From NCBI GenBank assembly GCA_021819125.1, contig JAKARW010000008.1, forward strand, positions 1 to 45,432: a stretch of DNA of 45,432 nt. The letters are read 5' to 3'. The position numbers and the translations under genes are program-made. The notes beneath the pieces were generated by a model. The model was not told the DNA's origin, ran no database searches, and saw only the letters and a program-made list of their open reading frames with translations. Source of the stretch: Pseudomonadota bacterium (lineage in GTDB: Bacteria > Pseudomonadota > Gammaproteobacteria > Acidiferrobacterales > Acidiferrobacteraceae). Below, piece after piece: positions 1 through 45,432 of this stretch (its first letter is position 1; the number at the start of each line of letters is the position of its first letter).

Positions 1-127
<127 letters not shown>

Positions 128-152
128 GCGATCGATCAAGGAGACTACACTC

Positions 153-587
153 ATGATGACAAACCCGGGCAATCGCCTGACTCAAGGGCAGTTCTCGTTT
201 CTTCCCGACCTGACGGACGCGCAGATCACAGCGCAGATCAAGTATGCGTTGAAACAAGGCTGGGCGATCGGCATCGAATACACCGACGATCCACACCCAC
301 GCAACACCTATTGGGAAATGTTCGGCATGCCAATGTTCGACCTGAAGGACCCCGCGGGCATCCTGATGGAGATCAACAATTGCCGTAAGACCTTCCCCAA
401 TCACTACGTGCGCGTCACGGCGTTCGACTCATCGCAAGGATGGGAGACGCCGCGCATGTCCTATATCGTAAACCGCCCAAAGAAAGAACCGGGCTTTGGG
501 CTCGTGCGCCAGGAGGTCGATGGGCGCCAAGTGCGGTACACGATCCATAGCTACGCCACGGACAGTCCGGAGTCCGAGCGGTATTGA
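153..587 (+). CDS. cbbS: RuBisCO small subunit, form IC/red type
   Basis: 144 residues. The core [20 protein letters not shown], then [17 protein letters not shown] and a motif [14 protein letters not shown], are classic RbcS/CbbS. The length and the C-terminal extension ending [16 protein letters not shown] are typical of red-type small subunits, longer than the roughly 110-residue green type. It caps the L8S8 enzyme. A purine-rich SD (AAGGAG at 139-144) precedes the ATG. The next gene is the matching activase cbbX, so cbbLSX forms one operon. A second ATG directly after the first makes the exact start ambiguous by one codon. Confidence 0.95.
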
Positions 588-681
588 AACCGAAACCAGA
601 CGGCGGCCACAAGCTGCCGTCTTTTCCGTGGCAACGGTTTGCCACATCGCAAGCGAAATCCGTACCGTGGGAGAAAACGCG

Positions 682-1626
682 ATGAGTATGGGCGAAGAAT
701 CGCAGCCGGCAGGACCCAAGGACCTAAGCGACGATACCCGGGTCGATCTCGAGGCGGAGTTCAACGATTCGCACGTAAAGGAGGTCCTTGACACGCTCGA
801 TCGCGAACTTATCGGTTTGCGCCCGGTCAAGACGCGTATCCGCGAGATCGCGGCCCTTTTGCTTGTCGACCGCCTGCGCCGACGCTACGCGCTGACCGCC
901 GGGGCTCCGACGCTCCATATGTCCTTTACCGGCAATCCCGGGACCGGCAAGACCACGGTGGCCTTGCGCATGGCCGAGATTCTGCACCGCCTAGGTTATG
1001 TGCGCGAGGGTCATCTGATCGCCGTCACGCGCGACGATCTCGTCGGCCAATACATAGGCCACACCGCCCCCAAGACCAAGGAAGTCATTAAGAAGGCCAT
1101 GGGCGGGGTACTGTTCGTCGACGAGGCCTACTATCTCTACAAGCCCGAGAACGAACGCGACTACGGGCAGGAGTCGATAGAGATCCTGCTGCAGATCATG
1201 GAAAATAACCGTGACGATCTCGTGGTAATCCTGGCGGGCTATAAGGACAAGATGGAACGGTTCTTCGCGAGCAACCCCGGCATGCGTTCGCGCATCGCCC
1301 ATCACGTCGATTTCCCGGATTACTCCGCTCTTGAGCTCATGGCGATAGCAAAGCTCATGCTCGCCGAGCAAAACTATGGCTTTAGCCCGGCGGGCGAAAA
1401 GGCGTTTGCCGATTACATTCCGCTACGCATGAAGCTTGGGCACTTCGCCAACGCGCGCTCCATCCGCAACGCCCTCGACCGCGCGCGCCTACGGCAGGCC
1501 AATCGGCTGTTCGCCGGCAAACACCGGTCACTTACAAAACGCGACCTCATGACCATAGAGGCCGAGGATGTGTTGGCAAGCCGCGTGTTTGGCGAAGGAG
1601 TCCCGGATACGGATCCGGCCCACTGA
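682..1626 (+). CDS. cbbX: Red-type RuBisCO activase CbbX (AAA+ ATPase)
   Basis: 314 residues. Walker [10 protein letters not shown] is near residue 84, a pore-loop-like YIGH near 124, Walker B LFVDEA near 144-149, and an arginine-rich C-terminal AAA+ lid follows. In the family, CbbX hexamers pull on the RuBisCO large-subunit C-terminus to release inhibitory sugar phosphates. I chose ATG 682 because GGGAG lies 8 bases upstream; the open frame extends further 5' but has no SD there and overlaps cbbS. It follows cbbS by 94 bases in the same operon. The partner enzyme is red type, as expected for CbbX. Confidence 0.95.
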
Positions 1627-2664
1627 TCACGATCCCGGATCAGGGGCCGCCGCGAGGTCGTTTAGCGCCGCAATCCAGCGGGCCTTGTCATCCGCCCCGG
1701 CCCAACTTGCCTCGAGGCTATTGCGCGCAAGCCCGGCCCAGGTCGCGCGGTCGAACCCGAAGGCCGCGTGCACGGCGCGGATGTTGTCGTTCATGTAGCC
1801 CCCGAAGTAGGCGGGGTCATCGCTATTGATCGTCACCCGCACACCGGCCGCCATCAGCGCCGGCAAGGTATGGTGCTTCATGGTGGGAAAGACCCGCAGA
1901 CGCACGTTCGATAAGGGGCAAACCGTGAGCGCGACGCCATCGGCGGCGAGCCGCCGGACCAACGCCGGGTCTTCCACGGCGCGCACGCCGTGATCTATGC
2001 GCACCGCCCCCAGGACATCGAGGGCCTCGGTGATATACGACGCCGGACCTTCTTCGCCGGCATGGGCCACGACCCGCTTACCCAGGGATCGCACGCGCGC
2101 GAACACGCGCGCGAATTGCGCAGGCGGATGATCGCGTTCCGCGGAGTCGAGACCAAAACCATCGATGTCATCTAGAAACGGCTCGGCAGCGGCAAGCGTC
2201 GCAAACGCCTCCTCCTCGCTCAAGTGCCTGAGAAAGCACAAAATGAGGCGGCTTGTGATCCCGAAACGCCGCGCGCCCTCGGCGCGAGCGGCATTGAGGC
2301 CCGCCATGACCTCGGCAAGCGGGATACCGCGCGCCGTATGGGTCTGGGGATCGAAAAAGATCTCGGCGTGGACGACGCCATCGGCGTGCGCCCGCCCAAG
2401 ATAGGCCAGCATGAGGTCGGCGAAATCACGGCTGGTACGCAACACGTCCGCGCAGGCGTAGTAGAGGTCGAGAAACGACTGAAGATCGGTAAACGCCTTG
2501 GCGGCATGCAGCGCCTCCTCGTTGGCAAACGGCAAGACGAGTCGGTTGCGGCGCGCGAGCGCAAACGCGAGCTCGGGCTCGAGCGTCCCTTCGATATGCA
2601 CATGCAATTCAGCCTTGGGCATGCGGCAGGCAAATTCGACAGCGGATAAAGCAGACAGTGGCAT
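1627..2664 (-). CDS. Adenine deaminase (adenosine deaminase family)
   Basis: 345 residues of the metal-dependent amidohydrolase fold. Visible ligands and catalytic residues are H21 and H23 in HVHIEGTLEPE, H201 and E204 in HAGEEG, H225 in RIDHG and the Asp pair in NSDDPAYFGGY. The stretch GLDSAERDHPPAQF matches the adenine-specific subgroup (adenine to hypoxanthine plus ammonia) better than true adenosine deaminases, which carry GxDLAG here; this substrate call comes from family knowledge. Start ATG 2664 has GGGAGGAG just upstream, so a longer 355-codon reading is unlikely. It lies 90 bases after ilvB on the same strand and meets cbbX tail to tail. Confidence 0.85.
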   Translation of the reverse strand: MPLSALSAVEFACRMPKAELHVHIEGTLEPELAFALARRNRLVLPFANEEALHAAKAFTDLQSFLDLYYACADVLRTSRDFADLMLAYLGRAHADGVVHAEIFFDPQTHTARGIPLAEVMAGLNAARAEGARRFGITSRLILCFLRHLSEEEAFATLAAAEPFLDDIDGFGLDSAERDHPPAQFARVFARVRSLGKRVVAHAGEEGPASYITEALDVLGAVRIDHGVRAVEDPALVRRLAADGVALTVCPLSNVRLRVFPTMKHHTLPALMAAGVRVTINSDDPAYFGGYMNDNIRAVHAAFGFDRATWAGLARNSLEASWAGADDKARWIAALNDLAAAPDPGS

Positions 2665-2754
2665 GACTCCTCCCGGGAAACGCAAGGCGCCCATTATGCC
2701 CGATACCGCCTGGGCGCGCTCGGCCGACCGCGCAAGGCCGGCGGCACCTGCAAG

Positions 2755-4413
2755 CTAGCCTCCGATGGCCTGCCAGTGGGCGGCGCCGGGGGGCACGATC
2801 GGCAAGGCCTGCTCGCGCGCATCCACCGGCACGCGCACAAGGCACGGTCCTGGGGTCGTCAATATGTCCGACCAGAAATCCCGGCCCGCGCCCGCGTCGC
2901 CAGTATCAAAGGCCGGTATCCCAAACCCACGGGCGACGGTCACGTAATCGGCGGCCTGCTCGAAGCGCGAACCAAACCCGGGCGATGCATAGAACAACGC
3001 CTGCTGCTGGGCGACAAGCCCAAGCGACTGATTGTCGAGGACGATCACCTTCACATTGACGTCCGCCTCGGCGGCCGTGGCGAGTTCCTGGATGTTCATC
3101 AAAAGCCCGCCGTCACCCGTAAAACAGATCACCGGGACCTCGGGTCGGGCCTGGGCCGCGCCGATCGCCACGGGTAACCCGAAACCCATGGTGCCAAGAC
3201 CGCCGGATGTGAGCCAGCGCCTTTCATCCGAAAGGGGATAATATTGCGCGACCCACATCTGATGTTGGCCGACATCGCTCACGACGATCGCCTCCGGGGG
3301 CGCGGCGCGGCCGACCTCCTCCAGGAACGCGCGCGGGGCGGCAGGACCGCCATCCTTGTCCGGATACGTGGCTTGCAAGGCCGTCACCCGGGCGCGCCAT
3401 AAGGGGCGCCTGCGGGATTCAAGGAGCGGCAGGAGCGCGGCCAAGAAGCATCCAAGATCAGCGGCGATCGCGATATCGGGCGTACGCAGCTTGCCAAGTT
3501 CACGCGCATCGATATCCACGTGAACCACCTTCGCCTGCGGGCAGAAGTCGGCGATCCGCCCGGTCGCGCGATCATCGAACCGCGCCCCCAAGACCACCAG
3601 GAGGTCCGTCTCGCGCAGCACGGCGTGACTGGCGCGCGAACCATGCATGCCCAACATCCCGAGCGACAAGGGATGTCCCTTGGGGAGCGTGCCGAGCGCC
3701 ATCAGCGTCATGACCGCGGGTATGTCCTGGCGTTCGGCCAAAATTCGCGCAAGCGGCGCGGCCTTCGCATGCACGAGCCCGCCGCCAAGATAGAGGACCG
3801 GGCGCTGTGCTTCGGCGATGGCCTCGGCGGCCGCCCTCAAGATGGTATCCGCCGGCGCGATCGGCGCGGTCCCAGACGCGATCTTTAGCCACTTAACCCC
3901 GGCGGACACGCGCTCGGTCTGCACATCCTTGGGGATATCGATCCAGACGGGCCCCGGCCGCCCCGACAAAGCCTCGGAAAATGCCGTCGCAAGGATCCCG
4001 GGGAGGTCATCGGCGCAGCGCACCTGGGCGCTGAACTTGGTGACCACGCGCGCCAAGGCGCAGGTGTCCACCTCCTGAAAGGCGTCGGTGCCGATCATCG
4101 CGCGCGGAACCTGGCCTGTGATCGCCAAGATCGGGATGGAATCGCGCTTTGCATCGGCCACCGCCGTCAAGAGATTGGTCGCACCCGGGCCGGACGACGC
4201 CAGACACACACCGACCCCGCCGGTCGCGCGCGCATAACCCTGGGCCACGAAACCCGCTGCCTGCTCATGGCGGACGAGCAGGTGTCGGATCTGCGTGGAT
4301 CGCGCGAGGGCATCATAAATCGGCAGAATGGTGCCTCCGGGTATACCCGCCACGAGGCGCACCCCCTGACGCTCGAGCAGGGTCACGAGCAGTTCGGCAC
4401 AGGTCATAGACAT
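2755..4413 (-). CDS. ilvB: Acetolactate synthase large subunit (IlvB/IlvG type)
   Basis: 552 residues, a thiamine-diphosphate enzyme that condenses two pyruvates (or pyruvate plus 2-oxobutyrate) in valine, leucine and isoleucine synthesis. The N-terminal ThDP domain holds AGIPGGTILPIYDAL and the catalytic Glu in RHEQAAGFVAQGYARA. The C-terminal part holds the ThDP/Mg motif GDGGLLMNIQELATA. The start ATG 4413 has AAGGAG seven bases upstream. No regulatory subunit gene (ilvN/ilvH) is adjacent; the next gene is an adenine deaminase. A leader peptide and attenuator lie upstream (4472-4614), so expression probably responds to charged branched-chain tRNAs. Confidence 0.93.
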   Translation of the reverse strand: MSMTCAELLVTLLERQGVRLVAGIPGGTILPIYDALARSTQIRHLLVRHEQAAGFVAQGYARATGGVGVCLASSGPGATNLLTAVADAKRDSIPILAITGQVPRAMIGTDAFQEVDTCALARVVTKFSAQVRCADDLPGILATAFSEALSGRPGPVWIDIPKDVQTERVSAGVKWLKIASGTAPIAPADTILRAAAEAIAEAQRPVLYLGGGLVHAKAAPLARILAERQDIPAVMTLMALGTLPKGHPLSLGMLGMHGSRASHAVLRETDLLVVLGARFDDRATGRIADFCPQAKVVHVDIDARELGKLRTPDIAIAADLGCFLAALLPLLESRRRPLWRARVTALQATYPDKDGGPAAPRAFLEEVGRAAPPEAIVVSDVGQHQMWVAQYYPLSDERRWLTSGGLGTMGFGLPVAIGAAQARPEVPVICFTGDGGLLMNIQELATAAEADVNVKVIVLDNQSLGLVAQQQALFYASPGFGSRFEQAADYVTVARGFGIPAFDTGDAGAGRDFWSDILTTPGPCLVRVPVDAREQALPIVPPGAAHWQAIGG

Positions 4414-4471
4414 CGTTCGACTCCTTTTTGGGGCCGGAGTCCGCCGAGGAATGATGTCGTGAAGGGACGAT

Positions 4472-4496
4472 ATCCGCCGGCGGCCTGCCGGCGGAT
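4472..4496 (-). terminator. Attenuator hairpin of the ilvB leader
   Basis: A perfect 10-bp inverted repeat: ATCCGCCGGC, a five-base loop, GCCGGCGGAT. It sits between the leader-peptide stop (4507) and ilvB. Its proximal arm can instead pair with an identical GCCGGCGG copy inside the leader ORF (4526-4533), giving the mutually exclusive structures of amino-acid attenuation. The U-run after the stem is poor, so termination may be weak or assisted. Confidence 0.6.
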
Positions 4497-4506
4497 GAGT
4501 AGACGT

Positions 4507-4614
4507 TTAAGAAAAGTCGCTCTGGCCGCCGGCGATCGCTACGCGTACGACCAGTACCGCGCCGTCGAAACGGCGCGCGGGTCCAGCACAAAGGCGCGAT
4601 AGGCAGGCGGTCAT
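4507..4614 (-). CDS. ivbL: ilvB operon leader peptide (IvbL-like attenuation peptide)
   Basis: 35 codons, starting at ATG 4614 with AAAGGA eight bases upstream. The core AVLVVRVAIAGG is rich in Val, Leu and Ile codons and resembles E. coli IvbL, which has a Val run with one Arg. Ribosome stalling at codons 20-27 when branched-chain aminoacyl-tRNA is scarce would expose GCCGGCGG (4526-4533) for pairing with the 5' arm of the downstream terminator. The order leader, hairpin, ilvB is that of ilvB/ilvG attenuators. The resemblance and the alternative pairings are visible; function is inferred. Confidence 0.75.
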   Translation of the reverse strand: MTACLSRLCAGPARRFDGAVLVVRVAIAGGQSDFS

Positions 4615-4717
4615 CGAATATTCCTTTACAGATACTCGATTATTGTGCGTGATCGCACGGCGCAACACAAGGGGGGGACGCCCGCCACAACATCGCGCAA
4701 GACCACCCGCGGCATCC

Positions 4718-4785
4718 TTGACCGCCGTCAAGGATTACCTGACACCATTAGTCAAGTATGCCCCCGCGACGCGCGCCCATGGGGC
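4718..4785 (+). promoter_or_regulatory. FNR/ANR-type operator and putative class II promoter
   Basis: TTGACCGCCGTCAA at 4718-4731 is a perfect dyad close to the FNR-family consensus TTGATnnnnATCAA. If it is centred at -41.5, the -10 element falls at about 4754-4759, where AAGTAT is found (3 of 6 to consensus). It would drive the DUF2249 gene at 4825. This suggests control by an oxygen- or NO-sensing Crp/FNR protein. Confidence 0.5.
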
Positions 4786-4824
4786 TCGCGGCCCTCTTAC
4801 ACCAACCGACCGGAGACCCTTTTC

Positions 4825-5106
4825 ATGACAATGGCTCATAATCATGTGCGCGATGACCGCACCTATCCATTCGACGCCCGCGGGATCGCCAAGCGGTTTC
4901 GGCACGCCGCCATCTTCGGCGCCCTCGACGCCTTAAACCCCGGCGAGGCCATGGACTTTTACAACGACCACGACCCCATCCCCCTCCTCCAACAGATGGA
5001 GCAGCGTTACGGTCACGGGATCGGCATCGAGTACATCGAGCGCAGCGCCACGGGGGTGCTGATTCGCTTCACGCGCCGACCGGCGCAATCCGCGACGGCC
5101 GTTTAA
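4825..5106 (+). CDS. DUF2249 domain protein
   Basis: 93 residues. The stretch ALDALNPGEAMDFYNDHDP, PLLQQMEQRY and a final WEYIE-like segment (GIEYIE) match DUF2249, a small domain often found alone or fused to hemerythrin-like domains in denitrifiers and metal or NO-response clusters. Start ATG 4825 has CGGAG nine bases upstream; an upstream in-frame extension to 4645 has no SD and crosses the promoter. No cofactor residues are assignable. The FNR-type box upstream supports a role tied to low oxygen or NO, which is inference. It converges with the di-iron protein gene at 5135-5959. Confidence 0.75.
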   Translation: MTMAHNHVRDDRTYPFDARGIAKRFRHAAIFGALDALNPGEAMDFYNDHDPIPLLQQMEQRYGHGIGIEYIERSATGVLIRFTRRPAQSATAV

Positions 5107-5134
5107 GGGCGCGCCGCAGGCGGCACGGCCGCGG

Positions 5135-5959
5135 CTACACGATACGCCGCGCGCCGCCCACCATAAGCGGCACCACAAGCCTTTGCAGTGGCGCGGGCAG
5201 ATCAAGCGGTGTCAGCAGCATCTTGACCGCCGACTGAAAAGGGTAATATTGGCGCATCCATGCGCGTATGCGGTCGCGAAAGACGCGAAAGTCGTGGCGC
5301 GTGAAGTCCGCGCGCGCCTCATGGACGAGGCTCACATTCTTCACGGCCAGGTAGGCGTCCTCGTGGTCAACCTCGACCGCCCGCCGCCAGATCGTGCGCG
5401 CCACATGCCATCGGGAATGGGCTTCGCGGCCCTGATACTCGCGATAAATCCGGTAAAACCCCTTGTAATGACCGACCTCATCGTCACGGATGTGGCCGGC
5501 CAATGCGGCCAGTACCGGCTCTGGACTCGCGTGCGTCAACATCCCATAAAAGCTCGAGGTCCCGGTCTCCACCACGCACCGGGCCGCCATTTCGAGGGCC
5601 CGGGTCGGACCGAGCAGCGCGGTCTCACAATACGGCGCGTAATCCGCCCGGAACCCGTCGAAGCCCCGCTGCCAATCGAAATCCGGCCAAACGGTGAGGA
5701 CGTAGCGTTTCAAGGCCTCGCCGTGCTGCACCTCCTCGGGTCCCCATTTGTGCGCAAGCCAGGCGCAGGTCTCGTCATCGCCGGCATAGTAGTCACCCAA
5801 GTTGCGGGCGTAGAGGTCGGAGAGAATCTCCACGAACGACGAGGCCGCAAGTAGGTAAAACCAGTCGCGATTGTCTGCGATCACGGCCCGATCCACCTTA
5901 TCATAGGCGATATCGTCGAGCGACCATCGTCGCCGAAAGACCTTTGAGCCCATCTCCAC
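5135..5959 (-). CDS. Ferritin-like di-iron protein of unknown substrate
   Basis: 274 residues, mostly helical. Likely metal-binding pairs are EEVQH (with upstream Glu in SFVEIL) and DDEVGHYKGFY, with an intervening ETGTSSFYG helix; this E...ExxH pattern repeated twice is that of ferritin-like and acyl-ACP-desaturase-like di-iron proteins. I chose GTG 5959 because GGGAG lies eight bases upstream; ATG 5953 two codons in has no room for an SD. It could be an oxidase, desaturase-like enzyme or storage protein; nothing in the sequence decides. It is divergent from msrA and convergent with the DUF2249 gene. Confidence 0.7.
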   Translation of the reverse strand: MEMGSKVFRRRWSLDDIAYDKVDRAVIADNRDWFYLLAASSFVEILSDLYARNLGDYYAGDDETCAWLAHKWGPEEVQHGEALKRYVLTVWPDFDWQRGFDGFRADYAPYCETALLGPTRALEMAARCVVETGTSSFYGMLTHASPEPVLAALAGHIRDDEVGHYKGFYRIYREYQGREAHSRWHVARTIWRRAVEVDHEDAYLAVKNVSLVHEARADFTRHDFRVFRDRIRAWMRQYYPFQSAVKMLLTPLDLPAPLQRLVVPLMVGGARRIV

Positions 5960-6161
5960 AGCGGATACTCCCGGTATTATGCCGCGCCAACCCACGGCCG
6001 TGGTCACGACCCCATCGCCACACACGGGCGGCCGCATTGCCCGATAGGCCTCGCGTGCCGTCGCTAGTATAAAAAACCATTCGCGGGCCTGCCAGCCGAC
6101 GTCCCGCCCCGTGTATCCTAGACGTGCTTACCGGCGCGCTTTGGCACGGAGGAGGACCGTC

Positions 6162-6767
6162 ATGCAGGACCAAGACACGAGACCGCCGCTCGTCGGCGCG
6201 CATTCACCCACCGAATCTCGTATCGAGACCGCGGTCCTGGCCGGCGGCTGCTTCTGGTGCCTCGAGGCGGTGTTTCGCGAACTACACGGCGTCCTCAAGG
6301 TGGACTCCGGTTACTGCGGCGGGACACCCGACACCGCCGACTACGAGCAGGTAACCACAGGACGCACGGACCATGCCGAAGCGGTGCGCATCTCCTACGA
6401 TCCACGCCAGATCCGCTACGAAGATCTTCTCACGGTGTTTTTCTCGATCGCCCACGACCCGACACAAAAAGACCGGCAGGGCAATGATCGCGGGCGCCAG
6501 TACCGCTCTGTCATCTTCTATGCCGACGAATCTCAAAAAACGGCGGCGACCGCCGCCATCGAACAGCTGACGCGCGATCAGGTCTACAAAGATCCGATCG
6601 TGACCGAGGTCGTGGCGCAAGCCCCCTTCTATCCGGCCGAGGCCTATCACAATAACTATGCCGCCTGCCACCCCGACCAGCCGTATGTCGCGCATGTCGC
6701 GGCGCCCAAGGTCAGCAAACTCCGGCGATATTTCGCGCACATGCTGCATCGCGCCCCGTTATCATAG
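6162..6767 (+). CDS. msrA: Peptide methionine sulfoxide reductase MsrA
   Basis: 201 residues. The catalytic motif GGCFWCLEAVF places Cys30 as nucleophile; Cys33 is next to it, and YHNNYAACHPDQPY near the C-terminus is the usual substrate-pocket and resolving-Cys region. It reduces S-methionine sulfoxide in proteins using thioredoxin. Start ATG 6162 has GGAGGAGGA five bases upstream. msrB follows after 26 bases, so both stereoisomers are handled from one operon. There is no signal peptide, so it is cytoplasmic. Confidence 0.95.
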   Translation: MQDQDTRPPLVGAHSPTESRIETAVLAGGCFWCLEAVFRELHGVLKVDSGYCGGTPDTADYEQVTTGRTDHAEAVRISYDPRQIRYEDLLTVFFSIAHDPTQKDRQGNDRGRQYRSVIFYADESQKTAATAAIEQLTRDQVYKDPIVTEVVAQAPFYPAEAYHNNYAACHPDQPYVAHVAAPKVSKLRRYFAHMLHRAPLS

Positions 6768-6793
6768 CCGTTACCACTAAAGAGGGACGATCC

Positions 6794-7267
6794 GTGGACC
6801 ACCAAACGCCCAAACCCTACTCGGCATCCGGCTACGACCTGTCGCCACTGCCCCCCGTCATTTTCGAACGGCGCGTGAGAGACCTTACCCCGGAGGAGCG
6901 CCGAGTGTTGCTCGCCTCGGGCACCGAGACACCGTTTTGCGGCGGCCTGCTCCACGAACACGGCGTGGGAACCTACGTCTGTCGGCTGTGCGCACTGCCG
7001 CTGTTTCGTTCCCAGGACAAGTTCGAGTCGGGCACCGGTTGGCCGAGTTTCATGCGACCTTTCGATCCCGACCATCTCGTACGCATCACGGATACAAATC
7101 ACGGCATGACGCGCACAGAGATCCGGTGCGTGCGTTGTCAAAGCCACCTTGGACACGTCTTTCCCGACGGACCGCCCCCGACCGGCGAGCGGCATTGCGT
7201 CAATTCCGTGTCGCTGCGTTTCATGCCCGATGGTGCGCGAATGGATCGCGAGGAGGAGGACGCGTAA
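6794..7267 (+). CDS. msrB: Peptide methionine sulfoxide reductase MsrB
   Basis: 157 residues starting at GTG 6794 with AGAGGG upstream. Two zinc-binding CxxC pairs (C63/C66 in CRLC, C112/C115 in CVRC) frame the SelR core GTGWPSF; the catalytic Cys135 lies in RHCVNSVSLRF. It reduces R-methionine sulfoxide and completes the MsrA/MsrB pair. Co-transcription with msrA is likely from the 26-base gap. Confidence 0.95.
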   Translation: MDHQTPKPYSASGYDLSPLPPVIFERRVRDLTPEERRVLLASGTETPFCGGLLHEHGVGTYVCRLCALPLFRSQDKFESGTGWPSFMRPFDPDHLVRITDTNHGMTRTEIRCVRCQSHLGHVFPDGPPPTGERHCVNSVSLRFMPDGARMDREEEDA

Positions 7268-8299
7268 AGCGATCGCGGATCTCGCGGCAAAATCCTTTAA
7301 GGTCGCTCACGGCCCCCCGGGCCTATAAAAAATAGATGGCCGACCGTAGGGGGCGATACCCTGAGCATAGTCGCCACGAAACCTCTGACATAAGGGCTCA
7401 TGCACACCGGACGCGACCTTTGCCCACCGCGACACGCTTTCGGCCTCTTGATCGCCCGCGGCAACACGCACGAGAGGCAACCGCGCGTCGCATCGGGTGA
7501 AACCGGCCTATGATCTCGCGGACAGGACCTCGGGACTGCCGTCCATAGGTCGTTTGGCGCTAGCGTAACCCAAGCCATCTCGGTCAGCATACGGTCAGGC
7601 GGGCTTTCATCGGGGACGTGGTCTGGTCTGCATCGTAATCGTCAATCCCCCATATCATGCGCGCGCAAAGGGAAAGCATAATGGCGCAAATGGCTTGTAT
7701 CGGCGCGCGCCGCCCCACTATAAACGAGCGCGCCTGATGGGCTCTGGCATCTTCAAGCGTGTAAGTAGACACGATCGCGATTTCAACGCCATCGGCCGGT
7801 GGCGGACAGCTCTCATACCCGGACCCACCGCATGATTGACACAGGGGCGTCCGGTACGAGCTTTGGCATGGATGGGCAAGACATCCGACGGGGTGGCCGT
7901 CGCTTGCGGGGAATCTATGGCCGAGACTGGTGTCTACCATATGGCGGCGCCATCGTTGAAATCGCCCGCCCGGCTTAAAAATCGCGCAGACGCCGGGATT
8001 CACGACCGCAAGCGGGCCACACGCCTTGGCCCAGAGCCATTGTCCGACAGCCGCGCGCCTACGCCGCGACGATCGAGGGCCTAAAGGCTGCGGTTGCGCG
8101 CACCGATGAATGCCAAGCGATGCGCCGCTTTTTGCCTCGGCCTTGATTTCATTGGCAGTCCCGCGCCCCCAAGGTGAGGCACGGTTTGCCATCACGAGCC
8201 ACGAGATCGCCATATTCATGGCCGCGGCGCTTAACGCCACAGCCATCGCAAAAGGCATACACGGCACCATCTCTCACGTCACAAAGGAGGCTTTATTTC
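7268..8299. other. Long gap without a convincing gene
   Basis: About 1 kb between msrB and the nucleotidyltransferase gene. A 228-codon open frame on the minus strand (7584-8270) has no SD and an amino-acid composition (Arg, Pro, Cys, Ser rich) typical of antisense reading. On the plus strand, short peptides such as YAATIEGLKAAVARTDECQ (ending near 8145) and ITSHEIAIFMAAALNATAIA (about 8190-8250) look protein-like but sit in different frames with no start or SD, suggesting eroded gene remnants. No RNA gene or mobile element is recognisable. Confidence 0.5.
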
Positions 8300-8905
8300 A
8301 TGATAACAGGATTATTGTTAGCCGCCGGCCGCGACAGACGCTTCGGATCACCAAATCTCGCCCAGCCTTTGGATGGTGTGCCGCTTGCAATCCACAGCGC
8401 ACGCGCTTTACGCGGCGCGGTGGATCGGGCGGTGGCGGTCGTAAGGGCCGATGATCTCGCGCTTGCCGCCAAGCTTCGCAAGGCCGGATTCGAGATCATC
8501 TGCTGCCCGGACGCGCACAGCGGCCAGGGGGCGTCGCTTGCCTTCGGCGTACGCATGACCGGCGGCTCGACCGGCTGGCTCGTCGCTTTGGCGGACATGC
8601 CGTACATAAAACCGGAGACCGCCCAGGCCGTGGCCGCCCAACTGCGTCTTGGGGCGATCATTGCCGCCCCGTATTTTTGCGGACATCGTGGTCATCTGAT
8701 GGGATTTGCAAGAGCCCTCGGACCACAGCTTAGCGCCATCACGAGCGATGCCGGCGCGCTCGCGCTCATCAAAGCACACCGCGAGCTCCTGGTCGCGGTA
8801 CCGTGCTCGGACTCGGGCGTTCTCGCCGATGCTGATACGCTTAAGGACCTTCTTCCCCTCACCGGTACGCAAAGCCCGAGAATGGTCCATGGCGCGCGGT
8901 CCTAG
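8300..8905 (+). CDS. MobA/MocA-like nucleotidyltransferase family protein
   Basis: 201 residues with ATG 8300 preceded by a strong AAAGGAGG. N-terminal LLLAAGRDRRFG is the nucleotide-binding loop of MobA-like NTP transferases; LADMPYI is the metal-binding Asp motif, and GHRGHLMGFARAL resembles the family GxRGHP motif. These proteins transfer CMP or GMP onto molybdopterin, or act as CoxI/xdh-accessory proteins. The conserved Lys that normally follows the loop (consensus GxxK) appears replaced by the run SPNLAQPL, so catalytic competence is uncertain. The next gene is a Tat-exported DsrE-like protein. Confidence 0.75.
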   Translation: MITGLLLAAGRDRRFGSPNLAQPLDGVPLAIHSARALRGAVDRAVAVVRADDLALAAKLRKAGFEIICCPDAHSGQGASLAFGVRMTGGSTGWLVALADMPYIKPETAQAVAAQLRLGAIIAAPYFCGHRGHLMGFARALGPQLSAITSDAGALALIKAHRELLVAVPCSDSGVLADADTLKDLLPLTGTQSPRMVHGARS

Positions 8906-9002
8906 ACACCACGTCCGTCTTTATGGGGCTCAGGCGGTGCGATACGCACCACAATGGCCCCGCGCTTTATGTATCGCGACTGCACCTTCAAGGAGGTAGA
9001 AC

Positions 9003-9779
9003 ATGATCACAAGACGAGGTCTCTTCAAACAAGTAGGGGTCACGGCGATCGGAGCGGCCGTGGCTGGCAACGTGGCCGCGCGCACCACCATGCTACCGGA
9101 TCTGGAGCCGTCGTCGGCGCGCAGCCTGCGCGAGCTCACCAGGGCCCTGGCGCGCTCGCCACGCCGTCGCGACTTCAAGACCGTCCCCATGATCCTCACG
9201 AATCGCGATCAGTGGGACAGTGAGGCGCTGGATCTCGTGCTGCGCTACCGGGCCGGTTTGCGCCAAGTCTGGGACAATACCGCCATCGCAAGCCCTTGGC
9301 TCAATCTCATGCGCAATGCCATGAATACCCAGATCTGGTCATTTGGCCACCCAAACTTCCTGTGTGTATCGGCCACCCACGGATCGGCCCATCTTGCGCT
9401 CTACGATGCCTATATCTGGGACAAATACCATCTTGGCAAACTCACGAACGGCAAGGCCCCGACCAACAAATTCGTGAATGAACCTGAAGCTGCGCATGCC
9501 AACCCACGCGACTACGAGGATACCAGGGGTGTGTACTCCCCGCACGACAACAGCATACCGGTATTGCAGCGGCGCGGCGCGGTGTTTCTCGGCTGCCACA
9601 ATGAAGTCTGGGAGCTCACCATGAAGCTCCACAAAAAAGGCGTCAACCCCGACCACCTAAGCCACGCCCGCATGGCGGCGGAGTTCACCGACCACCTCAT
9701 CCCCGGGGTGGTCCTCACCCCCGGCATCGTGGGGACACTTCCGGAACTCGAGCTCGCCGGCTTTCAGTACGCGAAATAA
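9003..9779 (+). CDS. Tat-exported DsrE-like protein
   Basis: 258 residues with AAGGAGG upstream of ATG 9003. A twin-arginine signal TRRGLFKQVG and a short hydrophobic stretch (residues about 12-25) indicate folded export to the periplasm. The C-terminal half resembles periplasmic DsrE/DsrF-fold proteins: GAVFLGCHNEVWELTMKL with a single Cys at the place where the family has its FxVC, and PGVVLTPGIVGTLPELELAG at the end. The N-terminal 130 residues show no fold I recognise. The family often handles sulfane sulfur, but substrate is unknown here. Genes with this architecture are often annotated only as Tat-signal domain proteins. Confidence 0.65.
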   Translation: MITRRGLFKQVGVTAIGAAVAGNVAARTTMLPDLEPSSARSLRELTRALARSPRRRDFKTVPMILTNRDQWDSEALDLVLRYRAGLRQVWDNTAIASPWLNLMRNAMNTQIWSFGHPNFLCVSATHGSAHLALYDAYIWDKYHLGKLTNGKAPTNKFVNEPEAAHANPRDYEDTRGVYSPHDNSIPVLQRRGAVFLGCHNEVWELTMKLHKKGVNPDHLSHARMAAEFTDHLIPGVVLTPGIVGTLPELELAGFQYAK

Positions 9780-9793
9780 GCCGGCTTCCACCG

Positions 9794-10249
9794 CTAGCCC
9801 TCGGGCGCCTTGCCGGGGGCGCCGCCTATTCCCTCCTCGACCGCCTCCAGAATGGGACAGGAGCCATCGGTGTGGCGCCGGCAGTCGACAAGCAAGGTCT
9901 CGAGCACGGACTCCATGAAATGCAGCGCCTCACGCTTCTCGCGCAGCAACGCAAGCTTGCCTTCGGCCAGGCGCTGGATCTCGCCGCAGGTCGATGGATC
10001 GTCGGCTGACAACGCCAACATGTCGCCGATCTCGGTCAGCGTAAAGCCGAGGGTTTTCGCGTGCTTTATGAACTGGATGCGACGCACCATCGGTCCGGGA
10101 TAGCGGCGGATCCCGCCATAGGGCCGCGGCGGCTGCTTGATAAGACCACGGCGTTCATAAAAACGCACGGTCTCGACCGTCACGTCGGCGGCCCGGGCCA
10201 GATCGCCGATCGTCATCCCCGCTACCCTTTCCTTCTCTCGGTCTGTCAT
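9794..10249 (-). CDS. merR: MerR-family regulator, mercury type
   Basis: 151 residues with GAGGAG six bases before ATG 10249. An N-terminal winged HTH (MTIGDLARAADVTVETVRFY) is followed by a dimerisation helix. Three Cys residues (C88 in STCGE, C123 in VDCRR, C131 in GSCP) fall where Hg-responsive MerR proteins keep their metal ligands, so Hg(II) or a similar thiophilic metal is the likely effector. No merT, merP or merA is within the window. It is divergent from the secreted protein gene at 10417, which may be its target. A TAGAAT -10 candidate for merR lies at 10316-10321. Confidence 0.82.
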   Translation of the reverse strand: MTDREKERVAGMTIGDLARAADVTVETVRFYERRGLIKQPPRPYGGIRRYPGPMVRRIQFIKHAKTLGFTLTEIGDMLALSADDPSTCGEIQRLAEGKLALLREKREALHFMESVLETLLVDCRRHTDGSCPILEAVEEGIGGAPGKAPEG

Positions 10250-10349
10250 GGGTTACTCCTCGCACCACGGCCGGCGCGCCCACTACGAGGCCCAGCGGCC
10301 CCAGGATCTTTAAGTATTCTAGTCGCTTCCGAGGATCGGGGGATACGCC

Positions 10350-10378
10350 TTGCAGCCACGCCAGACGCGGCCTACCCT
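10350..10378 (+). promoter_or_regulatory. Candidate sigma-70 promoter
   Basis: TTGCAG at 10350-10355 and TACCCT at 10373-10378 are separated by 17 bases, upstream of the gene at 10417. Matches to consensus are modest, and no clear MerR dyad is seen between the elements. Confidence 0.3.
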
Positions 10379-10416
10379 TTAGAAAAACACCGCATTCGCG
10401 GGGGACGGGGAGGAGT

Positions 10417-11217
10417 ATGGGCCTTACACGAGCACTCATCGGGTTTATAGGGCTTTGGGGGATAACAACGGCGGCAGCGGCCTTGATCGGATCCCCGACA
10501 CCCGCCAACCCCTGCCCGATCGCCCAACGCTATTGCCGGGCAGGAGGCGCGGAATCCGGCGTTCCTCATGACTACCCACCGCGCGGCTTTTTGTTCCAAA
10601 TGCGCGCCCACTGTTCATTGACCATGATGCAACGACTGGCTCGCGGTCCGCAGCAGCTGTTCGGCCCTGGGTTTGCGCCCCGTCTCTGTAGCCTCATGAC
10701 CTCCTTCCTCGGCGCCACACCCGGCGAATGGCGCGCCCTTGTGATCGCGCAGATGAACGGCGGCAACCTGAAGACGACCGCCGCGGGGCGACAACTGATG
10801 CGTCAGCTCAAGGCCGTGGGCACCGCCCAACTGGCCCCGGCCCCAGCCGGCGGTCCATTTGCGCCATCCCCCACCGGCCCCTTGGGACAGATGTCGATCT
10901 CGCAGTCGGCCAGCGCCGCGCTTGCCCGCCGCTTGCGCATCGTGCGCGTCGCCTTGGAGCGGGCCGCCGTACGCAGGAACGGGGTACCGGTCAGACTTCC
11001 CACGGGTGTTTGTAGCGCGACCCTGATGCTTTCACCCAATGGCCGAATCCATCAAATGATGCGGCCGCATTGCTCGAACGCAGGCCTGCAAAATGCCTTC
11101 TGGCAGGCGGTGTTCATGCGTGGTCCACTGCTCGCGCTCTCCGGCTCGACACCCCGCCGTGTTTATGTGCGCGTCGTCGCGCCATTGGCGGAACCCGGCT
11201 TAGGCTTGGGGCGTTAG
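10417..11217 (+). CDS. Secreted protein of unknown function with TonB-C-like C-terminus
   Basis: 266 residues. Residues about 5-25 form a Sec signal peptide (hydrophobic, small residues before the cut). The mature part has several Cys (C33, C40 and later HC, LC pairs), which may form disulfides. The last 65 residues (GVCSATLMLSPNGRI, then NAFWQAVFMRGPLLALSG and VYVRVVAPL) resemble the TonB C-terminal fold: a beta strand, helix, and paired strands. No TonB transmembrane anchor and proline-rich stalk is present. It is divergently transcribed from merR. GGGGAGG lies just upstream of ATG 10417. Function unknown. Confidence 0.6.
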   Translation: MGLTRALIGFIGLWGITTAAAALIGSPTPANPCPIAQRYCRAGGAESGVPHDYPPRGFLFQMRAHCSLTMMQRLARGPQQLFGPGFAPRLCSLMTSFLGATPGEWRALVIAQMNGGNLKTTAAGRQLMRQLKAVGTAQLAPAPAGGPFAPSPTGPLGQMSISQSASAALARRLRIVRVALERAAVRRNGVPVRLPTGVCSATLMLSPNGRIHQMMRPHCSNAGLQNAFWQAVFMRGPLLALSGSTPRRVYVRVVAPLAEPGLGLGR

Positions 11218-11494
11218 CCGCCGCCCGGAACACGTGGATCGTACGGGTACAAGGGCGCCCATCGAAGGCGCCTTTAAGGTCTCACGGTGCCCGCGAATCG
11301 AAGCCGGCCCCGCTTGAGTCGCGTCCATGGTTAACGCGTGGGCCGAATGTATCTAGGGGCGGCAGGCCTTAAACGACATCGCGGAAATACCCCTTACGGC
11401 CACGCCCATCGCGCATCGAATGGATTCGAGGGCTTTCGCAAAGGATCGGGCTCACACGCCTTTCTATAGCGGGCCTTCGCCGGCCCCGACACGG

Positions 11495-12028
11495 TTAGGC
11501 CGGTTGCGCCTCGAGACGCTTTACCATGGGGATCAGCTTGGTATGGAGCTTTCGGTAGCTGATGGGTCCTATGAACTTGTAGGCGATGATCCCTTGCTTA
11601 TCGACGACAAAGGTCTCGGGGACGCCGTAGATGCCCCAATTGATCGCGGTCATCCCGCGCTTATCCGTGACGATCATCGAATACGGGTCGCCGAAGGCGT
11701 TCAGATAGTGATGCAGGCCCTGGGGGGTATCCTTGTAATCGACGCCCACCAGGCGCACGAGATGCAGAGTGTGAAGCCGCATGAGGTTTGGCATCTCTTG
11801 CTTGCAACTCACGCACCATGACGCAAAGATATTCAAAAGCGTCACATGCCCCTTCAAGTCGGCATTGTTCAGGTAAACATCCGGGGTCGCGGCGAGCGGC
11901 AGAGAAAATGTCGGCATGGGTTTGCCGATGAGCGGCGAGGGGATGTAGGTGGGGTTCAAGAATAGCCCACGCCCGAGCGCTACCCCGATCGCGATAAAGA
12001 GCGCCACGGGGATCAGGAATTTCTTCAC
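11495..12028 (-). CDS. ccmG: Thiol:disulfide oxidoreductase CcmG/DsbE
   Basis: 177 residues, thioredoxin fold facing the periplasm, held by an N-terminal TM helix (residues 4-23). The active site is WCVSC (C72/C75). In cytochrome c maturation it reduces apocytochrome or CcmH thiols before haem ligation. It starts at GTG 12028, overlapping the ccmE stop as GTGA. It is last in the operon rather than in the usual place between ccmF and ccmH. Confidence 0.92.
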   Translation of the reverse strand: MKKFLIPVALFIAIGVALGRGLFLNPTYIPSPLIGKPMPTFSLPLAATPDVYLNNADLKGHVTLLNIFASWCVSCKQEMPNLMRLHTLHLVRLVGVDYKDTPQGLHHYLNAFGDPYSMIVTDKRGMTAINWGIYGVPETFVVDKQGIIAYKFIGPISYRKLHTKLIPMVKRLEAQPA

Positions 12029-12468
12029 GAGAGCGCGGCCTTGGCTTTGGCGGCCATCGAGCGCTTCAACTCGGCGGCCACATCCGGCGGCATGTAGTTG
12101 GCGCCGTGCTTCGCGAGCACCTGGCTTGCCATGAAGGTCGTGGTGCCCACGCGCCGGCCCTGGACCACGACGCCCTGCCCCTGCCGGAAGAGATCCGGAA
12201 GGATACCCGTATAGTGGATCACCATGCTGTGACGCAAATCGGTGAGTACGAAGGTCGTGTGCAACCCATCTTTCTTGATACTACCCTTCTTAACAATGCC
12301 ACCCAGACGAAACACCCCATGACTCGGGGCCTTGCCCTCGAGAACCTGCGTGGGGGAATAGAAAAACACGAGATTATGCCGAAACGCCGTTAACACCAAC
12401 CATACCGCGACGCTCACGCCCGCCAGTCCAACCAGGACGAACACGAGTCTTTTATTCTGTTTCCTCAT
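12025..12468 (-). CDS. ccmE: Cytochrome c haem chaperone CcmE
   Basis: 147 residues: an N-terminal TM helix (about 8-27) and a periplasmic OB-fold. The haem-binding His121 is in LAKHGANYMPP with Tyr125, the family signature. It carries haem covalently from CcmABCD to CcmF. I chose ATG 12468 because GAGGAGGA lies just upstream; this overlaps ccmD by 17 bases. Confidence 0.93.
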   Translation of the reverse strand: MRKQNKRLVFVLVGLAGVSVAVWLVLTAFRHNLVFFYSPTQVLEGKAPSHGVFRLGGIVKKGSIKKDGLHTTFVLTDLRHSMVIHYTGILPDLFRQGQGVVVQGRRVGTTTFMASQVLAKHGANYMPPDVAAELKRSMAAKAKAALS

Positions 12469-12637
12469 ACATATCCTCCTCGTCGTCATCCTGGTTGCGG
12501 CGCAGCCGCTCCCACAACCTGCGCTTTTGGATCAAGGGCTGCACGACGTTTAAAAAGACCATGAGGCCGGCAAAGCCATAGGCTGCCCAAATAAACACCG
12601 CGAAGCGCCCCATTTGCAAAAAAGCCGGCAGGGTCAT
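12452..12637 (-). CDS. ccmD: Haem exporter protein CcmD
   Basis: 61 residues with one TM helix (about 10-32) and a charged cytoplasmic tail (QKRRLWERLRR, then an acidic run). Size, topology and position between ccmC and ccmE identify CcmD, which helps release holo-CcmE from CcmABC. It overlaps the ccmC stop as ATGA. Confidence 0.88.
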   Translation of the reverse strand: MTLPAFLQMGRFAVFIWAAYGFAGLMVFLNVVQPLIQKRRLWERLRRNQDDDEEDMYEETE

Positions 12638-13371
12638 GGACGCGACTCGACGAGTTTACGGACCCAGTCCGCGCGGCGCTCGCGCCAGAGGATCTCGTTG
12701 CGCGCGCGCACACACAGCATGGTCAGGTAAAAAAACATGAACCCGATCGACATGACGATGAGCGGAATCAACATCGTGATATAGATCTTCGGTTGGCTCG
12801 TCAGGGTCAGCGACGCCGGCTGATGCAGGGTATGCCACCAATACACCGAATAATGAATGATCGGAATATTCACAACCCCCACGATCGCGAGAATGGCGCT
12901 CGCGTGCGCCGCGCGGCGCGCATCATCGATGCTCGCCTGAAGCGCCATATAACCGACATAGAGGAAAAACAAAACAAGCTCCGAGGTAAGCCGCGCATCC
13001 CATACCCAATAGGTGCCCCACATTGGCTTGCCCCACAACGAACCGGTCACGAGCGCGGTCAAGGTAAATGACGCCCCAAGGGGTGCCGTCACCTTGGCGA
13101 GGATATCGGCCAGACGGATGTTCCATATGTAGCCGGCGGCGGCGAACAGCGCCATGATCATATAGGCCATCATCGACATCCACGCATTCGGCACATGGAT
13201 GAACATGATGCGATAGGCATTGCCCTGCTGGTAGTCGGGCGGCGCCCAATAGAGACCGAGGTAGAGACCCGAGACAAACAACAAAGTCGTCAGGGTCGCA
13301 AACCATGGCGTGAGCGTCCCTGCGAGTTCATAGAACCGCTTGGGCGCCGCGTATTTGTGGACAAGCTTCAT
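12634..13371 (-). CDS. ccmC: Haem exporter protein CcmC
   Basis: 245 residues with six predicted TM helices. The WWD-type motif GTYWVWDARLT identifies CcmC, which presents haem to CcmE at the outer face of the inner membrane. I chose ATG 13371, which shares a base with the ccmB stop (TGATG); a 13-codon extension would sit inside ccmB. Conserved His residues HVPNAW and HYSVYWWH are the usual axial haem ligands. Confidence 0.94.
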   Translation of the reverse strand: MKLVHKYAAPKRFYELAGTLTPWFATLTTLLFVSGLYLGLYWAPPDYQQGNAYRIMFIHVPNAWMSMMAYMIMALFAAAGYIWNIRLADILAKVTAPLGASFTLTALVTGSLWGKPMWGTYWVWDARLTSELVLFFLYVGYMALQASIDDARRAAHASAILAIVGVVNIPIIHYSVYWWHTLHQPASLTLTSQPKIYITMLIPLIVMSIGFMFFYLTMLCVRARNEILWRERRADWVRKLVESRP

Positions 13372-14054
13372 CAATCGAGTGATACACGCAAGGCGGCTGA
13401 ACTTGCCCATGGGGCAAAACTTAAAGCCAGCGCCAAAAACGCCCCCAGTAACGATAAATGCGCAACTGACGCGAAGCCCTGTCCCGCTGATGCGGCAACC
13501 GCCTCCGCGCCGAATATCAGGACCGGAGTATACAATGGCAGCACCAGAAGAGAAACCAGTACGCCACCGCCTCGCACCCCGAGCGTCAGCGCCGCCGGGA
13601 TCGCACCGATCAAAGTCAGAGTCGGCGTGCCAAGCAAAAGCGAGCCCACGAGCGTCCCTATCGCCTTGGTCGGCAGCGCCATCTGCACCGCAAGCAGCGG
13701 CGACAAAAGCGCAAGCGGCAGCCCCGTCAGCACCCAGTGCGCAGCGATCTTGGCAAGTACCATTGCAGACAGCGGATAGGGACTCATAAGAAGCTGCTCT
13801 AGGCTACCATCCTGATAATCGCTCGCAAAAAGGTGGTTCAGTGACAAAGTGGTCGCGAGCAGCGCCGCCACCCACAAAACCCCCGGGGCCACCAACATCA
13901 ACTCGCGGCGCTCGGGCCCTATCGCCAACGGAAACAAAGTCGTGACGATCACAAAAAACACAAGCGCGGCCATGACCTCGGTACTGCGCCGCCAAAACAC
14001 CAGCAGTTCGCGCAGAAACACGGCGCGCATGGCGCCCAACAGGCCTCCCGTCAT
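13371..14054 (-). CDS. ccmB: Haem exporter protein CcmB (ABC permease)
   Basis: 227 residues, about six TM helices, with the CcmB N-terminal FLRELLVFWRR and the FASDYQDGSLEQLLMSP loop. It is the permease partner of CcmA. ATG 14054 overlaps the ccmA stop (ATGA) and has AGGAAA upstream. Confidence 0.94.
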   Translation of the reverse strand: MTGGLLGAMRAVFLRELLVFWRRSTEVMAALVFFVIVTTLFPLAIGPERRELMLVAPGVLWVAALLATTLSLNHLFASDYQDGSLEQLLMSPYPLSAMVLAKIAAHWVLTGLPLALLSPLLAVQMALPTKAIGTLVGSLLLGTPTLTLIGAIPAALTLGVRGGGVLVSLLVLPLYTPVLIFGAEAVAASAGQGFASVAHLSLLGAFLALALSFAPWASSAALRVSLD

Positions 14055-14695
14055 CGCCGTTTCCTGCAATAGCGGGCAAGCTCAAAGTCGCGGATGCCCG
14101 GCAGGTCGAAGGCCTGATGCGACACAACCAACGCAAGTCCGCCTGCCGCCATGTGCTCTCCAATCAAAGACGATAAACTTACGACTGATGCCACATCGAG
14201 GGCCGTAAACGGCTCATCGAGCACCCACAACAGTCGGCGCAACACTAGCAATCGCGCCAACGCCAGGCGCCGTTTCTGTCCCTGTGACAAGTGGCGCGCG
14301 GGACGGTCGGCCTGCGCGCGCAGACCGACGCGCTCCAGGGCCTCGCCCTCGCTCAGTCCCGCGTGGTTTTGGCGCGTGAACACGTGGCTTGCCAGGCGCA
14401 GGTTCTCGGATGCGGTCAGCTCACCCTGGATTCCGTTCAAGTGCCCGACATAGGCGACCTCGGCTGTGAAATCCTCGGCCAGATCCGAGACCCGCTCGCC
14501 ACGCCAGCGGATCTCCCCACGCATGGGCCGCGACAGCCCGCACAAGGCGCGCAGCAACGTAGTCTTACCAAGACCGTTCGGCCCTCGCACATGCAGGGCC
14601 TCGCCGGCATCGAGCGTAAGCGACAATCCCGCAAACAGCGTCCGGTCCCCGCGCACACACGACAGTCCATGCACAGAAAACAAAGGATCGCTCAT
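14051..14695 (-). CDS. ccmA: Haem exporter ATP-binding protein CcmA
   Basis: 214 residues, ABC ATPase: Walker A GPNGLGKTT (about 38-46), signature LSQGQKRRLALARLL, Walker B LLWVLDEPFTALD. ATP hydrolysis powers release of holo-CcmE from CcmC. The start overlaps the ccmI stop (ATGA). Confidence 0.95.
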   Translation of the reverse strand: MSDPLFSVHGLSCVRGDRTLFAGLSLTLDAGEALHVRGPNGLGKTTLLRALCGLSRPMRGEIRWRGERVSDLAEDFTAEVAYVGHLNGIQGELTASENLRLASHVFTRQNHAGLSEGEALERVGLRAQADRPARHLSQGQKRRLALARLLVLRRLLWVLDEPFTALDVASVVSLSSLIGEHMAAGGLALVVSHQAFDLPGIRDFELARYCRKRR

Positions 14696-15618
14696 GGAGT
14701 GGCCGCTGGCGCCTGAGGCCCCGCGCCCGCAGGCGCCCGTCCGTGCTCGGCCGCGAGGATCGCCCGGATCTTGCTTACCGCGGTCGTGACACCGTTACGC
14801 GCCTTGCTGCCTGGAGGCAGCTCTTTCTCGAGCTTCGCCCAATACATCAAAGTTTTATGAAAATGATGGCGGTTATAGGAGGCAAGCCCGAGGAACCATA
14901 ACGCATCTTGCTGATGCGAATCCTGCTTATAGAGGCGGCGGAACAAAGTATACACCCGCCCCGTGGTCTTGGTCGGGTGCGCGGAATACAAAATCCACGC
15001 GTAATTGGCAAGCACCGCCTCATCGTCGGGGGCCAGATGATAGGCGCGCGCATAGGCGGCACGGGCACCTTTCAGGTTCCCCAACACGACATTGGCGCGC
15101 GCAAGTTCCAACCAGCCGGCGGTATCGCGCGGATGATGGACCAGGTGACGTCGCAGCCTGGCCACCATGCTAAGGATCATGGGCGGGAATCCGTGGACGC
15201 CGCTCACTCTCCCTTTGGCATTGAGCGTCGCGAAGGTCAGCAACGCCGGCCTATTCTGCCAATAGTCCATCCCGGCCGCGGCCGTCGTGAGCACCACCAG
15301 GAGCCCCACCAACACGGCGCCACGGCGCCGCAGCTTGTCAGGACCGGCCGGCGCCGCCCCTTTCCCCGCCTCCAGTGCTCGCAAGGTTTCGGCCAACGCA
15401 TATTTGAGGCGCGCCGTTTCCTCGCGGGCCACCGATTCGTCTATGCGCCCGTCGCTTCGGTCCGACTCGATCTCGCGAAGCTGTTTTAGCGTCTCCTCGC
15501 GGGTGAGTTCCAGGGCGAGGCGGTCCCCTTCAACCGCAGCGCGCCCCTTGATGGGGCGCGTCAAAAACCACGCCGAGAACAAGGCGAGAACCGCCGACAA
15601 CACGATAATGACGAACAT
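14692..15618 (-). CDS. ccmI: Cytochrome c assembly protein CcmI (TPR)
   Basis: 308 residues. Two N-terminal TM helices (residues 1-19 and about 97-115) flank a cytoplasmic coiled segment rich in Glu and Arg, followed by a periplasmic TPR-like domain (RDTAGWLELARANVVLGN and later repeats). CcmI binds apocytochrome C-termini and hands them to CcmFH. ATG 15618 has GGAG upstream; the longer frame lies inside ccmH. The final 20 residues are Ala/Pro rich. Confidence 0.88.
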   Translation of the reverse strand: MFVIIVLSAVLALFSAWFLTRPIKGRAAVEGDRLALELTREETLKQLREIESDRSDGRIDESVAREETARLKYALAETLRALEAGKGAAPAGPDKLRRRGAVLVGLLVVLTTAAAGMDYWQNRPALLTFATLNAKGRVSGVHGFPPMILSMVARLRRHLVHHPRDTAGWLELARANVVLGNLKGARAAYARAYHLAPDDEAVLANYAWILYSAHPTKTTGRVYTLFRRLYKQDSHQQDALWFLGLASYNRHHFHKTLMYWAKLEKELPPGSKARNGVTTAVSKIRAILAAEHGRAPAGAGPQAPAATP

Positions 15619-15620
15619 AA

Positions 15621-16076
15621 CTACTCCTGACGCGTAAGGGCCTCGATGCGGGCTTGGTCTTCCGGTCCCAGCTCCGGGGCCGATGGAGGCATGGGCGCAT
15701 GCGCGCGCCGCCGCATCACCGCGATGGCGACCCCGCCGAACGCCGCGGCCAAAGCAAACGGCCATATCCACAAAATGGCGCCAAGCGGGTCAAAGGGGGG
15801 CTTCAGCAGAATGTAATCGCCGTAGCGCTTCACGAAATACGCGCGAATCTGGGCCGGCGTCTCCCCGGCGCGCAGCTTCTGGCGGATGAGCTTGCGCATG
15901 TCGCGGGCAAGGCCCGCCTGGGAAACCGCTAGCGACTCCGCCTGGCAGACCGTGCACCGCAGCTTACTTGCAATCGCGATCTCGCGGCGATGTATCACGC
16001 TCTCGTGCACCACGGTCGCGGCCATGCTCGGCACAAGCCACGCCCACAAAAGGACCATCCACGTCAGGCGCCTCAT
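15621..16076 (-). CDS. ccmH: Cytochrome c maturation protein CcmH
   Basis: 151 residues: signal or TM helix (1-20), the thiol motif LRCTVCQ (C41/C44), a three-helix domain, and a C-terminal TM anchor (about 108-127). It reduces apocytochrome CxxCH thiols together with CcmG. ATG 16076 overlaps the ccmF stop as ATGA. This is the short CcmH; the TPR part is encoded separately as ccmI. Confidence 0.93.
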   Translation of the reverse strand: MRRLTWMVLLWAWLVPSMAATVVHESVIHRREIAIASKLRCTVCQAESLAVSQAGLARDMRKLIRQKLRAGETPAQIRAYFVKRYGDYILLKPPFDPLGAILWIWPFALAAAFGGVAIAVMRRRAHAPMPPSAPELGPEDQARIEALTRQE

Positions 16077-18073
16077 GAGTGGCTGGCCACCGCTCCCGAG
16101 GTCGCCACCGCATGCTTGCGGCGCCGCACATAATCGCTCAGCGAAAACGCAAGGCCGCCAATGACGATCCCGCCACCCGTCCATATGAAGTTCACGAGCG
16201 GATTGACGAACAGGTGAATCTCCCACTTTCCGTCATGCTTGTCACCGATGTCCACATAGACATCGCGCAGCGGCGTCGAATTCACGCTCGGCCGCTCCAC
16301 CTGCATCGGACTCCCAAAGAACACCCGCTGCTCAGGACGCAGCTGTGCGCCATTGTTCAGGATTGTAAGACGTCCTTGCACTGCCGTGTAATCGGGACCA
16401 CGCACGTTACGCGTGCCATCGAAACGAACGCGCTCGTGCGCGACCTGCAAAATATCGCCCGGCGCCATCATAACGAGCTTGCTTGACGCGAAAAGCCCAG
16501 ACCCGGTAAGCCCGATCACAATGACAAGAATACCCATATGGACGATCATGCCGCCGTAGTGCCGGCGGTTGCCGAGCACGGTTGCCATGAACGCTTGCGC
16601 GAGGCCCTCCTTATGCTGCTTGCGACGCTGTGCCACGGCGCGCGCGAGGTTCGCGAATATGCTGGTTGCCACGAATGCCACAAGACCCACGGCCACGGGC
16701 GCGGTCCAGTAGACAGGACCCCACACGACCACCACGAGCGCCGCGAACGCCACACCCACAAGGGTCGGTGCCACGAGGCGGCCGCGCAGCTTCAATACAT
16801 TGGCCTTGCGCCAGGACACGAGCGGTCCTATGGCCATGACCACGAGCATGATGAGAAAGATCGGGACCATGACGAGGTCAAAATACGGCGGCCCGACACT
16901 AATGCGCGCCCCGGTCGCAGCCTGCAGGAACAAGGGATACAAGGTACCGAGCAGCACCGACGCGCAGGCCACCGTGAAAATCACATTGTTCCAAATGAAC
17001 ATCGACTCGCGCGAGAACGGCGAGATGAACGACTCCTCGGCCTGCTGATAGCCGCCCTTGACGAGAAACAAGCCAAAGGCCAGCGTCAACACCACCACCA
17101 TGAAGGTCAGAAGGTAAATTCCCTGTCCAGGCGCCGCCGAGAAGGCATGCACCGAGGCCAGGACGCCGGAACGCACCAGGAAGGTGCCAAGCAGCGACAG
17201 CGCGAACGTGGTGATGATCAGGAAGATGTTCCAGGTGTGGAGCATGCGCCGCCGCTCCTGCACCGAGATCGAATGAATCAGGGCGGTGCCCATGAGCCAA
17301 GGCATGAAGGAGGCGTTCTCGACCGGGTCCCAGCCCCAATATCCACCCCAACCCAGCACATAGTACGACCACCAAGCGCCGAATATGATCCCGGCAGTCA
17401 GAAAACCCCACGCAAACAGCGCCCAACGGCGTGTATGCCCTATCCACAGCTCGCTTTTCCAGTTGGTCAAAAGCGCCGCCATCGCGAACGAAAAGGGTAT
17501 GGAAAACCCCACGTAACCCATATAGAGCATCGGGGGATGGATGACCATGCCCGGATCCTGGAGCAGCGGGTTCATGTTCTGACCCTGCGCGGGGATCGGA
17601 AAGAGGCGCGTGAATGGATCGGACAGGAACAATATAAGACCATAGAAGCCGGCGATGAGCGCGCCCTCGACTGCCATGATGACCGGCAACCGATCGGGAT
17701 ACCGCGACCGTCCGTGGTAGGCGACGGCCGCCGCGTAACCTGTCATGATCCACACCCACAAATATAGCGAGCCGCGGTGTCCGCCCCACAATGCCGCAAT
17801 CTTGTAGAAGATCGGCAGGTGTGTATTGGAATTGCTCGCGACGTAGAGAACGGAAAAGTTGTTGGTGAGGAGCGAGTAGACGATGGTCAAGGCACCGACC
17901 GTGGTCAAAAGAAATAGGAGTGCCGCGGCATTGACAGACACGGTGCGCAGGCCCGGGGCCTTGAAGACCCGCGCGGCCAGTGGCGCGAGGGCCTGGGTTA
18001 TAGCGACGAAAAAGGCGAGGTACGCCGCGAAATGACCGAGCTCTATGAGATTGAGCGAAACACCTGATACCAT
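16073..18073 (-). CDS. ccmF: Haem lyase subunit CcmF
   Basis: 666 residues, about 15 TM helices. The WWD haem-handling motif GWGGYWGWDPVENASFMPW is intact, and HPPMLYMGYVG and GLASVHAF-like segments with conserved His match CcmF. It ligates haem to apocytochrome. I chose ATG 18073, preceded by AGGGGTG; a 28-codon upstream reading is basic and lacks an SD. First gene of the nine-gene operon. Confidence 0.94.
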   Translation of the reverse strand: MVSGVSLNLIELGHFAAYLAFFVAITQALAPLAARVFKAPGLRTVSVNAAALLFLLTTVGALTIVYSLLTNNFSVLYVASNSNTHLPIFYKIAALWGGHRGSLYLWVWIMTGYAAAVAYHGRSRYPDRLPVIMAVEGALIAGFYGLILFLSDPFTRLFPIPAQGQNMNPLLQDPGMVIHPPMLYMGYVGFSIPFSFAMAALLTNWKSELWIGHTRRWALFAWGFLTAGIIFGAWWSYYVLGWGGYWGWDPVENASFMPWLMGTALIHSISVQERRRMLHTWNIFLIITTFALSLLGTFLVRSGVLASVHAFSAAPGQGIYLLTFMVVVLTLAFGLFLVKGGYQQAEESFISPFSRESMFIWNNVIFTVACASVLLGTLYPLFLQAATGARISVGPPYFDLVMVPIFLIMLVVMAIGPLVSWRKANVLKLRGRLVAPTLVGVAFAALVVVVWGPVYWTAPVAVGLVAFVATSIFANLARAVAQRRKQHKEGLAQAFMATVLGNRRHYGGMIVHMGILVIVIGLTGSGLFASSKLVMMAPGDILQVAHERVRFDGTRNVRGPDYTAVQGRLTILNNGAQLRPEQRVFFGSPMQVERPSVNSTPLRDVYVDIGDKHDGKWEIHLFVNPLVNFIWTGGGIVIGGLAFSLSDYVRRRKHAVATSGAVASHS

Positions 18074-18187
18074 AACGACACCCCTATGGCGAAAGACCGA
18101 AACGACCCGAGAATAGCGCCGCCCTAAGGCCACAAACCGGTCGCAAGGGTATCGCAAACGGGGCGTCTCGTACAGTATGAGGTACCC

Positions 18188-18216
18188 TTTAAATCAGATG
18201 ATAAAGATATCGACAA
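18188..18216 (-). promoter_or_regulatory. Candidate promoter of the ccm operon
   Basis: On the minus strand, TTGTCG (18216-18211) and TTTAAA (18193-18188) are 17 bases apart in an A+T-rich stretch upstream of ccmF. Each hexamer matches 4 of 6 or fewer consensus positions. Confidence 0.3.
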
Positions 18217-18301
18217 AAATGGTGCGTAACCCTGTGCATAAACCCGGTGTGGATCGGGCGAAGCAGCATGCCTCCTTCGCTTCTCTCGGATTGATCACGC
18301 T

Positions 18302-18862
18302 TTGAACACACATGTGGCTGTCAGTTCCCCTCCCGGCCGCACGAGTGCGCTCGTGCGCCGCATGGGCGCGAATTCCTTTGACGCGTTTTTGCTCGTCGCG
18401 GTGTGGGTAGCGGCCGCCGCGCCCATTGCCATCGCCTTTGCCGTGGCCCACAAACTACAAAGCTCCGCCCTCCAGACCCTTCTGGGCGCCTATTTCCCGC
18501 TCGTGGGATTTGCCTATTTCGGGCGCGCGTGGGTAAGGTCGGGCCAGACCTTCGGTATGCGCGCCTGGCGGCTCAGCCTGCGCGCCGCGCGCGGCCGTTT
18601 GAGTGTCACGCGCGCGGCCGTGCGTTACGTGCTGGCGCTTGCCTGGTGGGGCGCGCTGATCGAAGGCTTTGCGCTCGCCTTTCAGGGGGATTACCGCATC
18701 GCGACTTTGCCGCTTGCGTTGTTCGGCACCGCCTATTTGTGGATATTTTTCGATCCCGAGGCACAGGCCTTGCACGATCGCTTAAGCGGGACGCGGGTCC
18801 TGTTCATCCCAAAATCACCCGGTGCGGGCGAGAAACCCCGCGCAGACCAGGGTGAGTCCTAG
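18302..18862 (+). CDS. RDD family membrane protein
   Basis: 186 residues. The RDD signature is degenerate at the start (NSFDAFLL) but clear at GQTFGMRAWRLSL, with three TM helices and the C-terminal DRLSGTRVL. RDD proteins are small membrane proteins, some linked to Na+/H+ exchange or to protein translocation; no function is deducible here. The start is uncertain: TTG 18302 has only a weak SD, and GTG 18314 or ATG 18362 are alternatives. Its 3' end overlaps the convergent lptG by 48 bases. Confidence 0.7.
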   Translation: MNTHVAVSSPPGRTSALVRRMGANSFDAFLLVAVWVAAAAPIAIAFAVAHKLQSSALQTLLGAYFPLVGFAYFGRAWVRSGQTFGMRAWRLSLRAARGRLSVTRAAVRYVLALAWWGALIEGFALAFQGDYRIATLPLALFGTAYLWIFFDPEAQALHDRLSGTRVLFIPKSPGAGEKPRADQGES

Positions 18863-19864
18863 CGTCGGTACCGCCGCCCCAAGCAGGGGCGGCCAATGAT
18901 AGAGCAGCGTAAGATCGCCAAAGCCACGATTGACGACATAGAAAATGAGGCCGAGCACGACGGCCAGAAACAGCCGGAACCCAAGCCCCCCATGGCGTCC
19001 GTGGCGAAACACGAAAGGTACCGCAAGCAACACCATGGCAGCGGTCGTAAGCGGCGCGAGAATCTTGTACCAGAATACGAGCTTGTAATGGGCGGTGGCC
19101 TGCTGGTTGCGCTGAAGGTGGCGGATGTAGCGAAATAGATCGACCAGCGACAGGGCGTGCGGATTGACGGCAAATACCGATAGCAGGCTTGGCGCGATCC
19201 CCCGCCAATAGCCCCGCCGACTGGTCTTTACAATCAGTCGTTGCCTGCGAAACAGCGTCTCGGACACCCCATGTAATTGCCAGCGGCCATTGTGGTAACG
19301 ACCGCTCGCCGCAAACAGCTCATGCGCAAGCCGCCCGTGATGAAAACGGTAGATCGTAAGCCGCAGGATACTGAGATCGGGCAAGACCTCGCCGATATCA
19401 ACGAAACTATGTCCTTCCTTCAACCATAAACCCTGGGCATTCATGGCAGCCCCCAATCCGGCGGCCTGGGCCTGTTCACGGCGCGCAAGCGACGCCGCCT
19501 TGGGTCCGAGAAAGTCGCCGAGTAGCGCCGCCACGAGACCAAGCGCGAGCGCCGCCCTCAGGGCCGCATAAGCGATCCGGCCGACCGAGACCCCGGCGGC
19601 GCGCATGGCGGTCAGTTCGCCGTCTATGGCAAGCGACGACAGCCCAAGGGTGGCTCCCACCAAAGCCGACATCGGAAAAAGCATGGAGATCTTGGCCGGA
19701 ACCTTCAGCATGAGGATCACAAACAGCCGGTAAAACCCTCCCTGGCGAACGTGGTCCAGGGTGGTCACGAGATCGAAGAACAGGAACAGACCCACGAATA
19801 CGCTCAAGACGAGGGCCGTGCTTAAGATCAGACGCCGCGCAATATAGCCATAGAGGATACGCAT
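18815..19864 (-). CDS. lptG: LPS export permease LptG
   Basis: 349 residues, six TM helices in two sets of three around a periplasmic jellyroll domain. N-terminal MRILYGYIARR and the block FPMSALVGATLGLSSLA match LptG. With LptF and the ATPase LptB it extracts LPS from the inner membrane. ATG 19864 shares a base with the lptF stop (TGATG), and the protein then starts as the family does; longer in-frame starts at 19873 and 19882 also exist. Confidence 0.9.
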   Translation of the reverse strand: MRILYGYIARRLILSTALVLSVFVGLFLFFDLVTTLDHVRQGGFYRLFVILMLKVPAKISMLFPMSALVGATLGLSSLAIDGELTAMRAAGVSVGRIAYAALRAALALGLVAALLGDFLGPKAASLARREQAQAAGLGAAMNAQGLWLKEGHSFVDIGEVLPDLSILRLTIYRFHHGRLAHELFAASGRYHNGRWQLHGVSETLFRRQRLIVKTSRRGYWRGIAPSLLSVFAVNPHALSLVDLFRYIRHLQRNQQATAHYKLVFWYKILAPLTTAAMVLLAVPFVFRHGRHGGLGFRLFLAVVLGLIFYVVNRGFGDLTLLYHWPPLLGAAVPTLGLTLVCAGFLARTG

Positions 19865-20952
19865 CAGCGCCATAGACCCCATGGCAAAAGCCCCTTGCCG
19901 GCGGCGCGGCGCACAAAGAATGTCGCCGCAAGCGCCGCGAACACCGCATGCACCCACCAGAGCCCCAACCAGATCGGCTCGTGCCCGCGCGCCAGCAAGG
20001 CATGGGCGATGCTAAGCAGGTTGGCGTACGAGAAATAGGCAAAAACCGCGGCAAACAGCGGCGCAAAGGCCCCCTTGCGAGAGTCGGTATAGGCAAACAC
20101 GAGCGCCAACGGCGCCAATATGAAAAGCGACAAGGGCTGCGCCAGACGCCATTGCCATTCGGCGATCGCCTGCGGGCTCGATGAACGCAGCAGGCGCATG
20201 GTCGGAATCTCGTCGCGCGTAAGACCGGTCATGACCGGCGTGAATCTCCGCCGCTTTATGCGCAGCGCATACGTGCGGTAGCGCAAAATCCGATAATTGG
20301 CCTGACCGGGAATCCCCTGGTAACGGCGGCCGTTTAGCAGCACAAGAAAGCGCGCACCGGTGTGGCGGTTCTTAAACTCGTAACCGCGTTTGGCGATCAA
20401 GACCCCACCCTTGCCAAATTGCGTGCGACTGACGAAGATATTGTGCAGACGTCCGCTCGACCCGACCCGCTCGACATAGAAAATCGCCCGCCCGTTTCGG
20501 GTATGATTGAAACGCCCAGGAATGATGCCGGCCGCGTAGGCCGAGGTGTTTTCAAGTTTGATCTTATGGAGCAGGAGCGCGGCCATGGGCGCCAGGTAAA
20601 AGGCGATGGCGGCCACCACGGTGGCCATCACGCCAGTCCAGATCATGGCCGGACGCAAAAGCTGGGAAAGTCCGATCCCGCAGGCCGCCAGCACCGTCAC
20701 CTCGCTGTCCCGATACCAGCGCGCCATGGTCAGCAAAAGTCCGATGAAGACCGTCAACGGCAGTATCATGGCGAGGTTCTTCAGAAGCTCCAGGGCGAGC
20801 AACACGAACACGATATGCGCCGGAAACTCACCGCTCGCCGCCTCGCTCAGGAGTTTGACGAGACTGACCACAAGATAAAGGGTCAGGAACGTCAAGGTCA
20901 CGAGCAGCGTGGTCTGGGTCGCCTCGCGGTAAAAGGCCTTGTGGACTATCAC
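19864..20952 (-). CDS. lptF: LPS export permease LptF
   Basis: 362 residues from GTG 20952; E. coli LptF has a similar length. Motifs: ILPLTVFIGLLLTMARWYRDSEVTV in the first TM set (conserved LptF/G loop) and LFILAPLALVFAYTDSRKG in the second. I chose GTG 20952 because the first residues then align with the family; a 53-codon extension is basic and unlike LptF. The SD is weak. It is divergent from pepA, as in many gammaproteobacteria. Confidence 0.88.
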   Translation of the reverse strand: MIVHKAFYREATQTTLLVTLTFLTLYLVVSLVKLLSEAASGEFPAHIVFVLLALELLKNLAMILPLTVFIGLLLTMARWYRDSEVTVLAACGIGLSQLLRPAMIWTGVMATVVAAIAFYLAPMAALLLHKIKLENTSAYAAGIIPGRFNHTRNGRAIFYVERVGSSGRLHNIFVSRTQFGKGGVLIAKRGYEFKNRHTGARFLVLLNGRRYQGIPGQANYRILRYRTYALRIKRRRFTPVMTGLTRDEIPTMRLLRSSSPQAIAEWQWRLAQPLSLFILAPLALVFAYTDSRKGAFAPLFAAVFAYFSYANLLSIAHALLARGHEPIWLGLWWVHAVFAALAATFFVRRAAGKGLLPWGLWR

Positions 20953-21042
20953 GGCTTTTTCTGGCGCCGCAAGCAGTTTATCATGCGAGTGCGCATGTTG
21001 GCGCTCCCGTAACCGACACACAACCCGAGATCCCCGAGCCCT

Positions 21043-22524
21043 ATGGAATACGCCCTCACCGAAGAAACTCCTGATCAATTGGCCACGGAATGCCTGATCG
21101 TGGGCATCCACGAAAACCGTGGGCTCTCAAAGGCCGCTCAGGCCATCGACCGCATCCTTGGCGGCGAGATCGCGGCCATTGTGCAACGGGGCGACATCGA
21201 AGGCAAACCCGGACAGACGCTGCCGCTTTTGCGCGCGGCAGGCAAGGCCGAACGAGTGCTGCTCGTGGGCATGGGCATAGCCGGGGAATGCAAACCGGGG
21301 CAATACAAGGAAGCCGTGGCGCGCGCCGCGCAGGCTGCGGCCGACCTCCACGCCACGACCATGGCGAGCTTTCTGCCGTCGATCCCGGTCAAGGACCGCT
21401 CGCCGGCCTGGGCCCTCGAGCAGGCGGTGGTGGCCACCGAAGACGCCCTCTACCGTTTTGACAGGCTAAAGACCAAGGGCCCTGCCCGAACCAAGCCGCA
21501 ATCGGCGCTTTTTGGCGCGCCCGGCGAGTCCGGGGCCATGGCGCATGATGCCCTCGATGCCGGTATCGCGATCGCGCGCGCCGTGTCGTTTGCCAAGGAC
21601 CTCGCCAACCTCCCCGGCAACATGTGCACGCCGTCGTATCTCGCCGAGCAGGCCCAGGCACTCGGTACACGCCACGCCATCAAGGTCAACGTACTTGAGA
21701 AGACCGACATGGAAACCCTGGGGATGGGCGCATTGCTCGCGGTGGCGCGCGGCACGCATGAGCCCGCCAAACTCATCGTCCTCGAATACCGCGGGAACGG
21801 CACCGCCGCCCCGATCGCGCTCGTGGGCAAGGGGGTTACCTTTGATTCCGGAGGCATATCGCTCAAGCCGCCGGCCAACATGGATGAGATGAAATTCGAT
21901 ATGTGTGGCGCGGCCACGGTGTTGGCCGTCATGCAGGCCGCGGCGGACATGAAACTGCCGATCAACCTCGTAGGCATCGTGCCGACGACCGAAAACCTGC
22001 CCGGCGGGAGCGCGATCAAGCCGGGCGATATCGTGACGAGCCTGTCCGGTCAGACGATCGAGATCCTCAATACCGATGCCGAAGGTCGCCTGATCCTGTG
22101 CGACGCACTGACCTACACCGAGCGATTCAAACCGGCCGCGGTCGTCGATATCGCCACGCTGACCGGGGCTTGCGTCATCGCCCTCGGGGCGCAGGCCGGC
22201 GGCCTCATGAGCAACAATGAGGCCCTCGGACATGAACTGGATGAAGCGGGCCAATACGCCGCCGACCGCATCTGGCCGCTGCCGCTATGGGAAGAATACC
22301 AAAAGCAGCTCGACTCGAATTTCGCGGACATGGCCAATATCGGTGGTCGCGAAGCCGGGACCATCACCGCCGCCTGCTTCCTGTCACGCTTCACCGAAGC
22401 CTACCCCTGGGCGCACCTCGATATCGCGGGCATTGCTTACAAGAGCGGCAAGGATAAGGGCGCTACCGGGCGGCCGGTTCCACTCCTCATGGAATTTTTG
22501 AGGCGCCGCGCGCGATCAGTATGA
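21043..22524 (+). CDS. pepA: Cytosol (leucyl) aminopeptidase PepA
   Basis: 493 residues, M17 family. The signature NTDAEGRL is at residues 343-350; metal ligands lie in GKGVTFDSGG and in KFDMCGAA. It removes N-terminal residues, with a preference for Leu, and in some bacteria also binds DNA at recombination sites or promoters. It starts the pepA-holC-unknown-valS operon, each gene overlapping or abutting the next. Confidence 0.95.
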   Translation: MEYALTEETPDQLATECLIVGIHENRGLSKAAQAIDRILGGEIAAIVQRGDIEGKPGQTLPLLRAAGKAERVLLVGMGIAGECKPGQYKEAVARAAQAAADLHATTMASFLPSIPVKDRSPAWALEQAVVATEDALYRFDRLKTKGPARTKPQSALFGAPGESGAMAHDALDAGIAIARAVSFAKDLANLPGNMCTPSYLAEQAQALGTRHAIKVNVLEKTDMETLGMGALLAVARGTHEPAKLIVLEYRGNGTAAPIALVGKGVTFDSGGISLKPPANMDEMKFDMCGAATVLAVMQAAADMKLPINLVGIVPTTENLPGGSAIKPGDIVTSLSGQTIEILNTDAEGRLILCDALTYTERFKPAAVVDIATLTGACVIALGAQAGGLMSNNEALGHELDEAGQYAADRIWPLPLWEEYQKQLDSNFADMANIGGREAGTITAACFLSRFTEAYPWAHLDIAGIAYKSGKDKGATGRPVPLLMEFLRRRARSV

Positions 22525-22925
22525 CTCGGGTCGATTTTTATCTCGGCGGTGATGGACTTACGCGCGACATCATCGCCTGCCGGCTCGCGGAGACCGCTTA
22601 TAAGCACGGCCACCGGGTGTTCTTGTGGGTTCCGGCAGACGAGATCAGTCTCTGGAATGACCGACTGTGGACATACTCGGATACGAGCTTCGTGCCGCAC
22701 GCGCCCGTGGGCGTCGCGGATGAGCCCGTGCTCATAGGCGCCGAGCTTTTGCAAGGCGGGGATTGTCTGGTCCCGCTCATCGCGGACGTCTTGCCGTCCG
22801 TGACGGGTTTTGCGCGGGTGCTCGAGCCCGTGGGCGCAACCGACGGCGAGAAGGAGCGATCGCGGATACGGTTTCGCCACTACCGCCAACAAGGCCTCGA
22901 GCCCGCCGTTCATAACCTGTCATGA
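22521..22925 (+). CDS. holC: DNA polymerase III chi subunit
   Basis: 134 residues. RVDFYLGGDGL, the conserved AYKHGHRVFLWV segment and the ILFL-like strand PVLIGAELL match HolC, which links the clamp loader to SSB. The start overlaps the pepA stop (ATGA). Its position between pepA and valS is the standard one. Confidence 0.9.
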   Translation: MTRVDFYLGGDGLTRDIIACRLAETAYKHGHRVFLWVPADEISLWNDRLWTYSDTSFVPHAPVGVADEPVLIGAELLQGGDCLVPLIADVLPSVTGFARVLEPVGATDGEKERSRIRFRHYRQQGLEPAVHNLS

Positions 22926-23305
22926 TTCGCGCCCGCCACGAACCACTGCCAGACATCCTCGCGGCCCTGCGCGCGCTTGCCGCGGACTTAAAAAACGACG
23001 CGCAGATCGGTGACGACGGCATTCCGGTGCTGACGACAGTGATCGCCAATCCGACCCGGCCCGACATCCGGCCGCGCGCGGTGGGCGCCCCCATACCGAC
23101 CTTGAGCCACGTGGTCACGCGCCTAGCCACCACACCCGATCCCGAAACCGCCCACCGGCAGACGCTTTCCGCACGCATACGCGCGGCGGCGATCGCCCAG
23201 CGCGTCGATAGCTTATGGCGCGCCGACGGGAATGATCCGCTCGACCCTGCTATGATGGCGACCCTTGAGCGTGCGCTGACGCAAGCCCTTCAAGAACTGG
23301 CCTGA
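22922..23305 (+). CDS. Hypothetical protein between holC and valS
   Basis: 127 residues with start overlapping the holC stop (ATGA), so it is almost certainly translated. It is soluble, Ala/Arg/Leu rich, with a central Pro-rich linker (NPTRPDIRPRAVGAPIP) between two helical parts. The name and function are not recognised. The coupling to holC hints at a replication- or translation-related role, but that is only position. Confidence 0.7.
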   Translation: MIRARHEPLPDILAALRALAADLKNDAQIGDDGIPVLTTVIANPTRPDIRPRAVGAPIPTLSHVVTRLATTPDPETAHRQTLSARIRAAAIAQRVDSLWRADGNDPLDPAMMATLERALTQALQELA

Positions 23306-23311
23306 TACGAG

Positions 23312-26089
23312 ATGACCGAACCATCGCAACACGCTCTCGCCAAGAGCTACGAGCCAGGCGAGATAGAAAAAACCGTCTACGCGCAATGGGAGGCGAGCGG
23401 CGCGTTTGCGCCCTCCGGGCACGGACCCGGGTATTGCATCGTCATCCCGCCACCTAACGTGACCGGCAGCCTGCACATGGGGCACGCCTTCCAGGACACT
23501 ATCATGGATGCGCTCACGCGCTACCACAGGATGCGCGGCGACGACACCCTCTGGCAGCCGGGCACGGATCATGCCGGTATCGCGACACAGATGGTCGTCG
23601 AGCGGCAACTGGAGGCGGCCGGAGAAAGCCGCGTGGCGCTCGGCCGCAAACGGTTCCTCGAGGCGGTCTGGGATTGGAAGGCGCGCTCCGGCGGCCGCAT
23701 CAGCGAACAATTGCGGCGCATGGGGGCGTCGGTCGACTGGTCACGGGAACGTTTCACGCTTGACGAAGGCCTGTCGCGCGCGGTGCGCGAGGTGTTCGTC
23801 CGGCTTTATGACGAAGGACTCATCTATCGCGGGCAGCGGCTCGTGAACTGGGACCCACGGCTCGAGACCGCAGTCTCTGATCTCGAGGTCACGGCCGAGG
23901 AAGAAGATGGTTACCTCTGGCACATCCGTTACCCGCTGCCCCAGGGAGGGCATCTGGTCGTCGCCACGACCCGCCCCGAGACCCTGCTCGGCGACGAGGC
24001 GGTCGCCGTGCATCCCAACGATCCGCGTTATCGGCACCTCGTCGGGCAGACCGTAAGGTTGCCGCTCACCACACGCGAAATCCCCATCATCGCCGACGAC
24101 TATGTCGATCCAGCCTTCGGATCGGGCTGCGTCAAGATCACGCCGGCGCATGATTTCAATGACTACGAGGTCGGCCAACGTCATGCCTTGGCGCTCACCA
24201 ATATTCTGGATAAGACCGCCCATATCCAGTTGCCGGGCTCGCCCTACCATGGGCTAAGCCGCGAGGAAGCAAGGCGGCGGATCGTGGCGGATCTCGAGAC
24301 CGCGGGACTGCTGGAACGCGTCGAGCCCCACAAGCTCAAGGTCCCGCGCGGCGAACGCAGCCATGTAGTGATCGAACCGTGGCTCACGGACCAATGGTAC
24401 GTGCGCACCGCCGATCTCGCCCAGCCGGCGCTTGCGGCAGTCGAGGACGGTCGTATCCGCTTCGTGCCCGAGAACTGGGACAAAACTTATTACGAATGGA
24501 TGCGCAACATCAAAGACTGGTGCATATCCCGCCAGATCTGGTGGGGCCATCGCATTCCCGCCTGGTATGACGACGCCGGACGGGTGTATGTGGCGCGCAC
24601 CGAGGACGAGGTGCGCACGCGCCATGGGCTGAGCGCGGACATCATCCTCACGCAGGACCCGGATGTCCTCGATACCTGGTTCTCCTCGGCCCTCTGGCCG
24701 TTTTCGACGCTCGGCTGGCCGGACCAGACTGAGGCCATGGCGCGCTTTTATCCCACCCAGGTCCTCGTGACTGGGTTTGATATCATCTTCTTTTGGGTGG
24801 CGCGGATGATCATGATGGGCCTCAAGTTCACGGGCGACGTCCCGTTTCGCGAGGTCTATGTCCACGGTCTGGTGCTGGATGCCAAGGGCCAAAAGATGTC
24901 GAAGTCGCGCGGCAACGTGATCGACCCGATCGACCTCATCGACGGCATAAGTCTCCCGGACCTCATCGCCAAACGCACGAGCGGCCTCATGCAGCCGGCC
25001 AAGGCCGAGGAGATCCGTCGGGCCACCGAGCGCGAATATCCCGAAGGCATACCATCCTATGGGACCGATGCCCTACGCATGACGTTTGCAAGCCTCGCCA
25101 CCCAGGGCCGCAACATCAACTTCGATCTCGCGCGCGTCGACGGCTATCGCAACTTCTGCAACAAGCTTTGGAATGCCGCACGCTTCGTATTGCTCAATAC
25201 CGAGAACGCGGATTGCGGGAATGAGGGGGATTATACCCTCGATACCGGTGATCGCTGGATCATATCCCGCCTCCAGGAAACCGAGCGGGCGGTCGAGGAG
25301 GCGTTTTCCGGCTATCGCTTCGATCTCGCCACGCAAGCCCTCTACAGTTTCATATGGGATGAATACTGCAGCTGGTACCTCGAGTGGTCGAAGACGGTCC
25401 TCGCCTGGGCCGATGCCCCCGCGGCGCGCGGCACGCGCCGCACCCTGGTGCGGGTACTGGAGACCGCCCTGAGGCTTTTGCACCCGCTCATGCCTTTCAT
25501 CACCGAGACACTCTGGAAGCGAGTGGCGCCGCTATGCGGCCGTGGTGGAGCCACCATCATGCGCGCGCCCTACCCGCACTGCGACCAAAGCCGTATCGAT
25601 GCGCGCGCCACCGCCGACATGCAGGCGCTCATGGGCATCATCGGTACTGTGCGCGCCATACGCGGCGAAATGAACATCGCGCCAAGTACCCGGGTCCCGG
25701 TGATCCTGGATGGCGCCGAAGACCTGGCCGAACTCGTGCGTACCCACGAGCGGACCATCATGACGCTTGCGCGGATTGCGGAAATCACCCACCTCGCCGC
25801 CGGCACGCAAGCCCCGGAATCGGCAGTCGGGCTGGCCGGGGCCGTGCGTGTCCTAGTCCCGCTTGCGGGACTGATCGATAAGGGCGCGGAACTGCGCCGC
25901 CTCGCCAAGGAGATCGAAAAGATCGGGCGTGAGATCGAACGCGCGCGCGCCAAGCTTGGGCGCGCCGATTTTGTCGAGCGTGCGCCTTCGGCCGTGGTCG
26001 AAGAGGAGCGCCGACGGCTCGCGGACTTCGAAGATCGCCTGCAAAAGCTTTCCGCGCAGGAGATGCGCATGGCGCGGCTGTCCGGTTGA
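23312..26089 (+). CDS. valS: Valyl-tRNA synthetase
   Basis: 925 residues, class I. The HIGH box is [13 protein letters not shown] near residue 47, and KMSKS is in [10 protein letters not shown] near 528; an editing (CP1) insert lies between (GRATTRPE-like [20 protein letters not shown]). The C-terminal 60 residues form the ValS coiled coil ([17 protein letters not shown]). It starts 6 bases after the preceding gene. Confidence 0.97.
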
Positions 26090-26148
26090 TTTCGCACGCC
26101 TCGTAAAGACGCAAGCTCGGTATCGGCCCCGCATGACAAGACCCGCGC

Positions 26149-26177
26149 TTGCGCCAAGCGTGCGCCCCCGGTAAACT
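26149..26177 (+). promoter_or_regulatory. Promoter of the fluoride operon
   Basis: TTGCGC (26149-26154), 17-base spacer, TAAACT (26172-26177). Transcription would start near 26184, a few bases before the fluoride aptamer, which is where it must start for the riboswitch to work. Confidence 0.5.
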
Positions 26178-26188
26178 TACGCGCGTCT

Positions 26189-26262
26189 TGCGGGAGATGG
26201 CATGCCTCCCTTAACCGCCCTCGCGGCTGATGATGCCTACGATTTCCGGGAATCGGAAATGT
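26189..26262 (+). promoter_or_regulatory. Fluoride riboswitch (crcB motif)
   Basis: The aptamer core is GGGAGATGGCATGCCTCCC (26192-26210), then TTAACCGCC, a short GGCTGATGATGCCTAC segment ending near 26240. This follows the crcB-motif consensus closely: the GATGG bulge, the AACCGCC pseudoknot strand and the CTGATGAxxCCT terminus. Directly after it, ATTTCCG-GGAAT-CGGAAAT (26242-26260) forms a 7-bp hairpin that could be the expression platform. The three downstream genes are fluoride exporters and a DUF190 protein, which fits. Fluoride binding is expected to turn expression on. Confidence 0.88.
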
Positions 26263-26351
26263 GGGTGCGTTTAGCTGTCTACTGCCCCCAACCGATCCCA
26301 TGCCCTCACGGGCCCGACTAATCCCGCGCCTTGACCGCCTGAGGAGAAACG

Positions 26352-26723
26352 GTGACTTTTTTGTGGATCGCCTGCTTTGCCGTGCTTGGGGCATGGTTGC
26401 GTTATGGGCAGAACCTGGCGGTGCAACATTTTTTCGGGCGGGCCTTTCCGTGGGCTACGCTGTCGATCAATGTCATAGGCTCTTTTCTCATAGGTCTCCT
26501 GTCGTACGCGCTCGTGCATGAAATCCCTGTGAGCGGGGCCCTGCGCGCTGGGGTCATCGTGGGCGGCATCGGCACTTACACGACCTTCTCCACCTTCTCG
26601 CTTGAAACCCTGCTCCTCGTGGAAGACGGACAAGTGGTGCGCGGTCTTGCGTACATCGTGGCATCACTTGCCCTTGGGCTTGGCGCGGTGTTTCTTGGGG
26701 CGCTTACCGCGCCTCACCTTTAG
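26352..26723 (+). CDS. crcB: Fluoride exporter subunit CrcB/Fluc (first copy)
   Basis: 123 residues, four TM helices. The central motif GGIGTYTTFSTFS with NVIGSF identifies Fluc, the dimeric fluoride channel. GTG 26352 has GAGGAG about six bases upstream. A second, diverged crcB lies downstream (27122), so the channel may be a heterodimer of oppositely oriented subunits. Confidence 0.92.
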   Translation: MTFLWIACFAVLGAWLRYGQNLAVQHFFGRAFPWATLSINVIGSFLIGLLSYALVHEIPVSGALRAGVIVGGIGTYTTFSTFSLETLLLVEDGQVVRGLAYIVASLALGLGAVFLGALTAPHL

Positions 26724-26742
26724 AGGGGGATCGGAGGAACGG

Positions 26743-27054
26743 ATGAAGGATATCGAAATCGCGCGCATTTATATTCGCGAGGGCGACCACGAAGGCGGCC
26801 TCGACGTCATGAAACAGATCTTCGCTTTGCTCCAGGATCAGCACAAGGTCCAGGGGGTCACGGTGTTCCGCGGCATCTCCGGGTTTGGGGTCCATGGCGA
26901 GATTCACGCCGCAGACCTCCTGCACATGACCGCGCGTCTGCCGCTCGTCATTGAATTTTTCGACACACCCGAGACGGTCGCCGCGGCGCTTGCCGTGCTC
27001 GCACGACTCATTCCCTCTGGACACATCGTCAAGTGGCCCGCGCGATGCCTGTAG
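26743..27054 (+). CDS. DUF190 family protein
   Basis: 103 residues, soluble, with ARIYIREGDHEGG, then GVTVFRGISGFGVHGEIH and LPLVIEFFDTPE, the pattern of DUF190 (a PII-like ferredoxin fold). DUF190 genes often neighbour crcB; their role in fluoride resistance is not established. TCGGAGGAA precedes ATG 26743. It lies between the two crcB copies. Confidence 0.88.
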   Translation: MKDIEIARIYIREGDHEGGLDVMKQIFALLQDQHKVQGVTVFRGISGFGVHGEIHAADLLHMTARLPLVIEFFDTPETVAAALAVLARLIPSGHIVKWPARCL

Positions 27055-27121
27055 TGCACCGGCCCACACCGCGCATTGACGCCATGATGCGACCATTCAA
27101 GACCGCGCGTGGGCGGCGCCC

Positions 27122-27505
27122 ATGAAGACCCTGGCGTTCATCGCGGTATTTGCGATCCTCGGGGCGATCGCCCGTTATCTGCAAGCGCTCCTCGTGGCGC
27201 AGGTTGCAGGCGGTCTCTTTCCATGGGACATCCTATCGATCAACCTCCTCGGCTCATGCGCGATGGGCTTTCTGTTCTTCGAGACCCTGGAACGTATCAG
27301 CCTAAGCCCCGAGCTGCGCACCGGCCTGCTCACGGGCTTTCTGGGGGCCTATACCACCTTCTCGACCTACACCTTCGGCGTCCTTGGGCTTCTCGAACAT
27401 GGGGCCTGGGCCATGGGCATGGCCTATCTCCTGGGGTCGGTGGTGCTGGGTCTCGCGGCCACGGCCTTTGGCGCCTGGCTATCGCGCAGCGTCTCGGGCG
27501 AATAG
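27122..27505 (+). CDS. crcB: Fluoride exporter subunit CrcB/Fluc (second copy)
   Basis: 127 residues, four TM helices, with NLLGSCAMGF and GFLGAYTTFSTYTFG. It differs clearly from the first copy and is likely its partner in a heterodimeric Fluc channel. It starts 67 bases after the DUF190 gene with little SD, so translation may be weak or coupled. Confidence 0.92.
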   Translation: MKTLAFIAVFAILGAIARYLQALLVAQVAGGLFPWDILSINLLGSCAMGFLFFETLERISLSPELRTGLLTGFLGAYTTFSTYTFGVLGLLEHGAWAMGMAYLLGSVVLGLAATAFGAWLSRSVSGE

Positions 27506-27513
27506 CGCCGGCA

Positions 27514-28002
27514 TCATAAATCGCAAGCCAGCACCAGGGCATCTTCCCGGCCGTGGCGCGTCGGATAATAGTTTTTGCGCAGACCGATCTCATTGAACCC
27601 TAAGGTGTAATAAAGCGCGTAAGCGGCCTTATTGGAGCGTCGTACCTCGAGCAAGGCGACCTGGGCCTGCCCGTGGCGTGCCACATCCAGAAGATGGCTC
27701 AACATCCGCCGCCCAAGCCCGCGTCGTTGATAACGCGGATGGACACAAATGTTTAGCAAATGGCATTCGCCGGCGGTGACCGCCATGACCCCATGGCCCA
27801 CGAGATGCCCGTCGTCTTCGAGCACCCGGCAGCAGTAGCCGACCCGCAGACAATCGCGGAATATCCCCTCGGTCCAGGGAAACTCATAGGCTTGTCGTTC
27901 GACCTGCATGACAAACGGCAGATCCTCTCTGGTCATGGCGCGTAGCCGGATCTGCGCGGGTGTGCCGCGCGTGGACTGCGCCGGCAACCGCCAACTACTC
28001 AT
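27514..28002 (-). CDS. rimI: Ribosomal protein S18 alanine N-acetyltransferase
   Basis: 162 residues, GNAT fold. The acetyl-CoA loop is [11 protein letters not shown], and [17 protein letters not shown] is the RimI C-terminal pattern. It acetylates the N-terminal Ala of S18. The ATG overlaps the end of the uracil-DNA glycosylase gene by 8 bases. It ends 8 bases from the second crcB, transcribed convergently. Confidence 0.9.
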
Positions 28003-28651
28003 GGGTTGCGATCTCCTGGGCGCGCTTAAGGTCCGCCCAGGCGGCGGCCTTGTCCGCCGGACGCCGCAAGAGATAGGCCGGATGATAGGTCACCACCACC
28101 GGGACACCCTCGTAGTGATGGAGGGATCCGCGAAGCCGACTGAGCGGCAGGTCCGTGGCCAACAGGCTCTGGGCGGCAAACCGGCCCAGGGCCACCACGA
28201 TTCGGGGCCGGACAGCGGCGATCTGCGCGCGCAGAAAGGGCAGGCACGCCGCCACCTCGGACGGCTGCGGGTCGCGATTCCCAGGCGGCCGGCACTTCAA
28301 GACATTGGCGATGAAGACCTCTTTGCGGTTTAACGCGAGCGCCCGCAACATAGCATCGAGCAGGTGGCCTGCGCGCCCGACAAAAGGCTCGCCTCGCCTA
28401 TCCTCCTCAGCCCCCGGCGCCTCACCCACGAAACACCAAGTCGCGGTATGCGGGCCGACCCCGAATACCGTCTGCGTGCGCCCGGCATGCAGCCCGCAGC
28501 GCACGCACGCCCGGACCTCCTCCTCCAGGCGCCCCCACCCCTGTGCGTCCGTGTCGGATTCTAAGGCGGGCGCCGCCGCAACCGGCCCCCGACGAGCCCA
28601 GACGGTGATCCCCATGGCCTGGAGCCAAAGGCGTGAGGTGTGACTCTCCAT
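27995..28651 (-). CDS. Family-4 uracil-DNA glycosylase (4Fe-4S)
   Basis: 218 residues. Cys in ACVRCGL, plus later CRPPGNRDP and ACLPFL, supply the four iron-sulfur ligands. [20 protein letters not shown] is the uracil-binding motif of family 4, and YHPAYLLR is the second motif. It excises uracil from deaminated DNA. I chose ATG 28651; a GTG 8 codons upstream also lacks an SD. It is paired with rimI, as is common in gammaproteobacteria. Confidence 0.92.
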
Positions 28652-28742
28652 GCCGAAAGTATAACCGGGCCGCACGCCGATGGAAGAAATTTTGCAGCAC
28701 AGACGCCCCTTTAAGACCCGCGCGTGCCTCCCGCACTTTCGG

Positions 28743-29438
28743 TCAATGGTGGGCCGCGGTCCTGCCAGGGCTCGTGCGTGCGGCCGCCATCGCTCTGGGC
28801 GCCGTCAGGTAGTCGGCGAGGCCCGCGACCTCATGGTCGCTCAAAGGGTTGGCATAGCCTATCGCCCGCGTGCCCCGGACCCCGGCCAGGATCTCCACGA
28901 CAAGATCGGTCGGACTTTCGCGGTGCGCGAGCACAAAGAGGTCGGGGACCGGGCTTCCGGGACCGGTCGCGGCATGACAGGTCGCGCACAAGTGCGTGTA
29001 GAGAAAGCGGCCCTCGCGCCACCGGCGCCCGCGCGGGCGCAACGGCAGGATGCCGCGCAGATCCACCGGAAATTGCCGCCGCAGGGCTTGCATCTGCTGC
29101 CATACCACAGGCATCGCGTGGCGCGCTAGGGCCTTGCGGGCCGTCTCGATACGGGCCTTGATCGGTCCTGCGCGACACGAGGCCTTGGCGCAATAGGATC
29201 GCGCCTCGAAGCCAAGCACCCCCAAATCGCTCTGGATGCGCGCGATGAGTCGCACCGACGCGTGATCTGCGGCCGCCTGATGCGCCTCATGCGCAAGCAA
29301 CGCCACCTCTAATCGGAAACGCATGTCGCGATCGGCGTTCGCCAGAAGCGGCACCAGCACCGCGGCAAGCCACACCATCGACAGGCGGCGGGCGCGAGGC
29401 GGGCGCGCCCGGGGATGGCGGCCGATTCCGTGTCTCAC
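28743..29438 (-). CDS. Periplasmic mono-haem c-type cytochrome
   Basis: 231 residues. An N-terminal basic stretch and hydrophobic core ([15 protein letters not shown], residues 21-35) act as signal. One haem site CATCH is at 151-155 in a class I-like domain ending [13 protein letters not shown]. The distal Met is not obvious. The first half has a Cys pair (CAKASC, 83-88) and a helical region of unknown fold. I chose GTG 29438, overlapping the upstream gene stop as GTGA; ATG 29378 would start at the hydrophobic core. It is the last gene of the sulfur operon, suggesting electron transfer from the system. Confidence 0.75.
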
Positions 29439-29653
29439 ACGGTCACGACGACATCGCTCGCCAGGATGGCATCGAGCACCACATCCCACTCATGCTCGGT
29501 AAGCTTCGGGCGGCGCAGATCATGACGGGACAGCTGATGCGCCGCCGGCGCCCGTTCCAGGACCACCAGCGCCCCTTCCAGGGTCTCCCTGTCGGGGAAA
29601 AGATCCGTCTCCAGAACCGCGATGCGCATGACGCCTTCCTCCGGATGTTTCAT
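29435..29653 (-). CDS. Small hypothetical protein in sulfur operon
   Basis: Up to 72 residues. ATG 29653 overlaps the preceding stop (ATGA), but ATG 29629 has a strong GGAGGAAGG SD; the latter gives 64 residues, starting MRIAVLETD. It is soluble, with beta-alpha pattern and no Cys. No family recognised. Overlap at both ends (ATGA upstream, GTGA downstream) ties it to the neighbours. Confidence 0.6.
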   Translation of the reverse strand: MKHPEEGVMRIAVLETDLFPDRETLEGALVVLERAPAAHQLSRHDLRRPKLTEHEWDVVLDAILASDVVVTV

Positions 29654-29925
29654 AGCGAAATGACGGCCTCGGCGGTCGCCAGCGCGGCGGCAAGCCCGGC
29701 GGTATCGAGATACGGCAGGCCTTGGTCGGGGACCGTGGTCTCCGGCAGCACATCGGCGAGTTCGAGACTCTCGGCCTGCACGGCGTTTTCCGGCGTGTCG
29801 GCGACCGGCCCCCCCATAAAGATCAGGCGCACGGCATGACCGAATATCGTAAGCCCGGCGGCCACGCGCATGGCCTCCGTGTGGTCATGACGAGCGAGCA
29901 CCACCAGCACCTTCGGCGCGCCCAT
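29650..29925 (-). CDS. DsrE/DsrF-like family protein
   Basis: 91 residues. VLVVLARHDHTEAMRVAAGL followed by HAVRLIFMGGPV is the first half of a DsrE/TusC-like alpha/beta fold. It lacks Cys, so it cannot carry sulfur itself and could be a structural partner, as DsrF/H-type subunits can be. Three bases separate it from the preceding DsrE-like gene. Confidence 0.6.
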   Translation of the reverse strand: MGAPKVLVVLARHDHTEAMRVAAGLTIFGHAVRLIFMGGPVADTPENAVQAESLELADVLPETTVPDQGLPYLDTAGLAAALATAEAVISL

Positions 29926-29928
29926 GGC

Positions 29929-30216
29929 TTAAAGGCTCACGATGCGCCGCGCGACCGCGGCCATGGCGCTGTTCTCGGTCTGGCTCCCAAGCGGGATGAG
30001 CGAATCGCCCTGCCCGAAACACTCCCACGAATGTTCGCAAACCGCCGAGCCCGGGCCGGCGCGCAGGCAGGCTGCGATCTCTGGATCCGCGGCAAGCTGC
30101 GCCGCGGGGCCGGTAAAAAAACAGCCGCATTGAATCTGGCGGCGCTCACAGGCGCGCAGAAAGCCGCGCAACAGGGGCGCCGATTCGGTTTGCGACACGA
30201 GAAACAAAATATCCAC
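29929..30216 (-). CDS. Cys-rich DsrE-like protein
   Basis: 95 residues from GTG 30216, which has AAGGAGG five bases upstream and shares a base with the upstream stop (TAGTG). VDILFLVSQTESAPLLRGFL is a DsrE-type first strand and helix. Cys occur in QCGCFF, AACLRAG and VCEHSWECFG; CGC sits where DsrE proteins place their sulfur-accepting Cys. Assignment is by fold pattern and context; sequence similarity is weak. Confidence 0.5.
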   Translation of the reverse strand: MDILFLVSQTESAPLLRGFLRACERRQIQCGCFFTGPAAQLAADPEIAACLRAGPGSAVCEHSWECFGQGDSLIPLGSQTENSAMAAVARRIVSL

Positions 30217-31100
30217 TAGCGCCTCCTTGTCATGCGCCACACAAAAACCACGAGGGCAGCACCCGCCAACGCCGCCGCGAGTGCCTTGTCCGGGGCCGAT
30301 AGTCCCCCGAAAGGACCGCGCCGCGTTCGCATAGCGCGCGCCTGCGCCCAGTCCTGCCAGCCGCCGATGAATACCTGCGCGGGCACCCCGAGCATCCGAA
30401 GCCGCGCGAAATAGGCCACCGACTCATAAGGCCCCGCACCGTACGCGACTACCGGCCGCCGGACCGAGATCAGGCTACGCAAGGCCCCCTGATCGCGCGT
30501 GACATCGGCCATCGGCAGGGATCGCGCCGTGGGGATATGACCGCGCCTTTCATATCGCTTGTAAGACCGTCCATCCACCAGACGGGGTCCACCCCTGCCC
30601 CGCCGTAGGCGCGCGGCCAGTTCGGGGCGCAACACCACAAGTCTTGTGCGCGGCCAGGCCGTGTAAATGGCCTCACGAAACACCCCACGGGTCGTCCCGG
30701 CGCCGGCGGCCTGCGGATGGTGCGAAAGCCACGCGCTCAACGGGCCTTCCACCACCTCCACCCGTCTTTGACCGGCGATATACAACATGCCGGCCACGAA
30801 ATCCTCGCGCAGCTGCCGGTTGCCGACCACCACCGCGGTCTCGGCACCGGTCAACCTCAGCGCCCCCAGGAACCAACGAACGTTCCGCCAACTCGCCAGA
30901 CGGCCGCGCGCGGTCAGAAGCGTGCGCGGGCTCACGCAAAGCCCACCTGCGACCGACTGGCGCACACACGCCCCGCGGCGGCGCGTGTCTACGACTACGC
31001 TCTGCGAAGGCAGCGGCCACGGCATGTGCGATCGCGCCACGAGCGCCCTTGGCGCGGCCGCATGCCTTGTGACAAGCACCGGCTGCGGCGCGGCATGCAC
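30216..31100 (-). CDS. Membrane-anchored tandem rhodanese-like protein without catalytic Cys
   Basis: 294 residues from GTG 31100, which lies two bases after the preceding stop. Two rhodanese-like domains are seen: residues about 35-125 (VVVDTR ... VVEGPLSAW) and about 172-252 (RLVDGRSYKRYERRGHIPTA ... FIGGWQDW). In each the active-site Cys is absent: VVVGNRQL in the first and VVAYGAGPYES in the second, where YC would be expected. A C-terminal TM helix (272-288) ends in an Arg-rich tail. It is probably a binding or scaffold protein and not a sulfurtransferase. The open frame extends upstream but there overlaps another gene. Confidence 0.68.
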   Translation of the reverse strand: MHAAPQPVLVTRHAAAPRALVARSHMPWPLPSQSVVVDTRRRGACVRQSVAGGLCVSPRTLLTARGRLASWRNVRWFLGALRLTGAETAVVVGNRQLREDFVAGMLYIAGQRRVEVVEGPLSAWLSHHPQAAGAGTTRGVFREAIYTAWPRTRLVVLRPELAARLRRGRGGPRLVDGRSYKRYERRGHIPTARSLPMADVTRDQGALRSLISVRRPVVAYGAGPYESVAYFARLRMLGVPAQVFIGGWQDWAQARAMRTRRGPFGGLSAPDKALAAALAGAALVVFVWRMTRRR

Positions 31101-31102
31101 CG

Positions 31103-31468
31103 TCAGCAGCCCCCGATCTTCGGCAGGCGCGGCACGAATGCCCCGCCTCGAGCCGGCGGCGGGTTCTGGAGGTAGTAATTCACGAGTTCGCGGACGGTTA
31201 CGGTCCCGTACAGGCCACCCATGGGAATGGGCGCGAATCGCCCCATGGTCTGCGGGGTCTCCGCACGTCTTATCAGCCCCGGCGACACCGAGGCCGCGCG
31301 CATCAGAAACGACATACCGACCACCACCAAAAGGATGCATGAGCCGCAGTAAAGCCAAATTTGCCTCGGCGTCATCGCCCCGCCCCCGGTGGCCGCGGGA
31401 CGCACTTGCGGCACTGGGCAACCGGTATCCGGCAAGGTCACCCCATGAAGCCACTCTTTCACTGTCAT
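31103..31468 (-). CDS. Single-TM protein of unknown function (sulfur operon)
   Basis: 121 residues with GGAGG before ATG 31468. One TM helix (about 38-58, WLYCGSCILLVVVGMSFLM) and a C-terminal part with TVTVRELVNYYLQNPPPA. That motif resembles NVDRLAQYYKGN in the 89-residue neighbour at 31584, so the two look like paralogous subunits. Cys at 17, 41, 44 and the C-terminal residue. Family not recognised. Confidence 0.6.
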   Translation of the reverse strand: MTVKEWLHGVTLPDTGCPVPQVRPAATGGGAMTPRQIWLYCGSCILLVVVGMSFLMRAASVSPGLIRRAETPQTMGRFAPIPMGGLYGTVTVRELVNYYLQNPPPARGGAFVPRLPKIGGC

Positions 31469-31482
31469 AAGACCTCCCGCTC

Positions 31483-31575
31483 CTAGAACACGTCCGTCGT
31501 CAAAGCCACATAGAGCACATACATCATGACGACGAACATGACAATTTGCGCGATCGTGGGCACATTGAAAACCAT
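31483..31575 (-). CDS. 30-residue transmembrane peptide
   Basis: 30 codons with a strong GGAGG SD before ATG 31575. A single helix fills most of it (VPTIAQIVMFVVMMYVLYVA), with a short tail TTDVF. It lies between the two paralogous single-TM genes in the same operon. Small TM peptides often stabilise membrane complexes; a partner role here is inferred. Too short for most gene callers. Confidence 0.6.
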   Translation of the reverse strand: MVFNVPTIAQIVMFVVMMYVLYVALTTDVF

Positions 31576-31583
31576 GAATCCTC

Positions 31584-31853
31584 CTAGTGGCCGCCGTTCT
31601 TCACGACGGCCGGCTTTTCGACGGCATAGACGCCGGCGGCGACATTGCCCTTATAGTACTGGGCGAGCCGATCGACATTCAGCGGCTTGCCGTTGACGGG
31701 ATTTATGACAGGCGGCGTGAAGTAGGCGACCCCGTCGCGCGTACGGTGCAGATAGGCCGGAGGCATGGCAAGGATGTATACAAAGGTGCCGACGGTCATG
31801 AGACCGGCCATCACCGCCATTCCCAACATCTGCTTTTGACCGACAGGAAGCAT
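31584..31853 (-). CDS. Single-TM protein of unknown function (sulfur operon)
   Basis: 89 residues with AGGGAGGG before ATG 31853. One TM helix (about 10-31), then an outside-facing domain AYFTPPVINPVNGKPLNVD, AQYYKGN and a tail rich in Val/Ala. The segment LNVDRLAQYY parallels VTVRELVNYY in the 121-residue gene two genes downstream. No Cys. Family not recognised. Confidence 0.62.
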   Translation of the reverse strand: MLPVGQKQMLGMAVMAGLMTVGTFVYILAMPPAYLHRTRDGVAYFTPPVINPVNGKPLNVDRLAQYYKGNVAAGVYAVEKPAVVKNGGH

Positions 31854-31866
31854 GGCACACCCTCCC

Positions 31867-32181
31867 TTAGTTCTTGCGCACGTAGACGCACCAGTGACGA
31901 TCGGCCTTGACGGTCCCAAGATGCGTACCGTTAACCGCCGCCATCACCGTCGGCAAGGCCTCCATGGACGTCGGGTTATCCACCCTGACCTCTATCACCG
32001 CCCCCGACGCCGCCTCGTTCAAGGCCTTTTTGGTCATGAGCTGCGGGCGTGGGCACGAATCCCCCAATACATCCACCACGCGGCTTATAGTGTAGGTGGT
32101 CCCGTCCTCCAGAGTCACTTGCGCGACAGGGGCCGCCGGGGCGGTAGGGGAAGGGGTGGCTTTACGGTTGAATAGACCCAT
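31867..32181 (-). CDS. tusA: TusA-family sulfur carrier protein
   Basis: 104 residues. The TusA core DVLGDSCPRPQLMTKKAL carries the active Cys in the CPxP motif, followed by EVRVDNPTSMEALPTV. An extra N-terminal segment of about 35 residues (KATPSPTAPAAPVAQV) is Pro/Ala rich and absent from standard TusA. It accepts sulfane sulfur and passes it on. It lies directly after the second YeeE/YedE gene, a common pairing for sulfur import. Confidence 0.88.
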   Translation of the reverse strand: MGLFNRKATPSPTAPAAPVAQVTLEDGTTYTISRVVDVLGDSCPRPQLMTKKALNEAASGAVIEVRVDNPTSMEALPTVMAAVNGTHLGTVKADRHWCVYVRKN

Positions 32182-32185
32182 GACA

Positions 32186-32890
32186 TTAATCTCCAAGAGT
32201 AGGTAGGGCGGCCGACGGATCGCGGGCATCGGTGGCGGTCTTGGCGAGCGCCGGGGATCCGGCCGCCATGGGTGCGGCCACCGACGATGGGACCTTGCCC
32301 TCGGCCGCGAGTGTGGCGCGCTCGCGTTTCAGGATACGCCAATACAGACCGTAGAGCGCGGCGGTCTGAATAAGACCGAAAAAGATCGCCGGTATCCCGG
32401 TATCGCGCTGCAAGGTCAGGGCATCGGCCCAGCCAAACTGCAGGCCGGCGGCATTCGAGTGCCCGGTCATGGTCTGTCCGGCAAGCGGCCAGTAGGAAAA
32501 CGACCACATGAGCGAGGACAGAAACAGGCCGACGATAAGAAAGAGCAGGGCCCACAAAGCGCCGATATTGCCCTCACCCGTCTTGACCCACGACGATACC
32601 GTGCATGCGCCAGCGAATACCATGCCGATACCAAAGAGAAACAACCCGATGAATTGGTTGATCCCGACATCAAAGCGCATGGGATTGCCGTTACCGAAAC
32701 TGATCATGGCCGTAAAGCCCACGGTCAGGATCATCATGGCCACCAGCAAGGCCTTGGTGTTGCGATAGCTCTTAAAGAGCATGGCATCGCGCAAAGCCGC
32801 GGTATTGCACCAGCGCGATCTTTGCACGAGCACCCCGACGGTGGACCCGAAAACAAAAGCCGCCAAGCACTGGCCGTCTACAGTAATCAT
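32186..32890 (-). CDS. YeeE/YedE-type sulfur transporter, long half
   Basis: 234 residues, about five TM helices, with VFGSTVGVLVQRSRWCNTAALRD (conserved Cys) and GIGMVFAGACTVSSWVKTGEG (GAC Cys motif), the YeeE/YedE signatures. The C-terminal 45 residues are a hydrophilic Ala/Pro tail. Its partner half is the gene at 32894. Members import thiosulfate or move sulfur to TusA-type carriers. GGAGG lies nine bases upstream of ATG 32890. Confidence 0.85.
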   Translation of the reverse strand: MITVDGQCLAAFVFGSTVGVLVQRSRWCNTAALRDAMLFKSYRNTKALLVAMMILTVGFTAMISFGNGNPMRFDVGINQFIGLFLFGIGMVFAGACTVSSWVKTGEGNIGALWALLFLIVGLFLSSLMWSFSYWPLAGQTMTGHSNAAGLQFGWADALTLQRDTGIPAIFFGLIQTAALYGLYWRILKRERATLAAEGKVPSSVAAPMAAGSPALAKTATDARDPSAALPTLGD

Positions 32891-32893
32891 AAA

Positions 32894-33388
32894 TCAGGCC
32901 TCCAGGATTTTCTTGTACACCCAGGTCCCGACCCACGCGCCGATCACAAGGCCGCTCACCGCCAAGTAACCGCCGAGATTCATCTCCGGCGTAAGACCGA
33001 GAAAGGTGCTGACGTTACAGACGAAAGACAAGCGGATACCGATACCCATGAGCAGCCCGCCGATGGTGATCATCACCCACTCCGACAGATGCTTCGGGAC
33101 CCGCCAGTAGAACTCCTTGCTCAAGATCGCGCTCACAAGGGCGCCAAATCCCATGCCAAGACTGATGTAAATCTTCCAATAGGCCCACGTCGGCTTGAAT
33201 ACCATGCGCCAAAATGGAATGCGGTTCATCGCCTTGGCGCCGATCAGGGCCTTTACGAACAACCCCGCGATCATCGTCTCACCGCCGCCCACGGTCCACG
33301 CGCCGACGATTTGAAAGAGAAAGATGTCGAATACCGCAATGATCGCCAACGCGACTATGGGATCCAGAGACTTCTTGAAAAAATCCAC
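32894..33388 (-). CDS. YeeE/YedE-type sulfur transporter, short half
   Basis: 164 residues, about four TM helices. GIGIRLSFVCNVSTFLGLTPE has the family Cys near a helix break. I chose GTG 33388, with GGAGGG upstream; the longer frame upstream is non-conserved. It and the next gene look like a two-subunit YeeE/YedE channel of the PmpAB kind, in which the usual full-length protein is split. It is the first gene of the sulfur operon. Confidence 0.82.
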   Translation of the reverse strand: MDFFKKSLDPIVALAIIAVFDIFLFQIVGAWTVGGGETMIAGLFVKALIGAKAMNRIPFWRMVFKPTWAYWKIYISLGMGFGALVSAILSKEFYWRVPKHLSEWVMITIGGLLMGIGIRLSFVCNVSTFLGLTPEMNLGGYLAVSGLVIGAWVGTWVYKKILEA

Positions 33389-33916
33389 GGTATCACCCTC
33401 CGTTTGTGCGCTTGGGCCCTGCGATGATGCCCCAGGGCCGCCATGCGGTCGGGACACACGGCATGCCAGAGTTTCCTGCGACAGGCGTCCATCCGGGTGT
33501 AGGTGACCTCTCACGACCCGGTCACCACCCCTCCCACCCATACCCGTTAGCAAAACCCGCGCCAATGATGAAACCCGGCGGTTTCCTCAGCATTCCGGGG
33601 AATGCCGGATCCTGGGGTCACCATCTTGGGAGAGTGTGTCACCAGGATGGTGACGTGCGCGGCGCGCAGACCCTCACGGGTAGATACCCCCGAATCCCGC
33701 GTCTTTAAAAGTGATCCGTTCGGGGACCTGCCATAAAAAAAGGGAATGGATCAGGCACAACGCGACGGCGGGGCGCCCCCGAGACGGGCGCGCCTCTCGT
33801 GTCGTCGGCCGGCGCAGCACAAGGCGCAAGCCGTCGTGGCAGACGGCGCGCCCACGACGGTCACAACCGTCAAGGCGGGATCCAGGTTGCGCTTACGCGA
33901 AGCCTGCAGCTCCTTT
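33389..33916. promoter_or_regulatory. Upstream region of the sulfur operon with two palindromes
   Basis: 528 bases with no convincing gene. GCATTCC-GG-GGAATGC at 33590-33605 is a perfect 7-bp dyad. GTCACCATC (33617-33625) and GATGGTGAC (33646-33654) form a 9-bp inverted repeat with a further direct GTCACC copy at 33638-33643. These sit 200-270 bases upstream of the first YeeE/YedE gene and may be operators of an unknown regulator. No promoter hexamers stand out. Confidence 0.45.
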
Positions 33917-34252
33917 TTAACCCGTGCTCCAGCCGCGCGGCCTTCGCATGCCGGCGACCTTGCAGGCCTGTTTCACATAGCCGTAGGGGAACAGCTCGAA
34001 GAGACGCGCGCGGGCCTTGGCGCCCATCCCGCGTTCCGCTAAATGGCGGATCGCAAAACGGGCGTCGGGAATCACCTGATGTTCGTCGAAAAACGCCCGC
34101 ATGAAGCGGATGACATCCCAATGGTCATTATCCAAAGCCAACCCCTCGGCGCGCGCCAACGCCTCGGCCACGGACTCGTTCCAATCCCCGGGGTCGACCA
34201 GGTAACCCTCGTCATCGGTAACGACACGCACACCCCCCACACTCATCTCCAT
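33917..34252 (-). CDS. DsrC/TusE-like protein lacking the C-terminal Cys
   Basis: 111 residues. The helical core (ALARAEGLALDNDHWDVIRF, then FFDEHQVIPDARFAIRHL) is DsrC/TusE. The C-terminal arm reads YVKQACKVAGMRRPRGWSTG: the upstream Cys (C97, CysB of DsrC) is kept but the penultimate Cys (CysA), the site that makes the trisulfide, is Trp108. Such variants lack the normal chemistry and may be regulatory or use C97 alone. AGGGGGG lies just upstream of ATG 34252. It is on the same strand as, and 530 bases upstream of, the YeeE/YedE operon. Confidence 0.82.
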   Translation of the reverse strand: MEMSVGGVRVVTDDEGYLVDPGDWNESVAEALARAEGLALDNDHWDVIRFMRAFFDEHQVIPDARFAIRHLAERGMGAKARARLFELFPYGYVKQACKVAGMRRPRGWSTG

Positions 34253-34480
34253 ACGCCCCCCTAAAATCGGTCTTCATGGCGCCGCGTCATGACAAATTCT
34301 TGCCGGCTGCGCCCGCCTACTTGCCTTACCGCCGGACCCCGTTCACGCGGCACTCTTCCAGATCGGGTCCCGCGGATGCCTTGATGCAGGTCAAGCCTTT
34401 CGCGGCCTTGCCGCCCGCTGTTGTCTGCGGCAAGATTAAAAAAGCGCTACCCGAAAGCGCTGCTTAATCGAGGCCCGCGG

Positions 34481-34759
34481 ATGTCATCACCCTGGTTCGT
34501 TTACATCCTGGAATGCGCCAACGGCCGTCTCTACACCGGAATCACCACGGATATCACGCGCCGGTTTCAGGAACACGTCACCGGCCGTGGCGCGGCGTTT
34601 ACCCGCATGAATAAGCCGCGCCATGTGCTGGCATTTACCACCTGTCCGGATCGCTCACAGGCAAGTCGCCTCGAGGCTTACATCAAACGACTTCCGGCCC
34701 TGGAAAAACGGCGTCTCTGCCATCTTTGGGTTTTCGAAAACGCCCTGCATATCCCGTAA
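34481..34759 (+). CDS. GIY-YIG domain protein (UPF0213 type)
   Basis: 92 residues. FVYILECANGRLYTGITTDI is the GIY-YIG nuclease motif, followed by RRFQEHVTGRGAAFTR, the UPF0213/YhbQ pattern. Role is unclear; some members are DNA-repair linked nucleases. I chose ATG 34481 (weak GAGG SD) because a 20-codon extension is unlike the family. Confidence 0.85.
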   Translation: MSSPWFVYILECANGRLYTGITTDITRRFQEHVTGRGAAFTRMNKPRHVLAFTTCPDRSQASRLEAYIKRLPALEKRRLCHLWVFENALHIP

Positions 34760-34856
34760 GGTGGAAACGCGGATCAAAGGTTTGATACCAGTGACATAAA
34801 GACGCCCTCACGGGATTTTGGCTATGACCATTATCCCACCTGACCTTTATTGCAGG

Positions 34857-34888
34857 TTGACTACCCACTTTCTCACTACGATAGTGAG
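34857..34888 (+). promoter_or_regulatory. Promoter with overlapping perfect palindrome
   Basis: TTGACT (34857-34862), 17-base spacer, GATAGT (34880-34885). A perfect dyad CTCACTA-CGA-TAGTGAG (34872-34888) covers the -10 element, a layout expected for repression or autoregulation of the regulator at 35006. Confidence 0.5.
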
Positions 34889-35005
34889 CGCGCGGCCTTA
34901 GGGCCTGTCCCATGAAGGGGCATAGGAAGACAGCGGTCCCGACACCACGATGGTGTGGCTCCTCCCGTGCCCGGATATCGTCATATGCGCGCAATTGGGG
35001 GGAAT

Positions 35006-35800
35006 ATGTGGAAAACGATTCAACATCTGCACATGGCGGACGCCCCGGATGTCGTTCCGCCGAACGTGCTTGCCGCCTCGTACGAGCGATGCCGTGTATA
35101 TGACGTGTGTGAGACCAAGCGGCACATTGGAGATATCCTCGGGGATGGGGAAACCCGAAATTTTCTCCAGCAAAATGGCAAGCTTGTCGCCTATGGACAT
35201 ACGGTCGTCAAGGAGTACGTCGGCGACATAAAGGAGGCCTGCGACCTTTTTGTTTTCACCGACACCGAAGGCCGCGTATTGGGCGTTTGGTCACGCACGG
35301 AGATTGTGTCCGCGGCAGGCAGTATCGGTCTTAGGCCAGGGGCGTCACTGGCCGAGAGTAGCGCCGGAACCAATGCCGTGGCGCTTGCGCTCGTGGCGCA
35401 AGGTCCGGTGATCTTAAAGGGCGAGGAGCACCTCTGTCGCATATTCCGCGATTGGACGTGCGTGGCGGTACCGGTCATAGGCGTCGATGGGGCACTCATC
35501 GGATGTCTCGACATCTCGGCACCCGAAGGCCCGATCTATGAGAAATTGGCCTTGGCGCGATCCATCGCGCGGGAAATCGGGCGACTCATAGGCAACAAGA
35601 TATCGTTTGGCGGGATTACGATACGTCAACGCGAGGTGCTTTCGCTTTTTGCTCAGGGGGTGAGCTATAAAGGGATCGGGACCATACTCGGCATTTCTGT
35701 CAAGACCGTGGAAGAGCATCTCGACGCGGTACGCATCAAGATGGGCATGAAAAACCGGCGCGCCTGCATCAAGAGGGCGATCGAGATGGGTATCCTGTGA
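35006..35800 (+). CDS. Regulator joining AcoR-type GAF domain and LuxR-type HTH
   Basis: 264 residues; GGGGGGAA precedes ATG 35006. The N-terminal half follows the AcoR-like sensor pattern: LAASYERCRVYDV, then LAESSAGTNAVALAL and EEHLCRIFRDWTCVAVPV with GALIGCLDIS (GAF). In AcoR-type proteins this precedes an AAA+ sigma-54 activation domain; here it is joined directly to a C-terminal LuxR-type HTH (TIRQREVLSLFAQGVSYKGI ... VKTVEEHLDAVRIKM). It is therefore a sigma-70 type regulator with a sigma-54-activator-like sensor. Ligand and targets are unknown. Confidence 0.78.
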   Translation: MWKTIQHLHMADAPDVVPPNVLAASYERCRVYDVCETKRHIGDILGDGETRNFLQQNGKLVAYGHTVVKEYVGDIKEACDLFVFTDTEGRVLGVWSRTEIVSAAGSIGLRPGASLAESSAGTNAVALALVAQGPVILKGEEHLCRIFRDWTCVAVPVIGVDGALIGCLDISAPEGPIYEKLALARSIAREIGRLIGNKISFGGITIRQREVLSLFAQGVSYKGIGTILGISVKTVEEHLDAVRIKMGMKNRRACIKRAIEMGIL

Positions 35801-35815
35801 CGCCCCATCCGCTTA

Positions 35816-35854
35816 AAAGACCAGGCGGGTTTCCCGCCAAGGCTTACGGTCTTT
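35816..35854. terminator. Bidirectional terminator between the GAF-LuxR gene and dnaE2
   Basis: A GGCGGG-TTT-CCCGCC hairpin (35824-35838) nested in a longer AAAGACC/GGTCTTT repeat (35816-35822 and 35848-35854). On the minus strand it ends TCTTTT, suiting termination of the imu operon; it also serves the convergent plus-strand gene. Confidence 0.55.
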
Positions 35855-35942
35855 GGTGTCCGAAAGAGCCGCGTAACGGACGAGTCCATGGCGACGCCTG
35901 TAAAACCTAGGAGAGCGGAATGCGGCGTGGATCCCGGGGGAC

Positions 35943-38900
35943 TCAGGCTGGGACCCGCGTAAATTCCCGGGCATGGACATGCTGGACCTTATCGGGGGTG
36001 CGCTCCAAAACACCCTTGACGAGCACCAGGACAGACCGCAGAACCTGCCCACGAAAGGCCTGCGCCACCTCCGGGGACACGATGACATTCGCCACGCCGG
36101 TCTCGTCTTCCAGCAGCAGAAAGATCAGGCCCTTGGCAGACCCTGGTCTCTGCCGGCTTATCACAAGCCCGGCGATGGTCACGACCGTGCCGGGCCTTAT
36201 GCCCCCCAGGGCTGCGATCGGCAGGATGTGGGACGCAAGACCTTTGCGTGCAAGCCCCACGGGATGGCCGCGCAAGGAAAACCCCAGCGCCCGGTAATCG
36301 GCCACCACATCGCCGGCATGGGAGCCCGGACGTCGCCAGGCGCCCGCCTCCTCGGGGTCTGCAAACAACGGCAAGGGTGTCTGAGCGGCGAGGCTCTCCC
36401 ACAAGGCCTGCGGTCGTGACCCGCAAACGCCGTCCAAAGTCCCGCCTTGCGCCAGCCGCCAACCATCGGCCCGCGACAAAGACGCGCCTCGCGCCACGGA
36501 TGGCCATGAAGAACGCTTCTGCAAGGGTAGCTGCGTAAGCCGCACGGCGCCCTTGTGAGTAAGCCCTCGCACCAGATCAAGACCAAGACGCACGACCCGC
36601 CCGCGAGGATGCATCTCCAAGACCGTGGTCGCCTGGCTTAAGCGGACATCCGGTGCCAATACCCGTACCCCATGACGCCGCGCGTCGGTTATGAGTTGCG
36701 ATGGTCCATAGAAACCAAGCGGCTGACTGTTCAACAGGGCGCACAAGTAGACGTCGGGGACATGGCATTTGAGCCAGGCGCTGGCATAGGCCAAAAGCGC
36801 GAAGCTCGCGGCATGGGATTCCGGAAAACCATAGGCCCCAAAACCATGGATCTGGCGATAGATGTCGTGGGCGTAGTCCTCGCCGTAGCCACGCGCGGCC
36901 ATCCCCTTTAAAAAGCGCCCCTTGAAGGCCTGCAGATCCCCCTCCCTCTTCCAGGCCCCCATGGCGCGCCTCAGCTCGTCGGCCTCGCCCGGTGAAAAAC
37001 CCGCGGCGACGACCGCGAGCTTGATCACCTGCTCCTGAAAAAGCGGTATCCCGAGCGTCCGGCCGAGGACGGCCTCGATCTCGCGGCTAGGATAGGACAC
37101 CGCCTCGCGTCCCTGGCGGCGGCGCAGATACGGGTGGATCATATTCCCCTGGATCGGACCGGGACGCACGATCGCGATCTGAACGACGAGATCATAGAAG
37201 ACGCGTGGCCTAAGACGCGGCAAGAGTGCCATCTGGGCGCGCGATTCGATCTGAAAAACACCTACCGTATCGGCAGCCGACACCATCTCGTAGACGGCAG
37301 GGTCTTCGGCCGGTATCTCGCCCAGCGCGCCAGGGCCAAGCCCATGCTCGCGCATGAGCACAAAGGCCTTTTGCAGCGCCGTCAACATGCCAAGCCCCAG
37401 GCAATCGACCTTCATGATGCGCAATGCATCCAGATCGTCCTTGTCCCACTGCAGCACCGTCCGGCCGGGCATCGCCGCCCGTTCTATCGGGATAAGCCGC
37501 GTCAGGGGCTCCTGCGATAGCACCATGCCCCCGGTATGCTGCGAGAGATGACGGGGACGACCGACTAATTCCCGCACCAGGGCGATAAGTTGACGAAAGG
37601 GCGATCCATGCACGTCATACCCGTGCTCGGTGAGCCGCTCCTCCAGGACATCGACCCCCTCCCACCAACCGAGCAACCCGGCCAGGCGATCCACAAGGGC
37701 GGGCTCGCAACCTAGGGCCTTGGCGACGTCGCGTAGCGCGCTACGTGTCCGATAGGTAATGACGCTCGCCGTCATGGCGGCGCGCTCACGGCCATAACGC
37801 TCATACAAGTATTGAATGACCTCCTCGCGCCGCTCGTGCTCGAAATCGATGTCGATATCCGGGGGCTCGTGGCGTTCGCGTGAAATGAATCGCTCGAACA
37901 AGACCTCAAGACGCGCGGGGTCCACCGCAGTAATCCCCAGGGCATAGCAGACCACGGAATTGGCCGCCGACCCCCGCCCTTGGCAGAGGATGCCGCGGTC
38001 TTTGGCGAAGCGCACGAGGTCGTGAACGGTCAAGAAGTAATCCGCATAGGCGAGCTCTCCTATGAGGGACAGTTCGTGGCGCGCCAGAGACCGCACAAAA
38101 TCCGGCACACCCCGCGGATAGCGCGCCGCAAGGCCCGCACGCGTCAACCGGATCAGCTGCCCCAGAGAATGATGGAGGCTGCGGCCCTGGCGCGGATAGC
38201 GGTAACGGAGATCCTCCAGGGAAAAGCGGCAGGCCTCGGCCACGACCTGTGTCTCCTTGAGCCACGCCTCCGGATAGAGCGCGCACAATGTCGGGATATC
38301 CCGCAGATGCCGCTCACCGTTCGGGAACAGGGCCCACCCGGCCTTTGCCACAACCGTCTTCAGGCGAACGGCGGTCATGGTATCTTGCAGGGCGCGGCGA
38401 GCGCGCTTATGCATATGCACGTCACCGCAGGCCACGACCGGTCTTTCCAGACGCGCGGACAGGGCCTGCAGGCGCTCTTTGTGACGATCGTCGATCCCCG
38501 TCTTATGCAATTCCCCGGCGATCCAGAACCGCGCGCCCAAAGTCCGCGCGAGCGCCGCTGCGAGAGGATCGCGATCCTCGCTGGCATCCGGGCACCAGAG
38601 CACGAGGCAATCCGCAAGCGCGCCGATATCGGCGATGCCAAGATCGTAGTCACCCTTTTCCACCCGCCGACCGCGCGTGATGAGCTCGCAAAGCTCCGCA
38701 TATCCGGACGCGCCGTTCACCAAGACCACGCACTTCACCCCCTCCCGGACCGTGATCTCGGATCCTACGATCAAAGGCAGCCCCCGGCTCTTGGCGGCCC
38801 TATGGGCATGCACGACGCCAGACAGCGAGCACTCATCCGTTATGGCAAGCCCACGGTAAGATAAGGCGCAGGCGCGTTCCACGAGCTCTTCAGGAGCGGA

Positions 38901-38957
38901 GGCGCCGCGCAGGAAGCTGAAATGGCTCAGGCAATGCAACTCGCTGTAGGCGATCAT
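35943..38957 (-). CDS. dnaE2: Error-prone DNA polymerase DnaE2/ImuC
   Basis: 1004 residues, C-family polymerase alpha type. PHP domain at the N-terminus (YSELHCLSHFSFLRGASAPE), palm motifs such as PPDIDIDFEHERR with paired catalytic Asp, and a C-terminal OB-fold (GTVVTIAGLVISRQRPGSAKG). Lesion-bypass synthesis in SOS mutagenesis with ImuA and ImuB. ATG 38957 overlaps the imuB stop (ATGA). Last gene of the lexA operon. Confidence 0.95.
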   Translation of the reverse strand: MIAYSELHCLSHFSFLRGASAPEELVERACALSYRGLAITDECSLSGVVHAHRAAKSRGLPLIVGSEITVREGVKCVVLVNGASGYAELCELITRGRRVEKGDYDLGIADIGALADCLVLWCPDASEDRDPLAAALARTLGARFWIAGELHKTGIDDRHKERLQALSARLERPVVACGDVHMHKRARRALQDTMTAVRLKTVVAKAGWALFPNGERHLRDIPTLCALYPEAWLKETQVVAEACRFSLEDLRYRYPRQGRSLHHSLGQLIRLTRAGLAARYPRGVPDFVRSLARHELSLIGELAYADYFLTVHDLVRFAKDRGILCQGRGSAANSVVCYALGITAVDPARLEVLFERFISRERHEPPDIDIDFEHERREEVIQYLYERYGRERAAMTASVITYRTRSALRDVAKALGCEPALVDRLAGLLGWWEGVDVLEERLTEHGYDVHGSPFRQLIALVRELVGRPRHLSQHTGGMVLSQEPLTRLIPIERAAMPGRTVLQWDKDDLDALRIMKVDCLGLGMLTALQKAFVLMREHGLGPGALGEIPAEDPAVYEMVSAADTVGVFQIESRAQMALLPRLRPRVFYDLVVQIAIVRPGPIQGNMIHPYLRRRQGREAVSYPSREIEAVLGRTLGIPLFQEQVIKLAVVAAGFSPGEADELRRAMGAWKREGDLQAFKGRFLKGMAARGYGEDYAHDIYRQIHGFGAYGFPESHAASFALLAYASAWLKCHVPDVYLCALLNSQPLGFYGPSQLITDARRHGVRVLAPDVRLSQATTVLEMHPRGRVVRLGLDLVRGLTHKGAVRLTQLPLQKRSSWPSVARGASLSRADGWRLAQGGTLDGVCGSRPQALWESLAAQTPLPLFADPEEAGAWRRPGSHAGDVVADYRALGFSLRGHPVGLARKGLASHILPIAALGGIRPGTVVTIAGLVISRQRPGSAKGLIFLLLEDETGVANVIVSPEVAQAFRGQVLRSVLVLVKGVLERTPDKVQHVHAREFTRVPA

Positions 38958-40366
38958 GCAAAGTAGCCGTGCAGAAACCACTCGCCGCGCGCGCAGTGAA
39001 ATATCCAGAGGGACTCGTGCCTCGAACTGATGGCCACGAAGTAGTCGCGCACCACGGGCTCATCCCACCACCCCGTCTCCACCCGCTCGGGTCCGCGCAC
39101 CAGACGCAAGGGGCCGCAAAGCATCGGCATCCCACGAACGACATCCAGCCGCTCGGGAGGATCCAAGAGCCATATCGGGCGATCGCCCAGAACATGGGCC
39201 GGCGGTCCTTGCAGGCGGCGAGGTGGCCAGGAGGCCTCCCGGCTCGCGCGCTCCGGACGGTGATCTGGATGAAGGGATAGCGCGCGCACCGAATCACGGC
39301 CGAGCCGCGCCTGCAACCTATCCAAAAGCCCCCGAAAGTCCTGCTCGCGCCATTGGCCGTCGCGCCACAAGGGCAGACTGCCTTCGGTCGAGGCTTCCAG
39401 GGGGGCCGATACCGTTACCGCGGTTATGGCCGACCCGGGCCGAAAATCCCGCAGCCGCTCCCGCACAAGACGCATCAGGATCTGCGCATCCCGCTCCGGG
39501 CGCGTCAGCGTAAACGCCTCCGACCGCACACTGCCATCCTCACAAGTCATCTCGACTGCAAATCCGGCCGCGCGCGCCTCCTGGGCACGCAGTACCATCA
39601 CCCACTCACGCACGATCCGCGCCAACGCAAACACCAGGGCCTCGTCTGTCTCCACTGGATGGGAGAAGGAAAGCCTGCGCCTAAACCATGGCGCCGGTGC
39701 CCAAAAATCCTCAATCTCCGGACGCTCCCCCATGAGTCCCTCAAGGAGCCAGACGACCTCCCGACCGAAGCGGCGGATCAGACCCGGGCGCGGCAGATCG
39801 AGGAGGTCGCCCAGTCGCGTAAGCCCGAGGGCCTGGCAAGCGGCGCGCACCTCATCTGTCAAGGAAAGCCCCGTGAGGGGCAAGGATCGCACCGCAAGAC
39901 GCCACGGGTCCTTCGACGTCCATACACAACGCACCGCTGAGCGCGCGCACAGCCAAGCCAAAGCGGCGGTCGGCGCCATGGCGATCTCGAATGCGCATCC
40001 CATATCCGCCAAGCCTTGCGTCACATGGGCGACGACGAGGTGTGGGTCCCCGAGAGGGCTTGCCTCATCCGTAAACCGCATCAATACCCCGTCGGCACGC
40101 AGGACCACACAGGGGCTGAAACCATAGGCAAAGGCCGCAAGGCCCTCCAGAAGGCTAGTCTCGGCGAGCCGGTCACGAACCCCGAGCGATAGGGATGGAC
40201 ACAAGGCATGGGCGCGCACCACGGACAGGCCGGGCCCAAGGCCCTGGGCCTGGGCACGCGCGTCGCAAGCGACCAGAACCTTGTCCTCGACCACGGCAAA
40301 CGGCGCCGGACGCGCCGCGAAGGCCTCCAAAGGTAATGCCGTCAGGACCACAGCCAGCCATAGCAT
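38954..40366 (-). CDS. imuB: ImuB, Y-family polymerase-like protein
   Basis: 470 residues. Y-family palm and finger-like organisation but the N-terminal catalytic Asp/Glu set is missing (MLWLAVVLTALPLEAFA), as in all ImuB, which acts as a non-catalytic adaptor that brings DnaE2 to the beta clamp. LTRLGDLLDLPRPGLIRRFG is the helix-hairpin segment. It starts 14 bases after imuA. Confidence 0.92.
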   Translation of the reverse strand: MLWLAVVLTALPLEAFAARPAPFAVVEDKVLVACDARAQAQGLGPGLSVVRAHALCPSLSLGVRDRLAETSLLEGLAAFAYGFSPCVVLRADGVLMRFTDEASPLGDPHLVVAHVTQGLADMGCAFEIAMAPTAALAWLCARSAVRCVWTSKDPWRLAVRSLPLTGLSLTDEVRAACQALGLTRLGDLLDLPRPGLIRRFGREVVWLLEGLMGERPEIEDFWAPAPWFRRRLSFSHPVETDEALVFALARIVREWVMVLRAQEARAAGFAVEMTCEDGSVRSEAFTLTRPERDAQILMRLVRERLRDFRPGSAITAVTVSAPLEASTEGSLPLWRDGQWREQDFRGLLDRLQARLGRDSVRALSLHPDHRPERASREASWPPRRLQGPPAHVLGDRPIWLLDPPERLDVVRGMPMLCGPLRLVRGPERVETGWWDEPVVRDYFVAISSRHESLWIFHCARGEWFLHGYFA

Positions 40367-40380
40367 GGAACGGCCCCGAA

Positions 40381-40971
40381 CTAGAGCGCGACGACAAGCG
40401 GCGCCACCGGGCGTCCGGCCTTACGGGCGAGGGTAATACGCACACCTTCCGGCGCGGGCTCCAAGATGAGGCGCAGGCGCGACGGCTTGGGCGCGAGGTC
40501 CCGGGGCAGAAAACAAAAGCTCCAGCGCCCCCCTTGGGCGGCATGCCGCTGCAGGGCGCGGAACTCCTGCTCACGGATATCGGTAAACCAGCTCACCACG
40601 GCCCCGACGGCGGGGCTCAAAAGCCCTTGGCTGACCACCCACAAGGCCTCCTTATGAGTCCTCGGACGCACGACGACCAGATGATCCAGCACGATATCGT
40701 GGGCGGCGAGCGCCGGGGCATAAGGTCCATAGGGGGGCGCGACCCATATCAGCCGGCCTTCGCGGCTCAAGGCCGCCAACACCGGCAGCAGCAGACGCAT
40801 CTCGCCGATACCCACCGGCCGCACGCGCAATTCCGTCAGCATCCCGGCCGGCCAACCTCCCCCCTCAAGGCACTGGTCGAGCGCCGAGAAGCCCGTGGGC
40901 ATGACGACAATCGGGGCGGAAACCGCCCCTCGATACATCCCGGCCCCCCAGGCCCCCGCCCAGGCCGTCAT
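40381..40971 (-). CDS. imuA: ImuA, RecA-like/SulA-like SOS protein
   Basis: 196 residues. [21 protein letters not shown] and [20 protein letters not shown] give a degenerate RecA-like fold typical of ImuA. It is needed for imu-type mutagenesis; partners are ImuB and DnaE2. ATG 40971 overlaps the lexA stop (ATGA), favouring this start over a longer one. Confidence 0.9.
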
Positions 40972-41579
40972 GACATGCCCTCCAGGCCCTGGCGCAACAC
41001 CCCCACCCCGATTCCCTCTATGACCCAATCCTCGCGATCCCGTACCACGATCGGCTGAAAGGCCGGGTTCTCCGGCAGCAACACGATCTGCCCTACGCGG
41101 CGCCGCAAGCGCTTGACCGTCACCTCGTCATCCAGGCGCGCCACCACGATCTGCCCGTCATGGGCAGTCGGGGTCTTGTGGACCGCCAGGAGGTCCCCGT
41201 CCCGAATCCCGGCATCGCGCATACTCTCGCCGACCACGGTCAGAAAATAGTCCGCGCGTGGTCGAAACAGCGCCGGGTCGACCTGATGATGGGCGGTGAT
41301 ATGGGCGTGCGCGAGCAGGGGCTGGCCGGCCGCCACCCGTCCGATCACGGGAATGCCCTCCTCGTGCCGGTCCGGCAAGCGGATACCGCGTGCACTCCCG
41401 GGAGTCAGGACGATCACGCCCTTGCGCGCCAGGGCCCGCACATGCTCCTCGGCGGCATTGACGGACCGGAAACCCAGGGCAGCGGCGATCTCGGCGCGCG
41501 TAGGCGGCCGGCCGGTGGCCTCGATCTGCCCTCGGATCCAATCCAGAATCTGCTGTTGGCGCCCTGTAAGAATCGACAT
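40968..41579 (-). CDS. lexA: SOS repressor LexA
   Basis: 203 residues. N-terminal winged HTH ([20 protein letters not shown]), the self-cleavage site A84-G85 in VAAGQPLL, and catalytic Ser119 (VGESM) and Lys156 (VTVKRL). It is first in lexA-imuA-imuB-dnaE2, the usual SOS mutagenesis cassette. A LexA box lies only one base upstream of the ATG, leaving no room for an SD; the mRNA may be leaderless. Confidence 0.95.
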
Positions 41580-41580
41580 A

Positions 41581-41602
41581 CTGGTAATATATACAGTATC
41601 GA
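41581..41602 (-). promoter_or_regulatory. LexA box and -10 of the SOS operon
   Basis: On the minus strand CTGTATATATTACCAG (41596-41581) matches CTGT-N8-ACAG with one change (CCAG). It contains TATATT as a likely -10, only six bases from the ATG, which would place transcription start at or near the A of the start codon. LexA binding would block this promoter directly. Confidence 0.7.
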
Positions 41603-41606
41603 GACC

Positions 41607-41636
41607 AAAAAAAAGAGAGCGGCTTCCTTGCCGCTC
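41607..41636 (-). terminator. Rho-independent terminator of the candidate sRNA
   Basis: On the minus strand GAGCGGC-AAGGAA-GCCGCTC (41636-41617) is a perfect 7-bp stem followed by CT and eight T. It lies just upstream of the lexA promoter, where no minus-strand coding gene ends, so it must end an untranslated RNA. Confidence 0.85.
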
Positions 41637-41825
41637 CCCTCGATACAGAAAGCCCCTCGCTCGGCATCCCTACCGAGGACATCCCTGCGCCCTACACGCA
41701 TCCTTGCGCCGCGCTTCCCGCTCTTTTGACATCCTGTCGAAAATCCCTTTTCACGACTTGCCATCCTAGGCGAACCCAGGGTAGGCCTAAAAACACCCCC
41801 ACCCCATCCGCCGAAAGTCGGAGAC
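41607..41825 (-). ncRNA. Candidate CsrB/RsmZ-type small RNA (CsrA-sequestering)
   Basis: On the minus strand, at least eight GGA motifs occur in about 220 bases (around 41807, 41764, 41745, 41732, 41701, 41682, 41667 and 41627). Many sit in small hairpin loops: CTCGG-TAGGGATG-CCGAG (41675 to 41658), GAC-AGGAT-GTC, CGC-AAGGAT-GCG, GCC-TAGGAT-GGC, and GAAAA-GGGA-TTTTC. This is how CsrB, CsrC, RsmX, RsmY and RsmZ RNAs present CsrA sites. The RNA ends at a strong rho-independent terminator (41607-41636) whose loop AAGGAA also holds a GGA. The 5' end is uncertain; no GacA/UvrY box (TGTAAG-N6-CTTACA) was seen, and csrA is not in the window. Confidence 0.78.
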
Positions 41826-41843
41826 GGTAGAGTCCGCTGCACC

Positions 41844-41883
41844 CGCAAGCGGCTTATGAACCACTTCCCCACCGCCGCTTGCG
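41844..41883. repeat. Ten-bp inverted repeat upstream of the sRNA
   Basis: CGCAAGCGGC (41844-41853) and GCCGCTTGCG (41874-41883) are perfect inverted copies with a 20-base spacer. It may be an operator or promoter element for the sRNA or for the oxidoreductase gene, or the RNA's 5' stem. Confidence 0.55.
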
Positions 41884-42068
41884 ACCGCGCCCGGCCATGG
41901 CTCCCATAGCAAATCTTTTAGAGTCCGGCGCGCCGCATAGGTTCCAATCACGATTCGAGGGTTCACCCCACGCCCGGGGATCACACCTGACTTGGGTCCT
42001 GCCCGGCCTTTCGGGCTTGTTGGGGCTTTCGCCCTTTGCCATAGTGGCGAGAACCCGAGAGGCGCGGC

Positions 42069-43052
42069 ATGCGATACATCGACTACGAACCCGGCGGCGG
42101 CGCCGATGCCTTGCGACTTGCCGAGGGCCCAACTCCGGCCCCGCAGACCGGTGAGATCCTGATCGAGGTCGCGTACGCCGGCGTCAATCGCCCGGACATC
42201 CTGCAGCGGTCGGGGCGCTATCCACCACCACCAGGCGCCTCACCGATCCTTGGCCTCGAGGTCTCAGGACATATCGTCGAACTGGGATCTGGCGTGTCCC
42301 AATGGCGGGCCGGTGACGCCGTGACGGCGCTCGTGCCCGGCGGCGGCTACGCCGAATACTGCACGACACCCGCCGACCAGGCCTTGCGCATCCCCGCCCA
42401 CATGGACCTGGCATCCGCCGCCGGCCTCCCCGAGAACTGGTTTACGGTGTGGGCCAATGTGGCCGACATGGGCGCACTGAAAGCCGGCGAGCGGCTGCTT
42501 GTGCATGGCGGCACGAGCGGCATCGGGCTTACCGCCATCCATCTTGCCAGCTTTCTTGGCGCGACGTGCTGGGCGACGGTCGGCAACGACGACAAAGCGG
42601 CCTTCTGCCGCGCATCCGGCGCCCATCACGTCATCAATTATCGGACGACGGATTTCGCGGAGGCGGTGATGGCGACGACCGACCATCAGGGCGTCGACGT
42701 GATCCTCGACATCGTCGGCCTCCCCTACCTGGAACGCCATCTCGGTATCCTCAGGCGCGATGGTCGGCTTGTCTTCATCGCGCTTTCCGGCGGCAGTCGG
42801 GGCGATATCGACCTTACCCCGATCCTGACCAAGCGCCTGCGGCTTAGCGGCTCGGCCATGCGCCCACGCACGGTCGTGGAAAAGCGCGCCATACGCGACG
42901 CACTCGCCCAACATATCTGGCCCGAGCTTGATCGCGGCCGGCTGCTTCCCCACATCGGCGCGCGGTTTCCGCTCAATGAGGCCGCGCGCGCCCATGCGCT
43001 CATGGAAAGCGGCAACCATCGCGGCAAGATTGTGCTTGCCGTAAAACCCTAA
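42069..43052 (+). CDS. NAD(P)H quinone oxidoreductase, PIG3 type
   Basis: 327 residues, zinc-independent MDR family. LVHGGTSGIGLTAIHLA is the dinucleotide-binding loop and PENWFTVWANVADMG is the PIG3/quinone-oxidoreductase signature. It reduces quinones or related enones with NADPH. ATG 42069 has GAGAGGCG just upstream. It is alone on its strand, between the sRNA and leuA. Confidence 0.9.
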   Translation: MRYIDYEPGGGADALRLAEGPTPAPQTGEILIEVAYAGVNRPDILQRSGRYPPPPGASPILGLEVSGHIVELGSGVSQWRAGDAVTALVPGGGYAEYCTTPADQALRIPAHMDLASAAGLPENWFTVWANVADMGALKAGERLLVHGGTSGIGLTAIHLASFLGATCWATVGNDDKAAFCRASGAHHVINYRTTDFAEAVMATTDHQGVDVILDIVGLPYLERHLGILRRDGRLVFIALSGGSRGDIDLTPILTKRLRLSGSAMRPRTVVEKRAIRDALAQHIWPELDRGRLLPHIGARFPLNEAARAHALMESGNHRGKIVLAVKP

Positions 43053-43502
43053 GCCGCACTGAACCCACCCAGCCTGGGCCACGACGAATATGACGCGGAT
43101 ACTAAAACCTTCAACTCAGAAGAAACTCATGCCCGAACCAAAATCCGTAGAGCCGCGTGCAGGCTGGCCGAAGTGCGGGATCGGTCTCGCCTTTGACGGT
43201 TGCCGGCTCCGGATGGTCGCCCTGAAAGATCATGTAGAGCATCACGAAGCGCGAGCGAAAACGAAATGGCACACAGCCGCCGTTTTGCTTGATGTGGCTC
43301 ATGCCGAACAGGTCAAGCGGGAGATGGAATCATCCTTACCGCAGCGGTTGCGACGCGCAAGGTGAGCCAAGTTGCCTTGCGCCAGCTCGCCCAAGGCATG
43401 GTTTCAGGGCGGCGGGAACCTGTCTGTTCAAACCCTTACCCGCACCACGGAACCGCTTGCGATCTGCCGGACCCGTCAGGCGCGCTCGACCAACAGCTGA
43501 GG
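43053..43502. other. Gap with short unassigned frames
   Basis: 450 bases between the oxidoreductase and leuA genes. Plus-strand 43090-43365 (91 codons) and minus-strand 43111-43302 (63 codons, with MSHIKQNGGCVPFRF) both are open, but neither has an SD or recognisable similarity. The segment may hold eroded gene remnants. No RNA gene seen. Confidence 0.4.
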
Positions 43503-45047
43503 CTACATCCCTCTGTGCAATTGGGGGTGGGTGCGGTTGTCGGGGACAAGGAGCTTATTTAAGGCGTTCAGATAGGCCTTGGCGGAGGCGAGCACGATGT
43601 CCGTGTCGGCGCCATGACCGTTCACGATGCGCCCCTGGCGCTCAAGACGCACAGTCACCTCGCCCTGGGCGTCGGTACCGCTCGTAATGGCGTTCACGGC
43701 GTAGAGCTGCAAGACGGCGCCGCTTGCCACCACACCCTCGATGGCGCGAAACGCGGCATCCACGGGCCCACCACCCTCGGCGCGGGCCTCATGGTCCTTG
43801 CCGTTCCAAGCGAGCCGCACCAGGGCATGCGGCTTCGTACCGGTACCCGAAGCGGTCTCCAGGGCCACGAGCTTCACGGACTCCACGGCCTCCAAGGCGC
43901 CCTCGCTCACGAGCGCCTGGAGATCCTCATCGAAGATCTCGTGCTTCTTGTCCGCGAGGTCCTTGAAGCGCTCGAAGGCCTGATTCAAAGCGGCGTCGTC
44001 TTTCAAGGTGATGCCGATCTCCGCCAAGCGCGCGCGAAAGGCATTACGCCCCGAGTGCTTGCCGAGCACCATGCGGTTCGCGGTCCAGCCTACGTCCTCG
44101 GCACGCATGATCTCGTAGGTCTCGCGGTTCTTTATGACACCATCCTGGTGAATGCCGGCCTCGTGGGCAAAGGCATTGGCGCCGACGATCGCCTTATTGG
44201 GCTGCACGGCAAAACCGGTGACGGTCGATACCAAACGACTGGCCGCCACGATGTGCGGGGTCTCGATGCGCGTATCGCACGTGAACACGTCCTGGCGGGT
44301 ACGCACGGCCATGACGATCTCCTCCAGAGCGGCGTTACCGGCACGCTCCCCAAGCCCGTTGATCGTGCACTCGACCTGGCGGGCCCCGTGGTACACGGCC
44401 GCCAGGGAATTGGCGACCGCCAGACCCAGATCATTATGACAATGAACCGAGAAGATAGCCTGATCAGCGTTCGGGACGCGGTTTCTCAGCATCGCGATGA
44501 GTTCCCCAAACTGCGCGGGAACACTGTAGCCGACGGTGTCGGGTATATTGACGGTACGCGCACCGGCGGTAATCACCGCCTCCATGACCCGGCACAGGAA
44601 ATCCGGATCCGAGCGCCCGGCATCCTCCGCCGAGAACTCCACGTCATCGGTGAACTGCCGGGCATAGCGCACCGCCTTCACCGCGCCCTCAAGTACGGCC
44701 TCGGGGCTCATGCGCAACTTCTCGCGCATATGAATGGGGGAGGTCGCGATAAAGGTATGGATGCGCCCGGCGCGCGCCGGCTTCAATGCCTCCGCCGCGC
44801 GGTCGATGTCCTTGGTCAACGCCCGCGCAAGCCCGCACACCCGGCTCTCCGTAATCGCCTCAGCCACCGCCTTCACCGCCTTGAAGTCGTCGGGGCTTGC
44901 GATCGGGAACCCGGCCTCGATGACATCGACCCGCAACCGCTCCAAGGCGCGCGCGATGCGCACCTTCTCCTCGCAGGTCATGGATGCGCCGGGGCTCTGT
45001 TCCCCATCGCGCAATGTAGTATCGAACACCAAGAGTTGATCGGTCAT
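43503..45047 (-). CDS. leuA: 2-Isopropylmalate synthase
   Basis: 514 residues, the usual length. [20 protein letters not shown] is the DRE-TIM metallolyase motif, [18 protein letters not shown] the metal-binding His motif, and the C-terminal third is the LeuA regulatory domain. It condenses acetyl-CoA and 2-oxoisovalerate in leucine synthesis, the branch fed by IlvB. I chose ATG 45047; the open frame extends 105 codons upstream but that part is non-conserved and lies partly over another gene. The SD is weak. Confidence 0.95.
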
Positions 45048-45057
45048 CGCGTTTAGG

Positions 45058-45087
45058 CTACCCCAGGTCGGCGCCAGATAGCGCCAT
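45058..45087 (-). other. Possible nine-codon upstream ORF before leuA
   Basis: AAAGGAGAA precedes ATG 45087, opening MALSGADLG and stopping at 45058, 10 bases before leuA. SD spacing is short (2 bases). It has two Leu codons, which is few for a leucine attenuator. Function uncertain. Confidence 0.25.
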
Positions 45088-45270
45088 TTCTCCTTTGATC
45101 GGCGGGACTCTAGCCAAAAAACCCCGCAAAGTCTATCAAAAACCCGCCCTATGAGACCGGCCCCGCAAAGGTCGCGACCAGTCCCGGCGCCTACAGGCCT
45201 ACACGCCCTCGTCGGTCGAAGGCCCGGGTCCGAACGGTCCCCTCCCCGCACCACCATATCGCAGCCGCTT

Positions 45271-45432
45271 TCATGGACCGCGCGGCCCGGACGCCGCGCC
45301 CCGAAAAAGCCACACGAGCGGTAGGCAGACAAAAAACAGGATCCCCATGAGTTCGAAGTCATCGATGTACGCGAGCATCTCGGACTGGCGTAACACCGTC
45401 TGGTAGAGATGCGTGAGCCCGGCCATGGGTAC
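45271..45432 (-). CDS. EmrB-type MFS exporter, DHA2 family (C-terminal fragment)
   Basis: Only the last 53 codons are in the window. The end reads [19 protein letters not shown], then a hydrophobic helix ([11 protein letters not shown]) and a short tail ending RGP. QSxxLAYxDxF followed by a last TM helix is the C-terminus of EmrB/QacA-type 14-TM drug exporters. The gene continues beyond base 45432. Confidence 0.78.

Follow-up and report, generated by a model that had tools for sequence, protein, structure and literature searches.

How periplasmic sulfane sulfur reaches the cytoplasmic rDsr pathway is poorly understood or merely presumed (PMC11582611, PMC6397845). Members of the YeeE family take up thiosulfate or sulfane sulfur and cooperate with TusA-like partners (PMC11582611, PMC11073785), and sulfur is handed from TusA to DsrEFH and on to DsrC (PMC13293266). 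A run of eleven genes in a 45,432-nucleotide stretch of DNA (hereafter, the window) from a gammaproteobacterium of the family Acidiferrobacteraceae places half-size YeeE genes and tusA next to genes for small membrane proteins, a rhodanese-like protein, DsrE-type proteins and a cytochrome c, which raises the question of whether these genes constitute a single system and, if so, what this system does. Our analyses indicate that they belong to a block of roughly a dozen genes, conserved in many sulfur-oxidising bacteria, whose products probably assemble into a membrane machine that passes sulfur to the cytoplasmic enzymes oxidising it.

An ORF check confirmed all eleven open reading frames on the minus strand, from 33388 to 28743, in the transcription order given by the earlier note on this DNA. 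The junctions do include overlaps, as that note had it, whereas the largest gap is about 14 bases at the starts used here and not 16. A Pfam search scored the two transporter halves at 69 and 78 bits for Sulf_transp, the carrier at 59 bits for TusA and the cytochrome at 32 bits for CBB3-type cytochrome c, in agreement with the identities proposed before; it recognised a single rhodanese domain and returned no family match for tm1, pep30, tm2, dsrE1, dsrE2 or small. A scan for promoters and terminators gave signals no commoner than expected by chance, and a search of a plasmid collection gave no match to the cluster.

The claim of a single system had been staked beforehand on gene order being conserved in relatives, as opposed to the genes for transmembrane (TM) proteins being scattered. 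A search with tm1 matched 18 of 96 genomes, including that of the window, and the cluster order is kept in the 17 relatives, which represent three genera (10 further members of the genus, two genomes from a second genus within the family, and five from a different family of the order, where one of the five loci ends early at a contig end). One record of the window's genus (L049) is titled Acidiferrobacter sp. While the flanking genes are common to the genus members, those outside the genus differ and the block stays; because the flanks change around a persistent block, chance clustering and synteny confined to the genus can be rejected. A DsrC-like gene (33917..34252, minus strand; Pfam DsrC, 107 bits) is a conserved neighbour within the genus and not part of the core; it keeps one of the two DsrC cysteines, and a similar gene also lies near the cluster in Magnetovibrio.

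A yeeE1 scan of named genomes extended the distribution to 63 loci, many of them in alpha-, beta- and gammaproteobacterial sulfur oxidisers, with Thiobacillus, Magnetovibrio, Rhodobium, Marimonas and Ca. Thioglobus among the carriers, which span SUP05-type, magnetotactic, phototrophic and acidophilic bacteria. Gene presence was counted at the 48 loci where the downstream DNA extends for 5.6 kb or more: yeeE1, yeeE2, tusA, tm1, tm2, dsrE1 and dsrE2 are present in all of them, and rhd (47 loci), cytc (46), small (41) and pep30 (37) in most, the last two being short genes that are easily overlooked. The order is maintained in long loci of three proteobacterial classes, which together with the synteny in three genera bears out a single conserved system. 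In samples drawn evenly, the cluster is present in 10 of 369 genomes of the class and 2 of 398 genomes of the phylum (that of the window included in each) and tusA adjoins in every case; likewise, every tm1 match in these samples adjoins tusA, and yeeE wherever the contig extends that far.

The two genes at the start of the cluster, yeeE1 (32894..33388, minus strand, GTG start) and yeeE2 (32186..32890, minus strand), encode half-size YeeE/YedE transporters of 164 and 234 aa that are PmpA-like and PmpB-like and correspond to the C-terminal (profile positions 172-310) and N-terminal (1-124) halves of PF04143, respectively. Cys124 of yeeE1 is invariant in 64/64 aligned sequences, as are Cys28 and Cys96 of yeeE2 in 61/61. 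The sulfur carrier encoded by tusA (31867..32181, minus strand) has a CPRP motif, the cysteine of which (Cys43) is invariant in 62/62 sequences. The NCBIfam models for TsuA scored the cluster at most 55 bits (NF052577) and 61 bits (NF041049), below their curated cut-offs of 400 or 645 bits.

Three small single-TM proteins follow, namely tm1 (31584..31853, minus strand; TM at 12-30), which belongs to no known family, the 30-residue microprotein pep30 (31483..31575, minus strand) and tm2 (31103..31468, minus strand). For all three, pN/pS is far below 1 (0.30 for tm1, 0.28 for the core of tm2 and, within the genus, 0.16 for pep30), and the same applies to small (0.36); the value for pep30, together with relatives identified in the alpha-, beta- and gammaproteobacteria, ruled out a spurious open reading frame. 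In tm2, the terminal Gly and Cys are invariant (41/41 and 60/60 aligned sequences) and most sequences end in -GGC, while a 31-residue N-terminal extension characterises the window's genus, distant relatives being without that form. Charge balance hints that the tail of tm2 might face the periplasm. We name these previously unannotated membrane proteins, the 30-residue peptide included, as candidate parts of a sulfur conduit, in which they would act as accessory subunits.

The rhodanese-like protein rhd (30216..31100, minus strand) had been described as a Cys-less, dead tandem rhodanese with a membrane anchor. The C-terminal anchor (TM at 269-287) and the second domain (Pfam Rhodanese, 44 bits) stand, and the first domain is assigned by pattern. 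Its active-site loop reads YGAGPYES or an equivalent, and the canonical catalytic Cys is indeed missing in both domains; the protein is nevertheless not Cys-less, as the pair C45 and C55 is kept in 55 of 56 sequences. At the chosen start, rhd of the window has no clear signal peptide. Most loci outside the genus additionally encode a tandem rhodanese that is exported and whose gene generally lies between small and cytc; both sequences examined (Thioglobus and Magnetovibrio) have CNTGHWA as their active loop. Loss of the active rhodanese from the window's own genome was ruled out, since its contig 88 encodes a homologue that is exported and has the CNTGHWA loop. Neither the exported rhodanese nor the ribbon-helix-helix regulator (see below), which round off the system in relatives, is visible from the window alone.

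The last gene, cytc (28743..29489, minus strand; the true start is possibly 29378), encodes a mono-haem cytochrome c that is probably exported and the N-terminal part of which belongs to no known family. In the alignment, CxxCH is present in 50/50 sequences, and Asn-Pro (N214 in 41/50, P215 in 47/50) takes the place of the Met-Pro that is usual in class I cytochromes; that this Asn serves as a haem ligand is our guess.

Among the three genes between rhd and cytc, dsrE1 (29929..30240, minus strand) had been regarded as possibly DsrE-like, and the structural comparison substantiates this. Its AlphaFold model (pLDDT 91) superimposes on DsrE of A. vinosum (2hy5_A) in VIA with Z 11.5 and rmsd 2.1 over 95 residues; the top ten VIA matches include DsrE, YchN, TusBCD and DsrE/F-like entries, with the first unrelated entry at Z 5.9. 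One Cys is invariant in 40/40 sequences and falls by the canonical DsrE cysteine in a weak profile match, suggesting that it may be functional. The Cys-less dsrE2 (29650..29925, minus strand) is possibly DsrF-like: its best profile match is canonical DsrF, with E 0.001 but a probability of only 22%. The protein small (29435..29653, minus strand) is modelled as a three-stranded, half-Rossmann alpha/beta protein (AlphaFold, pLDDT 87) and may be a counterpart of DsrH; it gave no profile match to DsrH and no specific fold match, and the entries listed by Foldseek and VIA include none of DsrH type. Profile searches of the PDB with dsrE2 and small returned chance-level matches only.

The proposed link to sulfur oxidation turned out to be strong. 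Either dsrA or dsrB exceeds the cut-off in 37 of 40 carrier genomes (34 by dsrA and three more by dsrB), the three others being draft assemblies, and soxB does so in 34 of 42 carriers. In the even class sample, dsrA exceeds the cut-off in 8 of 10 carriers versus 112 of 369 genomes overall, an association with a Fisher p of 0.0015 (0.004 excluding the window's genome) that is indicative only, as the genomes are related. The window's own genome carries soxB and, on contig 37 (L112), an rDsr operon with dsrA, dsrB, canonical dsrE, dsrF and dsrH, dsrC and further dsr-type genes, those other than dsrA and dsrE having been named by reading the sequences. Canonical dsrE was detected in 79 of the 80 genomes screened, both with and without the cluster, the exception being one carrier; the cluster therefore adds to canonical DsrEFH, and a replacement of the canonical proteins by the DsrE set of the cluster is ruled out.

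In our preferred reading, to which we assign a probability of roughly 55%, the cluster is a dedicated inner-membrane conduit that would bring periplasmic sulfane sulfur to the cytoplasmic rDsr pathway. The cargo moved from periplasm to cytoplasm would be persulfide or polysulfide sulfur, or thiosulfate. YeeE1 and YeeE2 would combine into a single channel, in the way suggested for PmpAB, and the tail of tm2 would be a periplasmic arm that presents sulfur to it; this arm would be loaded by the anchored rhd, through its Cys pair, and by the exported active rhodanese, with the cytochrome accepting the electrons released by oxidative loading. Inside the cell, TusA would take over the sulfur and pass it to DsrE1 and on towards DsrC and DsrAB, with dsrE2 and small joining DsrE1 in a DsrEFH-like set. 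Invariant or near-invariant cysteines occur at each of the proposed relay sites, i.e. in yeeE1, yeeE2, TusA, DsrE1, tm2 and the rhd pair, and it is the combination of these cysteines with the fixed gene order and the tight dsrAB tie that makes the cluster a concrete candidate for the sulfur route in question.

Several observations count against the conduit. The need for an extra DsrE set is unexplained, given that all but one carrier have the canonical gene; one complete genome (G317) contains the cluster and soxB, and dsrAB was not found in it; and most of the sampled dsr-positive gammaproteobacteria do not have the cluster. As for its details, the weakness of the charge-balance signal for a periplasmic tm2 tail and the lack of a DsrH match for small and of a clear signal peptide in rhd likewise weigh against the scheme. 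A more far-reaching version is bolder, and we put it forward only tentatively: many rDsr oxidisers, a broad subset of them, would have in this cluster the trans-membrane sulfur importer that has been missing, with a split YeeE and a membrane-anchored terminal-Cys arm on tm2, onto which rhodaneses and a cytochrome c devoid of the usual Met ligand would load sulfur oxidatively. The literature examined reports no such mechanism for a sulfur transporter.

The gene content could also be read as a periplasmic complex oxidising thiosulfate or polysulfide, in which the rhodanese, tm2 and the cytochrome perform the oxidation and YeeE/TusA merely clear the products. The Cys tail and the cytochrome do resemble SoxY and SoxXA, most relatives outside the genus have an exported active rhodanese, and soxB co-occurs with the cluster. 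Nevertheless, it is the membrane halves that are best conserved (yeeE1 is 81-99% identical across the three genera), while the cytochrome reaches just 35-44% between genera, and a Pfam search found no Sox domain in the cluster; we consider this explanation unlikely. Still less probable, in our view, is a sulfur-sensing module akin to SoxT1B/SoxR of Hyphomicrobium, where a minor sulfur flow through YeeE to TusA would inform a ribbon-helix-helix repressor and not feed metabolism. SoxT1B provides an experimental precedent (PMC11582611), and a divergent RHH_4-type (ribbon-helix-helix) gene adjoins the cluster in many relatives; however, this gene was not found at the loci of the window's genus or at two Thiobacillus loci (L078 and L079), the cytochrome, two rhodaneses and DsrE relay would be superfluous for sensing, and the strong dsrAB tie likewise counts against this reading. 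A detoxifying role, in which surplus sulfane sulfur would be exported, is the least plausible of the alternatives: the sequence does not encode direction, but those YeeE-family systems that have been characterised are reported to import (PMC11582611, PMC11073785), and the carriers are sulfur oxidisers.

The earlier impression of an undescribed operon holds only in part. While the full assembly was not found in an open-access literature search (a description elsewhere is possible), two of its elements were known: the YTD cluster with type II DsrEFH, which combines YeeE/YedE, TusA and DsrE (PMC13293266, PMC13047784), and the half-size YeeE pair PmpAB (PMC11582611). By its published description, the YTD cluster of cable bacteria and other Desulfobacterota likewise has YeeE-family and tusA genes beside dsrE-like genes and a DsrE subunit with a conserved functional Cys, to which the invariant Cys of our dsrE1 would correspond, and has also been proposed to import sulfur and relay it to DsrC. 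It differs from the cluster studied here, in which YeeE is split into two genes and is joined by a trio of small TM proteins, a rhodanese-like protein with a membrane anchor and a cytochrome c, to which relatives add the exported rhodanese and the RHH regulator; moreover, type II DsrEFH occurs mostly with reductive dsrAB (PMC13293266), whereas the genome of the window encodes a separate dsrEFH within a dsr operon.

PmpA and PmpB of Serratia and its relatives, proteins of ~130 aa that each have a single conserved Cys and for which a heterodimer has been proposed (PMC11582611), share with our pair the division into two genes that match the C- and N-terminal halves of YeeE. The halves described here are longer, yeeE2 has two invariant cysteines compared with one in PmpB, and the genomic setting is different. 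SoxT1A and SoxT1B of Hyphomicrobium denitrificans represent YeeE-family import for dissimilatory oxidation or signalling, and a short single-TM protein is encoded nearby there, too (PMC11582611). SoxT1 and SoxT2 are, however, single transporters of 330-350 aa as opposed to two half genes, and SoxT1A/SoxT1B are tied to sHdr and SoxR, in contrast to the rDsr tie of this cluster. With SoxY, tm2 shares a Gly-Gly-Cys near or at the C-terminus that might serve as an arm for carrying sulfur. The C-terminal end of SoxY is GGCGG, whereas in tm2 Cys is the last residue, the protein is membrane anchored and Pfam finds no SoxY domain in it. The cluster thus lacks tested defining features of PmpAB, TsuA, SoxT and SoxY. 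Among described systems, the YTD cluster, PmpAB and SoxT come nearest, and the locus is best read as a PmpAB/YeeE-type sulfane-sulfur importer with periplasmic loading parts of its own and a TusA-DsrE relay that would feed rDsr.

In the divergent locus of BMS3Bbin13 (L107:9542-10278), tm1, one of the two small single-TM proteins of the cluster, has the C-terminus -APTGC; because this resembles the end of tm2, the invariant Gly-Cys of the proposed sulfur-carrying arm, the two proteins may be paralogues or may both have an arm function. Gene order differs in Ca. Thioglobus (L100 and L104), where cytc and the gene for the exported rhodanese do not follow small, the half-Rossmann protein gene, but are found upstream of the cluster in the reverse orientation.

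Adjoining the cluster is a fluoride-resistance cassette (window 26184-27505, plus strand), in which an RF01734 fluoride riboswitch (51 bits) precedes three genes: crcB, an ORF resembling DUF190 and another crcB-like gene. A LuxR/GerE-type regulator (window 34955-35800, plus strand, opposite to the cluster) is kept as a neighbour only inside the genus of the window. The DsrC-like protein (window 33917-34252, minus strand) ends in KQACKVAGMRRPRGWSTG and keeps one of the two DsrC cysteines, and a similar gene lies close to the cluster in Magnetovibrio (L105:15049-15372). The window's genome additionally encodes a canonical DsrC, on contig 37, which carries its rDsr operon.
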